This document shows, in pieces, positions 1 through 64,000 of a stretch of 64,000 nucleotides of DNA. Each line of letters begins with the position of its first letter. Positions within the stretch are counted from its first letter, which is position 1. Both the position numbers and the translations under genes were made by a program. Origin of the DNA: Olsenella porci (lineage in GTDB: Bacteria > Actinomycetota > Coriobacteriia > Coriobacteriales > Atopobiaceae); the NCBI RefSeq assembly GCF_009695875.1, contig NZ_VUNC01000001.1, forward strand, positions 1 through 64,000. Reading direction: 5' to 3'. Below the pieces are notes generated by a model. That model ran no database searches. It saw nothing but the letters and a program-made list of their open reading frames with translations, and had not been told where the DNA came from.

Positions 1-206
1 CAGTATCCGGTTCTCAAGGTTCGCCGCCGCCCGCCGGGCCCGAGGCCCCCGTGCGGCGCGAGGAACAACTATACGCGGCGCCGCGCCCGACGGGGCCGGG
101 CTTCCGCGCCTCCACGAGACGCACACAACTCCGCGAGGCTAACGCGGCTTGAGTTATTCCTGGATGCTTTCTACCCCGGTCATTACCTGCTAATTTCTCT
201 ATTACG
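1..206 (-). promoter_or_regulatory. Probable rRNA operon leader running off the left edge
   Basis: No protein gene is supported here. Read on the minus strand, the last bases of the window are GAACCTTGAGAACCGGATA, which resembles the boxA-like 'TTTGAGAAC' leader or spacer element next to 16S/23S rRNA genes in Gram-positive bacteria. About 45 bases upstream is a -10-like TATAGT (plus-strand positions 68-73) followed by GTTGTTCC, with no clear -35. Very GC-rich stem-forming sequence lies between. The inference is that a minus-strand rRNA operon starts just beyond position 1. It could also be another stable-RNA leader. Confidence 0.45.
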
Positions 207-233
207 AAAAAATGGCCGCCAGACGGCGGCCAT
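207..233 (-). terminator. Intrinsic terminator of the dtxR-galU-phosphohexomutase unit
   Basis: On the minus strand a 9-bp perfect stem (ATGGCCGCC/GGCGGCCAT, 4-nt loop) is followed directly by TTTTTT. It lies 14 bases after the stop codon of the phosphohexomutase gene and separates that unit from the presumed rRNA leader. Confidence 0.85.
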
Positions 234-247
234 CTTCCGGCAAACGG

Positions 248-1639
248 TTATCTATCGGCAAGTGCCAACGAGCACACCGCATCGAGCAACCCATCCCTTT
301 GCTCTGGGGTTGGCGCCTCGGCATATGCCCTTACGACGGACTGCGCTCTCGATGGCCGAAGCATGACCCACGAATCGTCTTCAAATCCAAGTTTCAAGCC
401 ATCTGCGTGACTAATCGTCTTCGGCTCTCTGCCGGCAACTTCCCTAGGGTTAAGCCCGGGCAGGACGTTCCGAAAGCTCTGGACCAGCGCGGGTTCCAGA
501 CGGAGGTCTTTTCTCGCATAGTCCATGTGGCCATTCTCGCCTGCTATTTGGTCGACGAGGTCGCGTATCCCCTTGCCGCTCGCGCAGAACGCCTCGATTG
601 CAAGTAGGGCAACGAACAAGCCGTCCCGTTCCATGAGGTGAGCGGGAAAGCAGATTCCCCCGTACTCGTCGCTTGCCATGAGGACGTCTCCGACCTTCGC
701 CTCCGCGTAGAGGCGCTGGAAGCCAACAGGAACGGACGTGCACTCCAGGCCAAGTCTCTCCGCCTCTCGGCTCACTCTCGATGAGCTGGCCATGGTCATG
801 ACCACGCGCCCCGACATTCCCCTCTCGAGCACCCAGTGGCGCATGATGAGGGGAATCGTGTCGTGGGGGGAGACAAGCCTTCCTCCCGCATCGACGATCG
901 CCGAGCGGGCACAGTCCCCATCGATGGCGACTCCTAGATCCGCGCCGCTCTGCAGCACCGTTCGCTCGCAGTCATCGACCCACGGCTCGGTCACGCGGGG
1001 GTGAATCCCATCGAAGTCCGGCCTGTCCGACGAGTGAACCTCCACCACCTTGCACCCCAGTTTACGCAGGGTGCTGGCAAAACCGCCCCTTGCCGGACCA
1101 AACATGGAGTCGACCACGACGCTCGGGCCGACACTGGAGATTAGCTCAGCGTCAACTTCCCCGGAGAGGGTCTGGTAGTACGGGGAGACAAAGTCGGACT
1201 CGGTAAACGCCGCCCTATCGGCTGGCGCCTCCGCCGAAATCCCTCGGTCAATCTCACTGGCAAATGCCTCGGAGATGGCGCCGCCATCCTCCCCCCGGGC
1301 AAGAATTCCGTTGTAGTCACAGGGGGCGTCAGACGCCGTAACCATGATCGCCCCACAGCATGACTCATCCCTAGCGACCGCCCACTCAAGCGCCGGCAGC
1401 GGGCACGGAACATTGCTCAGGCGAACATCCAGGCCAAAGCTCGCAACGACACCCGCTACGACGCAGGCAAAAGAGCGTCCGCCCTCGCGCGTGTCGTACC
1501 CCACAAACACTCTGGCACCTTCGTGGCGAGAGCCCCAAACGAGTCCGAATGACGAGGCGAGGCGCGCGACCGACTCTTCGTCGAAACCGTCGTCTACGCG
1601 CTCCCGCCATCCGTTTGTGCCGAAGTGGATGATGCGCAT
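248..1639 (-). CDS. Phosphohexomutase family protein (phosphoglucomutase/phosphomannomutase), divergent active site
   Basis: The 463-residue length and the alpha-D-phosphohexomutase layout fit this family, which interconverts hexose 1- and 6-phosphates. Visible landmarks are FGTNGWR (residues 6-12), the phosphoserine loop TASDAP (101-106, Ser103), the metal loop DGDCAR (240-245) and a sugar loop DEYGG. Several are degraded: family members usually read TASHNP and DxDxDR, but here the third metal-binding Asp is Ala244. The C-terminal phosphate loop begins RPS but lacks the usual GTEP. It is last in a minus-strand unit after galU (15-bp gap), which fits glucose-1-phosphate supply for UDP-glucose. 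Activity and substrate are uncertain because of the substitutions; fold assignment is firm. Confidence 0.8.
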   Translation of the reverse strand: MRIIHFGTNGWRERVDDGFDEESVARLASSFGLVWGSRHEGARVFVGYDTREGGRSFACVVAGVVASFGLDVRLSNVPCPLPALEWAVARDESCCGAIMVTASDAPCDYNGILARGEDGGAISEAFASEIDRGISAEAPADRAAFTESDFVSPYYQTLSGEVDAELISSVGPSVVVDSMFGPARGGFASTLRKLGCKVVEVHSSDRPDFDGIHPRVTEPWVDDCERTVLQSGADLGVAIDGDCARSAIVDAGGRLVSPHDTIPLIMRHWVLERGMSGRVVMTMASSSRVSREAERLGLECTSVPVGFQRLYAEAKVGDVLMASDEYGGICFPAHLMERDGLFVALLAIEAFCASGKGIRDLVDQIAGENGHMDYARKDLRLEPALVQSFRNVLPGLNPREVAGREPKTISHADGLKLGFEDDSWVMLRPSRAQSVVRAYAEAPTPEQRDGLLDAVCSLALADR

Positions 1640-1654
1640 CTGCCCTCCGAGGGT

Positions 1655-2563
1655 TTAGCGAAGTTGCTCTATCGCCTTGTTGCCCAGCGCCTCGAGGAAG
1701 AGATCCCTCGAATCGGGGTCGGCAAGTGCCATCCTCGCGTTGGTTGCGGCCCATGCCGCAGGTGTACCCGTATCGCAGCCCTCTGCCGGATCAACGACCA
1801 GGGCGTACATCTCCTCCTCAGCGAGAAGGCGCTGCATCGCGTCGGTCAGCTGGATCTCTCCGCCAGCTCCGGGACCCTGGGTGGCGAGGAGCTCCATCAC
1901 CCTCGGCGAGAGTAGATAGCGCCCGACAATGAACAAATGGGATGGCGCGTCCTCCGGTGCCGGCTTCTCCACAAGGCCAGTCACCTTCCAGACTGCCCCC
2001 TCCTTCTCCCCGGTTGCGTTCTTGTCGCCCAGCGAACCCACGCACTCACCAGCAATGATGCCGTAACGGCTGACTTGGTCCTCCGGAACGGGGGCGACGG
2101 CAATGACCGATGCCCCGCCGTGCATCTTCGACACCTCTGCCATCCTCACGCACATCTGGCGATCGGGCACGAAATAGTCGCCGAGAAGCACGAAGAACGG
2201 CTCGTCTCCCCTGAGCATCCTGCTGGCACAGAGGACCGCGTGTCCCAGGCCCTTCGCCTCGCGCTGGTAGCAGAAGCTGACGGGAAGGGAGCCTGCGGCG
2301 TGGATCTCGTCGGCCTCCTTCTCCTTGCCCCTGGCACGCAGGGTCTCCTCAAAGCCGCCGTCCACGTGGAAGTAGGACTCAATCTGCGGCTTCTCGGGGG
2401 AGTTGACGACGATGACGCCATCGACCTCCTCGGGCTCGAGCGCCTCCTCCACGACATACTGGATCACCGGCTTGGACAGCACGGGGAGAAGCTCCTTGGG
2501 AGTGCCCTTTGTCGCAGGGAGAAACCTTGTTCCAAGTCCTGCGGCGGGGATGATTGCTTTCAT
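1655..2563 (-). CDS. galU: UTP-glucose-1-phosphate uridylyltransferase
   Basis: This 302-residue nucleotidyltransferase makes UDP-glucose from UTP and glucose-1-phosphate for cell-envelope glycans. The N-terminus carries the signature GLGTRFLPATK with PKELLPV just after, typical of bacterial GalU, and full length matches the family. The reading frame extends much further upstream, but ATG at 2563 is preceded by AAAGGA at good spacing and begins exactly at the conserved MKAIIPAAG, so that start is used. It lies 44 bp downstream of a DtxR-type regulator and 15 bp upstream of the phosphohexomutase gene, as part of one minus-strand unit. Confidence 0.95.
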   Translation of the reverse strand: MKAIIPAAGLGTRFLPATKGTPKELLPVLSKPVIQYVVEEALEPEEVDGVIVVNSPEKPQIESYFHVDGGFEETLRARGKEKEADEIHAAGSLPVSFCYQREAKGLGHAVLCASRMLRGDEPFFVLLGDYFVPDRQMCVRMAEVSKMHGGASVIAVAPVPEDQVSRYGIIAGECVGSLGDKNATGEKEGAVWKVTGLVEKPAPEDAPSHLFIVGRYLLSPRVMELLATQGPGAGGEIQLTDAMQRLLAEEEMYALVVDPAEGCDTGTPAAWAATNARMALADPDSRDLFLEALGNKAIEQLR

Positions 2564-2607
2564 AGCGATCCTTTCTGTCTCTCTGGTGTGTTGAAGCTCG
2601 AAGAGCC

Positions 2608-3033
2608 TTACTCCTCGACGTTGATTCCCTGTGCCTCGAGGTATTCGAGCCAACGGTTCTGCGTGTCGAGCGAAAGGGCATGCTCCATCTGACACGCCTC
2701 TGCATCCGCCACGTCGTGCTCGACCCCAAGGTCTCGCTCGAGGAAGGACCTGAGCATGCGGTGACACCGCCACACATGGCGTGCGTAAGAACGCCCCGAT
2801 GGGGTCAGCTGAACGCGCCCGTAGCGGTTCTGCTCGACGTATCCCGCCTCCTTTAGGTTGGCGATTGCCTTGTTTACGCTCGCCTTTGACACGTTGAGCT
2901 GCTCCGCGACTGTCACAGACTTGATTCCGTCGCTCTCGCCGGTCTCTTCCATGATTCGATAGATGGATTCGAGATAGTCCTCGTTCGCCATCGAAAGGTT
3001 GTGCTCGGGCGTCTCGCCCTGAGTTCTGGGCAT
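2608..3033 (-). CDS. DtxR/MntR-family metal-dependent transcriptional regulator
   Basis: A 141-residue regulator with an N-terminal winged helix (NEDYLESIYRI, then a VAEQLNVSKASVNKAI recognition region) and a metal-binding dimerisation domain. The motif EACQMEH matches the EACxxEH of DtxR (Cys, Glu and His ligands), and the upstream D and E of EDYLESIY plus a His in ARHVWRCH complete the usual ligand set. No SH3-like third domain is present. The start at 3033 follows GGAGGGAACGC-ATG. As first gene before galU it may control the unit or simply be co-transcribed. The metal (Mn or Fe) cannot be told from sequence; Cys in the motif leans to DtxR-like iron sensing. Confidence 0.88.
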   Translation of the reverse strand: MPRTQGETPEHNLSMANEDYLESIYRIMEETGESDGIKSVTVAEQLNVSKASVNKAIANLKEAGYVEQNRYGRVQLTPSGRSYARHVWRCHRMLRSFLERDLGVEHDVADAEACQMEHALSLDTQNRWLEYLEAQGINVEE

Positions 3034-3162
3034 GCGTTCCCTCCTCCGGTCCTCGGGGACTCGTTCGCGAGGGGTTATACCCAAGCCCCCACGCGATCCG
3101 CACGCCCCATTCTATAGACGGATGGCTACGTTCGATTATTTTTCACTCGCCCAGACGGCAAA

Positions 3163-3198
3163 CGGCCCCCTGGCCCGTTAGTCGGGCGAAGGGGACCG
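3163..3198 (-). terminator. Candidate terminator downstream of murA
   Basis: An imperfect GC-rich inverted repeat (CGGCCCCCTGGCCCG against CGGTCCCCTTCGCCCG) lies just after the murA stop. The minus-strand tail has only TTTG, so it is weak as a classical intrinsic terminator. Confidence 0.4.
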
Positions 3199-3232
3199 CT
3201 CGCTTCACATGAGCTTCATTGGGCGAGAAACG

Positions 3233-4513
3233 CTAGGACTCCTCCGGATCGGGAACTTCGAGCCTCTCCACGTGAGCCCCTAGCGACCGGAGCTTGGGGA
3301 CGAACCTCTCGTACCCACGGTCGATGTGGTGAATCTGGGAAACCGTGGTGTAGCCGTCGGCGACGAGACCCGCCATAACCAATGCCGCTCCACCACGGAG
3401 GTCTGGCGCCTTGACCTCGGCACCCGAGAACCCGGGAACGCCGTGAACGATGGCATGGTGCCCCTCTATTCGAATGTCGGCTCCCATCCTCTGGAGCTCG
3501 CTGGCAAACATGAAGCGATTCTCGAAGACGTTCTCGGTAATGACGCAGCTACCATCGCCAAGCGCCAAGAGACACATCGTCTGCGCCTGCATGTCGGTTG
3601 GGAAACCGGGAAACGGAAGGGTCTGGATGTCGATGGACCTGATGGGCCCCTCACGCCACGCCGTGCACTGATGGGCTCCGCGATCCACGGACAGCCCCAT
3701 GGTCTCGAACTTCTTGAGCACGAGGCCCAGGTGCACCGGCTCAAAGCCCTTTACGGTGACGGGCCGACCGCATATGCCCGCCATCGCGAGGAATGTCCCC
3801 GCCTCGATGCGGTCCCCCACGACGCGGTGCATCACGGGATGGAGCTCCTCCTTAACGCCCTCGACCTCGATGACGGGCGAACCGGCACCGCGGATCTTTG
3901 CGCCCATCTCGTTGAGCATGTTGGCAAGATCAACGATCTCGGGCTCCCTCGCCGCGTTATCGATGGTCGTGATGCCATCTGCATGAACGGAGGCCATCAT
4001 GAGGTTCTCGGTTGCTCCGACGCTCGCAAACTCGAGCGTAACGGTGTTCCCTTTGAGCCCGTTGGGACTGGTGGCATGGATGTTGCCATGGTCTATCTGA
4101 AAATTGACGCCCAAGGCCTCGAGCCCGAGGATATGCATGTCAATCTTGCGGGCACCGATGTTGCAGCCACCGGGCATGGCGACTACCGCCTTGCCAAAGC
4201 GGGAAAGCAGCGGGCCGAGGACGGCCGTCGAGGCGCGCATCTGGGCGACGAGGTGATAGGGCGTCTCCCACTTGGTGACCTGAGACGTGTCGATAACAAG
4301 CTCATGCTCGTTGGTCACGTCAATCTTTGCGCCAAGGTACTTGAGTACCTTTCCCATGACATGAACGTCAGAGATGTTTGGCACGTTGGTGAGCGTCGTG
4401 ACGCCCGGCGCCATGATCGTTGCGGCCATGAGCTTCAGGGCAGAGTTCTTCGCGCCCTCTACCGTGACCTCACCCTCGACGGGATACCCGCCCTCAACCC
4501 GAATTACTTCCAC
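3233..4513 (-). CDS. murA: UDP-N-acetylglucosamine 1-carboxyvinyltransferase
   Basis: MurA catalyses the first committed step of peptidoglycan precursor synthesis, transferring enolpyruvate from PEP to UDP-GlcNAc in the cytoplasm. The 426-residue length is standard. Lys22 in GAKNSALK and the reactive Cys117 in PGGCNIGAR, the fosfomycin target, are present. The start is GTG at 4513 with GGGAGG five bases upstream, beginning at MEVIRVEGG. It follows atpC by 16 bp on the same strand and so is probably the last gene of the atp transcript, a neighbour arrangement also known in other Gram-positive bacteria. Confidence 0.96.
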   Translation of the reverse strand: MEVIRVEGGYPVEGEVTVEGAKNSALKLMAATIMAPGVTTLTNVPNISDVHVMGKVLKYLGAKIDVTNEHELVIDTSQVTKWETPYHLVAQMRASTAVLGPLLSRFGKAVVAMPGGCNIGARKIDMHILGLEALGVNFQIDHGNIHATSPNGLKGNTVTLEFASVGATENLMMASVHADGITTIDNAAREPEIVDLANMLNEMGAKIRGAGSPVIEVEGVKEELHPVMHRVVGDRIEAGTFLAMAGICGRPVTVKGFEPVHLGLVLKKFETMGLSVDRGAHQCTAWREGPIRSIDIQTLPFPGFPTDMQAQTMCLLALGDGSCVITENVFENRFMFASELQRMGADIRIEGHHAIVHGVPGFSGAEVKAPDLRGGAALVMAGLVADGYTTVSQIHHIDRGYERFVPKLRSLGAHVERLEVPDPEES

Positions 4514-4529
4514 TCAATCCTCCCGAGAA

Positions 4530-4955
4530 CTACGCCTGCCCATTCTCGGCAGCCGTCTTGAGCAGGAGATTACACCAGTTGATCTTGTTGTCGTAGTACG
4601 TGCGCCTATGATCGCCCTCGGGGATCTTGTCCCTGGCATCAAAGGCGGCCTCGCGCGTCTGACGAACCACATCAGGCTCGATGTCGTTGGTCTCGCGGGC
4701 GTGATCGGCAAGGATGATGACGCCACGTTCGTTAATCTCGGCATACCCTCCCGAAATCACGACCTTGCGGGTGCCGCCACCATCCTTGTCGAGAAGATGG
4801 AGCCGAACGACTCCATCGCCCAGGGAGCAGATCTCTGGAGCATGGCCGGGCCACACGCCAAGCTCGCCGCTGTGCGTGACCAAGACGAGGCTCTTGACAG
4901 GCCCCTCATAGAGGAGCCTGTCCGGACGCACGAACTGACAGTTGAGCTCTGCCAT
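4530..4955 (-). CDS. atpC: F1 ATP synthase subunit epsilon
   Basis: A 141-residue epsilon subunit, part of the F1 central stalk that couples rotation to catalysis and limits ATP hydrolysis. The N-terminal beta-sandwich has the family features CQFVRPDRLLYEG and GELGVWPGHAP. The C-terminal part is helical but diverges from other epsilons after about residue 95. It lies 10 bp after atpD and 16 bp before murA. Confidence 0.93.
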   Translation of the reverse strand: MAELNCQFVRPDRLLYEGPVKSLVLVTHSGELGVWPGHAPEICSLGDGVVRLHLLDKDGGGTRKVVISGGYAEINERGVIILADHARETNDIEPDVVRQTREAAFDARDKIPEGDHRRTYYDNKINWCNLLLKTAAENGQA

Positions 4956-4965
4956 CTGACCTTCC

Positions 4966-7364
<2,399 letters not shown>

Positions 7365-7370
7365 GGTGTG

Positions 7371-9026
7371 TTACTCCTGGGCCTTTCCGGCGTCCTCGTC
7401 CTCCGCCACGACCACGGGCTCGGCGCCCTGCTCCACGTCGTCCTGCTTTGCCTTGTTGGGGTGCTGCAGGAGGAACTGCTCCTTGAAGTGGGCGATGTGG
7501 CCCTTGAGCCTCTCGGAGAGGGCGTCGTCAATCTTGCCCTGGCGTACGAGCTCACGGCAGGAGGGGTGCTTATCCTGCATGTACTTGGCGAGCTTGTCGC
7601 GGAAGAGCGTGACGTGGTTGAGGTCGATGTCGTCGATGAAGTTCTCCTTGGCGGCAAAGATCGCGATGACCTGGTCCGCGACGTCGAGAGCCGAGTAGCG
7701 GCCCTGCTTGAGGAGCTCCATCATATGGGCGCCATGGTTGAGCTGATACTGCGTCGCAGCGTCGAGGTCGGAGCCAAACTGCGCGAAGGCCTGCTTCTCG
7801 CTATAGCTCGCGAGGTCGAGGCGGAGCGTACCAGCCACCTGCTTCATCGACTTGAGCTGTGCGTCACCGCCGACTCGGGACACCGAGATACCGACGTCGA
7901 CTGCAGGGCGCTGTCCCTGGAAGAACAGGTTGGTCTGCAGATAGATCTGGCCGTCGGTGATGGAGATGACGTTGGTCGGGATGTAGGCCGAGACGTCACC
8001 CTCCTGGGTCTCGATGATTGGGAGCGCAGTAAGGGAGCCGCCGCCGTTCGCGTCGGACAGCTTGCACGCTCGCTCCAGAAGGCGCGAATGCAGGTAGAAG
8101 ATGTCGCCAGGATATGCCTCGCGTCCGGGCGGACGATGAAGCGTAAGCGACATCTGACGATAGGCGACAGCCTGCTTGGAGAGGTCATCGTACACCACGA
8201 GCACGTGGCCACCGGGATGCTCTGCATCGGCGGGGTTGCCGTTCTCGTCGTTGTACATGAAGTACTCGCCGATTGCCGCGCCGGCCATGGGCGCAATGTA
8301 CTGCATTGGCGCGGAGTCGGCCGCAGTGGCCGAGACGATGACCGTCTTGTCCAGGACGCCCTGCTTGGCAAGGGACTCCCTGATGCCTGCCACCGTGGAT
8401 GCCTTCTGGCCGATTGCCACGTAGATGCAGATGATGTCGGTGTCGCGCTGGTTGACGATGGTGTCGATGGCGATGGCCGTCTTACCCGTCTTACGGTCGC
8501 CAATGATGAGCTCACGCTGGCCGCGACCAATGGGGACCATGGCGTCGATTGCCATGAGACCCGTCTGGACGGGCTGGCAGACCGGCTGGCGCTCCATGAT
8601 GCCAGGGGCCTTGAACTCGATGGGGCGACGGTGCGTGGTGTCGATTGCGCCAAGGCCGTCGATGGGCTGACCAAGCGGGTTGACGACGCGGCCGAGCATG
8701 GCGTGCCCCACGGGGATATCCATGACGCGACCTGTCGTGCGGCACTCGTCTCCCTCCTTGATGATGTCGACATCACCAAAGAGAACCGCGCCGACCTCGT
8801 CCTCGTCCAGGTTCTGGGCAAGGCCGTATACGGTTCGGCCGCTGCTGGAGCTCGTGAACTCAAGCAGCTCGCCGGCCATTGCGGTCCTGAGGCCAGAGAC
8901 GTGGGCGATTCCGTCGCCCACGGCGGTGACGACCGACGCCTCCTGGCGGTCAACCGTGGCATTGATCTTGGACAGCTGGCTGCGCAGCGAGTCCATGATC
9001 TCTGTCGAGCTGATCTTCTCTGTCAT
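7371..9026 (-). CDS. atpA: F1 ATP synthase subunit alpha
   Basis: The non-catalytic nucleotide-binding alpha subunit, 551 residues from the chosen start. The P-loop GDRKTGKT is at 176-183. The C-terminus carries an acidic, low-complexity tail of about 35 residues (rich in E, D, A, V) beyond the usual helical domain. The frame is open upstream into atpH, but MTEKISS at 9026 is the family N-terminus and lies one base after the atpH stop (TGACATG), so it is taken as the start by translational coupling. Confidence 0.97.
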
Positions 9027-9027
9027 G

Positions 9028-9498
9028 TCACTTATCACTTCCGACGAAGGTCGAACCGAGGGTCTTGCGGATATTTGCAAGCTGCGCCTTGATGGAGGCG
9101 TCGAAGCGCTTTCCGCGTGCCTCGATGACAATGCCCCCGAGGATGCTGGGGTCGACGCGTTCGACGAGATACACGGGGGCCTTGAGTTGCTTCTCGGCCC
9201 TCTCCCTCACCTTTGCGCGCAGATGGTCATCCATGGGCACGGACGTGGTCACCGTGACGGAGACCGTCTTGTCCTCGCTGTCAAGGATTGACTTGTACTC
9301 GCTGGCAACCTTGGTAACGAGGTCGAGGTCGTCGCTCGCCTGCATTGCGCTGAGCGTCTCGAGGACCTCGGGTGAGAACTTGCGTGCATGCTCCCATTGG
9401 ACAAGGTCAGCGTTGGCCCTGCCCTCGGCACGTCCAGCCTCAATGAGGGCGCGAGCGTAGGCTTCGACCTTTTCGTCTTCGCTACGCTTATTGCTCAT
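9028..9498 (-). CDS. atpH: F1Fo ATP synthase subunit delta
   Basis: A 156-residue delta (OSCP-type) subunit joining the peripheral stalk to F1. The C-terminal signature [19 protein letters not shown] is the conserved AtpH motif. The gene overlaps the end of atpF by 11 bp and is followed one base later by atpA, so all three are likely coupled. It is somewhat shorter than the common 175-180 residues because the N-terminal helical domain is compact. Confidence 0.95.
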
Positions 9499-10096
9499 CG
9501 GGTGCGCTCACTTCCGCGAGGTACTTCTCGGCCAGCTTGCGCTGCTCGTCCTCGCTCAGGTCGTTGCCAATGATCTTGCTTGCGATTTCGACCGAGAGGT
9601 CGACGACGGAGCTGGAGAGCTCGATCATCGCCTTCTTGCGCTCGGACTCGACCGCACCATGCGCCTTGACGACGATGGCGCTTGCCTCATGCTGGGCCTT
9701 GGCGAGAATCTGGGAGCGCTCCTCCTCGGCCTCCTTCTTGGCATTGGAGATGATCTCCTCCGCCTCGCGGTTGGCCTCGGCAATCCTCTCCTCGTAGGCA
9801 CGGGCGCTCTCGGTCGCCTTGGCCTTCTCCTTCGCCGCACTGTCGAGGTCGTCCTGGATCTTCTGCTGGCGCTTCTCCATCATTCCGAGGATCGAGGGCC
9901 ATGCGACCTTTGCCATGACCAGCCAGATGACGAGGAAAGCTATGAGCGCCGGGAAGAACTCCGCGGGCTTGGGCAGCAGGATGTCCGGGCCACTGATGGA
10001 TGACGCCAGCGCCTGGGACGGAACTGCGAGGACCGCCCCAACGGCCGCGATTCCGGCGGCCAGCTTGTCGCCAAGCTCCTTAGTGTTCCTGTTCAT
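9488..10096 (-). CDS. atpF: Fo ATP synthase subunit b, with signal-peptide-like N-terminus
   Basis: Subunit b (202 residues) forms the peripheral stalk. The true membrane anchor is around residues 46-64 (FFPALIAFLVIWLVMAKV), followed by a long charged coiled coil with heptad-like A/E/K/R content. Ahead of it is an extra hydrophobic stretch, residues 12-31, ending PSQALA-SS, which looks like a cleavable Sec signal peptide. The start at 10096 is set by GGAGG four bases before ATG; a longer frame to 10135 has no ribosome site. It lies 42 bp after atpE. Confidence 0.95.
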   Translation of the reverse strand: MNRNTKELGDKLAAGIAAVGAVLAVPSQALASSISGPDILLPKPAEFFPALIAFLVIWLVMAKVAWPSILGMMEKRQQKIQDDLDSAAKEKAKATESARAYEERIAEANREAEEIISNAKKEAEEERSQILAKAQHEASAIVVKAHGAVESERKKAMIELSSSVVDLSVEIASKIIGNDLSEDEQRKLAEKYLAEVSAPDEQ

Positions 10097-10138
10097 ATTG
10101 CCTCCAACTCGGTGTACGTCGTGAGGGAATCGCACCCA

Positions 10139-10333
10139 TTAGGAAGCGATCAGCGTCACGACGAAGCCGATGAGGGCGAGTGCCTCGACAAATGCGGAGC
10201 CCAGGATGAAGACCGTGAACAGACGACCCTGGACCTCAGGCTGACGGGCCATGGACGTGGTCGCGCCGTAAGCCGCCAGACCGATGCCGATACCCGCGCC
10301 GATAACGCCGAGACCATAACCGATGACTCCCAC
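10139..10333 (-). CDS. atpE: Fo ATP synthase subunit c
   Basis: The proteolipid that forms the proton-driven c-ring. Two transmembrane helices form a hairpin: helix 1 is rich in glycine (GAGIGIGLAAYG), the polar loop is RQPE (residues 30-33), and the proton-carrying carboxylate is Glu50 in SAFVEALALIGF. GTG at 10333 has AAAGGAGG four bases upstream, the same spacing as atpF, giving a short 64-residue protein. The open frame extends to TTG at 10372 (77 residues) but that codon lacks a ribosome site. Identity is certain; the start is likely but not proven. Confidence 0.93.
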   Translation of the reverse strand: MGVIGYGLGVIGAGIGIGLAAYGATTSMARQPEVQGRLFTVFILGSAFVEALALIGFVVTLIAS

Positions 10334-10434
10334 GATTCCTCCTTTGTTGTTCGTCACAAGGACGATTTCCAAGCTTTCAAACTATGCCCAAGCGAGCGTG
10401 GGGCTCGCATGAAGCCGAAGGTGAAACCCCGTGC

Positions 10435-11235
10435 CTACTCCTCCTGCTCGACAAGCTGGATGTAGACGGCCGAGAGAAGCGTGAAGACGTATGCCTGAAT
10501 CACGGCAACCAGGATCTCGACCAGATAGATGATGATCAGGATGAGTACCCAGAACACGGAGCCCGCCGCGCTGCCAAGGGCGGCAGCAGAGAATCCCTGA
10601 AGCAGGGGCTCGAAGAAGAGCGACGCCAGGATTGCGAAGGTCCCCATGACGACGTGGCCGGCAAACATGTTGCAGAAGAGTCGGACGGCCAGCGTGATGA
10701 GGCGCAGGAACGTGGAGAAGAGCTCGATGACCCAGACCATTGCGGCCATTGGCCCGGGAAGGCCCTTGGGCGCCAGGCTCTTGAGGTACCCGATGACCCC
10801 CATGCGCTTGCAGCCGACCACGATGAAGTAGACGAACGAGCACAGGGCGAGCGCCGCGGTCACGCCCATGGTACCGGTGCCAGGGTGGCACCCGGGGATG
10901 ATGCCCACGATGTTGTTGAAGAGGATGAAGAAGAAGAGCGCAGCTATGAAGGGGAAGTGCTTCTTCCAGGTGTCGCCGAGGATGGACTTGCACATGTCGT
11001 CACGCACAAACTCGACCACGTACTCCATGCCGTTGACGAAGAAGCCATGAGGAACGAGGCTCTGAGCCTGCTTCCTCTTGAAGGCGAGGATGGCAACGAC
11101 GAAGAGGGCAAGCGCCACGAACATCCAGAAGATGTACTGGGTCAGGCCAACCGTGGTGTTGCCGACCACCGCGTGCGACATGAAGCCATCGAGCAGCTCG
11201 TCCATGGCCTCGGGCAGCTTTGAAAGCGCGTTCAC
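10435..11235 (-). CDS. atpB: Fo ATP synthase subunit a
   Basis: Subunit a (266 residues) carries the proton half-channels beside the c-ring. Five to six hydrophobic segments are visible, and the essential arginine is Arg185 in TLAVRLFCNMFAGH, with Glu171 in the preceding helix region. The start is GTG at 11235, whose GTGA overlaps the atpI stop by four bases; AAGGA lies six bases upstream. The longer frame to 11337 runs back into atpI. It is followed by atpE after about 100 bp. Confidence 0.96.
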   Translation of the reverse strand: MNALSKLPEAMDELLDGFMSHAVVGNTTVGLTQYIFWMFVALALFVVAILAFKRKQAQSLVPHGFFVNGMEYVVEFVRDDMCKSILGDTWKKHFPFIAALFFFILFNNIVGIIPGCHPGTGTMGVTAALALCSFVYFIVVGCKRMGVIGYLKSLAPKGLPGPMAAMVWVIELFSTFLRLITLAVRLFCNMFAGHVVMGTFAILASLFFEPLLQGFSAAALGSAAGSVFWVLILIIIYLVEILVAVIQAYVFTLLSAVYIQLVEQEE

Positions 11236-11540
11236 TGTTCGTCCTTCCCTCCGGCCTGGCTCCCGTTGTTGGCGGCTCGCCAAGCCCTTAGCGACTCCAC
11301 TCCCCAAAATGCGAGGAATGTGACCACGAGGGCGCACCCAAAGCGCAGTGTCGCCCCACTTTCCCTCATGTACACGGCGAAGATCATCGCCGACAGAGCA
11401 ACAAACGAGATGAGGATGGACGCCAGCCCGACGCCCACGCTCACACCGGCATTCTTACCCTTTTTGAGGGCACGCTCAAACAAGACCGCTGGCGGGATGC
11501 ACCCGACGAGGCCGCATGCGACCCCGGCAAGCACCGTCAT
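11232..11540 (-). CDS. atpI: AtpI-like small membrane protein heading the atp operon
   Basis: A 102-residue hydrophobic protein with about four membrane-spanning segments (GVACGLVGCIPPAVLF; GVGLASILISFVALSAM; a third in AVYM...LRFGCALVVTFLAFW) and a polar Q/G/K/D tail. Position as first gene of the atp operon, with a four-base overlap with atpB, fits AtpI, which aids c-ring assembly or Mg uptake in other bacteria. Sequence similarity across this family is low, so the name rests largely on context. ATG at 11540 follows GGGGGAG and is preferred to an upstream TTG. Confidence 0.75.
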   Translation of the reverse strand: MTVLAGVACGLVGCIPPAVLFERALKKGKNAGVSVGVGLASILISFVALSAMIFAVYMRESGATLRFGCALVVTFLAFWGVESLRAWRAANNGSQAGGKDEQ

Positions 11541-11796
11541 AGTCTCCCCCAAGCCTTGCCCCCTTTGAGGAGTAACTCACTGCAGGCGGAGTGAATCTTA
11601 GTCGTATTTGCGAAGAAAAGCCATAACTTGGATTGGCAGACAGCCCCGTCATCGACCGAGAAGACGATGGCGGGGCCGCAAAACAGCAGGTATTGGCACG
11701 TTTTTAGGAAGGGAACCTTTTTAAATGCGTTTTAAAAAGACGATTATCAACTAACCGTCACAATCCCTTCCGTGACGTGAGAGATGGGCTCCCTGC
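11541..11796 (-). promoter_or_regulatory. upp-atp intergenic region: AT-rich palindrome, stem-loop and presumed atp promoter
   Basis: This 256-bp gap separates upp from the atp operon. It holds a perfect AT-rich inverted repeat CTTTTTAAA-N5-TTTAAAAAG (11717-11739), unusual in this GC-rich DNA, and a 12-bp stem-loop at 11643-11676 (GCCCCGTCATCG/CGATGGCGGGGC) with no T-run. A -10-like TAAGAT occurs on the minus strand near 11599-11604 but no good -35 is seen. A small stem GTCAC/GTGAC with a TCTTTTT tail near 11735-11780 could end the upp transcript. The atp promoter is inferred to lie here; its exact position is unresolved. Confidence 0.45.
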
Positions 11797-12441
11797 CTAC
11801 TTTGTGCCATAGATCCTGTCGCCGGCATCGCCCAGGCCGGGGAGGATGTAGGCATCGGAGTTGAGCTCGCGATCGAGCGCACAGGTGAACAGCCTCACCT
11901 CGGGATCGAAGTCGAGGACGGTCTTGACCCCCTCGGGCGCCGAGACGATGGTGAGGGCCCGGATGTCCTTGACCCCCGCCTCGCGGAGGAACTGAATGGC
12001 CGCCGTGAGCGAGCCTCCCGTTGCGAGCATGGGGTCGACCACGAGACAGGTGCGCTTGTCGACGTCTGCGGGAAACTTGCAGTAGTACTGGTGCGGCTCG
12101 TGGGTCTCGGGGTCACGATACATCCCCACATGCCCCACGCGCGCGGAGGGCACCAAGGTGAGAATGCCGTCGACCATGCCCAGCCCTGCCCTGAGGATGG
12201 GGATGATGGCAACCTTCTTGCCCGCGATCCTCTTGCAGACCGTCTTCTCGAGGGGTGTCTCGACCTCAACGTCCTCCAGGGGGAAGTCGCGCATTGCCTC
12301 GTAGCCCTCGAAGATGGCGAGCTCGGTCACGAGCTCTCGAAACTGCTTGGTGCTTGTGTCCTTGTCCCTCAGGATGTGCAGCTTGTGCTGCACGAGCGGA
12401 TGGTCGACGACGGTGAACCTGCTCTGGTCGAACTCTGCCAT
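11797..12441 (-). CDS. upp: Uracil phosphoribosyltransferase
   Basis: Salvages uracil to UMP using PRPP. The 214-residue length and the PRPP-binding loop [11 protein letters not shown] are standard, as is the C-terminal [11 protein letters not shown] that binds uracil. The open frame continues upstream, but [16 protein letters not shown] at 12441 is the family N-terminus and has GAGAGG upstream. It follows glyA by 73 bp and precedes the atp region, a gene order (glyA-upp-atp) common in Gram-positive bacteria. Confidence 0.96.
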
Positions 12442-12514
12442 GAAAGCCTCTCTCTGCTCGATGCCAGTCGTAAGGGCGCCAAGCGAGACGCCCGTCCTCT
12501 GTCGCCTTGGGATG

Positions 12515-13780
12515 TTAGTCCAGATTGGGGTAGAGGGGGTGACTCGCGAGCATGGACGCGACCTCGGCGCGCACCCCATCGAGCCGCTCGGGCTCCTCCT
12601 CGAGGGCGAACACGGTCTCTCCTATGAGCTCGCCGACGCGCTCGCACTCCGCCTCGCAAAAACCGCGGGTGGTGATTGCGGCGGAGCCGACGCGGATGCC
12701 GCTCGTCACAAACGGGGACCTCTGCTCCCCGGGGATGGTGTTCTTGTTCACCGTGATTCCCACCGACTCGAGGGCCTGCTCGGCATCGCGCCCCGTGACG
12801 GACTTTGCGGGCGTGAGGTCGACAAGCAGGAGATGATTGTCGGTGCCGCCGGTCACGAGCCGCAGACCCTTCGCCTGCATGCCGCGGCCGAGGGCCTTGG
12901 CGTTGGCGAGCACGTTCTGGATGTAGGTCTTGAACTCCGGCTTGAGCGCCTCGCCAAATGCCACCGCCTTGCCGGCGATGACGTGCTCGAGTGGGCCACC
13001 CTGCGTCCCGGGAAACACCGAGGAGTTGATGCGCTTGGTGTAGTCGGGATCGTTCCACAGGATGATGCCGCCGCGCGTGCCGCGCAGGGTCTTATGTGTG
13101 GTGGAAGTCACCACGTCCGCGACCGGGACGGGACTGGGGTGGAGTCCGGCAGCCACGATGCCGGCGATGTGTGCCATGTCCACCATGAGAATCGCGCCGT
13201 TGTCGTGTGCGATCTGGGCAAAGCGCTCGAAGTCTATGATGCGCGGATAGGCGCTCGCGCCCGCAATGATGATCTTGGGCTTGCGCTGCTCCGCCTTTGC
13301 CGCAACGTCGTCGAAGTCGATTCTCTCGGTCGCGGGGTCGAGCCCGTAGCTCACCACGTCGAACAGCTTTCCAGAGAAGTTGGCATGGGAGCCGTGGGTG
13401 AGGTGGCCTCCGTTGCTGAGATCCATCCCCATGATCGTGTCGCCAGGCTTGGCAAACGCCGTCTCGACCGCATAGTTTGCCTGCGCTCCCGAGTGCGGCT
13501 GCACGTTGGCGAACTGTGCCCCAAAGAGCGCCTTCACGCGCTCGCGAGCAAGGTCCTCGACCTTGTCGACCGCCCAGCACCCACCGTAGTAGCGCTTTCC
13601 GGGAAGGCCCTCCGCGTACTTGTTGGTAAGCACGGTGCCCACCGCCTCCATGACCGCGGGAGACACGAAGTTCTCCGATGCGATGAGCTCGATGGAGTCG
13701 CGCTGCCTCCCCAGCTCGTCCCCGATGAGGGATGCGAGCTCGGGGTCCTGTCGCCTGAGCGTGGGAATCGTGTCGGCCAT
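12515..13780 (-). CDS. glyA: Serine hydroxymethyltransferase
   Basis: A PLP enzyme of 421 residues interconverting serine and glycine and charging tetrahydrofolate with one-carbon units. The Schiff-base lysine is Lys230 in [10 protein letters not shown], and [10 protein letters not shown] near the N-terminus and HSGAQAN (96-102) are family landmarks. It begins 9 bp after the rpiB stop, so the two are co-transcribed. Folate one-carbon supply links it functionally to the fused folP-folK gene later in the window. Confidence 0.97.
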
Positions 13781-13789
13781 GCGGCTCCC

Positions 13790-14269
13790 CTACCCTTCCA
13801 TCCCGAAGTCGGCGGGAACTCCCTCGAACGAGGGGTCGTCCTCTCGCATGATCTTCTCAACGCGCCCGGTGTGGCGACCCCCCGCAAACTCGGTCGTAAG
13901 GAACTCGTCTACGATCTGCTTGTTGGTCTCGAACGGGGTGAACCTGCCGCTGATGCACAGGACGTTTCCGTTGTTGTGCTCGCGGAACAGCTCGGCAAAC
14001 TGGGGGGTCTGAATCACCGCGGCGCGGATTCCAGGCACCTTGTCCGCCGTGAGCGCCATTCCAATGCCGGTTCCGCAGATTAGGACGCCCCTGTCGGCAT
14101 CCCCGCGAGCGACGCAGCGGGCGACCTTGTCCGCAAAGTCGGGGTAGTCGCAACGCTCGGCGCTCATAGGCCCAAGGTCGACGACCTCGTGACCGAGCGA
14201 CTTCAGGTACTCGACCATCCCCGGCTTCTGGTCGTACCCGGCGTGGTCCGATGCAATGGCAATCCTCAT
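13790..14269 (-). CDS. rpiB: Ribose-5-phosphate isomerase B
   Basis: Interconverts ribose-5-phosphate and ribulose-5-phosphate in the pentose phosphate pathway. This 159-residue RpiB/LacAB family protein has the N-terminal SDHAGYD (Asp8, His9) and the catalytic Cys65 in CGTGIGM, with NNGNVLCISGR downstream. The start at 14269 follows AAGGGGG. It is separated from tsaC by 172 bp that include a short GCGGGC/GCCCGC hairpin (14309-14323) and a weak TATCCT-like -10, so it may have its own promoter. Confidence 0.95.
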   Translation of the reverse strand: MRIAIASDHAGYDQKPGMVEYLKSLGHEVVDLGPMSAERCDYPDFADKVARCVARGDADRGVLICGTGIGMALTADKVPGIRAAVIQTPQFAELFREHNNGNVLCISGRFTPFETNKQIVDEFLTTEFAGGRHTGRVEKIMREDDPSFEGVPADFGMEG

Positions 14270-14441
14270 GCGGGATCCCCCTTCTGTTCGCGTCCGTCGT
14301 GCGCCTCCGCGGGCCAAGCCCGCAGGCCTAGGATACAGCGCAGGGGGTTGCTTCCGACGGGGAGAGACCCACTGGTGCCAGGCGCTCGCAACACCTTCAC
14401 GGGCGTCTCGCGACGCAGGAGCGAGATGGCCGGCATACGCA

Positions 14442-15083
14442 TTAGCAGCCGGCAACCTCGGCAATGCGGGCGGCAGGAATAGCACCCTCACGAAGCACCT
14501 CGGGAGCATCCCCAAGGCACGAGACGATCGTGGAGGCAACCGCGATGGGGGCGGGACCGCCATCGAGGGTGAGGTCCGAGAGCTCGACGAGGCGGCTCTC
14601 GACCGTCATGCCACTCGTGGCGGACGGTGCGCCGTGCGTGTTCGCGCTCGTGGTGGCCAACGGTACGCCGACCCTCCGAGCAATCTGGCGCACGAGGTTG
14701 GAGTCCGGGAGCCTGAGCGCGATGGTCCCGTCGCCAGGTCGCAGGTACTCCCCCGGAACCTCGTCTGAAGCATGTACCACGAGGGTGAGGGCGCCCGGCC
14801 AGAGCTCGCGGGCGAGACGGGACGCCCACTTGGGAACCTCGCGACCGTATCGAGCGAGGTCGTCCTCGTCTGCGACGAGCCACGGAAGCGTCTGGGTGCG
14901 CTCGCGGCGCTTGATGTCGAAGATCCTCCCAAGTCCGGGGTTGCCGGGGAGAGCCGCGCAACCGATGCCGTACACGGAGTCAGTTGGCATGACGACGACG
15001 CCTCCGTCCGCAAGCACCTCGCTGACCTGCGCCACGCACCCGTCGACGGGATGCTGCTGGTCCACCCTCAAGACAGTACCCAT
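14442..15083 (-). CDS. tsaC: L-threonylcarbamoyladenylate synthase (TsaC/Sua5 family)
   Basis: Makes threonylcarbamoyl-AMP for the t6A modification at position 37 of ANN-decoding tRNAs. The 213-residue YrdC-like domain shows PTDSVYGIGCA, the basic KRRERTQTLPWLV loop, LWPGALTLVV and TTSANTHGAPSAT, all typical. There is no Sua5 C-terminal domain, so TsaC is the better name. The start at 15083 follows GGAGG. It lies 25 bp after prmC, a neighbour pairing common in bacteria. Confidence 0.93.
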   Translation of the reverse strand: MGTVLRVDQQHPVDGCVAQVSEVLADGGVVVMPTDSVYGIGCAALPGNPGLGRIFDIKRRERTQTLPWLVADEDDLARYGREVPKWASRLARELWPGALTLVVHASDEVPGEYLRPGDGTIALRLPDSNLVRQIARRVGVPLATTSANTHGAPSATSGMTVESRLVELSDLTLDGGPAPIAVASTIVSCLGDAPEVLREGAIPAARIAEVAGC

Positions 15084-15108
15084 GGCAACCTCCAAGCAGA
15101 GAAACCCG

Positions 15109-16158
15109 TTAGGACTCCCGGCGGGCGAGCCTGCAGACAAGCACGCGTGGCCTGTGGGTCAGGTCCTCGCGAACCTCCACCGACTCCCACTCGCCCGTCT
15201 CGCGCGCAAGCGCCGCCGCATCGTCGAGCGATCCCTCGTACAGCTCGACGCAGAACATGCCGCCTGGGGCGAGCGCCTTGGGAGCAAACTCGAGGAGCCT
15301 CCTGAACACATCGAGCCCATCCTCCCCTCCGTCAAGCGCGAGCGCGGGCTCGTGGTCGCGCACCTCGGAGGGCACCTCGTTGGCGAGTACCTTGGTGGGG
15401 ATGTACGGGGGGTTGGAGACCAGTACAGAGAACGTCCCCATGAGCTCCCGGTCCACGCCAGAGGCGAGGTCGCACTCCACGATGGTGACTGCATCCTGGA
15501 GCGAGAGGGCATCCCGGTTGCGCGTTGCGAGCGCAATCGCCTTGGGCGAGAGGTCCGTTGCCACGACGCGGGTTCCCGGCCGCTCGCCTGCGATGGAGAG
15601 CGCGATGCACCCCGTGCCGGTGCCCACCTCGAGAACGCGGCAGCCGGCGGGAAGGATCTGGCGCGGCTCGCCGCGCACCTCTCCCCCAGCTTCGCCGCCG
15701 TCATCGACCTCGGACTCGTCCCCCGTACCTGATGCCTCCCCGGCGTCAGGCCCCTCCCCCTCGGAGGGCTCGTGGTCTGGCATCTCCCCCATGACCGGCG
15801 GAAACGTCATCGGCGCCGCATCTACGCCCTCAAGAGCGGCGTCGACCAGGATCTCGGTCTCGGGCCGGGGGATAAGGACGCCCTCCTCGCAGCGCAGGAC
15901 GATGTGACGAAAGGGCATCTCGCCCGTCACGTACTGGAGGGGCTCTCCCCTGCCGCGCCTGACGACAGCCTGGTGCATGCGGTCGAGCTCGTCACGCATC
16001 AGCGGACGGTCGAAGTCCATGTAGACCTGCACCCGCGAGAGGCCCGTGACGTTACACAGCAGCCACTCGGCAGAGAGGCGCGGGCGCTCGTCGCCCTTGC
16101 GCTCCAGATAGCCCTCAGTCCACCTAAGCATCTTGCCAACGGTCCAGGTCTCCGCCAC
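15109..16158 (-). CDS. prmC: Release factor glutamine methyltransferase with acidic insertion
   Basis: PrmC (HemK) methylates the glutamine of the GGQ motif in release factors, here most directly the product of the preceding prfA. The N-terminal helical domain (1-110) and the SAM-dependent methyltransferase domain with VGTGTGCIALSIA (178-190) and NPPY (249-252) are intact. Between them, residues about 111-167, is an unusual Gly/Glu/Asp-rich insertion. The protein is 349 residues against the usual 280-290. The start is GTG at 16158 with GGAGGGG upstream. Confidence 0.95.
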   Translation of the reverse strand: MAETWTVGKMLRWTEGYLERKGDERPRLSAEWLLCNVTGLSRVQVYMDFDRPLMRDELDRMHQAVVRRGRGEPLQYVTGEMPFRHIVLRCEEGVLIPRPETEILVDAALEGVDAAPMTFPPVMGEMPDHEPSEGEGPDAGEASGTGDESEVDDGGEAGGEVRGEPRQILPAGCRVLEVGTGTGCIALSIAGERPGTRVVATDLSPKAIALATRNRDALSLQDAVTIVECDLASGVDRELMGTFSVLVSNPPYIPTKVLANEVPSEVRDHEPALALDGGEDGLDVFRRLLEFAPKALAPGGMFCVELYEGSLDDAAALARETGEWESVEVREDLTHRPRVLVCRLARRES

Positions 16159-16191
16159 AGACACTCCCCTCCGATTCACTCGTCCCCAACC

Positions 16192-16223
16192 AAAAAGCGG
16201 CGCCGGCCCGGAGCCGACGCCGC
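16192..16223 (-). terminator. Intrinsic terminator between prfA and prmC
   Basis: On the minus strand an 11-bp stem (GCGGCGTCGGC/GCCGGCGCCGC, one wobble) is followed by TTTTTGG. It sits 20 bases after the prfA stop and 34 bases before the prmC start, so it should reduce read-through from prfA into prmC. Confidence 0.8.
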
Positions 16224-16243
16224 AACGACATCACGGCCTTGCC

Positions 16244-17311
16244 TTACACGGTCTGGGCGAGCTTCTCCGCCCTGTCCGCCGCGGCGAGCGCCTCGATCAC
16301 GGAGCCCAGCTGGTCTCCCAGCAGGACGCCGTTGTACGTGGAGTTGAAACCGATGCGGTGGTCGGTCACGCGGTCCTGGGGCTGGTTGTAGGTGCGAATC
16401 TTCTCGGAGCGGTTGCCATGACCAATCTGGCTCATGCGCTCGGCACCCTGCTCTGCCTGCTGCTTCTCCAGCTCCATCTGGTAGAGCCTTGCGCGCAGCA
16501 TCTCCATGCAGACCGCGCGGTTCTGAATCTGGGAGCGCTGGTCCTGCGACTGGACCACCGTGTTGGTGGGCAGGTGGGTGATGCGCACCGCCGAGTAGGT
16601 GGTGTTGACGCCCTGGCCGCCGGGGCCAGAGGAGCAATAGGTATCGATCCTCAGGTCCTCGGGATTGATCTTGATGTCAATGTCCTCCGCCTCGGGAAGC
16701 ACCGCCACCGTTGCCGTGGAGGTCTGAATGCGGCCCTGGCTCTCGGTCTTGGGGATGCGCTGCACGCGGTGTACGCCGCTCTCGTACTTCATGACCGAGT
16801 AGACCTTGTCGCCGGTGACCTTGAACTCAATCGTCTTGAAGCCGCCCGCTTCGCCGGGGCTGCTGGAGAGGACCTCGGTCTTCCAGCCGCGGGACTGGGC
16901 GAAGCGCTCGTACATGGCATAGAGGTCACCCGCGAAGATGGCCGCCTCGTCACCGCCGACGCCGGCGCGGATCTCGACGATGGTGTTTTTCTCGTCGTTG
17001 GGGTCACCGGGGATGAGCATGATCTTGATCTCGTCTTCGAGCGAGGGGAGCTTCCCCTCGTTGGAGGAGATGTCCTCCTGGAGCATCTCCTTCTCCTCGG
17101 GATCCGAGGTCTCGTGCATCATCTCCTTGGCGGCATCGATGTCGTCGAGCGCCTGGACGTACTCTCGCGCCTTGGCAACGAGGTCGGCTTGATTGGCGTG
17201 CTCCTTTGCGATTCTGGCGTATTCCTTGGGATCCGACACAACGGACGGGTCCAGCATCTTTTTCTCAAGCTCCTCGTACGCCGCGATGAGCTTCTCGAGC
17301 TTGTCTCGCAT
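16244..17311 (-). CDS. prfA: Peptide chain release factor 1
   Basis: RF1 (355 residues) ends translation at UAA and UAG. The catalytic GGQ is at residues 231-233 in SSGPGGQGVNT. The codon-recognition tripeptide is PKT at 187-189 (PxT is the RF1 signature, against SPF in RF2). The N-terminal helical domain and C-terminal domain are complete. The start at 17311 has GAGGAG upstream and begins MRDKLEKLIAAYEEL. A TAGACT -10-like element lies upstream near 17378 but the promoter is not convincing. Confidence 0.97.
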   Translation of the reverse strand: MRDKLEKLIAAYEELEKKMLDPSVVSDPKEYARIAKEHANQADLVAKAREYVQALDDIDAAKEMMHETSDPEEKEMLQEDISSNEGKLPSLEDEIKIMLIPGDPNDEKNTIVEIRAGVGGDEAAIFAGDLYAMYERFAQSRGWKTEVLSSSPGEAGGFKTIEFKVTGDKVYSVMKYESGVHRVQRIPKTESQGRIQTSTATVAVLPEAEDIDIKINPEDLRIDTYCSSGPGGQGVNTTYSAVRITHLPTNTVVQSQDQRSQIQNRAVCMEMLRARLYQMELEKQQAEQGAERMSQIGHGNRSEKIRTYNQPQDRVTDHRIGFNSTYNGVLLGDQLGSVIEALAAADRAEKLAQTV

Positions 17312-17492
17312 GTGGGTCTCCTCGATGCGGCCGCGGCGTTGTGCGGTGGCGCGGCATAGATGTTCAGCATGGGAAAGTCTACCACCAAGGGGATATTCGT
17401 AGTCAGGCGGTGGGATTGCGGGGGCGTATGGAGGCGGGCGGCACACGGAAGCAACACCGCATGCCACCCGGACGATGCCTCCCTTAGCCCAG

Positions 17493-19241
17493 CTAACTCG
17501 TCTCGCTCGCCTTGATAAACGCAACCTGGTAGCGCTGTTTGAGCCACTTGACGGTATTGGGCGTGCGACTCTCGCTCAGGGTGAACGTGAGGACCTGATA
17601 GTCGTACGTCCCAGGCATAGTCGCCCCCACCGAGAGGGACGCGGCGAAAGCGGCGTCGTCCGACCCCTGGAGGCCCGAGACCGCCCATGCACCATGCGCC
17701 CTGACATCCTGCTCGAGGGCGGCCTCGAGCGCCTTGTAGTCTGTGACGGGGATGGATTCGCTGTGCCAGGTGATCGCGTCTGACGACGGGCAGTAGTCAA
17801 GGCTCACGTCAGTGGCGCTCGTGTCCTCGATCAGAGAGCGCCGGAGCATGGAGCACGCCGCGTCGGACGCCGCCGCGCTCTGAAGGAACGACCGAAAGAC
17901 ACTCCCCATGGACTCCTTGTCCGACAGGCTCTTGGACGAGAGGTCGATTGCGTACTCTCGCCTGATGAGGGTTCCGTCCCTGAGGGTGTAGGCGATGTCC
18001 ACCGTGTTGTAGTCGGACGAGCCATCCGCGAGGTTGGTGGCGCCGCTCGCAACAAGGGACTTATGAAGGCCCACCACCTGGCTGATGCCCTCGCGAGACT
18101 CGAACGTAAGACTGGGGTTGTTGACCGACACGCTCTTGACGTCATCCACGGAGGGGACGTACCTCACCACGCCCATCGCATCGGTGGCGCAGCAGACGGC
18201 GAATGCGGCACTAACCGCAACGGTGACCGCCAGGCCGGCCTTCCTGCCCCGGAGTGCCGTGATGCCGCCACCCACGCCCGCCTCGGCGACGCAGTACACC
18301 AGCGCGCAGCTCGCGACCACCACCGCCCCAACCACGAGTGGGCTGCCCGCTACGAAATCGACGAACAGGGCGAGGATGACGAGAGACACGCCCAGGCCGG
18401 CAGCGAGTGCAAACAGGACGCTCGCCACCTCGTGGACGGGCCGGAACGCAAAGGCGTCCCCCGCCCTCTCGAGGTCACGCCGTGCGGACAGCTCCGTGGC
18501 GACCACGGTGCAGACGACGCCCACGAGGGCGTATGCCAGGAGCACCCGCCATGGGACCCTGCCGCTCTGGAAGGAGCTCAGGCTGCGGACGAGGTAGACC
18601 GCAGGGGATGCCCAGGCGAGCGAGGGGAACGAACCGTCGACGACGCTCGGGGCAAGAATGGAGACAACCTGCCGAACCCCCCACTGCACCACGGCGACAT
18701 ATCCGTTGACCATGCAGAACAGCGTCGTCGCAACCGACGCCCGTCCAGACACCACCATGCAAAGCGACGCGATGCCACAGAACGTGACGCACATGAGCCC
18801 CTGCTCGGCAAACCACACCAGCACATCCATGGGACCGATTGCCGCCATGCCGCCAAGCACCAGAAGTAGCAGGGCAAGGACCAGGTTGGCCAGGAGGAGG
18901 GGGACAAGGGAGGCGAGGAGCAGGGAGCGGAAGAGCGGCCTTCGCCTGATGGGGAGCGAGCCGTAGAAGGGAGCGGCAACGCGGTCGAAGGCAAAGTTGA
19001 AGTTTCGCAAAACCGCCGCATAGGAGGCGACGAGGGTGAGGAACACGCCGAGGACGGATGAGAAAGCGAGAAGCTGCTGCCCTCCCGCCTCCATGCCACC
19101 GTCTGCCATCGCCCTGCCGCGATATAGCAGCGAGAGGAGCGGGACCAGCCATATGAGCAGGTATGCCGCCGCAACGTGGGCACGCCTCAGGCAGGCGTCC
19201 CCAAAGATGCCGATGCTAGAGGACGAGGTCCTTGAGCTCAT
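17493..19241 (-). CDS. ABC-2 type transporter permease with large C-terminal extracytoplasmic domain
   Basis: A 582-residue membrane protein. The first about 370 residues hold roughly 10 hydrophobic helices (for example LLIWLVPLLSLLYRG, LLLASLVPLLLANLVLALLLLVLGG, ALVGVVCTVVATEL, VTVAVSAAFAVCC). A polar domain of about 210 residues then reaches the C-terminus and is likely outside the cell. This layout matches permeases of GntR/YtrA-controlled ABC exporters, possibly the DUF6449 type. The start at 19241 lies within the ATPase gene (26-bp overlap) and has GGGAGG upstream. Substrate is unknown; envelope stress or antimicrobial peptide export is a guess from relatives. Confidence 0.8.
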   Translation of the reverse strand: MSSRTSSSSIGIFGDACLRRAHVAAAYLLIWLVPLLSLLYRGRAMADGGMEAGGQQLLAFSSVLGVFLTLVASYAAVLRNFNFAFDRVAAPFYGSLPIRRRPLFRSLLLASLVPLLLANLVLALLLLVLGGMAAIGPMDVLVWFAEQGLMCVTFCGIASLCMVVSGRASVATTLFCMVNGYVAVVQWGVRQVVSILAPSVVDGSFPSLAWASPAVYLVRSLSSFQSGRVPWRVLLAYALVGVVCTVVATELSARRDLERAGDAFAFRPVHEVASVLFALAAGLGVSLVILALFVDFVAGSPLVVGAVVVASCALVYCVAEAGVGGGITALRGRKAGLAVTVAVSAAFAVCCATDAMGVVRYVPSVDDVKSVSVNNPSLTFESREGISQVVGLHKSLVASGATNLADGSSDYNTVDIAYTLRDGTLIRREYAIDLSSKSLSDKESMGSVFRSFLQSAAASDAACSMLRRSLIEDTSATDVSLDYCPSSDAITWHSESIPVTDYKALEAALEQDVRAHGAWAVSGLQGSDDAAFAASLSVGATMPGTYDYQVLTFTLSESRTPNTVKWLKQRYQVAFIKASETS

Positions 19242-20118
19242 CGTCCGCACCTCCCAACTCGTAGAGGAAGAGCTCCTCGAGAGACAGGGGGACGGTCTCC
19301 ATGTAGACGGGATGCGCCGTCGAGAGGACCTCGCGCACATGCCCCACGTCCCCGTGAACTATCAGGGTCTGCATGCGACCGCTTGCAGCCTGGTTGGCAA
19401 TCCAGAGGCCGCGCGGGAGCTCCGCGCCCTCGGGCAGCACGACCTGGACCTTCACCAGTCCGTCGCTCGCACGGGTAAGGTCGTACTCCCTGAGCATGGT
19501 CCCCTGGCGCAGAATGCCCATGTGGTCGCAGATTCCCTCGAGCTCACGCAGGTTGTGGCTGCTCACGAGCACCGTCGTGTTACGCTCCGCCACGTCATCC
19601 AGCACGAGGCGCCACATGCGCTTGCGCACCAGGGGGTCGAGTCCGTCCATGGGTTCGTCGAGGAGCAGGACATCGGGCGTGAGCGAGAGCGTGAGCCAGA
19701 ACGCCGCCTGCTTCCTCATCCCCTTGCTGAACTTGCGGAGAGGACGATTGCGGTCAAGATCGAAGCTCTTGCCAACTGTCTCGAATCGCGCGAGGTCAAA
19801 ATCGGCGAAGACGTCGTAGTAGAACTGCGCCATCCCGCGGATGCTCTCCGTCGAGAAGAAGAACGGGTCGCTGGGGACGCTTCCGATGCGTGCCTTGACG
19901 GCGGGGTTCTCCCACACCGGCTCGCCCAGGACGCTCACCGTCCCCCCAGTCGGGCGCAGGGCACCGGTAAGATGGCCCATGAGCGTCGACTTTCCGGCGC
20001 CGTTTGGCCCAACCAGTCCGTAGACTGCCCCTTCGGGAACCGTAAGGTTGACGCAGTCGAGCGCCGCTACGTCATCGAACTCCTTGCGGAGCTTCCGCAC
20101 CTCAATCGCCGCTCGCAC
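19216..20118 (-). CDS. ABC transporter ATP-binding protein
   Basis: A 300-residue nucleotide-binding domain that powers the adjacent permease. Walker A is GPNGAGKST (37-45), the signature is an atypical FSKGM (131-135), and Walker B is LLLDEP (152-157), followed by the His loop SSHN. The atypical signature and the C-terminal extension of about 80 residues recall BcrA/YtrB-like exporter ATPases. The start is GTG at 20118, eight bases after GGGGAGG, overlapping the regulator gene by 17 bp, which indicates tight translational coupling in a regulator-ATPase-permease operon. Confidence 0.93.
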   Translation of the reverse strand: MRAAIEVRKLRKEFDDVAALDCVNLTVPEGAVYGLVGPNGAGKSTLMGHLTGALRPTGGTVSVLGEPVWENPAVKARIGSVPSDPFFFSTESIRGMAQFYYDVFADFDLARFETVGKSFDLDRNRPLRKFSKGMRKQAAFWLTLSLTPDVLLLDEPMDGLDPLVRKRMWRLVLDDVAERNTTVLVSSHNLRELEGICDHMGILRQGTMLREYDLTRASDGLVKVQVVLPEGAELPRGLWIANQAASGRMQTLIVHGDVGHVREVLSTAHPVYMETVPLSLEELFLYELGGADDELKDLVL

Positions 20119-20476
20119 AGCCGGCACCTCCCCCGATCCTCTCCCGCAGCTCGTCTTCCGTGCAGCCAAGGGCTATCAGCTCGCCTGCCACCTCGTCGAA
20201 CCTTTGGAGGAGCTCCCTCCGGCGCACGTCCGCCGCATGGGCGGTGTTGGCCACGAAGCTTCCCTTCCCCCGCACGGAGTAGATGTATCCGCCCTGCTCG
20301 AGCTCGTGATATGCCCGCTGGATGGTGTTTGGATTGATGGCGAGCTCGGAGGAGAGCTCCCTCACGCTGGGGAGCTTGTCTCCGGGGGAGAGGACCCCCG
20401 CCAGAATCTGCTGCTGATACGAGTCCCTGACCTGCTCGTAGATGGGACGCGCGTCTCGGTAGCTTATCTGGATCAT
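20102..20476 (-). CDS. GntR-family transcriptional regulator, YtrA subfamily
   Basis: A 124-residue regulator with a GntR winged helix (YEQVRDSYQQQILAGVLSPG, KLPSVRELSSELAINPNT, then YHELEQGGYIYSVRGKGSF) and only a short helical C-terminal part, the YtrA hallmark. It heads the ABC exporter operon and very likely represses it through the inverted repeat 24 bp upstream of its start. The start at 20476 follows GGGAGG. Ligand is unknown; cell-wall-active compounds induce many YtrA systems. Confidence 0.92.
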   Translation of the reverse strand: MIQISYRDARPIYEQVRDSYQQQILAGVLSPGDKLPSVRELSSELAINPNTIQRAYHELEQGGYIYSVRGKGSFVANTAHAADVRRRELLQRFDEVAGELIALGCTEDELRERIGGGAGCASGD

Positions 20477-20500
20477 GCACGCCTCCCCCACTTATCCGTT

Positions 20501-20517
20501 CTAACTGTACTAGTTAG
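20501..20517 (-). promoter_or_regulatory. Operator-like inverted repeat upstream of the GntR-ABC operon
   Basis: A perfect repeat CTAACT-N5-AGTTAG (spacer GTACT) sits 25-41 bp upstream of the regulator start codon. GntR/YtrA repressors bind such short inverted repeats, so autoregulation is inferred. A TACAGT -10-like element overlaps it on the minus strand. Confidence 0.6.
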
Positions 20518-20587
20518 TTTAATACAGCAGTGCACGCCTAGGGACGCGAGTTCCTGCTTTATGAGACTCGTTTGGGGGATGCCCAGC

Positions 20588-22006
20588 CTACCGGGACGCC
20601 AGTCCCTCCCCCATGAGGAGGCCCATGACACTTGACATCATGAGGCCGCGCGTCCAGCCGCTCGAATCGCCCAGGCAGTGGAGGCCCTCCACGTTGGTGT
20701 CGAGGTTCTCGTCCATGCTGACCTTGTTGCTGTAGAACTTGAGCTCGGGTGCGTAGAGGAGCGTCTCCTCGGCGGCAAAGCCCGGAACCACTTGGTCGAC
20801 GGCCTTTATGAAGTTGACGATCTCGATCATCGCCCGATACGGGATAGCAGCGGTGATGTCGCCGGCCTCGGCGTCGGGAAGCGTGGGCACGAGGTTGGAG
20901 CGCGAGAGCTCGCGCGGCCAGGTGCGCTTGCCGTCGAGGATGTCACCGAACCGCTGGACCAGGATGTGGCCCGCACCGAGCATGTTGCACAGGCGCCCCA
21001 CCATCTGTGCGTAGAGGATGGGCTGGTCAAAGGGCTCGCGAAAGTTAAACGTGCACAGGACCGCGAGGTTGGTGTTGTCGCTCTTGCGCTCCTTGTAGCT
21101 GTGGCCGTTCACGACGGCCAGGCCACCGTCGTAGTTCTCCTGACTCACGAAGCCGCCGGGGTTCTGGCAGAAGGTGCGAACCTTGTTGCGGAAGGGATTG
21201 GGGTAGCCTACGAGCTTGCTCTCGTAGAGGACGTTGTTGACGTTCTCCATGACCTCGTTGCGGACCTCGACGCGCACGCCCAGGTCGCAGGGGCCGGCAG
21301 AGTGCCTGATTCCATGGCGCTCGCACATGTCGTCAAACCAGCTCGCCCCACGGCGGCCGGTAGCGACCACGGTCTGCGCCGCGCGTATGGCAACGGCGTC
21401 ACCCCCTGCCGTCGGGCGCACCATAGCGCCGCGACACACACCGTCCTCGACGAGCACCTCCACGCACTCGTGCTCGAAGAGGATCCTGACCCCCGCATCC
21501 AGGAGAGCGCGCTCGATGGTCGCATAAATCTGCTGCGCCCGCTCGGTCCCCAGGTGACGGATGGGGCAGTCCACGAGCTTGAGCCCCGCCTGGATGGCCC
21601 GGCGACGGATGTCCGCGACCTCCCTTGGGTGCCCCAGGCCCTCTACGTGCGGGTCGGCTCCAAAGTCAAGGTACATCTGGTCAACACGCTCGATGGTGGA
21701 CTGCGCGAGTCTCTCCCCTATGAGCTCGGGCAGGTCTCCCCCAACATGACACGACAGCGAGAGCTTGCCGTCCGAAAACGCACCGGCACCCGAGAAGCCC
21801 GTGGTGATGCGGCACGGCTTGCAGTCCGCGCAATGGCCCAGGCGCTCCTTGGGGCAGCTCCGCCGCTCGATGGGCAGGCCCTTCTCCACCATGGTGATGG
21901 AACCGGAAAAGTGGGACCGAATGAGTCCAAGGGCGGTGAATATCCCAGCCGGTCCGGCGCCTATGACGAGGACGTCCGTCGAGGAGGGTATGCGCTGAGC
22001 GACCAT
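20588..22006 (-). CDS. FAD-dependent oxidoreductase (NAD(FAD)-utilising dehydrogenase family) with cysteine cluster
   Basis: A 472-residue flavoprotein. The dinucleotide-binding motif DVLVIGAGPAGIF is at residues 11-23, and a C-terminal GLHCLGDSSGWTRGLM closes the FAD site. Four cysteines (51, 59, 62, 65; C-x7-C-x2-C-x2-C) precede RITTGFSGAGAFSDGKL. This arrangement is typical of the family and could hold a metal or Fe-S centre, although this is not established by sequence. The start at 22006 follows AAAGGAG. The gene stands alone and is divergent from the next gene. The substrate is unknown. Confidence 0.85.
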   Translation of the reverse strand: MVAQRIPSSTDVLVIGAGPAGIFTALGLIRSHFSGSITMVEKGLPIERRSCPKERLGHCADCKPCRITTGFSGAGAFSDGKLSLSCHVGGDLPELIGERLAQSTIERVDQMYLDFGADPHVEGLGHPREVADIRRRAIQAGLKLVDCPIRHLGTERAQQIYATIERALLDAGVRILFEHECVEVLVEDGVCRGAMVRPTAGGDAVAIRAAQTVVATGRRGASWFDDMCERHGIRHSAGPCDLGVRVEVRNEVMENVNNVLYESKLVGYPNPFRNKVRTFCQNPGGFVSQENYDGGLAVVNGHSYKERKSDNTNLAVLCTFNFREPFDQPILYAQMVGRLCNMLGAGHILVQRFGDILDGKRTWPRELSRSNLVPTLPDAEAGDITAAIPYRAMIEIVNFIKAVDQVVPGFAAEETLLYAPELKFYSNKVSMDENLDTNVEGLHCLGDSSGWTRGLMMSSVMGLLMGEGLASR

Positions 22007-22019
22007 TGCTGCTCCTTTC

Positions 22020-22048
22020 GTGCGACCACGTGATTGTATCAGTCGCAC
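22020..22048 (-). promoter_or_regulatory. Inverted repeat spanning the oxidoreductase promoter
   Basis: GTGCGAC and GTCGCAC form 7-bp perfect arms around a 15-bp spacer, which contains TACAAT on the minus strand, a good -10 match. The position just upstream of the oxidoreductase gene suggests an operator that covers its promoter. No regulator is identified. Confidence 0.45.
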
Positions 22049-22153
22049 GCCGAGACACTACGGGGGTCACGGCGGGGCGGGGACGGGTTGGCGCTACCCT
22101 AGGGGAGACTGAAAATCGGGCGCACGCGCCCGAAGGAATGGAGAGGAGCGGCC

Positions 22154-23044
22154 ATGGCCGCGGGAAAGCACTTTGCAGGCAGCAGGCCCACCCTTTCTGA
22201 TGAGGAGGTCGATGCCGTCGTTCGCTCGGCAATGGAGCGGGCACGCAGGGCAGCGGAGGAACCCCTCTACACGCTCTCCAGCTACGAGCCCGTTAAGGTG
22301 AGCGTTCGCGTCCCCTGCGTCACGGACGCCCAGGTAGACCTTGCCCTCTCCTCCATGGCACAGCAGGCCGGGGCGGACGAGTCCCGGCTCTCGGATGCCG
22401 ACTGGGTGCGCCAGGCCTTTGGCGCGCGCAGCCTCGACGAGCTGCGCGCGGGCGTGAGGAACGACCTCCTGGCCTCCAACATGCACGACGCCGACCGACG
22501 GAAGGGCGCGCTCTGCCTTGCAGAGCTTGCCTCCAGGCTCCAGGAGGAGGTCCCCGAGCAGGTGGTGGACGAGATGCGCCAGGGCATGCGCGCTGGACTC
22601 GAGCAGGACCTGGCGCAGAGCGGTCTCACGGTGAAGGAGTTCTGCGAGCAGACCGGAACCCCCAGGGAGGACCTGGAGCAGAGCCTTGCCAGCCAGGCGC
22701 GCGAGGCTGCGACCCAGGGGGCAGCCCTGGACGCCTACGCAAGGGAGAGGGGACTCTCCGCGAGCGAGGGGGAGTGGCCACGGCTGCTCGGAATCCCGCC
22801 GGTGCAGCTGGCGGAGGTGGCGAGGCAGGCGCGGGCCAACGGGAACTACGAGGCGCTCGCCAGGACGGCGCTCCGCAACAAGACTGCGGACATCGTAGTC
22901 ACGGAATGCGACTGCACATACAGCTACGAGACGCCGCAGGAGGCGGAGGACCGGCTGCAGAAGATGCTTCGCGACGGCAATGGAACGGTCACGCCCGGTC
23001 CCATGGGGACGAGCGGGCTCGACGCCAGCCTACCCCTGGTGTAG
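22154..23044 (+). CDS. Trigger-factor-like chaperone domain protein lacking the PPIase domain
   Basis: A soluble, highly charged 296-residue protein. Residues about 75-225 resemble the trigger factor C-terminal (SurA-like) helical domain: a SLDELRAGVRNDLL segment like SLEELRxxVRE, then VPEQVVDEMRQGMRAGLEQDL, LTVKEFCEQTG, REDLEQSLASQAREAA and LDAYARERGLSASE. The N-terminal ribosome-binding domain signature and the FKBP-type PPIase domain are absent; the first 75 residues match only the strand PVKVSVRVPCVTDAQVD that precedes them. It is not the housekeeping trigger factor. A protein-holding role is inferred. The start at 22154 follows GAGGAG. Confidence 0.65.
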   Translation: MAAGKHFAGSRPTLSDEEVDAVVRSAMERARRAAEEPLYTLSSYEPVKVSVRVPCVTDAQVDLALSSMAQQAGADESRLSDADWVRQAFGARSLDELRAGVRNDLLASNMHDADRRKGALCLAELASRLQEEVPEQVVDEMRQGMRAGLEQDLAQSGLTVKEFCEQTGTPREDLEQSLASQAREAATQGAALDAYARERGLSASEGEWPRLLGIPPVQLAEVARQARANGNYEALARTALRNKTADIVVTECDCTYSYETPQEAEDRLQKMLRDGNGTVTPGPMGTSGLDASLPLV

Positions 23045-23094
23045 CGCACTGCCGAGAAGCCATGCGCGTCTCCTCGGCACATGCCAGAGGACAG

Positions 23095-23132
23095 GACGAG
23101 GGCCGCCCGGAACGCTCCGGACGGCCCTCGTC
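23095..23132. terminator. GC-rich bidirectional hairpin between convergent genes
   Basis: An 11-bp perfect stem GACGAGGGCCG/CGGCCCTCGTC with an inner CCGG/CCGG stem lies between the plus-strand chaperone-like gene and minus-strand rpmE. Neither side has a T-run, so termination, if it occurs here, is of the hairpin-only type. Confidence 0.6.
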
Positions 23133-23159
23133 GTTGCGCGCAATAAGATTGCCGCGAAG

Positions 23160-23606
23160 CTACTCCGCGGGGGTCTCCTCGGCGGGAGCGGCCTCGGCAA
23201 CGGTGGCCTCGGCGGTCTCGGCCTCTGCGGCCTCCTCGGCAGCCTTCTTGGCAGCCTCTGCCTCGGCCTTCTTGGCGTACTCGGCGGCACGCTTGGCCTT
23301 GGCGGCAGCCTTTGCCTCGGCGGCAGCCTTGCGGGCGGCCTCCTCCTCGGCAGCCTTCTTGGCCTTGGCCTCCTTGGCAGCCTTTGCCTTTGCGAGCTGG
23401 GCCTGGGCGGCGCCACCAAACTTGTCGGAGAAGCGCTGGACGCGTCCGCCGGTGTCAACGAGCTTCTGCTGACCGGTGTAGAACGGGTGGCACTTGTCGC
23501 AGAGGTCGATGGTCATCTCGCTCTTGGTGGAACGGGTGACCCAGGTGTTGCCGCAGGTGCAACGGACGGTGCACATCACGTAGTCTGGATGGATGCCTTG
23601 CTTCAT
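23160..23606 (-). CDS. rpmE: 50S ribosomal protein L31 with long Ala/Lys/Glu-rich C-terminal extension
   Basis: Residues 1-64 are a normal zinc-type L31: [10 protein letters not shown], the ligands Cys16, Cys18, Cys36 and Cys39 (CTCG and [10 protein letters not shown]), and [11 protein letters not shown]. Normal L31 stops near here at 66-75 residues, but this protein runs to 148 with about 84 residues made almost entirely of A, K and E, turning acidic at the end. The start at 23606 follows AAGGAG; the open frame extends to 23732 without a ribosome site. The tail is probably helical and surface-exposed on the ribosome. Confidence 0.93.
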
Positions 23607-23685
23607 ATGGGACTCCTTCGATCGGCCTGGTTTCCGACCAGGCGAGGGGTTGCCTCGACCCGTGCCGAGACAGTCAAGCTTTGCG

Positions 23686-23694
23686 AGTATAGCA
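23686..23694 (-). promoter_or_regulatory. Extended -10 promoter of rpmE
   Basis: On the minus strand TGCTATACT is an extended -10 (TGN plus TATACT, five of six to consensus). It lies about 80 bp upstream of the rpmE start. No good -35 is present, which fits an extended -10 promoter. Confidence 0.5.
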
Positions 23695-23831
23695 AATTGA
23701 CCGCTCGGCAATGTGAAGAGAACGTGCACCAAAAAGCGGCCTCTTTCGCCTTCCCCATGGTCGCGCGCGGTAGACTGTGGTGTCCTGCCTCACCCGCCCA
23801 AACGGGGCGGCCCGCACGCGGAGGTCACACG

Positions 23832-24626
23832 ATGCTACTTGCCATTGACGTCGGTAACACCCAGACGACCCTGGGCCTGTTTGACGACGGGGGCCAGGTT
23901 GCGCGCCAGTGGCGCATGGCAACCGACAAGACAGACACCGCCGACGAGCTGCACGAGCGTCTGTTTGGCTACTTCATGATGTTTGGCCTTGAGCTCTCGG
24001 ACGTCACCGACGTGGCAATCGCCAGCGTGGTTCCCATCCTGACCCAGGAGTGGCTGTACATGATGCGGCACATCCTCAACGCGGACGACGTCCTGCTAGT
24101 CGATGCCGGCAGAGACTGCGGCATCAGGGTGAACATGCCCGACCCGACCCAGGTGGGGGCGGACCGCATTGCCAACGCGGTGGCGGCGCGGGAGACGTAT
24201 GGGGCGCCAGTCATCGTGGTCGACTTTGGCACGGCGACGAACATCGATGTCGTGGACGCCAATGGGTCGTTCAGGGGAGGCGCGATCATGCCCGGCCTGC
24301 TCCTCTCCGCATCGGCACTCTTCTCTCGCGCGTCTCGCCTCGCGAGCGTGCCCCTGGTCGCCCCCGCTCGTGCGCTGGGCGACACGACCGAGTCTGCCGT
24401 TCAGTCTGGAATCGTGATTGGAGCGGCGGCGCAGGCGGAGGGCCTCGTGAGGAGGATCCGAGACGAGCTGGGGGAGCCAAACTGCACCGTCGTGGGCACG
24501 GGCGGCCTCTCGCGCGAGATCGCCAAGGCGACGGACCTCTTCGACGCCCTGGACCCAGACCTCACCATCCGCGGCGTCTACCTCATCTGGAAGCATCGCG
24601 CGGAGAAGCGCGCCGCCCGCGCATAG
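23832..24626 (+). CDS. coaX: Type III pantothenate kinase
   Basis: Phosphorylates pantothenate in the first step of coenzyme A synthesis. The 264-residue length, the phosphate-binding AIDVGNTQT at the N-terminus (Asp6), the central DPTQVGADRIANAVA and VVDFGTATNIDVV, and the glycine-rich GGAIMPGL are all CoaX hallmarks. The start ATG at 23832 has GGAGG seven bases upstream, while the frame extends further back without a site. It is convergent with the next gene, whose stop is only 6 bp away. Confidence 0.95.
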   Translation: MLLAIDVGNTQTTLGLFDDGGQVARQWRMATDKTDTADELHERLFGYFMMFGLELSDVTDVAIASVVPILTQEWLYMMRHILNADDVLLVDAGRDCGIRVNMPDPTQVGADRIANAVAARETYGAPVIVVDFGTATNIDVVDANGSFRGGAIMPGLLLSASALFSRASRLASVPLVAPARALGDTTESAVQSGIVIGAAAQAEGLVRRIRDELGEPNCTVVGTGGLSREIAKATDLFDALDPDLTIRGVYLIWKHRAEKRAARA

Positions 24627-24632
24627 GCGGGG

Positions 24633-25592
24633 CTACAGGCTGCAGACGTTGCGCGGCTCTCCTGCGAGCCAGGACGTGACGTTGTCAAACTCTATCCGCG
24701 CCCTGCGCAGCATAGCCTCTTGGGTAAGGAAGCCCACGTGAGGGGTGAGAACCGCGTTCTTTGCATGGGCGAGCGGGTAGTCTGTGGGCAGGGGCGGCTC
24801 CGTGTCGAACACGTCCACGCCGGCCCCGGCAATATGGCCCTGATCGAGCGCCCTTGCAAGGGCTTCGTTGTCCACCACCGCGCCGCGGGCGCAGTTGATG
24901 AGAATGGACCCCCGTGGCATGAGCGCAAGTCTCCTGGCATCGATCATCCCGCGCGTGCCTGCGTTGCTCGGCACGTGAAGCGTAACGATGTCGCTCTGCG
25001 CTAGGAGGTCGTCCAGATTTGGCACGAACTCGATGCCCGCCCCGGTTGCCTCGGGGTTCTCGTGTCGGGCATAGCCCAGCACACGGGCACCAAACGCGCA
25101 GAAGAGACGCCCGACCTGGGTGCCGATGTGCCCGGTTCCCACCACGCCCACGGTCTTGCCGCAAATCTCGCTTCCCATCAGCCCAGCGGACGTGCCGCCC
25201 GTGCGAGCCGCAGAATCCGCGGGGACGACCTTGCGCAGGACGTCGATGGCAAGCCCCAGCGTCAGCTCTGCAACGCTGGTATCGGAATAGCCGGCGCAGT
25301 TGCACACGGTGATGCCACGCTCCCTGCAGGCGTCAAGCGCAACGTGGTCAATGCCCGTGAAAGCGACGGCGATCATCTTGAGCGTGTTGGCCGAGCTAAT
25401 CACGTCGGCGGAATACGGGGTGTTGGCAATCATCACCACGTCCGCACCAGAGCTGCGCCTGGCGAGCTCGGTGACGTCGGTCGTCCTCTGGTCATACGAG
25501 ACGAACTCGTGCCCGGCCTCAACAATCGGCCTGGCAAGCTCCTCCACCATCTGGCTGGAAATCCCCAGCGGCTCGAGCAGGGCAACCCTCAT
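24633..25592 (-). CDS. D-isomer-specific 2-hydroxyacid dehydrogenase family protein
   Basis: A 319-residue NAD(P)-dependent dehydrogenase. The nucleotide-binding motif VGVVGTGHIGTQVGRLF sits mid-protein, and the catalytic Arg (NCARGAVVDNEAL), Glu (DVFDTEPPL) and His (LTPHVGFLT) are present. The best-matching subgroups are glycerate/hydroxypyruvate-type or D-lactate-type enzymes, and sequence alone does not decide. The start at 25592 follows GGGAGG. It is followed upstream on the same strand by a biotin-ligase-like gene (58 bp gap), so the two may share a transcript with folP-folK. Confidence 0.9.
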   Translation of the reverse strand: MRVALLEPLGISSQMVEELARPIVEAGHEFVSYDQRTTDVTELARRSSGADVVMIANTPYSADVISSANTLKMIAVAFTGIDHVALDACRERGITVCNCAGYSDTSVAELTLGLAIDVLRKVVPADSAARTGGTSAGLMGSEICGKTVGVVGTGHIGTQVGRLFCAFGARVLGYARHENPEATGAGIEFVPNLDDLLAQSDIVTLHVPSNAGTRGMIDARRLALMPRGSILINCARGAVVDNEALARALDQGHIAGAGVDVFDTEPPLPTDYPLAHAKNAVLTPHVGFLTQEAMLRRARIEFDNVTSWLAGEPRNVCSL

Positions 25593-25650
25593 CGCACGCC
25601 TCCCACCTGCAATGCCGCCCGCCCCCAACGGAGGGGGCGAGACGGACGGC

Positions 25651-26196
25651 TCACGCCAATCGAATCCCCGCCTGCTCGGGGGAGAACTCCAGCTGCCTGC
25701 CGGAGTCCAGGGTGACCGTCGCGCGGCCCCATACGTCCAGGCCGGCAAACGTGCCCGTTGCCGCGACGCGCCCGTTTGGGTAGATGACCTCGACCCTCTT
25801 TCCCAGGCGCGGCTCGCGGTCAAAGTAGTCCGAGAGGAACGATGCCCAGGCGCCCCCTGCCGACCGACCGTTGGAGACATCCCTCTCCCATTGGTCAAAA
25901 CGGGCCCTGACGGCATCCTCGAGGTTGGCTTCCGCAGGAAGGGCCGACGCGCCATCACTAGGCGTGAGGTCAATCCGCACGAAGACTCCCTGGTCGTCGT
26001 AGCCGCCACGGGCAGACACCGCACAGACGGGCGTACCCTCCGCGGCCACCACGACGTCGTGGGGCCAGTAGATTCCCAGCTCGTCCGACCCCGAGGCCGA
26101 GGCGGCATCGACCACGCCCATCGCGGCGATGGCGGGGGCCGCCACCAAGAAGCCCATGGGCACCGCGGGCCGCACCGTCAGCTGCACGTCTCCCAT
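25651..26196 (-). CDS. Truncated biotin-protein-ligase-like protein
   Basis: A 181-residue protein resembling only the distal part of BirA. IYWPHDVVV aligns with the ligase motif KWPNDxxx, and the C-terminal GKRVEVIYPNGRVAATGTF... EFSPEQAGIRL looks like the biotin ligase C-terminal barrel. The N-terminal DNA-binding domain and the biotinoyl-AMP loop GRGRRGR are missing, and no matching segment is seen upstream because folP-folK ends 10 bp before the start. It may be a non-catalytic relic, a regulator or a ligase of altered type. ATG at 26196 has AGGTGG upstream; a GTG at 26205 abuts the folK stop. Confidence 0.6.
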   Translation of the reverse strand: MGDVQLTVRPAVPMGFLVAAPAIAAMGVVDAASASGSDELGIYWPHDVVVAAEGTPVCAVSARGGYDDQGVFVRIDLTPSDGASALPAEANLEDAVRARFDQWERDVSNGRSAGGAWASFLSDYFDREPRLGKRVEVIYPNGRVAATGTFAGLDVWGRATVTLDSGRQLEFSPEQAGIRLA

Positions 26197-26205
26197 CCCG
26201 ACCAC

Positions 26206-27642
26206 CTACTGCCAGTCGAGGACGCCGAGCTCGGACACCACGTGGCCAACGCGCTCCTCCGGCGCGTAGACGGGCACCCCGGCGTGCATGAGGAACCTGA
26301 CCGGGTCGTGCATGAGGTCCTCCATGGGGACCAGGACGTAGTCCCTCTCGCCCAGATGCGGGTGGGGCAGCGTGAGCTTGCGGCCGGCATGCTCCTCGTC
26401 CTCGACGTAGACCAAGTCGCAGTCGATGGTCCGCGGGCCATGACCCGTCTGCTCGGGGTCGCGCTCGCGGCCAAGCTGGTGCTCCACGTTCATGAGGTCG
26501 TCCAGGAGGACCATGGGGTGAAGCTCGCTGCGGATCTCGACCACCGCGTTGGCGACCGACGTCTTGATGCCGTAGGCGGGCTCGGTCTCGTACGCATGGC
26601 TCACCTGCACCACACAGGTGAGGGGAATCTGGTTGATTAGGCGGACCGCTTGCGTGAGGTTCTCGAGCCGGTCGCCCACGTTGGAGCCGATGGAGACGAA
26701 GCCCTGGCGCGGGTCCGCCTTTGCGACCGACCAGTACGAGTCAATTGCCTGGCAGGCGGTGGCAACGTCGTGCACGCGAAGGATGCGGGCGCCAGACTCG
26801 ATCGCCGACAGGCAGATTCCCATCGTCGCGGGGTCGCGGTCGGCGGCGACCGTGATACCCGAGACCGCTCCAACGAACCTCTTGCGCGACACGGCGGTGA
26901 GCACGGGGTATCCCATCGAGACGAGCTTGCGGGTGGCACGCTGGATGACCACGTCCTGGTCGGCGGTCTTGTCAAAGCCGGGACCGGGGTCGATGCAGAT
27001 GCGGTCGTGGCTCACGCCGGCACGCATGAGGATGCGGGCCTGGTCGCCGAGGAAGCCCATCACGTCTCGCATGATGGGCGCCTCCTCCGGCAGCGTAAAA
27101 CGACGGGTGCTGGTGGGTATGCTGCGCTGGGGCGCACGGGCGGGCCGGGCGCTGTCCAGCTGCACGAACTTCCTGGTTGCCTGTCCCTCTCCCCTGTTCC
27201 AGTGCATGACCACGCAACCGCAGTTTGACTCGGCAGCAACGCGGACCATCTCCGGATCCGTGAAGCCCGAGACGTCGTTGATGATCGAGACCCCCATGCG
27301 GGCGCACATGTGGGCAACGGCAGGGTGGCGCGTGTCTATGGAGACAATCGCGGAGGGCGCGGCCTGGAGGATCCCCCTGATGACCGGGACCACCCGCTTT
27401 GCCTCCTCCTCGGGGGAGACGGGCGTGTGGCCGGGTCGGGTCGACTCCCCACCGACGTCGATGATATCCGCGCCCTGGTCGAGCATCTGAAGGGCGTAGT
27501 CCACCGCGACCTTGGGGTCGTCGTGCTCTCCCCCATCCGAGAAGGAGTCAGGCGTCACGTTGAGGATGCCCATCACGCGCGGGCGGGCAAGAGAGATCTC
27601 GTGCCGTCCGCAGCGCCAGATGGAGTAGTCCTGTCGAAGCAT
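26206..27642 (-). CDS. folP-folK: Fused dihydropteroate synthase / HPPK
   Basis: A 478-residue bifunctional folate enzyme. Residues about 1-310 are dihydropteroate synthase: MGILNVTPDSFSDGG, DVGGESTRPG, SIDTRHPAVA, NDVSGF, DPGPGFDKT and the C-terminal RVHDV. About 320-478 are 6-hydroxymethyl-dihydropterin pyrophosphokinase: FVSIGSNVGDRLENL, the EIRSELHPMVLL region and GPRTIDCDLVYVE with LPHPHLGERDYVLVP. A basic/proline-rich insertion of about 40 residues interrupts the synthase domain after VVMHWNRGEG. Reverse domain order (P-K) to the fungal K-P fusions. The start at 27642 follows GGGGAGG. Confidence 0.94.
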   Translation of the reverse strand: MLRQDYSIWRCGRHEISLARPRVMGILNVTPDSFSDGGEHDDPKVAVDYALQMLDQGADIIDVGGESTRPGHTPVSPEEEAKRVVPVIRGILQAAPSAIVSIDTRHPAVAHMCARMGVSIINDVSGFTDPEMVRVAAESNCGCVVMHWNRGEGQATRKFVQLDSARPARAPQRSIPTSTRRFTLPEEAPIMRDVMGFLGDQARILMRAGVSHDRICIDPGPGFDKTADQDVVIQRATRKLVSMGYPVLTAVSRKRFVGAVSGITVAADRDPATMGICLSAIESGARILRVHDVATACQAIDSYWSVAKADPRQGFVSIGSNVGDRLENLTQAVRLINQIPLTCVVQVSHAYETEPAYGIKTSVANAVVEIRSELHPMVLLDDLMNVEHQLGRERDPEQTGHGPRTIDCDLVYVEDEEHAGRKLTLPHPHLGERDYVLVPMEDLMHDPVRFLMHAGVPVYAPEERVGHVVSELGVLDWQ

Positions 27643-27666
27643 GGGTCGTGCCTCCCCCAAAGTGAG

Positions 27667-27707
27667 CGGGGCGCTCGCGGCGCCCCGAGATAGTCTTCAT
27701 AATTGTA
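27667..27707 (-). promoter_or_regulatory. folP-folK promoter and leader hairpin
   Basis: On the minus strand TACAAT (27702-27707, five of six to -10 consensus) is followed about 15 bp downstream by a perfect 8-bp hairpin CGGGGCGC/GCGCCCCG (27667-27687) in the untranslated leader. The -35 region is poor. Confidence 0.45.
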
Positions 27708-27735
27708 GTCGCTTTGGGTTCGGCGCACCCACGCG

Positions 27736-28317
27736 ACGCGCCGGGCGTGTGGCGGCCCCGGCAGCAGGAGCTCGATACGAGTGCTCACGACGGGAGTTTC
27801 CTGCCAGCTGTCCTGCCGGAGAGGGGTTCGGCTCCCTTCTCGCACCACCCCAAGACCGGAAACTGGCCAAGGGGACGAGGGCAACCGCCTGCATGGGAGG
27901 GGACCGGCCGACGGGCGGTGGTCGCCCCGCTCCATTCCTAGGCAATCGATGCCACGGTCCGGGATGCGGGACGGCAGCGATTCGCTCTGGCGCCGTTACC
28001 GCACAAGGACGCCCCGCCACAACTGGAGAGCATCCTACCCCGTGCGGGAAAGGGGCCCTCGCCAGCAAGGCCATGCCCCCTGGACGGGAGAGGAGGCAAC
28101 ACCTCCCCTCTTTGATCTTCGATGCGACCTCATTCGCGACCGGGCGCGGGTCTACCGTCTCCGCGACGGGATGGAACCCCGCGGGCGCCTCCCAAGCCCC
28201 GTGCAGCCCCGATCGCTGCTTCCGGAGCAATGCGAGAGGAACGCTCCTCTCCCCTACGGCAGACCGCACCCCACGACCGAAGTCCAGGGCCTCCGCCACC
28301 GGCTCGCCGGAGGGACG
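27736..28317. other. About 580 bp without a supported gene
   Basis: No reading frame here has a ribosome site, family motif or normal composition, although frames are open because stops are rare at this GC content. The region is between cobB and folP-folK, both on the minus strand. It contains one plus-strand terminator-like hairpin (28086-28113: GGAGAGGAGG with CCTCCCCTC, then TTT) and scattered GC-rich stems. It may hold an unrecognised non-coding RNA or decayed sequence. I searched by eye for RNase P, tmRNA, SRP and tRNA signatures and saw none. Confidence 0.5.
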
Positions 28318-29058
28318 TCAGAACTCGAACGCCTTCGCGATATCGCACGCGCACACGAGGTCGGCCATGTCGTCCTGTGGGGTTGGCTCCAAGTTGCAGA
28401 TAACGAGGTCGCTGCCGCGAAAGTACTGGACGAGGCCCGCCGCGGGGTACACCACGAGCGACGTCCCGCCGATGATGAGCATGTCGCACCGCTCGATGGC
28501 ACGAACCGCCCTGCTGATGTTGCCTTGGTCCAACGCTTCCTCGTACAGAACGACGTCGGGCTTGACCACACCCCCGCACTTCTCACAGCGGGGAATCCCG
28601 CCGGTTGCCAGGATCCACTCCTGGGAGTACACCTCGCCGCAGCGGCGGCAGATGTTGCGGTGCGTGGATCCGTGCAGCTCGATGACGTTCTTGGACCCCG
28701 CTGCCTGATGCAGACCGTCGATGTTCTGCGTGATGACCGCCGCGAGCTTTCCCTCTGCCTCGAGCTCGGCGAGCTTGCGATGTGCCTGGTTGGGCTGCGC
28801 GTTTGGGGCGCACATGACATGACGATAGAAGTCGTAGAACTCCTCCATGTGCGACTCGTAGAAGCTGTGGCTCAGCATGGTCTCAGGTGGATATTTGTAG
28901 CCGCGCTGGTGATAGAGCCCGTTAGGACTCCGGAAATCGGGAATACCACTGGCAGTGGAAACGCCTGCGCCCCCAAAGAACACGACGCTCTTGGCGCGCT
29001 CGACATGATTCTTGAGCTCCTGGGCCGCCTCGCTGGGGTCTGTGATCGTCTTCGCCAT
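28318..29058 (-). CDS. cobB: NAD-dependent protein deacylase (sirtuin)
   Basis: A 246-residue Sir2-family enzyme that removes acyl groups from lysines using NAD. The NAD-binding GAGVSTASGIPDFR (30-43), the QNID motif (111-114), catalytic His129 in ELHG and the zinc ligands Cys137, Cys140, Cys158 and Cys161 are complete. The A...Y...R pair seen in bacterial desuccinylases is not evident in the 60-residue region after GLYHQRGY, so deacetylase activity is more likely. The start at 29058 follows GGGAGG. It is divergent from the patatin gene with 61 bp between starts. Confidence 0.94.
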   Translation of the reverse strand: MAKTITDPSEAAQELKNHVERAKSVVFFGGAGVSTASGIPDFRSPNGLYHQRGYKYPPETMLSHSFYESHMEEFYDFYRHVMCAPNAQPNQAHRKLAELEAEGKLAAVITQNIDGLHQAAGSKNVIELHGSTHRNICRRCGEVYSQEWILATGGIPRCEKCGGVVKPDVVLYEEALDQGNISRAVRAIERCDMLIIGGTSLVVYPAAGLVQYFRGSDLVICNLEPTPQDDMADLVCACDIAKAFEF

Positions 29059-29119
29059 GATGGCCTCCCGTTCCACTGGCTTGCCTGGACCAACTCTATC
29101 ACCGGGAGGTGTGGCAAAC

Positions 29120-30115
29120 ATGACCCAGCAACCCAAGGCTCAGCCCCTTGCGAGCAACGTCACCGACTGCGCCCTTATTTTTGAGGGCGGCGGCTATCGG
29201 GCCGCCTACACGGCGGGATTTGCCCGCGTCCTCCTGGAACAGGGCATCTACTTCGACTTTGTCTGCGGCATCAGCGCCGGCGCCAGCCACACCGTGGACT
29301 ACGTCTCGCGCGACCTCTGGCGCACTCGGTTCGCCTTCCTGGGAGAGAGGCCCAAGGGCATCCAGATCAACGGGCTGGGTTCGATGCTGCGGGGCGACCG
29401 CTACTTCAACGCCGACTACCTGTACGAGGGATGCGTTGAGGACGGCTTTATGCCCTTTGACTGGAAGACCTTCTGCGCCAACCCGGCGCAAGTGGCGGTC
29501 CAGTCCTTCGAGAGCGACACGGGCCGCTCCGTCACGCTCACCAAGGACGACATGCCCGACATGGAATCCATGATGCACGCGGTCCGTGCCAGCTCGACCC
29601 TCCCCGGCATGATGAAGCCCATACGGATCGACGGGCATGTGATGTACGACGGCGGCCTGGGCCAGGGTGCGGGCATCCCCCTCCACCTTGCTGAGGACGC
29701 AGGATACAAGCGGTTCTTCTTCGTGGCGACCAGGCCTCGGGGATACCGCAAGCTCCCGCCGACGGGTGCCGAGAGACGCATGCTGCTGGCCGTCTCGAAA
29801 GGCAATCCCTATGTGAGAAACGCACTTCTCACCCGCTGGGAGCGCTACAACGTGGAGCTGACCCGGCTCGAGGGGCTCGCGCGCGAGGGCAAGGCCTACA
29901 TCGTCTACCCGGACGAAATGCCCCTTTCGAGTGGCACCACCGACACCCACAAGCTACACGAGGCGTACGACCAAGGCCACGCGCAGGGCATGCGGGAGCT
30001 GCCGAGGTGGAGGGAATTCCTCTTTGGTTCCCCTGACGCCGGCCCCAAGCCAGACCCCAAGGTCCTCCGCGAGGTCGAGGCCGAGGCCGAGGGCTACATC
30101 ACGATCTCGAAGTGA
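29120..30115 (+). CDS. Patatin-like phospholipase family protein
   Basis: A 331-residue lipid acyl hydrolase of the bacterial YjjU/RssA-like patatin type. The oxyanion GGGYRAAY (23-30), nucleophile Ser52 in GISAG (50-54) and the partner Asp177 in DGGLGQG form the catalytic dyad. No signal peptide or membrane segment is visible, so it probably acts in the cytoplasm or at the inner membrane face. ATG at 29120 is preferred to an in-frame GTG that directly abuts the GGGAGG ribosome site. Natural substrate is unknown. Confidence 0.9.
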   Translation: MTQQPKAQPLASNVTDCALIFEGGGYRAAYTAGFARVLLEQGIYFDFVCGISAGASHTVDYVSRDLWRTRFAFLGERPKGIQINGLGSMLRGDRYFNADYLYEGCVEDGFMPFDWKTFCANPAQVAVQSFESDTGRSVTLTKDDMPDMESMMHAVRASSTLPGMMKPIRIDGHVMYDGGLGQGAGIPLHLAEDAGYKRFFFVATRPRGYRKLPPTGAERRMLLAVSKGNPYVRNALLTRWERYNVELTRLEGLAREGKAYIVYPDEMPLSSGTTDTHKLHEAYDQGHAQGMRELPRWREFLFGSPDAGPKPDPKVLREVEAEAEGYITISK

Positions 30116-30178
30116 GGACGCCGCCAGCCCCAGCCTGTGCGACAATCCCCACGGATTGTGCCGAGCGAAAGGACCAAC

Positions 30179-30958
30179 ATGGCAGATGAACGCGAGCTGC
30201 GCCTCGTCTCGTGGAACGTGAACGGCCTCAGGGCCGTGCTCAAGAAGGAGCCGAGCTTCACCGAGATCTTTGGGCAGTGCGACGCAGACGTCTTCGCGAT
30301 ACAGGAGACCAAGCTGCAGGAGGGCCAGGTGAGCCTGGATCTTCCCGGCTACGTGCAGACGTGGAGCTACGCAGAGCGAAAGGGCTATTCGGGAACCGCC
30401 GTCTTCAGCCGCGAGGAGCCGCTGCAGGTGATTCGCCAGATCGGCTCCCCCGTCGCGGACGACGAGGGGCGCGTGTGCGCGCTGGAGTTCCCCTCCATGT
30501 GGTTCGTGGACGTATACACCCCCAACTCCAAGCAGGGCCTGCTGCGTCTGGACGAGCGCATGGTGTGGGACGAGCACTTCCGCGACTTCCTGTCGGAGCT
30601 CTCGCAGGACAAGCCCGTGGTGACCTGCGGCGACTTCAACGTCGCCCACGAGGAGATCGACCTCAAGAATCCTGACACCAACCACGAGAACGCGGGCTTC
30701 AGCGACCAGGAGCGCGAGAGTTTTACCAAGCTGCTCGACTCCGGCCTCACGGACACCTTCCGCGCGCTGCACCCCACCCTCGAGGGCGCCTACAGCTGGT
30801 GGAGCTACCGCATGCGCTCGCGCGAGCGAAACACGGGCTGGCGCATCGACTACTTCCTGGTGAGCGACCGCATCGCGGACAGGGTCAGGGACGCCCGCAT
30901 CCTAGGCGACGTCTATGGGAGCGACCACTGCCCCGTGGAGCTTACGCTCGCTATCTAG
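30179..30958 (+). CDS. xth: Exodeoxyribonuclease III / AP endonuclease
   Basis: A 259-residue exonuclease III-type AP endonuclease for base-excision repair. Motifs in order: SWNVNGLRA, QETKLQE (catalytic Glu), VDVYTPNS, GDFNVAHEEIDL, RIDYFLVS and GSDHCPVEL (catalytic His). The start at 30179 follows AAAGGA; an upstream in-frame codon at 30137 has no site. It is co-directional with the patatin gene 63 bp before. Confidence 0.95.
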   Translation: MADERELRLVSWNVNGLRAVLKKEPSFTEIFGQCDADVFAIQETKLQEGQVSLDLPGYVQTWSYAERKGYSGTAVFSREEPLQVIRQIGSPVADDEGRVCALEFPSMWFVDVYTPNSKQGLLRLDERMVWDEHFRDFLSELSQDKPVVTCGDFNVAHEEIDLKNPDTNHENAGFSDQERESFTKLLDSGLTDTFRALHPTLEGAYSWWSYRMRSRERNTGWRIDYFLVSDRIADRVRDARILGDVYGSDHCPVELTLAI

Positions 30959-30960
30959 GA

Positions 30961-30992
30961 GAGAGGCTCGGCGCCCCGGTGTCGGGCCTCTC
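30961..30992. terminator. Hairpin between convergent xth and the PHP gene
   Basis: GAGAGGC and GCCTCTC form a 7-bp stem with GC-rich inner sequence directly after the xth stop. No T-run is present on either side. Confidence 0.45.
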
Positions 30993-31027
30993 CCCTGGCA
31001 TCTGGGGCATGCCGTGACACGAAGGGC

Positions 31028-31861
31028 TTACTCGATCGTGGTGCCGACACCCTCGCGCATCGCCTGCAAGAAGCTTTCGGCGTCCCGCGTGGCGATTAGC
31101 GCCTGGGGGAAGTGGATGCGCTCGAGCATCCTGAGGGCGGGCTCGAACCCGCCGATGCCGCAGCTGATGTGCGCGTCGCTGCTCACCACGATCTTGCAGC
31201 CCTCCTCGGCGCACACTTCCGCAAGCGCCTGACAGCCGTCGATGGTGTCCTTGTGCCCGATGACGGAATCGAGGCTGTGCGCGTTGATCTCGATGAGCTT
31301 GTGGAGCTCCTTGGCCGCCCTCACGACCTCCCTGTGCTCGAAGGGGACCCTGCCGCGCACCGGGTGGCCCAGCACCAGCACCTTGGGGTCCTGGAGAGCG
31401 GAGAGGTACATATTGGTGGTAACGGACAGGTTCGCCTCACGTGCGAAATCCCTGCCGTGCACGCTGGCGATGACGTAGTCGCAGCGCGAGAACACCCGTT
31501 CCTTGAGCGTCGCGGGCGACTCGACATCGCCCGTGATGCCCTCGTCAATCATGATGTCGTGCCCATAGAGGTTGCCCTTGAGGTCGACGATGTCCGCCTC
31601 GCAGCCATGGAGCAGCCTCACGCCGTGCCACACCCTCGGCCAGCAGCCAAAGTTGTAGAAGTACTGGTAGTCGCGTGTATCGCATGCAAGCCTACCGTCC
31701 CCCGCTGCAACAGCGGGATGGAGCATCGACGAGAAGTGCTCCGTGCATCCCAGCAGCTCGAGCCTCAGCTCGGCGGCGGCGCGCACGTTCTCCTCGATCG
31801 TGGAGTAGGCGTGGCGGGAGTAGATGGTGTGGGTGTGGATGTCGCAGGCGTTGCGAAGCAC
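31028..31861 (-). CDS. PHP-domain metal-dependent hydrolase (YcdX-like)
   Basis: A 277-residue protein of the polymerase-and-histidinol-phosphatase superfamily. The N-terminal CDIHTHTIYSRHAYST carries HxH metal ligands. Further likely ligands are Glu in GCEADIVD, His in VIASVHGRDF, His in VLGHPVRG and the C-terminal SSDAHISCGIGG. The layout fits YcdX-type phosphatases with a trinuclear zinc site. The start is GTG at 31861 with GGAGGG upstream. It lies 69 bp after an aminotransferase gene on the same strand, possibly one unit. Substrate is unknown. Confidence 0.85.
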   Translation of the reverse strand: MLRNACDIHTHTIYSRHAYSTIEENVRAAAELRLELLGCTEHFSSMLHPAVAAGDGRLACDTRDYQYFYNFGCWPRVWHGVRLLHGCEADIVDLKGNLYGHDIMIDEGITGDVESPATLKERVFSRCDYVIASVHGRDFAREANLSVTTNMYLSALQDPKVLVLGHPVRGRVPFEHREVVRAAKELHKLIEINAHSLDSVIGHKDTIDGCQALAEVCAEEGCKIVVSSDAHISCGIGGFEPALRMLERIHFPQALIATRDAESFLQAMREGVGTTIE

Positions 31862-31930
31862 GTTCGCTCTCCCTCCAGGAGTCAGACGGTAGGCCAGAAG
31901 TCATTTTCGCACCTTGCCGGCGCGGCGTGC

Positions 31931-33115
31931 CTAGCGTGCGTACTCCCCCGCGAGGCGCTCCCATGCGGGCATGGAGCCCACGATGGTCTCGTGGCTCACG
32001 CAGTACCCCACGCGCACCCATCCCGTGCAGCCAAAGCTGTCGGAGGGCACGGGGAGAAGCTCCTGCTCGCGCGCCTTGAGGAAGAACGCTTTGGCGTCGG
32101 GCTCGAGCGCCTTGACCCACAGGTAGAAGGCACCCTGCGGCTCTATGTACTCGTAGCCCAACCTCGAGAGGCCGCTCGTGAGCGCCTCCCGGTTGCTGGC
32201 GTAGGCCTCCACGTTGCTCGGCACGTCCACGCAGTCGGCGACCACACGCTGGAACAGCGAAGGGGCGCACACAAAGCCGAGCTTGCGACCCGAGCCGGCG
32301 ACGGCGGGAAGAAGCTCGTCGTGGTCCGGATTGGTGGTGGGCACCAGGACCCAGCCAATGCGCTCGCCGGGGAGGCTGAGCGACTTTGAGTAGCTGTAGC
32401 ACACCAGCGTGCGGTCGTACACATCGGGGACCCAGGGCACCTCAGCACCGTAGGTGATCTCGCGGTAGGGCTCGTCCGCGATCAGGTACACGCTCGTGCC
32501 CAGGGCAGCCTCGCGGTCACGCAGGACGGCGGCAAGGTCCTCAAGGTTCTGGAGCGAGTAGACCGAGCCCACGGGGTTGTTGGGCGAGTTGACGATCAGG
32601 GCCTTTGTCCTATCGCCCACCGCCCTGCCAATGGCGTCGGGGTCAATCTGGAAGGTCGCGGGGTCGGCGGGCACCTCGACGCAGGTCGCTCCCGCGCTCT
32701 CGATCCACACCCGGTACTCGGGGAAATAGGGGGAGATCACGATGACCTCGTCACCGGGGTTGACCACCGCGTTGAGGACGATGTTGATGGACGCCGCCGC
32801 ACCGCAGGTCATGTAGAGCTCGTCGGTGCCGTACGAAGTGCCAAAGCGCCGGTTGAGGGAGTCTGCGACCGCCTTGCGCGTTGCCGGGTAGCCCGCCGCG
32901 GGGGTGTACCCATGGAGCTCGGTCGGGGGGAGGGAGAGGTTCCGCTGGATGGACTCGCGGACCTCCTCCGGCGCGGGGACGGACGGGTTGCCCAGCGAGA
33001 AGTCAAACACGTTCTGGGCGCCAATCTGCGCCTTGCGCCTCGCGCCGTACGCCGCGATCTCACGGATGCTCGACTTCTGCGCTCCATAGGCGTAGCTCTG
33101 CTGGTTTATGGACAT
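31931..33115 (-). CDS. Class I/II pyridoxal-phosphate aminotransferase
   Basis: A 394-residue PLP enzyme of fold type I. FDFSLGNPSVPAP near residue 40, NSPNNPVGSVYS, the cofactor-binding IADEPYREITY, the Schiff-base lysine in CYSYSKSLSLPGERIGW and a C-terminal substrate Arg region (TGWVRVGYCVS) are present. It resembles the aspartate-aminotransferase-like group; substrate cannot be fixed. The start at 33115 follows GAGGGGAG. A promoter is visible upstream. Confidence 0.9.
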   Translation of the reverse strand: MSINQQSYAYGAQKSSIREIAAYGARRKAQIGAQNVFDFSLGNPSVPAPEEVRESIQRNLSLPPTELHGYTPAAGYPATRKAVADSLNRRFGTSYGTDELYMTCGAAASINIVLNAVVNPGDEVIVISPYFPEYRVWIESAGATCVEVPADPATFQIDPDAIGRAVGDRTKALIVNSPNNPVGSVYSLQNLEDLAAVLRDREAALGTSVYLIADEPYREITYGAEVPWVPDVYDRTLVCYSYSKSLSLPGERIGWVLVPTTNPDHDELLPAVAGSGRKLGFVCAPSLFQRVVADCVDVPSNVEAYASNREALTSGLSRLGYEYIEPQGAFYLWVKALEPDAKAFFLKAREQELLPVPSDSFGCTGWVRVGYCVSHETIVGSMPAWERLAGEYAR

Positions 33116-33169
33116 GAAGGGTCTCCCCTCTCCCCCGGTTGATCGTTGCGGTCAGACTGCCGTGGGGCA

Positions 33170-33199
33170 ATTGTAGGTTCGCGCGCCACGTGCCGTCAC
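33170..33199 (-). promoter_or_regulatory. Promoter of the aminotransferase gene
   Basis: On the minus strand GTGACG (33194-33199) and TACAAT (33170-33175) are separated by 18 bp, a fair match to a housekeeping sigma promoter 55-80 bp upstream of the start codon. Confidence 0.5.
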
Positions 33200-33209
33200 G
33201 CGCGTGCGC

Positions 33210-33248
33210 AAAACGAAACCGGGGACGGACACAGCGGCCCATCCCCGG
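33210..33248 (-). terminator. Intrinsic terminator of ftsH
   Basis: On the minus strand the stem CCGGGGA/TCCCCGG with a GC-rich 16-nt loop is followed by TTTCGTTTT. It is 50 bases after the ftsH stop. Confidence 0.75.
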
Positions 33249-33297
33249 CAGGCGGAAGCTACCATCATCACCCAAGCTCCGGGCGAGAGGAACGCGG

Positions 33298-35217
<1,920 letters not shown>

Positions 35218-35254
35218 GAATAGGCTCCTTGCGTGACGGGCCCATGCGAGGTCG

Positions 35255-35809
35255 CTACCTCGAATAGACCTCGGGCTTGAGAATGCCCACGTAGGGCAGG
35301 TTGCGATAGTGCTCGGCGTAGTCCAGGCCGTAGCCCACGATGAACTCGTCCGGCACGTGGGTCCCCAGGTAGTCCGGCTTAATCGCCGGCGTGTGGTTGG
35401 GGATGTCCTTGAGCGAGAAGGCGCACACCTTGACGGAGCGGGGACCGCGGCCGCGCAGCATGTCGACCAGATAGCTCAGCGTGAGGCCGGAGTCCAGGAT
35501 GTCCTCCGCGATGATGATGTCGCGCCCCTCGATCTTGGTGCTGAGGTCCTTGAGGATGCGCACCACGCCCGAGCTCTTGACCCCATCGCCGTAGCTCGAC
35601 ACGGCCATGAAGTCCACCTCGCAGGGCACCGTGATGGCGCGCAGGAGGTCCGCCGTAAAGACGAACGCGCCGCGCAGGACCGCCACGATGAGCGGGTTCT
35701 TGCCGGCGTAGTCCCTCGAGATCTCTGCGCCAAGCCGCGAGACGATCCCCTTGATGTCGTCCTCGGACAGAATGACCTCGGAAATGTCCTCGTTGATCTC
35801 CTGAGCCAT
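35255..35809 (-). CDS. hpt: Hypoxanthine phosphoribosyltransferase
   Basis: Salvages hypoxanthine and guanine to IMP and GMP. The 184-residue length, [21 protein letters not shown], and the PRPP loop in [16 protein letters not shown] are typical. The open frame continues upstream, but [19 protein letters not shown] at 35809 is the family start. It lies 37 bp before ftsH and 151 bp after tilS. Confidence 0.95.
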
Positions 35810-35960
35810 GAGCCTTGCCCCTTCTCCTCTGCGTTGCCGTCGCGCGCCCCGCGGCTGCCTCTGGACGCGAGCTCGGGGCGACATGCTATGCCATGGTACT
35901 ACGGCCCAAGTGCGCAAACCCCCAGGGGCAACAACCTTCACCAGCAGTGTTCACCTGCGG

Positions 35961-37487
35961 CTACGGGCGTGGGTCCTGCCGCTCCAGCAGCGTGAGCTCC
36001 ACGACCGTGCGGGTGTCCGGGGTGCAGCGCGCCCCCTCGTCCGGGCGGACGCCCGCAACCCACACCACCCTGCCGGTGGGAGAGGTGCGGAGCACGGGGA
36101 CCGCGCCCCTCTCCGCCGCGGGAATGCGTGCCTCGTTGAGGAGGTCCGAGAGCTTCTTGGACTGCCCGTGCATCCCGAGAGGGCACAGGACGTCGCCGGG
36201 GGCGGGGGCGTCGACCCACAGGCGCCCGCCGTGGACCGGGTCCACGGCGCAGGAGGCGGCATCGAGCATCACCGAGGCCTTGCCCCACTCGCGGGAGTGG
36301 GCACGGGCCACCTCCGGTGCCTTGGAGCCGGCGGGAACCTGGGCGAGACGCGCCACGACGGCACGACCGTCCCCCAGCTCCAGGCGGCCGGGGACCTCGA
36401 GCCACGCGGGGCTGACCGACCCTGCGGGGGCGGCAGTGCGGAGGAACAGGAGGCCGTACTCAACCCGGGCATCGCAGCCCATGGGTATGCTCGCCGAGCC
36501 GCTGCCCCTCGCGACGAGCGAGAGCACCTGCGCCACATGGCGGGCCTCGATGCGCGCGCCCGGGCAGATCCCCAGGATGGCCATGCGCACGACGCGACGG
36601 GCAATCGCCACGTCGCAGGCACCAAGCCGCGCCGCGTCGAGCGCAACCATGCCGTCGGAGGAACGCCGCACTAGGTCGCGAAACGTCCGCGTTGCCGCCT
36701 GGGTCATGTATGAATCCTCGTCGCCCAGGATGTCGCAGGTTGCCGTGAGACTCGACACGACGCGCGGGTTGCGTCTCTCCACCACGGGCATGACCTCATG
36801 GCGCACGTAGGAGCGCAGGTAGCGCGTGTCCCGGTTGGTGTCGTCCTCGCGCCACACGATCCCCCGCATGCGCAGGAGGTCGCATAGCTCCTCGTGCGTG
36901 CGGTCGAGGAGGGGTCTCACAATGCGGTTGCGACGACGGGGTATGGACGAGAGGCCCGATGGCCCGCTGCCCCTGATGGCGTTCATGAAGAAGGTCTCGG
37001 CGCGGTCGTTCGCCGTGTGCGCCGTGAGGATGCGTGCGGCGGAGCGGGGCGTGCCAAACTCCTCCGAGAGCTTGTTAGCCAACCGGTTGGCCGCCCTATA
37101 CCGCACCTCGCGACCTGTGTTCTCGACGTTTCCATCCGCCTGGCCCGCCAGCGCACGCACGTCCACGCTCACCACGTCGCACGGGATGCCAAAGCGCTCG
37201 GAGAGCTCGCGCACGAACTCCTCGTCCTCCTGGGCGTCCAGCCCCCTCAGCTGGTGGTTCACGTGCAGCACATGGAGTCGCTCGCGGGCGATGCGGGCGA
37301 CGCCGCGTCCATCGTCTATGTCAAGCTCGGACGTCGCGGCAAGCACGAGGAGCGCCGTGGAGTCAGCACCACCCGAGACCATCAGGACCACGGGGGCGCG
37401 CATGGCATCGTCGCGGCGGGAGGACGGCCGCTCAAACGGGCCGCCGGGGGTCGCATACCTGCGCATCACGCTCGTCACCTTTGCCAC
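35961..37487 (-). CDS. tilS: tRNA(Ile)-lysidine synthase
   Basis: TilS converts cytidine 34 of tRNA-Ile(CAU) to lysidine, switching its identity from Met to Ile. The PP-loop MVSGGADSTALL, HVNHQLRG, the LTAHTANDRAETFFMNAIRG block and RPLLDRTHEEL are standard. A TilS C-terminal domain (SKKLSDLLNEARIPAAERGAVPVL) is present; full length 508. The start is uncertain: GTG at 37487 has AAGGGGG too close, GTG at 37478 has better spacing, and ATG at 37466 is also possible. Confidence 0.93.
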   Translation of the reverse strand: MAKVTSVMRRYATPGGPFERPSSRRDDAMRAPVVLMVSGGADSTALLVLAATSELDIDDGRGVARIARERLHVLHVNHQLRGLDAQEDEEFVRELSERFGIPCDVVSVDVRALAGQADGNVENTGREVRYRAANRLANKLSEEFGTPRSAARILTAHTANDRAETFFMNAIRGSGPSGLSSIPRRRNRIVRPLLDRTHEELCDLLRMRGIVWREDDTNRDTRYLRSYVRHEVMPVVERRNPRVVSSLTATCDILGDEDSYMTQAATRTFRDLVRRSSDGMVALDAARLGACDVAIARRVVRMAILGICPGARIEARHVAQVLSLVARGSGSASIPMGCDARVEYGLLFLRTAAPAGSVSPAWLEVPGRLELGDGRAVVARLAQVPAGSKAPEVARAHSREWGKASVMLDAASCAVDPVHGGRLWVDAPAPGDVLCPLGMHGQSKKLSDLLNEARIPAAERGAVPVLRTSPTGRVVWVAGVRPDEGARCTPDTRTVVELTLLERQDPRP

Positions 37488-37581
37488 GCCCCCTTCGTGT
37501 ACCCTACTGCGTTGCCGCCGCCCTGGCGGACGGCTGGAAAGAGTGTACGTCTATGCCGGGCCAACGCCCGAGGAGGGGACC

Positions 37582-38409
37582 ATGACTCCACTCATGCATC
37601 TCTACGTGCTAGCAAGCGGGTCGGCAGGCAACGCCGCCGTGATCGACGGGCCGGACGGGGCGATTCTGATCGACTGCGGAATCTCGCGGAAGGAGCTCGG
37701 ACGACGCGCGGCGGACGCAGGTGCCAACCTGGATCGGGTGCAGGCGGTCTTCGTGACCCACGAGCACGGCGACCACGTGCGCGGCATCCCCGTGCTCGCC
37801 TCCCACACGGAGTGCCCGTTCTACGCCACCGCGGGGACGGCGGGCGGCGGTAAGGCACTTCTCGACGTCCCCTTCACGCTCGTCTCGCACGACGACGAGG
37901 TCGATGTGGGCGGCATGCACGTGACCCTCTTCCCAACCAGCCACGACGTTGCGGACCCCTTTGGAATGAGGGTCGAGGTGCGCGACGACGGAGGCGCAAC
38001 CCTCGACGCCATCGGCTGGTGCACGGATACGGGCTTCCTCACTGCGGAGGCACTCGGCGCGCTGCGCGACGTTCGCATCCTGGGGATCGAGTCCAACCAC
38101 GACGTCGAGATGCTCCGCAATGGCCCGTACCCCGCCTTCCTGCGGAGGAGGGTCGGCGGCGAGGCCGGGCACCTTTCCAACGAGCAGTGCGCCGACGCGC
38201 TGTCCCTGCTGGTAGGGGACGACACCGAGACCGTCGTTGCCCTCCATCTGAGCGAGAAGAACAACCGCCCCTCCGTCTGCATGAGGACCCTGGCGGGGGC
38301 GCTGGGCGCCAGCCTGCTGGACGGCGAGGACGGTCCCGAGGCAAGGACGGAGGACGGCGCCATAAGCCTGTGCTGCGCCCACCAGGACCGCCCCGTCGTC
38401 ATCTGGTAG
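37582..38409 (+). CDS. Metallo-beta-lactamase-fold hydrolase (WalJ/YycJ-like)
   Basis: A 275-residue MBL-fold protein. It begins LYVLASGSAGNAAVI, the WalJ/YycJ signature, followed by LIDCGIS and the metal motif THEHGDH (59-65; His60, His62, Asp64, His65), later FPTSHDVADPFG and GIESNHD. Relatives are 5'-3' DNA exonucleases linked to DNA repair or cell-wall signalling. No walRK genes are in this window. The start at 37582 follows GAGGAGG. It is divergent from tilS. Confidence 0.87.
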   Translation: MTPLMHLYVLASGSAGNAAVIDGPDGAILIDCGISRKELGRRAADAGANLDRVQAVFVTHEHGDHVRGIPVLASHTECPFYATAGTAGGGKALLDVPFTLVSHDDEVDVGGMHVTLFPTSHDVADPFGMRVEVRDDGGATLDAIGWCTDTGFLTAEALGALRDVRILGIESNHDVEMLRNGPYPAFLRRRVGGEAGHLSNEQCADALSLLVGDDTETVVALHLSEKNNRPSVCMRTLAGALGASLLDGEDGPEARTEDGAISLCCAHQDRPVVIW

Positions 38410-38442
38410 GGCGTCTTCTCTCTCGCCCAACCCAACCCACGC

Positions 38443-38484
38443 AAAAAGGGGCGGGGGAGACGCTCGTCGCGCCTTCCCCGCCCC
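38443..38484 (-). terminator. Intrinsic terminator of hsp20
   Basis: On the minus strand a 10-bp perfect stem GGGGCGGGGA/TCCCCGCCCC is followed by TTTTT. It lies 24 bases after the hsp20 stop and faces the convergent hydrolase gene. Confidence 0.85.
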
Positions 38485-38507
38485 TACGTGCTTGCAGTCT
38501 GCCAGCG

Positions 38508-38939
38508 CTAGTCGATGGCGACCTTGGTGACGCTGTCCTTCTCCTGGATCTTGGGCACGTTGACCGTAAGCACGCCGTTCTCCAGCTTTGCGGTCAGCCC
38601 CTGCGTGGAGGCGTCCTTAAGATAAACGCCACGGGTTGCCTGCCACTCGCCGCTCTCCTTGTGCAGGTAGTTCTTGCCCTTCTCCTCGTCGGACTCCTTC
38701 TTGTCCACCGAGATCGAGAGGCGACCCTCGTTGAGTTCGACGTCAATCTGATCACGCTTGACGTTGGGGAGCTCGGCAGAGACCACGTACCTGTCACCAG
38801 CATCCTCGACATCCATCTTGAAGACGTTGCCCTCCGCAGCCGAGACGAGCGGGCCGCCAAAGAAGTCGTCGAACGCGTCCCACGGGAAGGCCCTGCGAAG
38901 TGCCCTGTCATAGCTGCTATAAGGAATCATGCTCGTCAT
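38508..38939 (-). CDS. hsp20: Small heat-shock protein, Hsp20/alpha-crystallin family
   Basis: A 143-residue ATP-independent holdase that keeps unfolding proteins soluble. The alpha-crystallin core runs from about residue 40 (VFKMDVEDAGDRYVVSAELP) to GVLTVNVPK, with the N-terminal PWDAFDDFFG and a C-terminal tail lacking a strict IxI motif. ATG at 38939 has AGGGAG eight bases upstream; other in-frame starts exist at 38945 and 38999. The inverted repeat 132 bp upstream, shared with dnaK and clpB, points to HspR control. Confidence 0.94.
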   Translation of the reverse strand: MTSMIPYSSYDRALRRAFPWDAFDDFFGGPLVSAAEGNVFKMDVEDAGDRYVVSAELPNVKRDQIDVELNEGRLSISVDKKESDEEKGKNYLHKESGEWQATRGVYLKDASTQGLTAKLENGVLTVNVPKIQEKDSVTKVAID

Positions 38940-39070
38940 GTTCATCACTCCCTGATGATGCCCTGTGGACGCCCCGTTACCGTGCGTCCCTGTGTTCACT
39001 CGTACTTGTTCCCATACAGTAGGACTTTATTCCTCACGACAAGATTTTCTCAGTATTTGCGACTAAGCAA

Positions 39071-39092
39071 ATCTAAGCCATATTTGTTAGAT
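39071..39092 (-). promoter_or_regulatory. HspR-type operator of hsp20
   Basis: Plus-strand TCTAAGC-N6-TGTTAGA, an inverted repeat matching the ones upstream of clpB and dnaK except for a spacer one base shorter. An extra CTAAGC half-site (39063-39068) stands ten bases upstream in tandem. It is 132 bp upstream of the hsp20 start in a 302-bp AT-richer gap (38940-39241) shared with the divergent membrane-protein gene. Confidence 0.65.
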
Positions 39093-39241
39093 GTTGAGAG
39101 GAACCAGGACGATTTGGGTAACTGTGAGAGACATGGCAGATGCGCGGATGTGGCGTTGGAACGGTCGCTAGCCCAGCCCCCGTGTTCTATCATGGTGCCC
39201 GTTATCTGCTTGAAAAATGCCGCTCCCGCGGAGGCACCCTC

Positions 39242-39907
39242 ATGAACGACAACTTGAACACTGGCAGGCATGCAACGGGGTCCCGTCCCCGCAGGGAGCA
39301 TCCCGTTGATGCGGCGAGGGTTCCCGACCCCCTGTCGGCGACGCCGCTCGAGGAGGACCTGGCTCCCACCCAAGGCAACCCGGCTCCCGCGGAGCCCTCG
39401 GCTGATGCCCGCACCGACGTCCCCTCCTGGCTCCAGCAAGACGAGCAGACGACGGGCGACCGTGCCCAGGCTCCCGTGGAGCCACAGGCGCCCGCCCAGG
39501 GGCAGGGCGCACCGAGGCCACAGCAGGCCCAGCCGCAGCGCACGCCGACCCCGGAGTATCGCCAGCGCTACGTTCGCCAGCGCGCCCCGCATCGCACGCA
39601 GGCCGCCATCAACGACCTGGAGCAGGACGTGAGCTACCCCGACGGGTACACCCACAACTCCAACATCACGGTTGGCGGCGGTGCCTTCTCCGGCGGTGCC
39701 AAGTACCGCCGCGGCCGCGGGAGCATGGACCGCATCCAGAGGGGGCAGTACGGACGCTACCTCGAGATCCCCAAGGGGCGCAGGTCCATCTTCGCCTCGC
39801 GCGAGCGCGCGCGACGCCGCAGGTCGATCCTCTCCCTCATCGTGGTCGTGGCCCTTCTCGTCATCGTCGCCGTCATCATCTGGCGCCTGATGGGAGCCGC
39901 AGGCTAG
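39242..39907 (+). CDS. Hypothetical single-pass membrane protein with proline/glutamine-rich cytoplasmic part
   Basis: I do not recognise a family. The 221-residue protein has a disordered N-terminal half rich in P, Q, A and T, then a basic segment (YRQRYVRQRAPHRTQ), NITVGGGAFSGGAKYRRGRG, a basic stretch RERARRRR and a C-terminal transmembrane helix around 198-216 (SLIVVVALLVIVAVIIW). A positive patch just before the helix predicts the long N-terminal part inside the cell, as a tail-anchored protein. ATG at 39242 follows GGAGG. It is convergent with a small acidic protein gene 14 bp away. Confidence 0.75.
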   Translation: MNDNLNTGRHATGSRPRREHPVDAARVPDPLSATPLEEDLAPTQGNPAPAEPSADARTDVPSWLQQDEQTTGDRAQAPVEPQAPAQGQGAPRPQQAQPQRTPTPEYRQRYVRQRAPHRTQAAINDLEQDVSYPDGYTHNSNITVGGGAFSGGAKYRRGRGSMDRIQRGQYGRYLEIPKGRRSIFASRERARRRRSILSLIVVVALLVIVAVIIWRLMGAAG

Positions 39908-39921
39908 CGACCAGGCAAGCG

Positions 39922-40164
39922 CTAGTCCCAGGGATCGCGCTCGAAGAGCGGCTCGCGCCTTGCCGGGCGGTCGGAGTACGGGTCGTACCCGTCGTCGTCC
40001 TCGTTTGGCGCGCGCAGGAACTCGCTTCTCGGCCCCTTTGGGCGAGTGCCCTTGCCGGCGTTGGCACCTAGGCTCACGTCGCCTTTGCTCTCGCGATTCC
40101 CAGCGTCACCCTCCTCGTCATCGAGCAGGTCGTCGTCCTCCATAGGCTCCTCGTCAGCGTCCAC
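39922..40164 (-). CDS. Small acidic hypothetical protein downstream of the PASTA protein gene
   Basis: An 80-residue protein, rich in D and E at both ends with a short basic middle (GKGTRPKGPRSEF). No known domain was recognised. The start is GTG at 40164 with a strong GGGGAGGGG upstream, and it begins 39 bp after the PASTA gene stop on the same strand, which supports it as a real, co-transcribed gene. Confidence 0.65.
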   Translation of the reverse strand: MDADEEPMEDDDLLDDEEGDAGNRESKGDVSLGANAGKGTRPKGPRSEFLRAPNEDDDGYDPYSDRPARREPLFERDPWD

Positions 40165-40203
40165 TGCCCCTCCCCTTTCGCCCTGCGCGTTCCCGGCGCA
40201 TCC

Positions 40204-41520
40204 TCACTTGTACACGTCGATGTAGGCCGCCATGTCACAGTAGCTTCCATCAAAGGGCGAGAGGTCGTAGTTTGCGTACAGCGACTTGGGAGCACAGGTC
40301 ACCGAGACGCGCGTGTTGCCCCCCTCGTTCGCGATGAGTACGGTCCACACGAGGTCGTCCATCTCGCCGTACGCGCACACGAACGCAGTCGACGTGTCCT
40401 TGGTCCCAGAGGGGAGCTTGATCGTGGAGTTGTTGCAGCTCCCCCTCATGCCTGTGAGACCACAGAGCGTCATGATTCCCTGGATGGAGTCCTTTGACAG
40501 GTCACTAACCGAGCTAGGCCACTCGGAGCTTGGCACGTCAAAGCGCACGCCCTCGTAGTCGGCTCCCTTGGCCATCACGTTGTCGCTCGAGTTGTTGCTG
40601 GTCTCGAAGGAGTGCGACCAGGGGATGGAGCTGAAGGTGATGGTTCCCTTGTCGCCACCCGAGTAGAGGGCCTGGGCCATGCCGTCCGAGTTGGTGTGCG
40701 AGTACTTGAGGGCAAAGCCCTTGCCGGCGAGGTAGGCGTCGAGCGTCTTGGATGAGTACCCCAGGTAGTCGGCCAGATGATGGTAGTCGGAGGGACCCTT
40801 TCTGGACACCGAGAGCGTGACCTTGGTGCCGTCGAGCCTGGTCCCCTGGGCGGGGGTGGACGAGACTACCGCGCCGCCCTCCTCGTCGGAGTCCACATAG
40901 GTGACGCTTGCGGTGAGACCGGCGTCCTCCAGGAGCTTGGTGGCATCCTCCTCGCTCTTGCCGACCACGTAGGGAACGGTGACTGGCTGCGACACCGTGA
41001 GAGTAACCTTGTCGCGCGAGGTGAAGGTGCTCCCCTCGGCAGGCGAGACGGACAGCACGACGCCGCTGTCACCGTCAGAAGACTGGTACTGGAGCGCGAC
41101 CTCGCCCGCCCCCTCGTCCTCGAGGGCGCTGCGGGCCTCGTCGAGGGTCTTGCCCACCACCTTGGGGATGGTCCGCGCCTTCCCCATGCTCAACGTGACC
41201 GTGCTGCCGGCGTCGACCCTGCTGCCTGCGGCGGGATTGGTGGAGACGGCCTTTCCCACGCCGTCGTCCACGGCGACCTCCTTGACCTTGACCGAGAAGC
41301 CCTTCTCCTGGAGCACCTCGGTTGCGACCGCCTGCGACTTGCCGGCGACCTTGGGGACCGTGCGGCCGCCCCAGAGCTCAAGCCCATACGAGACGAACGC
41401 GCCGCCGCCAACGAGAAGCGCAATCACCAAGGTGACCGCCAAGACGGTGCGGCCGCGGCCGTGCCTCTCGTCGTCGTCCGTGTCGACGGGCATCGGGACG
41501 TCCTCCATGGGATCGCTCAT
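40204..41520 (-). CDS. Membrane-anchored PASTA-domain protein without kinase
   Basis: A 438-residue protein: short acidic cytoplasmic tail (1-20), one transmembrane helix (about 25-45) and three PASTA repeats (about 54-115, 116-184 and 185-250, each with VPxVxGK... and a GTxVTLSVS-like end). A C-terminal domain of about 190 residues of unknown fold contains two Cys-rich spots (TLCGLTGMRGSC, CAPKSLY... SYCDMAAY). PASTA repeats normally bind peptidoglycan fragments on Ser/Thr kinases, but no kinase domain is attached or adjacent. The start at 41520 follows GGGAGG. It probably acts as an extracellular cell-wall sensor or scaffold. Confidence 0.88.
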   Translation of the reverse strand: MSDPMEDVPMPVDTDDDERHGRGRTVLAVTLVIALLVGGGAFVSYGLELWGGRTVPKVAGKSQAVATEVLQEKGFSVKVKEVAVDDGVGKAVSTNPAAGSRVDAGSTVTLSMGKARTIPKVVGKTLDEARSALEDEGAGEVALQYQSSDGDSGVVLSVSPAEGSTFTSRDKVTLTVSQPVTVPYVVGKSEEDATKLLEDAGLTASVTYVDSDEEGGAVVSSTPAQGTRLDGTKVTLSVSRKGPSDYHHLADYLGYSSKTLDAYLAGKGFALKYSHTNSDGMAQALYSGGDKGTITFSSIPWSHSFETSNNSSDNVMAKGADYEGVRFDVPSSEWPSSVSDLSKDSIQGIMTLCGLTGMRGSCNNSTIKLPSGTKDTSTAFVCAYGEMDDLVWTVLIANEGGNTRVSVTCAPKSLYANYDLSPFDGSYCDMAAYIDVYK

Positions 41521-41679
41521 CTCGCATGCCTCCCGTCTTGGCAGGTGGGTTTCTGTTAACGGGATTTTCCCACTTCGCGGTGGCGCGACAAGGCACGCTG
41601 ACACGAGAGCGGCGGCCGCGGGCACTTGATCTGCCCACGGCCGCCGCCGTAATCCTCTTCGCTCGGAAGGCCTCGTCAT

Positions 41680-44367
41680 CTACTCGATGGTGTCGGGCTC
41701 CACGGGACCCTCGTCCGTGCCGGACGCCTCGCGCTCGACCGCGGCGCGAGCCTCCTCCTGGCTCCTCCGGCTGGCCTCCTCGTCGCGCGTGGCGACCAGG
41801 TTGTCGTCCGGGCCCACATCAATGCGAACGGTGTCACCCTCGTGGAGCTTGCCGTCGATGATGAGCGTGGCCACGTTGTCCACCACCTGGCGCTGGATGA
41901 GACGCTTGAGGGGACGCGCGCCGTAGACCGGGTCGAGCCCGTCGAGCGCGAGCGACTGGATGGCGCCGCCGCTCAGCTCGAGCTTGATCCTCTCGCGGTC
42001 GAGGCGCTCGCGGACGTCGCGCAGCTGGATGTCGACGATCTTCTCGATGTCATCGAGACCAAGCGCGTGGAAGACCACGACATCGTCGATGCGGTTAAGG
42101 AACTCGGGCTTGAAGGTCTGCCTCAGGGCATCGTTGACCTGCTTCTGGACCACGTCGGGATCGGTTGAGGCGTTGGCACCCGCAATGAACTGGCTGCCCA
42201 CGTTGCTCGTCATGATGATGATCGTGTTCTTGAAGCTGACCACGCGACCCTGGCCGTCGGTGAGCCTGCCGTCGTCCAGCACCTGGAGCAGGACGTTGAA
42301 GACGTCGGGGTGCGCCTTCTCCATCTCGTCTAGCAGGATGACGCTGTACGGACGCCTGCGGACCGCCTCGGTGAGCTGACCGCCCTCGTCGTAGCCCACG
42401 TATCCCGGGGGCGCGCCGATGAGGCGCTGGACGCTGAACTTCTCCATGTACTCGGACATGTCGATGCGCACGAGCGCGCGCTCGTCATCGAACAGGCACT
42501 CGGCAAGCGCCTTGGCAAGCTCCGTCTTGCCTACGCCGGTGGGGCCGAGGAAGAAGAAGCTACCGATGGGACGGTTGGGGTCGGACAGCCCGGCGCGGCT
42601 GCGGCGAACCGCGGCGGCGACGGCCTTCACGGCCTCGTCCTGCCCCACGACGCGCTTGTGGAGCTCCGACTCCAGGTTCTTGAGCTTGTCCATCTCGCCC
42701 TGCATCATCTTGGACACGGGCACGCCGGTCCAGGCGCTCACGACCTCGGCGATCTCCTCGCTGGTGACCTCCTCCTTCAGGATGCCGCCCGCCTCCTGCT
42801 TCTGACTCAGGGCCTTCTCGGCCTCGTCGTACTCCTTCTGCAGGCTGGGGATGGTCGAGTAGCGGAGCTCGGAGGCACGTGCGAGGTCGCCGGCGCGCGT
42901 GACGCGCTCCATCTCGGTCTTGGCCTCCTCGATCTTCGCCTTGAGGTCCTGGACGTGGTCGATGGCGCCCTTCTCGTTCTGCCAGTTGGCCTTCATGCCG
43001 TCGAGCTTCTCGCGCGTGGTGGCTATCTCCTTGCGAAGGGCCTCAAGACGCTCGCGGCTCGCGGCGTCCTCCTCCTTCATGAGGGCTTGCTCCTCGATCT
43101 GCATCTGGGTGAGCTGGCGGTCAACCGCATCGATGTCGGCGGGCATAGAGTCGAGCTCCATGCGCAGGCGAGACGCGGCCTCGTCCACCAGGTCGATGGC
43201 CTTGTCCGGCAGGAAGCGGTCGCTGATGTAACGGTTGCTGAGGTCGGCGGCGGAGACGAGCGCGGCATCCGTGATGCGCACACGGTGGTGCTGCTCGTAC
43301 TTCTCCTTCAGGCCGCGGAGGATGCTGATGGTCTCCTCCACGGAGGGCTCGCTCACCATGACCGTCTGGAACCTGCGGGCGAGTGCCTGGTCCTTCTCGA
43401 TGTACTTGCGGTACTCATCCAGCGTGGTGGCGCCGATGGCATGGAGCTCGCCACGTGCGAGGGCGGGCTTGAGGATGTTGCCGGCGTCCATGGAACCCTC
43501 GGTCGCACCGGCGCCCACGATGGTGTGGAGCTCGTCTATGAACAGGATGATCCTGCCGTTGGACTTCTCCACCTCCTTGAGGACGCTCTTGAGGCGATCC
43601 TCAAACTCGCCACGGTACTTTGCGCCGGCGACCAGCGCGCTCATGTCGAGCTCGATGATCTCCTTATCGCGAATGGTCGAGGGCACGTCGCCGGCGACGA
43701 TGCGCTCCGCAAGGCCCTCGACGATTGCCGTCTTGCCAACGCCGGGCTCGCCGATGAGAACGGGGTTGTTCTTGGTACGGCGCGAGAGCACCTGGATGGT
43801 GCGGCGAATCTCCTCCACACGGCCGATGACGGGATCGAGCTTGCCCTGGCGCGCCATGTTGGTCACGTTGCGCCCATAGTGCTCCAGCGCCTCGAATTCG
43901 GTCTTGGCGTCCTGCGAGGTCACCCTGTCGTCACCGCGAAGATCGTTGAACGCCTCCTGCACGCGATTGGACGTGACGCCCATGCTCTTGAGCGCGCTGC
44001 CAGCGGACGTCTTGTCGTCGGCGAGGGCGCACAGCAGGTGCTCGCTCGTCACGTACGAGTCGCCCATCTTGCCGGCAAGCTTCTCGGCGGCGTCGCCCAC
44101 CTTCACGAGCTCGTTGGAGAGCCCCATCTGCGAGGCGTCGCCCGACACCTGTGGCTCGCGCGCCATGGCATCGTCCACCTGCGCCTCGAGCTGCGCCGGA
44201 TCCGCGCCCACGCGCTCGATGATCGCGCTGATGTTCCTCTCGCCCGAGGAGAGGAGGGCCTTGAGGAGGTGTATCGGCTGGACCTGCCCAGCCGAGTGGT
44301 CCGCCGCTATGGAGAGCGCGGACTGCAGGGCCTCCTGGGCCGTCACTGCCCACTTGTCAAATCTCAT
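41680..44367 (-). CDS. clpB: ATP-dependent disaggregase ClpB
   Basis: ClpB (895 residues) is a hexameric AAA+ chaperone that works with DnaK to rescue aggregated proteins. The N-domain begins [14 protein letters not shown]; the first AAA module has GEPGVGKT and the second GPTGVGKT. Between them is the ClpB-specific coiled-coil middle domain (about 400-520, rich in E, K and R). The tail is a short acidic extension. ATG at 44367 is used; GTG at 44373 with GAGAGG four bases upstream is also possible. The HspR-type repeat lies about 95 bp upstream. Confidence 0.97.
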
Positions 44368-44461
44368 ACACACATCACCTCTCCGTCCCTGCAAGGCAGA
44401 GCCTGCGGGATCGCTGCTTATCGCAGGTTATTGTTCCCGCATCAACTGGTTCGTATACATT

Positions 44462-44484
44462 ATCTAAGTCTATGTATGTTAGAT
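44462..44484 (-). promoter_or_regulatory. HspR-type operator of clpB
   Basis: Plus-strand TCTAAGT-N7-TGTTAGA, arms of 7 bp and a 7-bp spacer. The 18-base core TATACATTATCTAAGTCT is identical to that in front of dnaK. On the minus strand the arm merges with GATAAT, a -10-like element, so binding would block the promoter. Confidence 0.7.
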
Positions 44485-44501
44485 TTTCTGACTCTGTAAG
44501 C

Positions 44502-44539
44502 AAAAGGCGACCGGAGGCATCTCTCCCCCGGTCGCCTTT
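44502..44539 (-). terminator. Intrinsic terminator of the Arc/SPFH unit
   Basis: A 12-bp perfect stem AAAGGCGACCGG/CCGGTCGCCTTT with TTTT on the minus-strand side, 25 bases after the Arc gene stop and just ahead of the clpB operator. Confidence 0.85.
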
Positions 44540-44563
44540 GCACACCCGTCGTGTCGTCCGGCC

Positions 44564-44761
44564 CTACTCGTCGTTTCGTACGCGCTTGCGGTCCTCGTCG
44601 GCCCCGCCCCTCCCCGGAAGGCGACCCGCGCGCCTCAGAGCGTCCCGCAAGATCCACTCGACCTGCGCGTTGGCACTCCTCATATCGTCCGCCGCCCAGC
44701 GTTCGACAGCGGCCCAGACCTCTGGGTCAATGCGAAGCGGATACTGCTTTCGTGCCGACAT
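44564..44761 (-). CDS. Arc-like ribbon-helix-helix DNA-binding protein
   Basis: A 65-residue protein. The N-terminal ribbon KQYPLRIDPEVWAAVERWA and the helix DDMRSANAQVEWILRDALRRAG match the ribbon-helix-helix fold of Arc/CopG repressors, followed by a basic tail. The start at 44761 follows GGGGGAG. It lies 40 bp downstream of an SPFH gene and is likely co-transcribed; no toxin gene is seen beside it. Probable targets are unknown, but regulation of its own operon is usual for the fold. Confidence 0.82.
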   Translation of the reverse strand: MSARKQYPLRIDPEVWAAVERWAADDMRSANAQVEWILRDALRRAGRLPGRGGADEDRKRVRNDE

Positions 44762-44801
44762 GAGCGACTCCCCCGACGGACTCGACGTGCCTTCCTGCAG
44801 C

Positions 44802-45803
44802 CTACTGATAGAGCGAGCCGGCGTTGAGGACGGGCTGGGCGTCGGACTCGCCACACAGCACGACCATCAGGTTTGACGCCATGACTGCCTTTCGGTCCTC
44901 GTCAAACTCCACCACGCCATCGTCGGACAGCTGGGTCAGCGCCATGTCCACCATCGAGACAGCGCCCTCCACGATCTTCTTGCGTGCGGCGATCACCGCC
45001 TCCGCCTGCTGGCGGCGCAGCATGGCCTGCGCAATCTCCGGTGCATAGGCAAGGTGGGTGAGACGGGCGTCATCCACCGTCACGCCCGCCGGAGCGAGCC
45101 TGCGGTCAAGCTCCGCCTTGAGAGTCTCGCCCACCTCCTCGATGTTGGAGCGCAGGGTGATGGAGGAGGAGTCCGCCTCGTCATCCTCCATGTGGTCATA
45201 GGCGTAGACGCTCGCGACATGCCTGAGCGCGGTCTCGGTCTGCATCGAGACGAAGCTCTCGTAGTCGTCCACGTCGAAGACCGCCTTGGCCGTGTCTTCG
45301 ACGTGCCACACAACCACGGTCGCGATCTCGATGGGGTTACCCATCTTGTCGTTCACCTTCAGGCGGTCACCGTTGAGCGTGCGCGCACGCGTCGAGATGA
45401 TCGAGCCGTGCTTGCGCCCGCCCAGGGAACGCGCGCCGACGCTCGAGCCGTCGTCCAGGGCATCCGAGCTCCTGCCAAGGCTCCGCGCATAGAGCGGGTT
45501 CGCCCAGCGGAGTCCATCGTCACGGACGGTTCCCACGTACTTGCCAAAGAGTACGCAGATTCGCGCCTGACCGGGCTGAAGGCTAAAGAAGCCCTTGCTC
45601 AGGAAGGTTGCCGCGATGAAGATGACGATGCTCGTCACCATCATCGCAACGAGGGACCCGGGGGCATCCAGGCCCATCTCGTCGTATGAGTCAACCCCCA
45701 TGGCTGCGGTCACAAACACGTAGACGGACCAGATGTACGCCAGCACCGTCACGCACAGCATGAGCCAGCCACTTGCGGCGTGTGCCTTCTTCTCGGTGGT
45801 CAT
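44802..45803 (-). CDS. SPFH/Band 7 (prohibitin-like) membrane protein
   Basis: A 333-residue protein with two N-terminal transmembrane helices (about 12-35 and 50-68), then an SPFH domain: KGFFSLQPGQARICVLFGKYVGTV, NPIEIATVVVWHVEDTAKAVFDVDDYESFV, and the helical EIAQAMLRRQQAEAVIAARKKIVEGAV. Such proteins form membrane-bound oligomeric scaffolds. The start at 45803 follows AAAGGA. It is followed by the Arc-like protein gene, a pairing that appears in other actinobacteria by my recollection, so joint function is inferred. Confidence 0.9.
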   Translation of the reverse strand: MTTEKKAHAASGWLMLCVTVLAYIWSVYVFVTAAMGVDSYDEMGLDAPGSLVAMMVTSIVIFIAATFLSKGFFSLQPGQARICVLFGKYVGTVRDDGLRWANPLYARSLGRSSDALDDGSSVGARSLGGRKHGSIISTRARTLNGDRLKVNDKMGNPIEIATVVVWHVEDTAKAVFDVDDYESFVSMQTETALRHVASVYAYDHMEDDEADSSSITLRSNIEEVGETLKAELDRRLAPAGVTVDDARLTHLAYAPEIAQAMLRRQQAEAVIAARKKIVEGAVSMVDMALTQLSDDGVVEFDEDRKAVMASNLMVVLCGESDAQPVLNAGSLYQ

Positions 45804-46024
45804 CAGGGTTCCTTTCGCTCGCAGGGAACGCGTCCCCCGGTTGGGGATGCCATTCTCGTTGAGGGAATTCTGATATCACTTCGATTTCTCTTCAATACCA
45901 TTCGCCGACAGGTTTTGGCAATGTGTCCAACAAAAAGCGGCAGCTGAGAGGTCCTCCCCCCTCGGCCACCGCAGCACGCCCGGCTACCCACATACATCAA
46001 GTCGTGGCGTTCTCCTACGCACCC

Positions 46025-47179
46025 CTATTCCAGCGTGCGCATGAACGCGGAGATTGCCGCAAGGCCCTTGCGCAAGTTGTCAGGGTTGTCCGAGTACGCG
46101 TAGCCAATGCGCATGCTGTGAGGCTCCTCGAAGGCGTCGCCCGGAGTGACCAGCGCCCCGGTGGTCTGGACCATGTCCACGCAGAAGTCGTAGGAGTCGA
46201 TGTCGTAGTCGTAATACACGAGGGCGGTCGTTCCTGCCTCCGGCCTCACGAACGAGAGGTGCGGCTCGGAGTCGACCCACTCCTGCAGAACGTTCAGGTT
46301 CTGGCGGACGATGCGGTGGCTGCGCTCTAGGACGGCATCGCGATGGGCAAGTGCGTACGCAGCGACCTCCTCGTCAAAGAGCCCGCAGCTGATGAGGCTG
46401 TAGTCGCGGTGGCTCAGCAGGTCGTGGCGCAGCTTCTCGTCCTTCGTGATGCACCATCCCAGGCGGATTCCCGCCATGGACCATACCTTGGACATGGAGC
46501 TCACGACCACGGCCTTTTCGTACAGGTCGATCGGCGACGTGGTGAAGGCGTCGCTGTCCTGGACCAGCAGACGGTAGACCTCGTCGAACACGAGCCACGC
46601 GTCATGCTTGCTGGCCACCTCCACGATGCTGCGAATCTCCTCCTCCGAGAGGAGCGCACCAGTGGGGTTATCGGGGTTGTTGATGCAGATGACCTTGACG
46701 TCACTCCCGCAGAGCTCGTCGAGACGCTTCGCGTCAACGTGGTAGTGCCGCTCCTTCTCGAGGTGCAGTATGTCGACCTTGGCGCCGCACATCTCTGGAA
46801 TCGAATAGAGCTGCTGGTAGGTGGGCATAACCGAGACCACATGGTCACCCGGCTCGCAAAGGGTCGTGAGCACCAGGTGGTTTGCTCCGGCGGCGCCGTG
46901 CGTAGGGATCACATGACACGGCTGGACCGTCTGATACAGGCCGCAGATGCCCTCGAGGAACTTGGGGTTGCCCTCGATGTCGCCATAGGTCAGTCGGCGA
47001 GCGCAGAATTCGTTCAGGAAGGCGTCGCGCGCGGCGCGTCCCGCGTCGGCCGAGCCCTCGCACAGCTCAAACAACTCATCGAGCGAAATCGAGTAGGTAC
47101 AGGTCTCCGCAACGTTGTACTTGCACTTGGTCTCCCAGGAGTTCATCCACTGCTCGACCTTGAAGTCCTTGATCTTCAT
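46025..47179 (-). CDS. Class I/II aminotransferase, second of the cyclodeaminase-linked pair
   Basis: A 384-residue PLP enzyme. Landmarks are the N-terminal MKIKDFKVEQWMNSWE, RRLTYGDIEGNPKF, THGAAGANHLVL, CINNPDNPTGALLS, VFDEVYR, Schiff-base Lys in SSMSKVWSMAGIRLGW and C-terminal SMRIGYAY. The N-terminal segment recalls the capreomycidine-synthase-like aminotransferase group, though this is from memory and low confidence. It lies 68 bp after the ornithine-cyclodeaminase-like gene; together they look like an amino-acid catabolic pair. The start at 47179 follows GGAGG. Confidence 0.88.
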   Translation of the reverse strand: MKIKDFKVEQWMNSWETKCKYNVAETCTYSISLDELFELCEGSADAGRAARDAFLNEFCARRLTYGDIEGNPKFLEGICGLYQTVQPCHVIPTHGAAGANHLVLTTLCEPGDHVVSVMPTYQQLYSIPEMCGAKVDILHLEKERHYHVDAKRLDELCGSDVKVICINNPDNPTGALLSEEEIRSIVEVASKHDAWLVFDEVYRLLVQDSDAFTTSPIDLYEKAVVVSSMSKVWSMAGIRLGWCITKDEKLRHDLLSHRDYSLISCGLFDEEVAAYALAHRDAVLERSHRIVRQNLNVLQEWVDSEPHLSFVRPEAGTTALVYYDYDIDSYDFCVDMVQTTGALVTPGDAFEEPHSMRIGYAYSDNPDNLRKGLAAISAFMRTLE

Positions 47180-47247
47180 GCTGTCCTCCGTCCCGGGCGC
47201 GGGCGCCCGTCATTCATGCGTCAGATTCCCTCGAGTGCAGCCGGAAC

Positions 47248-48270
47248 CTAGAACTCCACCGTGGTCCCCAGGCCGCGCTCGACCGCACGGTCATACGCCA
47301 TGCGGGAGGCAGCCAGGTCCTGCACCGCGATGCCGGAGGTGTCAAACACCGTAACCTGCTCGTCGGACGTACGTCCAACAGCCTTGCCCGCAATGACCTC
47401 GCCCAGCTCGGCGACGATGTCATCCGCCGTGATGGCCCCCTGGCTCACGGGAACCTCGAGCTCGCCGGACGCGATCGACTGTGCCCGGTCATCCACGTAG
47501 AGGCGGGCGCTGCTGACCAGCTTGGAGGAGAGCTCTTGCTTGCCCTCCATGTCGGCACCAACGGCGGAGATGTGCGTGCCCGGCTTCACCCACTCCGCCT
47601 GGATGATTGGCTCGGTCGCCGGGGTGACCGTGATGATCGCATCCGCCTTGCGAGCGGCCTCCTCCCCACTCGCAACCGCGACGATCTGGTAGGAGCGCTC
47701 GACGCCCGCCTGGGAGAGAATCTGTGCCACCTGTTCGCGCATCAGCTCCACGCGGGACTCCGGCGCCTCCTCCTTGCGGGGGTCCCAGACCTCGACGCGT
47801 TCAATCGACTCGCAGGCGGCAAGGGTCGCCGCCACCACGAAGGTGCTCATGTGGCCCGCGCCGGCAACCATCAGGTTGCGGGCATCCTTCCGAGCCAGCC
47901 ACTTGACGCCCAGTGCGGCAGCCGCGCCGGTGCGCAGCCCCGTGATGGCGGAGGCGTTGAGCAGACCGAGGGGTGCGCCCGTGGTGTCATCGCACAGCAG
48001 CGTGGTGCCATAGATTTCCGGGAGGCCACGACTCGGGTTGCGGGAGAACCATGCCGTTAGCTTGAGACCAAAGAGCCCGCTCGCGGAAAGCTCGCCCGAG
48101 CGGATATCCATGTCGGAAACGCCCGGCTCAAACTGCTCGTACACCATCGGCCATGCGGTACCCTCGCCCCCTGCCTTCTGGCGGTATGCGTCCTCGACCG
48201 CCGCAACCGCATCGGTCACGGAAAGGACCTTCGAGATGTCATCCGCCGAGAGAACCCTGATCTGCGCCAT
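47248..48270 (-). CDS. Ornithine cyclodeaminase / mu-crystallin family protein
   Basis: A 340-residue NAD(P)-binding protein. LLNASAITGLRTGAAAALGVKWLARKD is the family signature, with the dinucleotide motif VAGAGHMSTFVVAATLAACESIERVEVWDPRK, then GADMEGKQEL and a C-terminal DTSGIAVQDLAASRMAYDRA. Members convert ornithine to proline, or act as alanine or related imino-acid dehydrogenases; specificity is not visible. The ribosome site is weak (GGATGAG). It is divergent from a PucR-type regulator, which likely controls it. Confidence 0.9.
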   Translation of the reverse strand: MAQIRVLSADDISKVLSVTDAVAAVEDAYRQKAGGEGTAWPMVYEQFEPGVSDMDIRSGELSASGLFGLKLTAWFSRNPSRGLPEIYGTTLLCDDTTGAPLGLLNASAITGLRTGAAAALGVKWLARKDARNLMVAGAGHMSTFVVAATLAACESIERVEVWDPRKEEAPESRVELMREQVAQILSQAGVERSYQIVAVASGEEAARKADAIITVTPATEPIIQAEWVKPGTHISAVGADMEGKQELSSKLVSSARLYVDDRAQSIASGELEVPVSQGAITADDIVAELGEVIAGKAVGRTSDEQVTVFDTSGIAVQDLAASRMAYDRAVERGLGTTVEF

Positions 48271-48360
48271 GTGCTCATCCGTTCTGTCACGGGCTCCTGT
48301 TTCCGGCCTGCCCGTCGCGCGGGCCCCATTGCCCGCACCTCGTATGCCGATGACTCTACG

Positions 48361-48516
48361 CGTGCGTAAGTGTACTTTCGAGGGTTCTGTTTTGTGGTGA
48401 TTTACAATCTGTTTGAACTGTTCTATCTCATATTCATCGGTTCGTTACCATTTATCCCATGCTTATTGTGTTCTTGTACAATTGTCTTATCTGATTTTGT
48501 TAGGTTTTGGGCACTC
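48361..48516. promoter_or_regulatory. AT-rich divergent control region of the PucR/cyclodeaminase cluster
   Basis: A 156-bp AT-rich stretch in otherwise GC-rich DNA between the two divergent starts. It contains two TACAAT elements on the plus strand (48403-48408 and 48477-48482); the second lies in the palindrome TTGTACAA and would start a transcript about 28 nt before the regulator ATG. Regulator-binding sites are expected here but not defined. Confidence 0.45.
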
Positions 48517-49701
48517 ATGATATACACCGTGTCTGACTTCTTGAACTCGTACGCAGAAAGCGTCCGCCTCATCGCTGGCAAGGGCGGACTCTCTCGCGCG
48601 ATTGGCCAGGTCGGCATCCTTGACTACGAGCTCATGCCCGGCCTCAAGACGCGCTATCAGCGCGTGAACTTCGAGCCCGACCAGCTGGTGCTGAGCACTT
48701 TCCTCTATGCGAGGGACGACCCATGGCTCATCGGCGAGGCAATAAAGTACCTGGTTGGCAGGGGCGTCAGCGGGCTGGTTATCAAGAACGTCCTCCATCT
48801 CGAGATTCCGGATTCCGCCGTGCGCTACGCAAATGCGCGCGACTTCCCCCTATTTGTGACGAGCGGAGATGGCTTCTTCTTCGACACGGTGATCGCCCAG
48901 GTCGACCGACGCGTGACCGAGCTTGCGGACGCCTCGTTCGCGCAGAACGAGCTAGACATCATGACGCAAGACGACACTCCGCCCCAACGGGTCCGCGAGC
49001 ACGCGCTGCGACTGAACCCCAGCTTTGGCGAGGAGCACGTGGTCATCTACATCGCGGAGCCCCTGTCGCAGGCGGGTTTTGCCCAGGCGCTCTCCCGCTA
49101 TTACGAGAGCAAGCTCTCAGGCCTCCGCAACCTGTTCGCGCCATATGGGGAGGGTCTGCTCTACGTGACGAGCGGCGACTCAGATGCGATCAGTAACCGG
49201 GGGCAGGTGGACGACATGGTCAGCGTGCTCAGGGCAGGGGTGCTCGACCATGAGGTCTCGGCCTCGGTGGGCATCAGCGAGACGCACTTCGACCTGGGCG
49301 AGATGGATCATGCCGTGCTGGAGGCGCGGCGGTCGGCGCTGGTGGCGCGAAGGCGCGGCGGGGGCACCGTGCGGTATGCAGACCTCGGAGTCCTGCGTGT
49401 CCTCCTGCCATGTGCGGACCGCCCCGAGATGCGCGACTTCGCAAGCGACGTGCTCGAGCCGCTGCGCAGCCACGACGCAGAGACCGGCTCGGACCTCATG
49501 GGGACACTCGCCGCCTACTGCGATGCCGGTTGCTCCATCGAGGGGGCCGCACGCGCCCTGGACCAGCACCCAAACACCGTGCGTTACCGCCTGGACAAGG
49601 TCGCCAAGGTGACCGGCCTCAGCTACAAGGTACGGGAGCAGATGGAGCAGCTCTCGGTTGCGCACAAGATCGAGCTTGCCCGCAAGCTGCTTCGCGAGTA
49701 G
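48517..49701 (+). CDS. PucR-type transcriptional regulator
   Basis: A 394-residue regulator with a PucR N-terminal ligand domain (about 1-120, beginning MIYTVSDFLNSYAESVRLIAGKGGL), a CdaR-like middle region with SVGIS and ARRSALVARR, and a C-terminal helix-turn-helix: TLAAYCDAGCSIEGAARALDQHPNTVRYRLDKVAKVTGL. PucR proteins respond to nitrogen-rich metabolites and usually activate nearby catabolic genes; here the divergent cyclodeaminase and aminotransferase are candidates. ATG at 48517 has only a weak TTAGG upstream. Frames further upstream cross the AT-rich control region and are rejected. Confidence 0.9.
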   Translation: MIYTVSDFLNSYAESVRLIAGKGGLSRAIGQVGILDYELMPGLKTRYQRVNFEPDQLVLSTFLYARDDPWLIGEAIKYLVGRGVSGLVIKNVLHLEIPDSAVRYANARDFPLFVTSGDGFFFDTVIAQVDRRVTELADASFAQNELDIMTQDDTPPQRVREHALRLNPSFGEEHVVIYIAEPLSQAGFAQALSRYYESKLSGLRNLFAPYGEGLLYVTSGDSDAISNRGQVDDMVSVLRAGVLDHEVSASVGISETHFDLGEMDHAVLEARRSALVARRRGGGTVRYADLGVLRVLLPCADRPEMRDFASDVLEPLRSHDAETGSDLMGTLAAYCDAGCSIEGAARALDQHPNTVRYRLDKVAKVTGLSYKVREQMEQLSVAHKIELARKLLRE

Positions 49702-49763
49702 CCAATTGCCGTCTGGGGGCACCCCAGCCGACAATGTGTTTTCGCCTCTCGCTCGGCAGACAC

Positions 49764-49799
49764 AAAAGCCCCTCTCCCACACCATTGGGGAGAGGGGCT
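49764..49799 (-). terminator. Intrinsic terminator of the dnaK operon
   Basis: A 12-bp perfect stem AGCCCCTCTCCC/GGGAGAGGGGCT with TTTT on the minus strand, 40 bases after the hspR stop. Being symmetrical it may also end the convergent pucR-type transcript. Confidence 0.85.
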
Positions 49800-49838
49800 C
49801 GCCTATGCGACAACCACCATGGGGAGACGCCAGCGGCT

Positions 49839-50267
49839 TCAGGCGTCGTGGTCCTTTCCACTGGAGAGGAGGCCGCGCATGACCTGCTCGGGACTCGACC
49901 CGTCGTAGCGCGCGAGGGCCGTGATCTTTTCCCTCATCCTGAACTCGTGAACCTCGTCCTCGAGCTCGCGTACCCTTGCCCTGAGCTCGTCGATCTCGCG
50001 GTCGCGCTCCTCCGCCCGCTCCCTCATGTCAAGGATGCGGACGACGCCAGCAAGGTTGATGCCCTCATCAGTGAGTTTGCTGATGAGGTTGAGCCGCTCT
50101 ATGTCGTGCTGCGAGTACAGTCTGGTGTTGCCTCGCGATCTGCCAGGGTTCACCAGCCCCTTCTGCTCGTAGACGCGCAGCGTCTGGGGGTGCATCCCCG
50201 TGAGCTCCGCGGCTACGCTGATCATGTAGAGGGGCTTGTCCTTGCCCTCGCCCTCCTTATGCGCCAT
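49839..50267 (-). CDS. hspR: Heat-shock repressor HspR (MerR family)
   Basis: A 142-residue MerR-type repressor. The helix-turn-helix and wing are [23 protein letters not shown] and [17 protein letters not shown] (12-51), followed by a coiled coil (about 78-118, [23 protein letters not shown]) and a short tail. This is the actinobacterial heat-shock repressor that uses DnaK as co-repressor. It overlaps the dnaJ stop by 11 bp at the end of dnaK-grpE-dnaJ-hspR, as in Streptomyces and mycobacteria. Its likely targets are the inverted repeats in front of dnaK, clpB and hsp20. Confidence 0.95.
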
Positions 50268-51231
50268 AGCGGTCGACGTCCTTCCTGTATGCGCGCTTGT
50301 CTGCATCGCGCAACGCGGTGAGCGCCTCGCGCTCCTTTGCCGAGAGCCTCGTGGGGACCTTCACCCTCACCTTCACGTACAGCGCGCCACGGGTGCCCTT
50401 GTGCTTGACGTCGGGGGCACCGAGGTCACGGAACCGGAAGGTCTTGCCATCCTGCGTCCCAGCGGGGACCTTCAGACGGACCTCCGTGCCGTCGGGCGTG
50501 GGAACGTTCACGCTGGTACCCAACGCCGCCTCGTAGGCGCTCACGGGAAGCTCCATGCGAACATCCGCCCCATCACGCTTGAACAGCGGGTGTTCCTGGA
50601 CCTTGGTGGTGATGACTAGGTCACCGCGCGCTCCGCCGTTCACGCCGTACTCGCCACGGTTGCGGTAGCGGAGCTTGCCGCCGTCGACCGCGCCGGCAGG
50701 CACCTTCACCGTGATGGACTGGCGCTCGCCCGTGGACGGGATGGTATAGCTGACCTTGCGCTGCGCGCCCTTGAATGCCTCGTCGGCACCGATCTCGATG
50801 CTCATCGTGAGGTCGCCACCCTTGACGGGACGGTTGGTCGCGCGCGCCCCTCCGGGCTGCCCTCCAAATATGGACGAGAAGTCAAAGCCGCCAAAGGCGC
50901 CGTCGCCGCCACGGATGTTGTCGAAGATGTCCGCCCAGTCGGCACCACCCATGTTGGTGGTGTAGGTGTAGCCCGTGCGGTTGCGCCCGCCGGAGCCACC
51001 GAAGTCGGAACCGGGGATGCCGCCAAACATCAGCAGCTGGTCGTACTCCTTGCGCTTCTGGGGATCGGAGAGGGTCGTGTACGCCTCGCTGACCTCCTTG
51101 AACTTCTGTTCGTCCCCTCCTGCATCGGGGTGGTACTTTGCGGCGAGCTTTCGGAACGCCTTCCTTATCTCGTCGGGGGTGGCGTCACGCTTCACACCAA
51201 GCACGTCGTAGTAGTTTCGCTTTCCAGCCAT
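50257..51231 (-). CDS. dnaJ: DnaJ-family co-chaperone without zinc-finger domain
   Basis: A 324-residue Hsp40. The J domain has the HPD motif (34-36) that stimulates DnaK ATPase, then a Gly/Phe-rich linker (about 70-135) and two beta-barrel substrate-binding domains. The CxxCxGxG zinc fingers of type I DnaJ are absent, so this is a type II/CbpA-like protein. It sits between grpE and hspR in the chaperone operon. The start has AAAGGAGG about 12 bases upstream. Confidence 0.96.
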
Positions 51232-51298
51232 GAGAAGCTAACGCCTCCTTTCACATGCGCGCGCCCGAACCGTTTGGCCCGGGCGCGCTGACTGACCG

Positions 51299-52066
51299 TT
51301 ACTTCGCGTCTCCGTCGCCGCTAGGGGCCTTCTCCGAGTCCCCGCCGTCAGAGGCGTCCTTGCCCTCCTCGGGCTGGGGCCTTTTCGGGCCTCCGTAAGT
51401 CACCGTGACCATGGCGTTGCGGATGACCTTGCCACCCATCCGGTAGCCCCGCTGGTACACCTGGGCAACCGTCTCGTCGTAGGCATCCTTGTTCTCCTCG
51501 CGACCCACCGCCTGGTGGACCAGGGGGTCAAAGGGCTCACCCTTGGGGTCTATGACCTCGACGCCCTCCTTGCCCAGAATCGAGAGCATCTTGTCATGCA
51601 CGGCATCGATGCCCTTCACAAACTGCTCGAGGTTCTCATCGCCCTCGGCGCCCTTCGCCGCGTGCTCGGTCGCACGCTCCATGTCGTCGAGCACCGGAAG
51701 CAGGTTGGTGACGAGCTTCTCCGCAGCACGCTCGCGCTCGTCCAGGCGTTCCTGGGCGGTGCGGCGACGGTAGTTGTCCCAGTCCGCCTGGAGACGAACG
51801 AGCCTGTCGGCAGACTCGGAAGCCTCCTTCTTGGCGTCGGCTATCTCCCTTTCGACGCCATCAAGCTTCCTCTGCAGGTCGTCCCTCTCGGCACGTACCT
51901 TCTCCACGTCGACCTTGAGCTCGTCGGCCGCCGCCTTCTCGCCCGCGCGCTTGGCGGCCTCGACCATAGCGGCCTCGTCTTCTTCAGGGGTGGTCGCAGG
52001 AGAGACCCCCTCGCCCTCCTTGTCGTCGGGCCTCTTGTCATCGTTGACCTCGATCGGCACTTTCAC
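51299..52066 (-). CDS. grpE: Nucleotide exchange factor GrpE
   Basis: A 255-residue GrpE that releases ADP from DnaK. A long acidic N-terminal coiled coil (about 20-95) is followed by the conserved core DWDNYRRRTAQERLDER, LLPVLDDMERA, GVEVIDPKGEPFDPLVHQAV, and QVYQRGYRMGGKVIRNAMVTV. The C-terminus has an acidic P/E/D/S tail beyond the core. The start is GTG at 52066 with GAGGAGG five bases upstream. It follows dnaK by 89 bp. Confidence 0.96.
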   Translation of the reverse strand: MKVPIEVNDDKRPDDKEGEGVSPATTPEEDEAAMVEAAKRAGEKAAADELKVDVEKVRAERDDLQRKLDGVEREIADAKKEASESADRLVRLQADWDNYRRRTAQERLDERERAAEKLVTNLLPVLDDMERATEHAAKGAEGDENLEQFVKGIDAVHDKMLSILGKEGVEVIDPKGEPFDPLVHQAVGREENKDAYDETVAQVYQRGYRMGGKVIRNAMVTVTYGGPKRPQPEEGKDASDGGDSEKAPSGDGDAK

Positions 52067-52155
52067 GTCACCCTCCTCGGGATAGTCCTGGGGGGACGGC
52101 CCTGCGGCCGCCCCCTCTCGCGTTCATTCAACGGCCCGTGACGGTCGCACGACCG

Positions 52156-54147
<1,992 letters not shown>

Positions 54148-54189
54148 TTACGTCTGCTATTTTTCCCATGCGCTCCGATTCTATACATT

Positions 54190-54212
54190 ATCTAAGTCTG
54201 ACACTAATAGAT
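54190..54212 (-). promoter_or_regulatory. HspR-type operator of the dnaK operon
   Basis: Plus-strand TCTAAGT-N7-TAATAGA. The first arm and flanking TATACATTATCTAAGTCT are identical to the clpB site; the second arm differs by two bases. It lies in the 332-bp dnaK/phosphodiesterase gap (54070-54401), which holds no gene; the rest is the dnaK leader and an unresolved promoter for the plus-strand gene. Confidence 0.7.
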
Positions 54213-54401
54213 TTTTTGAGGCTGAGATTATAGGTTCCCTAAGTGCCCGCAATTGGCCCTCCCACCGAGGTTAGAGGTGCCATGGAGTCGGCGCCTGCTC
54301 CACAACGATCGCACCACCGCGAGCCTTGGTTGTGGCACCATCGTGTGGCGCGGGCGAGACAGCCTCGCCCCACACACGCATCCACGAAAGGGGAGAGACA
54401 C

Positions 54402-54956
54402 ATGCGCCTTCTCATCGCATCCGACATCCACGGAGCGGCGGACTGGTGCGAGCGCCTCTTGCGGGCGATCGACGAGCAGCAACCCGACAGGGTCGTGCTG
54501 CTGGGCGACCTTCTGTACCACGGCCCACGAAACGACCTTCCTGGAGACTACGCCCCCAAGCGCGTGATCTCGATGCTCAACTCGCTGGCAGACGACGTCA
54601 TCGCCGTACGCGGCAACTGCGAGGCCGAGGTGGACCAGATGGTCCTCTCGTTCCCCTGCATGGCCACGTACAACGTGCTTTACGACCCCGACAGGGACCG
54701 TGAGCTGTTCCTCACCCACGGCCACGTGTACGGGCCCGGGGTCCACAACAGCGTTGACAACTGGCCCCAGATCCCCGAGGGGTCTGCACTGGTCTATGGC
54801 CACACCCACAAGCGGGTGAACATGGCGAGCTCCACGCATCCCGGGTGCTGGGTCTTCAACCCGGGCAGCGTGGGAATCCCCAAGGATGGCGAGCACAGCT
54901 ACGGCGTGTACGACTCGTCCCTAGACCTGCCGTTCTCCCACCACACGCTCCTTTAG
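54402..54956 (+). CDS. yfcE: Metallophosphoesterase, YfcE/MJ0936-type phosphodiesterase
   Basis: A 184-residue calcineurin-like phosphoesterase. Metal ligands are seen in order: SDIHG (Asp8, His10), GDLLYHGPRN, RGNCEAEVD, THGH and GHTHK. This matches YfcE, a manganese phosphodiesterase of unknown natural substrate. ATG at 54402 has GGGGAG upstream, whereas the longer frames begin inside the dnaK control region. Confidence 0.92.
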   Translation: MRLLIASDIHGAADWCERLLRAIDEQQPDRVVLLGDLLYHGPRNDLPGDYAPKRVISMLNSLADDVIAVRGNCEAEVDQMVLSFPCMATYNVLYDPDRDRELFLTHGHVYGPGVHNSVDNWPQIPEGSALVYGHTHKRVNMASSTHPGCWVFNPGSVGIPKDGEHSYGVYDSSLDLPFSHHTLL

Positions 54957-55138
54957 GGGCATCTTCCGCGAGGACCACGCAGATGCGTTCGTGGCCCCCG
55001 GTCGACCTCGCGGACATCCATCGTTCAAATACAAAATAGGCGGCTTTCCCTCTCACCTGTTTGAACTGTGGGTGTTGGGGGTGCTTCCATGCGCCGGGAT
55101 GCCATGCGACCCGGTGCCGACGGATTGGCGGTGACACT

Positions 55139-55948
55139 ATGAACAGAAGGCTCGAGGCCGAGGCGCTTCGCCTCACGCACGAGACGATCGCCCGCTTTTG
55201 GCAGCTGGACATCAAGCCGATTCTCTCGCTCGCGGCAGATGACATCATGTGGGTCATGCCCGAACAGGAGCGCTACATGCGCGGCATCGACGCGATGCGA
55301 GCCGACCTCAAGGCGAACCTGCGGGAGTTGGTTCCCTGCCACATGTCCCACGTGGAATTCACGGTGGTGCAGAACTGCGGCCGTGCCCTCTCGGTCGTCG
55401 GCCGCTACCTGGTCACGACCGACGCAGGTGCGCCCATCTTCCTGCAGGTGCAGCAGAGGACCCAAGTCAACTGGGAGCTCGTCGACGACCGGTTGGTGGT
55501 CAAGTCCCTTTACATCTCGCACCCGCGCGGAGAGCTTGCCGTTGCCCGGGGCGAGACGTTCGCGAACGCCATCGGGCGAATGGCCAAGCACTACCTGGAC
55601 GAGCGCGTGGCGGCAGAGACGAACCTGCACCGGGTGCCCCTGCGCGATGCCAACGGAACCATGCACCTGGTATCCTCCTCCGACGTCGTGTTCGTGGAGG
55701 CGAGAAGAAAGCGATGCCTCGTCCGCACCACCTACGAGGACATTGACGCTCGAATGGGGATCACAGATGCACTGGGACAGTTTCCCGAGCTGCTGGCGGC
55801 ACACCGAAGCTACCTCGTGAACCCGCGCTACATACGCTCGTTCAACGAGGACTCGCTCTCGATGTCCGACGGAACCCAGATCCCGCTGCCTCGCCCCAGG
55901 CGTACCGAGGTCCTCGCGCGCATCAGGGAGATCACCGGTCCCAGGTAG
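55139..55948 (+). CDS. NTF2/SnoaL-like plus LytTR DNA-binding regulator
   Basis: A 269-residue one-component regulator. Residues about 1-135 resemble a SnoaL/NTF2-like alpha-beta barrel (FWQLDIKPILSLAADDIMWVMP, ...RALSVVGRYLV, VNWELVDDRLVVKSLYISHPRGE). Residues about 165-265 are a LytTR domain: SSDVVFVEARRKRCLVRT, LGQFPELLAAHRSYLVNPRYIRSF, LPRPRRTEVLARI. No receiver domain is attached and no histidine kinase is adjacent, so the barrel may sense a small ligand directly. ATG at 55139 has only a weak GGCGGTGA upstream. Confidence 0.85.
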   Translation: MNRRLEAEALRLTHETIARFWQLDIKPILSLAADDIMWVMPEQERYMRGIDAMRADLKANLRELVPCHMSHVEFTVVQNCGRALSVVGRYLVTTDAGAPIFLQVQQRTQVNWELVDDRLVVKSLYISHPRGELAVARGETFANAIGRMAKHYLDERVAAETNLHRVPLRDANGTMHLVSSSDVVFVEARRKRCLVRTTYEDIDARMGITDALGQFPELLAAHRSYLVNPRYIRSFNEDSLSMSDGTQIPLPRPRRTEVLARIREITGPR

Positions 55949-55984
55949 TCCGGTCGACGACTGCCCGGCGGTCGGCATCTCGAT

Positions 55985-56178
55985 GCTTAGTCTCACCGGT
56001 GCTCGCACAAGTGTCGCGACGGCGACGCTTAACTTCACCGGTGCCTGCACCGATTTTGGGACGAAATGCTTAGCCTCGCCGGTGCCCGCACGGATGTGAT
56101 CCCCCAGATTCCGGACGGGCACCGGGTTTTCTAAGCAACCTCCGTTCGCGACTCGCACTGGCACCGGGTCTTCTAAGC
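55985..56178. repeat. Phased array of five 24-bp inverted/direct repeats
   Basis: Five copies of GCTTAG-N5-CCGGTGC-N2-GCAC or close variants. Three are in plus orientation (55985, 56027, 56068) and two in minus orientation (56116-56136, 56155-56178). Same-strand copies are spaced 42, 41 and 42 bp, about four DNA turns. The opposed groups can pair as a large stem. It lies in a 416-bp gap between the LytTR gene and a membrane-protein gene; the rest of the gap (56179-56364) shows nothing recognisable. Transcription termination, regulator binding or a REP-like function are possible. Confidence 0.8.
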
Positions 56179-56364
56179 ACCACACGCTGGAAACCATATT
56201 GGCGGCAGCCGCAGCCTTACCAGAGGCACTCGCACCAGCCTTGCGCACAGGGTGTGCTCCCCTGCCCACAACACAGTCCCCTGAGTCGACTCCTCCTGGG
56301 AGTCCTGGCTCGAAGGAAGTCCGCCGTCAAGCGAGAGGCACTGGCGGCCGTCGGGACGAGTCTC

Positions 56365-56718
56365 CTAGCTGGCACTGGGGTTTCTCTCCCCCTTCATCTT
56401 TGCGAACGCCACGAAGCACAGGATCATCTGCACCAGCACGAAGAAGAAGTAGATGGGGAAGAGCGCCATCGCCACGGCATACATGATGCCGGCGACGAGC
56501 GCGAACGGTCGCTTGGACATCGCGAATGCGAGGGCATTGAACACCACTGCCACCACGACCGCCACCAGGTGGGGCATCACGAGGGCGGTCGCCATGAGCG
56601 CGCCGGCAGCCTCCGCCCCCGAGCCCGACGTGGACGCCCCACTCCAATAGACGAGGCTGTAGACCAGATAGAGCGCCCCCAGGACAAGGGCGACGAGCAG
56701 GAGCTTGTTCCTCTTCAC
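56365..56718 (-). CDS. Small polytopic membrane protein
   Basis: A 117-residue protein with three to four hydrophobic helices (NKLLLVALVLGALYLVYSL; ALMATALVMPHLVAVVVAVVF; FALVAGIMYAVAMALFPIYFFF; VLVQMILCFVAFA). No named family is recognised. The start is GTG at 56718 with GGGAGG upstream, 10 bp after the DUF5067 lipoprotein gene on the same strand, so the two are probably one unit. Confidence 0.75.
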   Translation of the reverse strand: MKRNKLLLVALVLGALYLVYSLVYWSGASTSGSGAEAAGALMATALVMPHLVAVVVAVVFNALAFAMSKRPFALVAGIMYAVAMALFPIYFFFVLVQMILCFVAFAKMKGERNPSAS

Positions 56719-56728
56719 GATGTCCTCC

Positions 56729-57232
56729 CTATGCGAGCGTGAAGGTCTTCTCGGCAAGGGTCGTGTTGTCGAGGTTGACGATGGGATAGACCTTCACGTC
56801 GACGTCCGACGTGTCAGAGACGCTGTAGGCCAGCTGGACCTGCGTGGAGTTTCCCGCCTGCACCTTGGTGAGCGCGGAGTTGCCATCCACCGAGTCGCAG
56901 ATGGCAAGGTCGCACTGAACGCCGTTCTGGTAGACCTCGGAATACGCGGCCGTATCAAATGCCTGGGCGTCCTTGTCCGAGACGTTGGTGAAGGTGTAGG
57001 TGACCACGACGCAGGGGTTACCCTGGTAGTCAGTAGCCATCTGGGCGCCATCGACCGTCACGGCGACGGACTGCTGCTCCTTTGGCGCTGCCTGCTCGGC
57101 GGCGGAGTCCGCCTTTGCCGCAGAATCCGCGCCGCCCGCAGACTCCCCCGAGCCACCGCACCCCGCGAGTCCAAGGGACATTGACGCAGCAAGGGCCACC
57201 CCCAGCACGACGCTTCCCGCACTTCTCCTCAT
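56729..57232 (-). CDS. DUF5067-like lipoprotein
   Basis: A 167-residue exported lipoprotein. The signal sequence ends in the lipobox LAGC (22-25, lipidated Cys25), then a G/S/A-rich linker and a beta-rich domain (VVVTYTFTNVSDKDAQAFDTAAY, VQAGNSTQVQLAYSVSD, VDVKVYPIVN) like DUF5067. Such domains occur in Gram-positive surface proteins of unknown role. It follows a kinase gene after 121 bp and precedes a small membrane protein by 10 bp. Confidence 0.85.
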   Translation of the reverse strand: MRRSAGSVVLGVALAASMSLGLAGCGGSGESAGGADSAAKADSAAEQAAPKEQQSVAVTVDGAQMATDYQGNPCVVVTYTFTNVSDKDAQAFDTAAYSEVYQNGVQCDLAICDSVDGNSALTKVQAGNSTQVQLAYSVSDTSDVDVKVYPIVNLDNTTLAEKTFTLA

Positions 57233-57353
57233 GGCGCTCTCCCTTCGTGCTTGCCTTGCCCCTCCGGGCCGTGCACCCGATGGTATTTGGGGAGCTGAGG
57301 CAAAACTTCCACTGGGAGCGGAGTTCTGGCGACCGGCGATGCCGGCAATTGCC

Positions 57354-58781
57354 CTACGCGACGGCGATGGCGATGGCGTAGGCCAGTGCGGCGGCGAGAG
57401 TCAGCAGGCAGAGCGCGGCAAGGTGAGCCAAGGCGGCGACGACGAGGCCGCGGGTTCTATGGGGGCAGCCCTCGTATCGGCCGATTCCCAGCGCACAACC
57501 CATGCACTCCAGGGGAATCGCCACGACGTCGGCGCAGATTCCCAGGAGCACCACGAGGGTGGGAGCGGCAAGCGGCGCCGGCATCGCAAGGGACTGGGCC
57601 ACGGAGGAGCACGCGAAGGCGACAGCGAGGGCAACGCATGCCAGGAGCGAGACGAGCGAGACCACCTTGCCCGGATGATTCGGCAGCGCCATGAGCGAGC
57701 GGACCTCGGCGGGATAGGACTGCCAGAGGGTGAGCCATCGGCGGAGGGGCGAGCGCCCCTCTCCCCTGCCCGCCGGATGGCGGTGGCGTGGGGTGGTGAA
57801 CGAGAGGGGCGCAACGGGCTCGACGGCATCCGCCTCATGGGCGAGAGAGGATGGCCGCGCGGGCGCGGCGATGGACTCCGCTGGCGCCGAGGCGGCCCGC
57901 GGCTCCGAGGCGTCTGGCCCCACGCGGTCGAACGGGGTGGACGGCTCGGGCTGCTCGGCAGCTGACGCGCCGGGGCGCATCGATACCACCGCAGATTCGA
58001 CAGGCCCCCGTACGAGCGCGTCACGCGCCGCCGCGACCAGCTCCCCAACGTCCTGGTACCTGGCGCTTGGCTCCAGCGCGCATGCGATGGCGACGACCTG
58101 CCGCAGGGAGGCGGGCACGCCCGCATCGCTAAGCCCGACGAGCGAGCCCGCATCCCTGGGGTGGCTTCCCGTGAGCATGAACTGGAGGAGACGACCCATG
58201 GAGTACACGTCCGAACGGGCATCGGTCTGGGCAAAGCCAAACTGCTCGGGGGCGGCATACCCCACCGTTCCCAGCGTTGTGGTGTCGCGGAGCATACCGT
58301 CGCTGTGCACCCGTGCGATGCCCAGGTCGATCAGGTGGGCGCCGTCCTGGGCCACGATCACGTTGGACGGCGTCACGTCCCTGTGGACCACGCCGCGGGC
58401 GTGAAGCGCGGCGACGGCCTCGCCCACCTGCGCGAGGAGCCCCACCGAACGCCCGGGCGCCAGCGGGCCCTCCCGCTGGACCAGGTCGGCGAGCGTCTCT
58501 CCCTCCACGTACTCGTAGACCGCCACGAGCTCGTTGGGCATTGCATACAGGCACACCATGCGAGGGAGGCGCGGCTGGTCGATGCCAAGGAGCACACCCA
58601 ACGCCTCCGGGTTCGCCAGGGGCCAGGCGATGCGCTTGCGCACCATGGGAGAACCGTGCGGAAGGCTCACCAGCTCGGTCCTGCCCGTCTCACCCGTGCC
58701 AAGGACCCGCTCCGTCCTGAACGAGTCGTCAATCTCGAGCGCGTGCAGCAGCCCGGACCCCGAGGCGTCGTCACCCGACAT
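57354..58781 (-). CDS. Membrane-bound Ser/Thr protein kinase without PASTA domains
   Basis: A 475-residue Hanks-type kinase. Gly-rich loop VLGTGETGRTE (27-37), candidate ATP lysine at 47-51 (MVRKR), catalytic loop HRDVTPSN (133-140), DLG in place of DFG (152-154) and APEQ (177-180) are visible; the alphaC Glu is not obvious. A proline/alanine-rich linker (about 270-360) leads to three transmembrane helices at the C-terminus, with no extracellular sensor. It begins 3 bp after a helix-turn-helix gene, likely one translationally linked unit. Substrate is unknown. Confidence 0.9.
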   Translation of the reverse strand: MSGDDASGSGLLHALEIDDSFRTERVLGTGETGRTELVSLPHGSPMVRKRIAWPLANPEALGVLLGIDQPRLPRMVCLYAMPNELVAVYEYVEGETLADLVQREGPLAPGRSVGLLAQVGEAVAALHARGVVHRDVTPSNVIVAQDGAHLIDLGIARVHSDGMLRDTTTLGTVGYAAPEQFGFAQTDARSDVYSMGRLLQFMLTGSHPRDAGSLVGLSDAGVPASLRQVVAIACALEPSARYQDVGELVAAARDALVRGPVESAVVSMRPGASAAEQPEPSTPFDRVGPDASEPRAASAPAESIAAPARPSSLAHEADAVEPVAPLSFTTPRHRHPAGRGEGRSPLRRWLTLWQSYPAEVRSLMALPNHPGKVVSLVSLLACVALAVAFACSSVAQSLAMPAPLAAPTLVVLLGICADVVAIPLECMGCALGIGRYEGCPHRTRGLVVAALAHLAALCLLTLAAALAYAIAIAVA

Positions 58782-58784
58782 GGG

Positions 58785-59249
58785 CTAGCCCCTCTCGGGG
58801 GTGAGGGTCCTCTCCCCCAGGCGATACAGCTCCGCGTCGGCGCGCGGGAGGTCGTACCCGTGCTCCAGGCAGAAGATCAGGATCGCGTCGCGGCGGCGCT
58901 TGGGCCACAGCGCGCCCTCGTCGGCAAGCCGCAGCAGGCGCTGCGCCTGGCGCAAGTCGCACCCCAGGCAGAAGGCGATGCGCAGCAGGAACTCGCGCGT
59001 GGGGGTGCGCTCCCCGGCAAAAATCTGGTACACGTAGCTCGCCCCCATGCCGCACTCGTCGGCCACGGCGGCGCGGCTCTTACCGCTCGCGTCCAGAAGC
59101 GCGAAGAGGTAGCCGGGGAGGTCGCGGTTGGGCAGGTCCACCTGGTCGAGGTACTCCTCGGGAGAGGCACTCCTGCGCAGGGCCTCGAGGAGCTCCTCGG
59201 TCAGGGGCTCGTCGTCAAACCCCTCGTGAGCCGTCGGACGCCTGGTCAT
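58785..59249 (-). CDS. Helix-turn-helix (XRE-like) protein coupled to a kinase
   Basis: A 154-residue protein with a central XRE-type helix-turn-helix, GKSRAAVADECGMGASYVYQIFAGERTPTREFLLRIAFCLG (about 55-95), then RQAQRLLRLADEGALWPKRRRDAILIFCLEHG, a pattern found in small regulators beside kinases in Coriobacteria and clostridia. It is 33 bp downstream of metA and 3 bp upstream of the kinase, which makes it a likely kinase substrate or partner. ATG at 59249 follows GAGAGG. Confidence 0.8.
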   Translation of the reverse strand: MTRRPTAHEGFDDEPLTEELLEALRRSASPEEYLDQVDLPNRDLPGYLFALLDASGKSRAAVADECGMGASYVYQIFAGERTPTREFLLRIAFCLGCDLRQAQRLLRLADEGALWPKRRRDAILIFCLEHGYDLPRADAELYRLGERTLTPERG

Positions 59250-59282
59250 GTGGTCACCTCTCGCACCGGGACGGGTCGGACG

Positions 59283-60254
59283 CTACGACTCGAACTTGTC
59301 GACCATGCCATCGGAGTCCGCCTTGAGCGACGCGATGGTCTGGGGGACCTTCTCCAGCTCGTAGGGCGTCATCTGGTAAACCCAGTTGAGCCAGTTGCGA
59401 TACAGGAGGTTGGCGTGGGCGCGCCAGGTGAAGATGGGCTGGTTCTCGGGGTTGTCGTCCGGGAAGTAGTTCTCGGGCAGGCGGATGGGCATGCCCTTCT
59501 TGAAATCTCGCCAGTACTCGGATGCCAGCGTGTCTCTCCCATACTCAAAGTGCCCGGTGACGTACACCTCGTGGAAGTCACGCGTGGCAATGATGGCGGG
59601 ACCGCTCTCGAACCCCTCCGAGAGGACCTGGAGCTCGGGATGGAGGCGCAGCTCCCCCGCGTCGATCGCGGCATGGCGGGAGTGCGGCATGTAGTGGACC
59701 TCGTCAAACCCGTTGGTGAGGAAGCTGTACTCGTCGCGCAGACGCTGGGGGAAGACGCCAAAGAGCTTGTGCGGCAAGAGCCTCTTGTGGATGCCATACA
59801 GGTGCCAGAGCCCGGCCATGGCTCCCCAGCACAGGAACATGGTGCTGAGCACGTGCTCCTGAGACCAATCGATGATGCGGCACAGCTCGTCCCAGTAGTC
59901 GACCTCCAAGAAGTCGAGGTGCTCCACGGGCGCCCCAGTGATGATCATGCCGTCGTAGTTCTTGTCCTCGAACGCGTCGAACGTGTCGTAGAACTTGACC
60001 AGGTGGTCCTGACTCACGTGTGTGGACTCGTGCGTGGACACACGCATGAAGTCGCAGCTCACCTGAAGGGGCGACTTGCTGATGAGGCGGAGGATCTGGG
60101 TCTCGGTCTCGATCTTGGTGGGCATGAGGTTGAGGATGACCACGCGGAGCGGACGGATCTGCTGCTTGGTGGCCGCCTCTTCCTCGAGGGCGAAGATTCG
60201 CTCCTGCCTCAGGATCTTCTTGGCGGGAAGGCCATCTGGGATGTTGATTGGCAT
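59283..60254 (-). CDS. metA: Homoserine O-acyltransferase, predicted acetyl-CoA type
   Basis: The first enzyme of methionine synthesis, activating homoserine (323 residues). The nucleophile is Cys142 (FLCWGAMAGL) and the catalytic His235 and Glu237 are in GHFEYG. At position 111, shown in MetA work to discriminate acyl donors (Gly for succinyl-CoA, Glu for acetyl-CoA), this protein has Glu (GAPVE), so acetylation is predicted. The start at 60254 begins MPINIPDGLPAKKIL, typical of the family. It starts a run of minus-strand genes. Confidence 0.94.
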   Translation of the reverse strand: MPINIPDGLPAKKILRQERIFALEEEAATKQQIRPLRVVILNLMPTKIETETQILRLISKSPLQVSCDFMRVSTHESTHVSQDHLVKFYDTFDAFEDKNYDGMIITGAPVEHLDFLEVDYWDELCRIIDWSQEHVLSTMFLCWGAMAGLWHLYGIHKRLLPHKLFGVFPQRLRDEYSFLTNGFDEVHYMPHSRHAAIDAGELRLHPELQVLSEGFESGPAIIATRDFHEVYVTGHFEYGRDTLASEYWRDFKKGMPIRLPENYFPDDNPENQPIFTWRAHANLLYRNWLNWVYQMTPYELEKVPQTIASLKADSDGMVDKFES

Positions 60255-60549
60255 GGAAACTCCTCACGTGCGATCGTGCGCGGGAAACTGACGGGGCAAT
60301 GGTGTGCACCACGCCGCGCATGGCGGCATGGCGCTAGCGCATTCGCTGCGTAAGGCCTATGCGCGTCCCGTTCCAGCACATGGCGCCGTTGGCTCCCCTC
60401 CACTTTGCGGTCTGCCCTATGACCGGCTCGCAGGTCTCAGGGTAGCAGCTTTGCGCAAGGCTGAGGGAGACGGACGCGAGCGAGAGTCGCCAGAATCCCC
60501 TCCCATCGGGCTGCCAGCCAAAGAATCCGCAGCTACGCGCCACTCTCGT
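60255..60549. other. metA leader and intergenic gap, no gene seen
   Basis: Between divergent metA and the DEAD-box gene. No frame has a ribosome site or recognised motif. Palindromes GCGCTAGCGC (60331-60340) and GGTGTGCACC are present. By eye I find no SAM-I, SAM-IV or T-box core, so any methionine control here would be of another kind. Confidence 0.4.
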
Positions 60550-60588
60550 TTGGCAGGGACGCCACCTTGACGCATACTTACCAGTATG
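60550..60588 (+). promoter_or_regulatory. Promoter for a probable leaderless DEAD-box mRNA, with overlapping palindrome
   Basis: TTGGCA (60550-60555, five of six to -35) and CATACT (60573-60578, four of six to -10) are 17 bp apart. The start codon at 60586 is eight bases past the -10, where transcription should begin, and no ribosome site is upstream. The repeat CATACT-TACC-AGTATG (60573-60588) covers the -10 and ATG. Confidence 0.6.
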
Positions 60589-62280
60589 GATACGACATTT
60601 GCCGAGCTCGGGCTAAACGAGCACATATTGGAGGGCGTGCGCGCCCTCGGGTTCCAGAGCCCAACACCCGTCCAGGCGCAGGCCATCCCCCAGGTGCTGG
60701 CGGGGCGTGACGTCATAGCCTCCGCCCAGACGGGAACGGGCAAGACGGCCGCCTTCGCGCTGCCGGTCCTGCAGGTAATCGAGCCGTACTCGCGCGATGC
60801 CCGCGCCAAGGCGGGCGTGGCGTCACGGCTCCAAGCCAGTGCCGACGAGGAGGGTGTTGGGGACGACGTCCCGCCCAACCCCAACGGCCCCGAGGTAATT
60901 GCCGACGACGTGGCCGGGGGACCGTCCGTCTCCGCGAACGTGGATGGCGACGGCGGCGTGTCGCAGCCCAAGCGCCGCGCCCGCCGCCGTCACCACAAGG
61001 CAAAGGCGGACGCGGCGGCCGAAAAGGGCACCGCAACGGGGGAGAGGGGCAAGGGCGTCTCGCATGCCGTAACCCCCTCTGATGGCGCCCCGGGGCAAGC
61101 GTCCTCCGCCCCGGCTCCCGCAAAGCGCAAGCGGTCCAGGCGCAGGCGTGGGGGCGGCAAGGCCTCGGGACAGGAGCGCAAGGCCGCGTCGGGCGACAGC
61201 CGCGAGGCAAACCCCAACGCCCGCCCCTTTGGACCCTTCGCCCTGGTGGTGACCCCCACCCGCGAGCTCGCGCAGCAGATCGAGGACGTGGTGAGCGTGG
61301 TCTGCTCCCACACCGGCCAAAAAGCCGTGGTCGTGATGGGCGGCGCCAAGTTCGACCGCCAGATAAGGGAGCTCGAAGCGGGATGCGACCTGCTGGTCGC
61401 CACACCGGGCAGGCTCATCGACCTCATGGAGCACGACCACGTCAGCCTCGACGACGTGAAGGTGTTCGTCCTCGACGAGGCGGACCGCATGCTCGACATG
61501 GGCTTTTGGCCCAGCGTCCGACGCATCGTGGCGGCGCTTCCCCGCGAGCGGCAGACGCTGCTCTTCTCGGCCACCATCCCACCGTCGATCAAGGGGACGG
61601 TAGACGCGATGCTCCGCGACCCCGTCCAAATCGAGATCGCACGCATAGGCGAAACCGCCGACACCGTTGAGGAGCACCTGTGCCCCGTCACGCAGGGCCA
61701 GAAGACCCAGCTGCTCGAGACCCTGCTCAGGACGGGCGGGGCGGCGGGGGAGGCGCCGGAGCGCGTCCTTGTGTTCTGCCGCACCAAGCACAGGGTGGAT
61801 GACCTTGACTCGTACCTCAAGGCGGCGGGCGTCAAGGTGGACGTGATGCACGCGGATCGCCCGCAGAAGGCTCGCGAGCGTGCGCTCGAGCGCTTTAGGG
61901 ACGGCAAGGTGCAGGTGCTGGTGGCAACCGACGTGATGAGCCGCGGCATAGACGTGAGCGGCATCGATGCCGTGGTCAACTACGACGTCCCCATGGACCC
62001 GGAGGACTACGTCCATCGCATTGGGAGGACCGGGCGCGCGGGTGCGGCCGGCCACGCGTACACCTTCGTAGCGCCAGACGAGATCAGTCCGCTGCGCGAG
62101 ATCGAGTATTTCACTCACAAGCTGATACCCGTGTGGGACCAGCCGGGCTTTGACTACGACTCCTCGCGCATCGTCCCCAACCCCGGCAGGTCCACCACCA
62201 AGCCCAAGCGCACCATGTTCAGTGGCTCGCGGTCGCGTGGCAGGGGCATCTCCGCCGGTCGCTACGGCAGGCACTACTAA
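60586..62280 (+). CDS. DEAD-box RNA helicase with large insertion in the first RecA domain
   Basis: A 564-residue RhlE/CsdA-like RNA helicase. Q motif (FAELGLNEHILEGV... PTPVQ), motif I AQTGTGKT (47-54), Ia PTRELA (224-229), DEAD motif in FVLDEADRMLDMGF, SAT, and the second domain with VFCRTKHRVDDL, ATDVMSRGIDV and HRIGRTGRAG are all present. Between motifs I and Ia is an insertion of about 140 residues (70-212) of low complexity with two Arg/Lys clusters (KRRARRRHHK, KRKRSRRRRGGG). A basic glycine-arginine tail ends the protein. The gene seems leaderless. Confidence 0.93.
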   Translation: MDTTFAELGLNEHILEGVRALGFQSPTPVQAQAIPQVLAGRDVIASAQTGTGKTAAFALPVLQVIEPYSRDARAKAGVASRLQASADEEGVGDDVPPNPNGPEVIADDVAGGPSVSANVDGDGGVSQPKRRARRRHHKAKADAAAEKGTATGERGKGVSHAVTPSDGAPGQASSAPAPAKRKRSRRRRGGGKASGQERKAASGDSREANPNARPFGPFALVVTPTRELAQQIEDVVSVVCSHTGQKAVVVMGGAKFDRQIRELEAGCDLLVATPGRLIDLMEHDHVSLDDVKVFVLDEADRMLDMGFWPSVRRIVAALPRERQTLLFSATIPPSIKGTVDAMLRDPVQIEIARIGETADTVEEHLCPVTQGQKTQLLETLLRTGGAAGEAPERVLVFCRTKHRVDDLDSYLKAAGVKVDVMHADRPQKARERALERFRDGKVQVLVATDVMSRGIDVSGIDAVVNYDVPMDPEDYVHRIGRTGRAGAAGHAYTFVAPDEISPLREIEYFTHKLIPVWDQPGFDYDSSRIVPNPGRSTTKPKRTMFSGSRSRGRGISAGRYGRHY

Positions 62281-62373
62281 GCGAGAGGCGCTCGGCCACA
62301 TTCCCCGGGCGGCTTCCGCCGGCATCAAGGCCCACCGGGCCGCGCCGCCCGAGCAAATCGCACGTGAGAGCAA

Positions 62374-62408
62374 GACGCCCCCGCCAGAACCATTCCGGCG
62401 GGGGCGTC
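62374..62408. terminator. Hairpin between convergent DEAD-box gene and cstA
   Basis: A 12-bp perfect stem GACGCCCCCGCC/GGCGGGGGCGTC with an 11-nt loop. T-runs are minimal (GTCATTCTC on the plus side), so bidirectional hairpin-only termination is likely. Confidence 0.7.
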
Positions 62409-62434
62409 GTCATTCTCTAGAACCTTCGCGGGCG

Positions 62435-64000
62435 CTACGCATCCACGGGAGACGCAGTGGCCGCTGCCGCCTCCGCGGCATCGCGCGCAACGTGCTCGCG
62501 GCCCATCTCGGTCCACTCGGGCTCCTCGTCGGGGATGGAGCCTGCCTCCTTGGTGAAGAACTCCTTGAGGCAGTTGTACGAGACGATCAGCCCCAACGCC
62601 ACGAGCAGCACGGCAAACACGAGCTGGAGGCCGGAGGTCGCAGCAACGGAGACCATGGTGCCCGCCGTGGAGCCCGGCATCATGCCAAACAGGCCGTAGG
62701 TCGAGATGGCGGTGACGCAACCGATGATGGACTGCACCAGCGAGGTGAACGTGCAGCACAGCAGGAACGCAACGGGAACGTACAGCATCCAGCCCTTGCG
62801 CCCGGTGCACTTGCAGAACACGGCGAGCGTGATCATGGTCATGCCACCAAGGAGCTGGTTGGAGGCGCCAAAGAGCGGCCAGATGTTGAGGTAGCCGCCA
62901 AAGGTGAGCGACAGGCCGCCGACCAGCGTCACGACGGTGGCAAACCAGGGGTTGCCGACGACCCTCATGGCACCGGTCCTCTCCTGCGAGGCGGCGAGGG
63001 CGTCGTTGGACTTGGCGAAGAACTCGGAGAACGAGGCGCGGGCGATACGCGCGACGGCGTCGAGCGAGGTGAGTGCGAGGGCCGAGACGCACATGGTCAT
63101 GAACACCGTGGCGATGGTCTTGTCCATCCCAAACATGGTCATGCCCTTGGCGATGCCCGCGGCAAAGATCTGGAACGGGGTGGAGGCGACGCCGGCGTTG
63201 AGGGAGCCGGTCCCGGCGGTGTTCATCTCGCCGTACATGATTGCGGCGACGACGATGGCGATGACGCCGACGAAGGACTCCAGCACCATGGCGCCAAAGC
63301 CCACGGGGAGGGCGTCGGTCTCGCTCTCGACCTGCTTGGAGGAGGTGCCAGAGGAGACCAGGCTGTGGAAACCGGAGAGCGCGCCACAGGCGACGGAGAC
63401 GAACAGGACGGGGAACAGGGTGGAGCCGGTCTTGGTCGCAAACCCGGTGAAGGCGGGCGCGGTCATGGTTGCCTGCCCGTTGAAGCCCATGACCATGATG
63501 CCGAGGACGGCGGAGACGATCATGGTGACCATCATGATGGTGGTGAGGTAGTCACGCGGCTGCTTGAGGGTTTGGATGGGCATTGCGGCGGCGAAGACCA
63601 GGTAGACCATGGTCACGGCAATCCAACCGTTTGCGTCGAGGTAGATCGGGAAGCGCATACCGACCGCAAACATCACGAACATCAGCACGACGGCAACCAC
63701 GAACTGCTTCCAGCCCTTGAGATCAAACTTGCGGCAGAACCAGCCGAAGAAGATCGCGAAGAGCGTGAAGAGCAGCGAAATCGTGCCCGCCGCACCGTTG
63801 GCGAACGAGCCGGCGATGTCCACGGAGCCGTCCGCCGCGACCTTCGTCGCAAACGTGCCAGCGACCATCGAGGTGAAGGCAGCAATCACGATGAGGCAGA
63901 AGAGCCAGCTGAAGAGGAGGAACAGGCGGCGGCCCGTCTTGCCGATGTACTTCTCGATGAGCTGGGCGAGAGACTTGCCGTTGTTCTTCATGGACGCGTA
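62435..64000 (-). CDS. cstA: Carbon starvation protein CstA, 5' end beyond the window
   Basis: A polytopic membrane transporter that takes up peptides or pyruvate-like solutes. The visible 521 residues hold about 13 hydrophobic segments and CstA landmarks: KNNGKSLAQLIEKYIG, GALSGFHSLVSSGTSSKQV, LTSLDAVARIAR and FGASNQLLGGMTMI. The frame stays open to the last base (Tyr-Ala-Ser before KNNGKS) and CstA proteins normally have about 90-100 more residues upstream, so the N-terminus is cut by the window edge. The internal ATG at 63991 is not a start. Confidence 0.92.
   Translation of the reverse strand, partial: YASMKNNGKSLAQLIEKYIGKTGRRLFLLFSWLFCLIVIAAFTSMVAGTFATKVAADGSVDIAGSFANGAAGTISLLFTLFAIFFGWFCRKFDLKGWKQFVVAVVLMFVMFAVGMRFPIYLDANGWIAVTMVYLVFAAAMPIQTLKQPRDYLTTIMMVTMIVSAVLGIMVMGFNGQATMTAPAFTGFATKTGSTLFPVLFVSVACGALSGFHSLVSSGTSSKQVESETDALPVGFGAMVLESFVGVIAIVVAAIMYGEMNTAGTGSLNAGVASTPFQIFAAGIAKGMTMFGMDKTIATVFMTMCVSALALTSLDAVARIARASFSEFFAKSNDALAASQERTGAMRVVGNPWFATVVTLVGGLSLTFGGYLNIWPLFGASNQLLGGMTMITLAVFCKCTGRKGWMLYVPVAFLLCCTFTSLVQSIIGCVTAISTYGLFGMMPGSTAGTMVSVAATSGLQLVFAVLLVALGLIVSYNCLKEFFTKEAGSIPDEEPEWTEMGREHVARDAAEAAAATASPVDA

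Follow-up and report, generated by a model that had tools for sequence, protein, structure and literature searches.

What might a trigger factor do when it has neither the domain that binds the ribosome nor the PPIase domain? The question is raised by an open reading frame in the 64,000-nucleotide stretch of Olsenella porci contig NZ_VUNC01000001.1 analysed here (the window), whose product we call TFC, for stand-alone trigger-factor (TF) chaperone domain protein (Table 1). The sequence-only reading of this DNA held that the protein keeps the helical substrate-binding part of TF, lacks the ribosome-docking and FKBP domains, and could be a free holdase or an adaptor. The first two statements hold up well. 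In Pfam, Trigger_C (PF05698) is found in TFC at E 8.1e-13, with 49.2 bits where the cut-off is 22.7; three other Pfam names listed for it lie far under their cut-offs, and no Trigger_N, FKBP_C or SspB (PF04386) match appears in Pfam at E up to 10. The NCBIfam tig model (TIGR00115) aligns through its C-terminal part alone (profile 242-369 of 410) and scores below its cut-off. A local TF N-domain profile that finds the tig of the same genome has no match in TFC, and neither has a local profile of the TF P-domain (PPIase), which is present in that tig (L002). Because Pfam FKBP_C also misses the complete TF of this genome, we base the absence of a PPIase domain on size, structural model and local domain profile, and not on Pfam alone: such a domain cannot fit, since only about ten residues lie between the linker helix and the start of the C-domain, and the AlphaFold2 model contains no FKBP-like part.

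The helical part is not all that was kept. Alignments and the structural match show that the TF linker strand is retained as well; in full-length TF, the strand and helix corresponding to TFC residues 36-71 join the ribosome-binding domain (RBD) and the PPIase domain. Where the window protein has its N-terminal helix, other relatives align with a short KPxPLxxG lead-in. Inspection of the sequence by eye revealed no signal peptide. That TFC is a real gene, encoding a TF linker strand and a TF C-domain from which RBD and PPIase are gone, is well supported. At the end of the C-domain lies a conserved (C/A)xC-T-Y segment (window 22907-22921). A metal site there was considered and found unsupported: both cysteines occur in 26 of the 45 sequences in which the segment could be located, and the first is often replaced by A or S.

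Table 1. Features of the TFC locus, in window coordinates.
Feature	Position	Strand	Basis
prmC, retained near TFC in relatives	15109..16179	-	TIGR03534
prfA, retained near TFC in relatives	16244..17524	-	TIGR00019
FAD-dependent oxidoreductase, divergent neighbour, not part of the system	20588..22048	-	Pfam FAD_binding_2, FAD-depend_C
Probable ribosome-binding site GGAGAGGAG	22140..22148	+	Sequence upstream of the TFC ATG
TFC gene (296 aa, ATG start, stop included in coordinates)	22154..23044	+	Open reading frame; Trigger_C match; relatives
N-terminal helix, aa 16-34	22199..22255	+	AlphaFold2 DSSP; alignments
TF linker strand and helix, aa 36-71, YTLSSYEPVKVSV..VTDAQVD	22259..22366	+	Alignments; model aligned with TF from residue 113 onward
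TF C-terminal chaperone domain with arms, aa 75-258	22376..22927	+	Pfam 93-207; model against 1w26, 2nsa, 1zxj
Conserved ET..EA..R segment and last helix, aa 259-273	22928..22972	+	Conservation among relatives; AlphaFold2 model
Variable linker, aa 274-292	22973..23029	+	Low model confidence; linker lengths and charges
C-terminal tail LPLV-COOH, divergent copy of the family [LF]-[KRH]-L-V	23030..23041	+	Broader motif in 44/47 distinct TFC
rpmE (bL31), convergent neighbour common to many relatives	23160..23612	-	TIGR00105

The AlphaFold2 model of TFC, built with 48 sequences, has a mean pLDDT of 90.3 and a pTM of 0.78. Residues 282-296 fall below 50, and the variable linker is probably disordered, judging from the model. 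Among solved structures, E. coli TF (1w26_A) matches best: at Z 12.0 and over 203 residues, its positions 113-422 align with residues 37-259 of the model. The ranking descends from TFs (Z 12.0 to 9.1) through the TF C-domain 2nsa (7.1) and MPN555 (6.9) to SurA (6.6), all within the range (Z < 13) in which, the structural aligner warns, helical proteins may share no more than a common arrangement; it is the ranking itself, together with the Pfam match, that makes the TF fold credible. Foldseek also returned TFs, at modest E-values of 1.8e-4 to 4e-2. When solved structures were searched by sequence alone, no TF came up within E 1 and two unrelated proteins matched weakly, so the structural claim is carried by the fold match. 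This search used a profile from alignment A3, which leaves out L132 (at a contig end) and L133-L137 (a separate Eggerthellales clade); A4 comprises 34 of the 48 A3 rows, and A1 omits L022 (a 54-aa fragment with an internal TAG) and L025, L026 and L029, which belong to other families. Comparison with the TF C-domain and SurA had been proposed from the sequence, and both are among the matches. A cryptic PPIase fold, also considered, appears in neither the model, the structural matches nor the profile search. The VIA-align list for the model holds no SspB-like structure, an absence that carries little weight.

A full-length tig, for which the sequence-only reading advised a search, lies elsewhere in this genome (2.36 Mb, 98.95% complete). 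TFC is on contig C1, and the second Trigger_C locus above the cut-off, on contig C13, encodes a 451-aa protein that scores as tig (TIGR00115; 258.6 bits against 180.2), carries GFRRGHAP and lies ahead of clpP and clpX. Many bacteria have their TF gene next to those of ClpXP. The genome thus holds one complete TF and, beside it, a second homolog without the ribosome-binding motif (a GFRxGxxP-type N-domain), which is the configuration of the duplicates we refer to as RBS-less.

The gene opposite TFC is indeed a divergent FAD-dependent oxidoreductase, as first noted, but a functional link between the two was rejected: this neighbour varies, whereas prfA/prmC or rpmE are more constant. One or both of these occur within the stretch examined in 19 of 21 neighbourhoods (20 relatives and the window), the exceptions being L042 and the out-group L054; in the window itself, an ABC/GntR/FAD-oxidoreductase block separates TFC from prfA. 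Heat-shock control was likewise discarded, as no CIRCE or HAIR-like site lies upstream (9 and 5 mismatches, respectively, in the best candidates). The neighbouring bL31 protein matches L31 over residues 3-67 of 150 only, the remainder forming a long extension rich in Ala, Lys and Glu.

How widely is TFC kept? A family profile finds it in 71 of 140 same-family genomes and in 26 of 35 genera (E 5e-120 to 2e-46), and the next matches, from 3e-30, are full-length TFs. In a class-wide sample of 396 genomes, 52 match with E no higher than 1e-38, and every one listed belongs to the same family, so conservation throughout the class, raised as a check from the sequence, gives way to a family-specific distribution. 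Among the 53 loci of relatives are ones from Olsenella, Tractidigestivibacter, Kribbibacterium and many rumen and gut MAGs labelled Atopobiaceae or Coriobacteriaceae, and also five Eggerthellales/Coriobacteriia rows (L133-L137), which belong to a short clade of their own. Some genera carry the gene only in part (1/5 in g7, 3/5 in g28), and for 4 of the 71 genomes (G023, G107, G108 and G109) a stop is listed within the matched region, splitting the gene in G023. On both counts TFC looks dispensable, and both are what speaks for a decaying tig duplicate that has no distinct function. Yet the family forms one clade (support 99/96) with conserved position, core and tail, although its members are only 28-42% identical to the window protein. 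Conservation of this kind at such divergence argues for lasting selection, and we regard simple decay as very improbable.

The clade comes from a midpoint-rooted tree of 80 C-domains, some of whose branches are weak or long, in which nine Atopobiaceae short proteins group together. In the same tree, 39 ribosome-binding TFs and one PPIase-bearing row make up another clade (100/98), RBS-less paralogs of other families fall outside the ribosome-binding TFs, and the Eggerthellales short forms stand apart. The paralogs within the order can be placed in a graded series, from RBD-like forms without PPIase (L153, L155) through forms with PPIase and no RBD (L157, L158, L165) to the C-domain only.

Several other arrangements of TF genes came to light. 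The Eggerthellales short TF adjoins a second TF with GFRKGKAP (L147 1285-3766, L141 1576-4495, L135 5989-8811 and L137 4015-6765), and two tandem RBS-less full-size TF paralogs occur in one genome (L159 1876-4687, in G049). Some main TFs bear the ribosome-binding motif and have no PPIase domain by the local profile (L187 1700-2959, L171 1441-2784 and L188 1087-2298); from these sequences, the ribosome-bound main TF seems to have lost or eroded its PPIase domain in G005, G048 and G032. Multiple TF genes are reported in 390 of 15,241 TF-containing genomes, 367 of which keep only one with the motif (PMC11559001). Unlike the rule of one complete copy described there, G041, G053 and G051 each have two TFs that bear it.

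The feature that went unnoticed earlier is the C-terminus of TFC. The pattern [FLM]x[LMIV]V, followed by no more than one residue, closes 44 of 47 distinct sequences, most commonly as [LF]-[KRH]-L-V. Counted from the end, V occupies position -1 in 43, L position -2 in 43, K/R/H position -3 in 37 and L/F/M position -4 in 43; proline is found at -6 in 14 of the 44 motif-bearing proteins. The motif is absent from L099, L103 and L110 and, among the first 19 orthologs, also from L007, L008 and L017 (L008 and L099 are apparently the same contig). The window protein, ending in ASLPLV, keeps L-x-L-V without the basic residue or P(-6), and so fits the loose motif and fails the strict one. Ahead of the tail runs a linker of 7 to 45 residues, where its landmark could be located, with a charge (acidic minus basic) of -7 to +9.

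Could such endings be a general trend of these genomes? The strict pattern, [LF][KRH][LVI][VI](x), is found in 37 of the 47 TFC, compared with 0 of 220 neighbouring open reading frames and 0 of 39 ribosome-binding TFs; the loose motif occurs in 1 of the 220 and is absent from all 39. In 12 same-family whole genomes, the string F/L-K-L-V-stop closes a long open reading frame at TFC alone (nine TFC ends), one of the other matches being preceded by 6 open codons and the remainder reading TGG, not stop. These comparisons rule out a general C-terminal trend. Larger RBS-less TF paralogs in three of three genomes of another family end similarly, in GPHLQLV or GPKLILV. The Eggerthellales short TFs (L133-L137, L141, L147 and L149) have conserved hydrophobic ends of their own (FPDSFVSL, FVGL, FISL, FVNF), possibly another docking tail.

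A conserved hydrophobic or basic tail might act on its own protein. TFC may be a plain ribosome-free holdase with no dedicated partner, its tail serving as a pseudo-substrate for its own cleft or as a degron for its own turnover. TF binds hydrophobic segments, and the TFC tail is short and hydrophobic or basic. The tail of the canonical ortholog L087 is modelled with somewhat raised confidence, its last nine residues having a pLDDT of 59 with none below 50, values that are compatible with docking on its own body but do not demonstrate it. The Myxococcus RBS-less TF paralogs, moreover, all refold GAPDH and are reported to be retained by subfunctionalisation (PMC11559001). Weighing against this possibility, the last block reaches a pLDDT of just 59 in L087 and 33 in the window protein, and P-x-L-x-L-V is shared with the RBS-less paralogs of the other family, whose bodies differ, which would not be expected of a pseudo-substrate. 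We consider a partnerless holdase unlikely, although it is the strongest of the alternatives.

The tail may instead point outwards. Its sequence comes close to that of the peptide by which the adaptor SspB docks on ClpX (the XB tail), with the window's own ASLPLV a weak match. The E. coli SspB tail is GRPALRVVK, and others are GRPSLRVVK in Proteus, GKPSLKLVK in Legionella adelaidensis, ARPGLKLVK in Pseudomonas sp. FeN3W, KKPTLRILD in Acinetobacter and GRPALSVVVSN in Pseudomonas sp. Leaf58; SspB tails on eight viral contigs read RPVLTRIK, KPTLRVVK, KPKLRVVK, KPVLRVVK, RPTLTRIK or PSFLRLVK. TFC tails with the same pattern and no final lysine include ERPKLKLV, SRPPLKLV, GHPNLRLV, SHPHLRLV and VNPNLKLV. 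Scored against a profile made from 11 SspB tails, 30 of the 47 TFC tails exceed the best of the 220 neighbour C-termini, and those ending FTLV and FELV score poorly. The overall arrangement is also common to both proteins: a body that binds clients, then a flexible linker that varies, and P-x-L-[KR]-[VL]-V at the C-terminus. The bodies are unrelated, SspB having the PF04386 fold, of which TFC has no match, and TFC that of TF; most SspB tails close with lysine, whereas the TFC tail stops at V, and the SspB linker is acidic, whereas some TFC linkers are basic. SspB itself was not found in 30 of 30 relatives and was found in two controls. E. coli TF is not known to carry an XB-like tail.

Is there a receptor for such a tail? 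XB, the last ten or eleven residues of E. coli SspB, is reported to bind the ClpX N-domain (PMC3983244). The ClpX of this genome retains the zinc-binding N-domain (ZBD) and, in alignment, identical counterparts of F16 and I46 (numbered, on our reading, without the first Met), which is weak evidence for docking because the ZBD is conserved almost universally in ClpX. PMC7804408 makes the case that E. coli TF serves ClpX as an adaptor: its arm domain is reported to contact the ZBD at the site used by SspB and RssB, and ClpX F16 and I46 are needed for its effect on ClpXP; that TF is full-length and ribosome-bound, unlike TFC. PMC12373786 reports that an XB-eGFP fusion undergoes ClpXP-dependent loss and that, in E. 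coli, XB tethering alone can deliver a native target to ClpXP; it also states that XB acts regardless of its position in the chain. Lack of the lysine, or a shift of the end, may therefore be of no consequence. From the sequence comparisons, we infer that TFC may dock on ClpX.

A different partner could, however, account for a C-domain-only TF. TFC might be a secretion chaperone that keeps preproteins unfolded for SecA, as predicted for Mycoplasma MG_377/MPN555, with the tail binding SecA or another part of the translocase. For MG_377/MPN555, a TF homolog that consists of the C-domain alone, a strong contact with SecA is predicted (PMC13047044). Its structure is matched by the TFC model (1zxj_C; Z 6.9 over 150 residues, rmsd 5.2, 7% identity in the structural alignment), the C-domain-only make-up being common to the two, and SecB was not found in 30 of 30 relatives. 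SecA is therefore a serious rival to ClpX as the partner of TFC. In the neighbourhoods examined, however, no secretion gene stands beside TFC, and the tail resembles a ClpX-docking peptide. TFC is also missing from about half of the same-family genomes, whereas MG_377 is reported to be essential (PMC13047044). A role in secretion seems to us doubtful, a little more so than that of a holdase without a partner.

We therefore tentatively favour docking on ClpX, and assign a probability of roughly 45% to TFC being a soluble holdase that tethers its clients to ClpXP through an XB-like tail. TFC would be an old duplicate of TF in Atopobiaceae, freed from the ribosome by loss of the RBD and PPIase domains. 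As the sequence family and predicted fold suggest, its linker and C-domain cradle may hold unfolded or newly released clients, while the flexible linker would bear an XB-type peptide, recognisable by its conservation and likeness to that of SspB, that could dock on the ClpX ZBD. By this route the clients so held would be tethered to ClpXP and there unfolded or degraded, in the manner of SspB and the clients of that adaptor. The XB interpretation has its limits: the window tail is atypical, the final lysine is missing, proline at -6 is confined to 14 of 44, 3 of 47 TFC have no tail motif and short motifs can match by chance. The roughly half of same-family genomes that do without TFC were also counted against a ClpXP adaptor. 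It is somewhat less probable still, but conceivable, that a lineage of gut and rumen Actinomycetota in which no SspB is detectable built a ClpXP adaptor of its own from a trimmed TF duplicate and an SspB-like tail, wiring a general holdase to a protease. If so, recurrence of that tail on the RBS-less TF paralogs of another family would indicate a strategy used more widely among coriobacteria, whether by inheritance or by two separate origins. The original alternatives of free holdase and adaptor were a fair guess, and the conserved tail gives the second a concrete lead.

So, is TFC a new kind of protein? The TF-like chaperone fold is shared with the SurA core and PrsA-like chaperones (for SurA, over 110 residues). 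These are periplasmic or extracytoplasmic proteins that carry parvulin domains. Closer relatives show that a TF without an RBD is not unprecedented, should the first reading be taken to imply it. MPN555/MG_377 (1zxj; PMC13047044) likewise combines a TF C-domain lacking RBD and PPIase with a full-length Tig in the same genome, and differs in its reported essentiality and predicted SecA contact. Myxococcus MXAN_1178, _1713 and _6153 resemble TFC as extra RBS-less TFs beside one complete TF, but the common change among such duplicates is reported to be loss of the N-terminal domain (PMC11559001), whereas TFC also lacks PPIase and carries a conserved tail. Coriobacteria are not named in the main text of that paper, and the open-licence papers searched, in their accessible text, yielded no description of TFC or of an XB-tailed TF. 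We accordingly take RBS-less TF duplicates to be a known type, of which TFC, with its XB-like tail, appears to be a new form. The protease and ribosome roles of TF are hard to separate because TF also has tasks at the ribosome; a natural TF that has no ribosome part and carries an XB-like tail would, if our interpretation is right, isolate its role in delivery to the protease. It would also show that a TF duplicate can have a fate other than subfunctionalisation as a holdase, and extend to Actinomycetota the tethering principle of SspB.

Follow-up and report, generated by a model that had tools for sequence, protein, structure and literature searches.

Variant HspR-type operators and SigB-like promoter elements at chaperone genes suggest a rewiring of heat-shock control upon loss of HrcA, the usual chaperonin repressor

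Heat-shock genes of the window and their upstream repeats

The window, the whole 64,000-nt stretch of Olsenella porci DNA analysed here, carries a dnaK-grpE-dnaJ-hspR operon, a clpB gene and an hsp20 gene (Table 1). Inverted repeats precede dnaK, clpB and hsp20. All three had been noticed in an earlier sequence-only reading and all are found in the sequence, but the coordinates given there extend one base too far at either end. With its A/T-rich flanks the dnaK operator spans 54188–54214. The 18-base core described as common to dnaK and clpB is real; it corresponds to TATACATTATCTAAGTCT and spans one operator arm and the apparent -35 box. The inner GT of the left arm is not kept at dnaK and clpB, so that these operators are asymmetric.

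The variant sites share the geometry of the HAIR element, with 7-nt arms and a spacer of about 7 nt, as the earlier reading stated. HAIR in Streptomyces is CTTGAGT-N7-ACTCAAG (quoted in PMC6102357), and the bifidobacterial HspR operator is AAAsTTGAGysw-N6-CTCAAsTTTT (PMC9004370). The reported divergence from HAIR at three of seven half-site positions is also correct (ACTCAAG to ACTTAGA), and all three changes are transitions.

Three features are absent from the earlier reading, namely a tandem operator at hsp20, SigB-like elements beside each site and a site at groES. The two hsp20 operators are joined by TTT. At hsp20 of the relative G118 (L147) two operators likewise stand in tandem with TTT between them, and other hsp20 genes display an additional CTTAG half-site after the operator.

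Table 1. Genes and predicted regulatory elements in the window
Feature	Coordinates	Strand	Remarks
HspR operator (predicted) of dnaK-grpE-dnaJ-hspR operon	54191..54211	-	TCTATTA-gtgtcag-ACTTAGA on - strand; exact 21-nt repeat on + strand TCTAAGTctgacacTAATAGA; held-out profile E 6e-4
Putative SigB-type -35 box of dnaK, GTATAG	54181..54186	-	4 nt from operator arm; inferred promoter
Putative SigB-type -10 box of dnaK, GGGAAA	54162..54167	-	spacer 13; inferred promoter
HspR operator (predicted) of clpB	44463..44483	-	TCTAACA-tacatag-ACTTAGA on - strand; exact 21-nt repeat on + strand TCTAAGTctatgtaTGTTAGA; E 0.002 genome-wide
Putative SigB-type -35 box of clpB, GTATAC	44453..44458	-	from sequence
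Putative SigB-type -10 box of clpB, GGGAAC	44433..44438	-	spacer 14
HspR operator 1 (predicted) of hsp20	39072..39091	-	TCTAACA-aatatg-GCTTAGA on - strand, 6-nt spacer; + strand TCTAAGCcatattTGTTAGA; 7 bits, E 1.3
Putative HspR operator 2 of hsp20, tandem	39048..39068	-	GCTTAGT-cgcaaat-ACTGAGA
Putative SigB-type -35 box of hsp20, GAATAA (weak)	39027..39032	-	by eye
Putative SigB-type -10 box of hsp20, GGGAAC	39008..39013	-	spacer 13; by eye
hspR, presumed repressor of all sites; last gene of dnaK operon	49839..50306	-	NF047375, 121 bits, cut-off 105
dnaJ	50257..51231	-	full DnaJ models score under their cut-offs
grpE	51299..52066	-	profile match
dnaK	52156..54069	-	profile match
clpB	41680..44367	-	profile match
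hsp20 (small heat-shock protein)	38508..38945	-	profile match

Frequency of the motif

A loose form of the pattern (up to two mismatches) gives 4 matches in the window against 5.0 expected, a count that is unremarkable and uninformative. Loose matches often come from repeated intergenic elements of this genome (GAAAAGTCGACCTGTGGCA; CTAGCCCCTTGTGGATTT...GCTTAG), which are located at L002:1136-1290 and near 1470-1550 in L008, L010, L012, L022 and L023. The 2.36 Mb genome contains the exact pattern TCTAAG-N10-TTAGA only twice, at clpB and at a second hsp20 gene (hsp20#2) that lies outside the window on another contig. This gene is directly preceded by the perfect palindrome TCTAAGT-ctgatgg-ACTTAGA, which is an independent match for the prediction.

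Operators at dnaK, clpB and hsp20 in Atopobiaceae and Coriobacteriaceae relatives (72 sites, with the genome of the window held out) were combined into a 27-nt profile; its E-values are rough, as the calibration was shortened. The dnaK site of G243 was left out of the profile because of an unclear best match, and the true site, AAACCTACTACATTCACACTTAGG, is included in the dnaK upstream comparison. An unfiltered scan of the window at E ≤ 10 shows exactly three matches, clpB (6e-5), dnaK (6e-4) and hsp20 (1.3), in line with the earlier statement that ftsH carries no such repeat. In the whole genome, at E ≤ 1, only clpB (0.002), dnaK (0.02) and hsp20#2 (0.16) are found; the site is not equally common away from stress genes. 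The hsp20 site of the window and the groES site of this genome have 6-nt spacers and score under genome-wide significance.

The profile was also run on 13 further genomes from Atopobiaceae and Coriobacteriaceae. Matches at genes not used in training are found at groES in six (G050, G018, G186, G048, G086 and G230) and at htpG in three (G050, G048 and G018). The sole exceptions are in G056, where a mobile-looking element holds two identical copies of low score (E = 0.7). Five outgroup genomes give zero matches.

No exact canonical HAIR site is present in the genome of the window, and at up to three mismatches HAIR gives fewer matches than its reversed control. One site with a single mismatch (C9:241338) lies inside overlapping open reading frames and is taken as chance, given the excess of HAIR-like matches in that control.

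The operator in related genomes

HspR is found in 247 of 248 sampled Coriobacteriia. According to named loci, Atopobiaceae (the family of the window), Coriobacteriaceae (Collinsella) and Eggerthellaceae belong to one order, and in a DnaK tree the first two form one clade (100/100), sister to Eggerthellaceae. A search of related Coriobacteriia, as the sequence-only reading had proposed, shows the repeat again upstream of dnaK, clpB, hsp20, groES and htpG, and the sites are conserved at orthologous genes in both families of the clade. The lineage-specific form of HAIR is AAATCTAAgt-N7-acTTAGATTT, with 7-7-7 geometry and A/T-tract flanks.

The dnaK upstream regions were compared in about 110 genomes. 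Several genomes outside Coriobacteriia display a canonical HAIR at dnaK, e.g. CTTGAGTccgttccACTCAAG (L193); the comparison is thus able to detect HAIR. The operator in Eggerthellaceae and other Coriobacteriia is CTTGACA-N7-ACT[TC]AGA (50 of 54). Its left half, CTTGACA, doubles as a sigma-70 -35 box, and a -10 box follows 16–18 nt on in 46 of the 50. Atopobiaceae and Coriobacteriaceae keep ACTTAGA as the right half at dnaK; the left half has become TCTnA and the TTGACA sigma-70 box is gone. The change within the clade is in the left half and coincides with the loss of its sigma-70 -35 box.

The half-site is not peculiar to the organism or its family, as ACTTAGA or ACTCAGA forms the dnaK right half across all of Coriobacteriia and also in some further Actinomycetota. 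These two intermediates, found at the orthologous dnaK position, link the variant and HAIR. Elsewhere in Coriobacteriia this place before dnaK holds CTTGACA-N7-ACTTAGA, and in other Actinomycetota it holds canonical HAIR, which makes the variant sites orthologues of known HspR operators. In the deep-branching genome G193 the clpB gene is situated directly behind hspR, as in Eggerthellaceae.

Promoter elements adjacent to the operators

The same predicted operator-promoter pair precedes dnaK, clpB and groES and, in Coriobacteriaceae, htpG as well. The overall form of the promoter module is GTWTA-N12-15-GGGWA, with a spacing to GGG of about 12–15 nt in four gene families. At dnaK, GTATA-N13-15-GGG[AG]A starts exactly 4 nt past the operator arm in 42 of 56 distinct clade upstreams (dinucleotide shuffles: mean 0.8, maximum 3). 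The clpB module is present in 13 of 20 upstreams (shuffles 0.2), and none of 50 outgroup dnaK upstreams displays the module. About one quarter of dnaK and one third of clpB upstreams fail the strict pattern; most retain a recognisable form, and the first box at clpB varies to GTTTAG and GTTTCA. The clpB upstreams (L158-L179) also contain a conserved TTGATAAAC-like string 8–9 nt after the GGGAACAATA box, around the expected transcription start.

In the genome of the window, groES (L343, contig C11) shows a predicted operator, TCTAACT-tgaacg-ACTAAGA, followed by a near-perfect SigB-like GTTTAA-N12-GGGTAA. Inspection by eye gives GTATAA-N12-GGGTAT/C or similar at groES in 16 of 16 clade genomes, and htpG of Coriobacteriaceae carries GTTTTA-N13-GGGTAC. 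SigB promoters of B. subtilis have the consensus GTTTAA-N15(+/-2)-GGGTAT (PMC9847131). The groES and htpG elements are close to it, whereas dnaK and clpB deviate (GTATA; GGGGATA, GGGAACA) but keep the spacing and the GGG; many dnaK promoters have GGGGATA, unlike GGGTAT.

Of the three sigma factors in the genome of the window one is of SigB/F type (TIGR02980, 291.6 bits, cut-off 234; Sigma70 r2-r4). SigBFG scores above cut-off in the sampled Atopobiaceae, with one apparent exception, and Coriobacteriaceae. It is missing from Eggerthellaceae, which give only weaker SigA-level matches. Other Coriobacteriia with SigB nevertheless use sigma-70 boxes at dnaK. The modules of the clade are most likely SigB-type promoters: their boxes and spacing resemble those of Bacillales SigB promoters, and a SigBFG-family sigma gene is present.

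An ECF-type reading, with GGGAAC as the -35 box, was rejected, as there is no -10 partner at 16–18 nt. Around the start of the sigB operon in the window's genome neither an operator nor a SigB box is apparent, and autoregulation therefore gives no support to the SigB reading. A search with the pattern GTATA-N-GGGAACA matched nothing but the promoters of clpB and hsp20#2 (one match in the control) and revealed no further SigB genes.

HrcA, CIRCE and the groES site

The hrcA gene is missing from 11 of 12 Atopobiaceae and 4 of 4 Coriobacteriaceae and is present in 7 of 7 outgroups; CIRCE at groES splits along the same lines. In the genome of the window HrcA is absent and groES has no CIRCE (TTAGCACTC-N9-GAGTGCTAA). 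Most sampled Coriobacteriia outside the clade have CIRCE plus a HAIR-like site at groES. The groESL operon is the target of HrcA/CIRCE control as well. In Atopobiaceae and Coriobacteriaceae HrcA and CIRCE are lost, and groES carries, in place of CIRCE, AAATCTAAGT-N7-(nn)AAGATTT and then SigB-like boxes. The exception is the deep-branching G243, which combines an HspR-type operator and SigB-like boxes with CIRCE/HrcA.

The HspR protein

An HspR regulon with a re-specified operator had been suggested for the window. The suggestion stands for the regulon and for the DNA but not demonstrably for the protein. The recognition helix HPQTLRxYE is invariant across Coriobacteriia and shows no diagnostic change. 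The wing is similar to GRGRRYS in HspRs of canonical-HAIR genomes and reads GNTRLYS or GSTRLYS with CTTAGA half-sites. Three HspR sequences were excluded from this comparison because of faulty extraction. Across Actinomycetota (L201-L211) the residue after TR in the wing seems to track operator type, L or M with CTTAGA and R with CTCAAG.

The half-sites ACTCAAG, ACTCAGA, ACTTAGA and ACTAAGA all fit ACTNARR; an altered HspR protein is thus possible but would not be needed for this range. The Eggerthellaceae genome G213 has a perfect canonical HAIR, CTTGAGTgaaaaaaACTCAAG, together with CIRCE at groES (L354), and a CTTGACA/ACTAAGG-type site at dnaK. Two half-site types appear to be used by one HspR in this genome.

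Proposed mechanism and alternative explanations

It is probable that the repeats are operators of the MerR-family repressor HspR and that the adjacent promoters of the clade are, most likely, read by a SigB/F-type sigma factor. In unstressed cells an HspR dimer just upstream of the -35 box would silence dnaK-grpE-dnaJ-hspR, clpB, the hsp20 genes and groESL. DnaK is probably a co-repressor with HspR, by analogy with the model from Streptomyces and mycobacteria (PMC8223512, PMC10415612). Unfolded protein would titrate DnaK, or heat would destabilise HspR, and the operator would be vacated. Since a SigB/F-type sigma most likely reads the promoters in Atopobiaceae and Coriobacteriaceae, full induction there would require both SigB activity and HspR release.

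Chance A/T-rich repeats would suit the loose pattern count at expectation in the window, but this explanation is refuted by the conservation across genomes and the held-out genome scan and has a negligible probability. It is very unlikely that the repeats are bound by a different regulator. The departure from HAIR at three of seven positions would allow one, but position and geometry match HAIR through the intermediates ACTCAGA and ACTTAGA, the target operon that is most conserved contains hspR itself, the gene set is that of known HspR targets, and HrcA is not available in the window's genome. A third possibility accepts HspR but has its DNA specificity changing along with the operator, through substitutions in the wing or next to the recognition helix. 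Canonical-HAIR HspRs do combine GRGRRYS with YDRLGLV, and those of CTTAGA type combine GNTRLYS/GSTRLYS with YE[RQ]K; most comparators, however, differ at many residues simultaneously. The helix is invariant in the class, and in one Eggerthellaceae genome a single HspR appears to serve both the perfect HAIR of groES and the variant site of dnaK; such a change is considered doubtful.

A further alternative keeps the HspR operators but has the housekeeping sigma factor read the promoter, with GTATA(GAAT) as the -10 box and GGGAACA/GGGTAT as an initial transcribed or mRNA element. Sequence alone cannot give the promoter type, and TATAGAAT and TATAAT-like strings do occur at the GTATA position of dnaK. 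The upstream -35 partner is gone, however, and GTATA is replaced at clpB and groES by GTTTAG, GTTTCA and GTTTAA, which suit a SigB -35 box and not a -10 box. The steady GGG spacing across the four gene families, and the joint absence of SigB and of the module in Eggerthellaceae, also argue against this reading, which is judged unlikely.

Comparison with known systems

The predicted operators resemble HAIR in the 7-7-7 inverted repeat with AAA/TTT flanks, in their place before dnaK, clpB and hsp20 and in the location of hspR in the dnaK operon. They differ in the half-site, TCTAAGT/ACTTAGA versus CTTGAGT/ACTCAAG (three transitions), and in lying upstream of the -35 box, not across it. Unlike in HAIR systems, groES and htpG are also predicted targets in the clade.

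Mycobacteria show dual control of chaperones, SigH/SigE with HspR. The arrangement proposed here is similar, a repressor and a stress sigma factor on the same chaperone genes, but the promoter looks SigB/F-type (GTWTA..GGGWA) and not ECF-type (GGAA..GTT). Bacillus has dnaK and groESL under HrcA/CIRCE control and transcribes both operons with sigma-A, whereas dnaK and groESL of the clade have SigB-like promoters and predicted HspR operators.

HspR control of dnaK, clpB and hsp20 is already known, e.g. the mycobacterial targets dnaK, clpB and acr2 (PMC8223512), as is control by a repressor plus a stress sigma factor. A literature search of openly available papers found none on HspR in Coriobacteriia. 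Within that literature the variant operator, its probable clade-wide coupling to SigB-type promoters and the proposed capture of groESL (and htpG) by HspR after HrcA loss appear to be new. The Streptomyces HspR consensus overlooks this regulon in human gut and vaginal bacteria (Collinsella, Atopobium, Olsenella), and the corrected motif enables its annotation in these genera.

Proposed rewiring of heat-shock control

The distribution of operators and repressors suggests that heat-shock control was rewired when HrcA was lost. It is somewhat favoured that the whole change took place in the ancestor of Atopobiaceae and Coriobacteriaceae: HrcA and CIRCE would have been lost, HspR would have become the sole chaperone repressor, including that of groESL (and of htpG in Coriobacteriaceae), clpB would have left the dnaK operon and gained its own operator, and SigB-type promoters would have replaced sigma-70. 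If so, promoter replacement freed the left half-site, the former -35 box, to become TCTnA, and heat shock there would require a double signal, active SigB and released HspR. The case would be a readable one of an operator half-site with a second role as promoter box that changes upon a sigma-factor switch, and of one repressor that inherits the targets of another, lost one. G193, with clpB in the operon, and G243, with HrcA and CIRCE kept, would then be intermediates; with two of these surviving, the order of events is testable.
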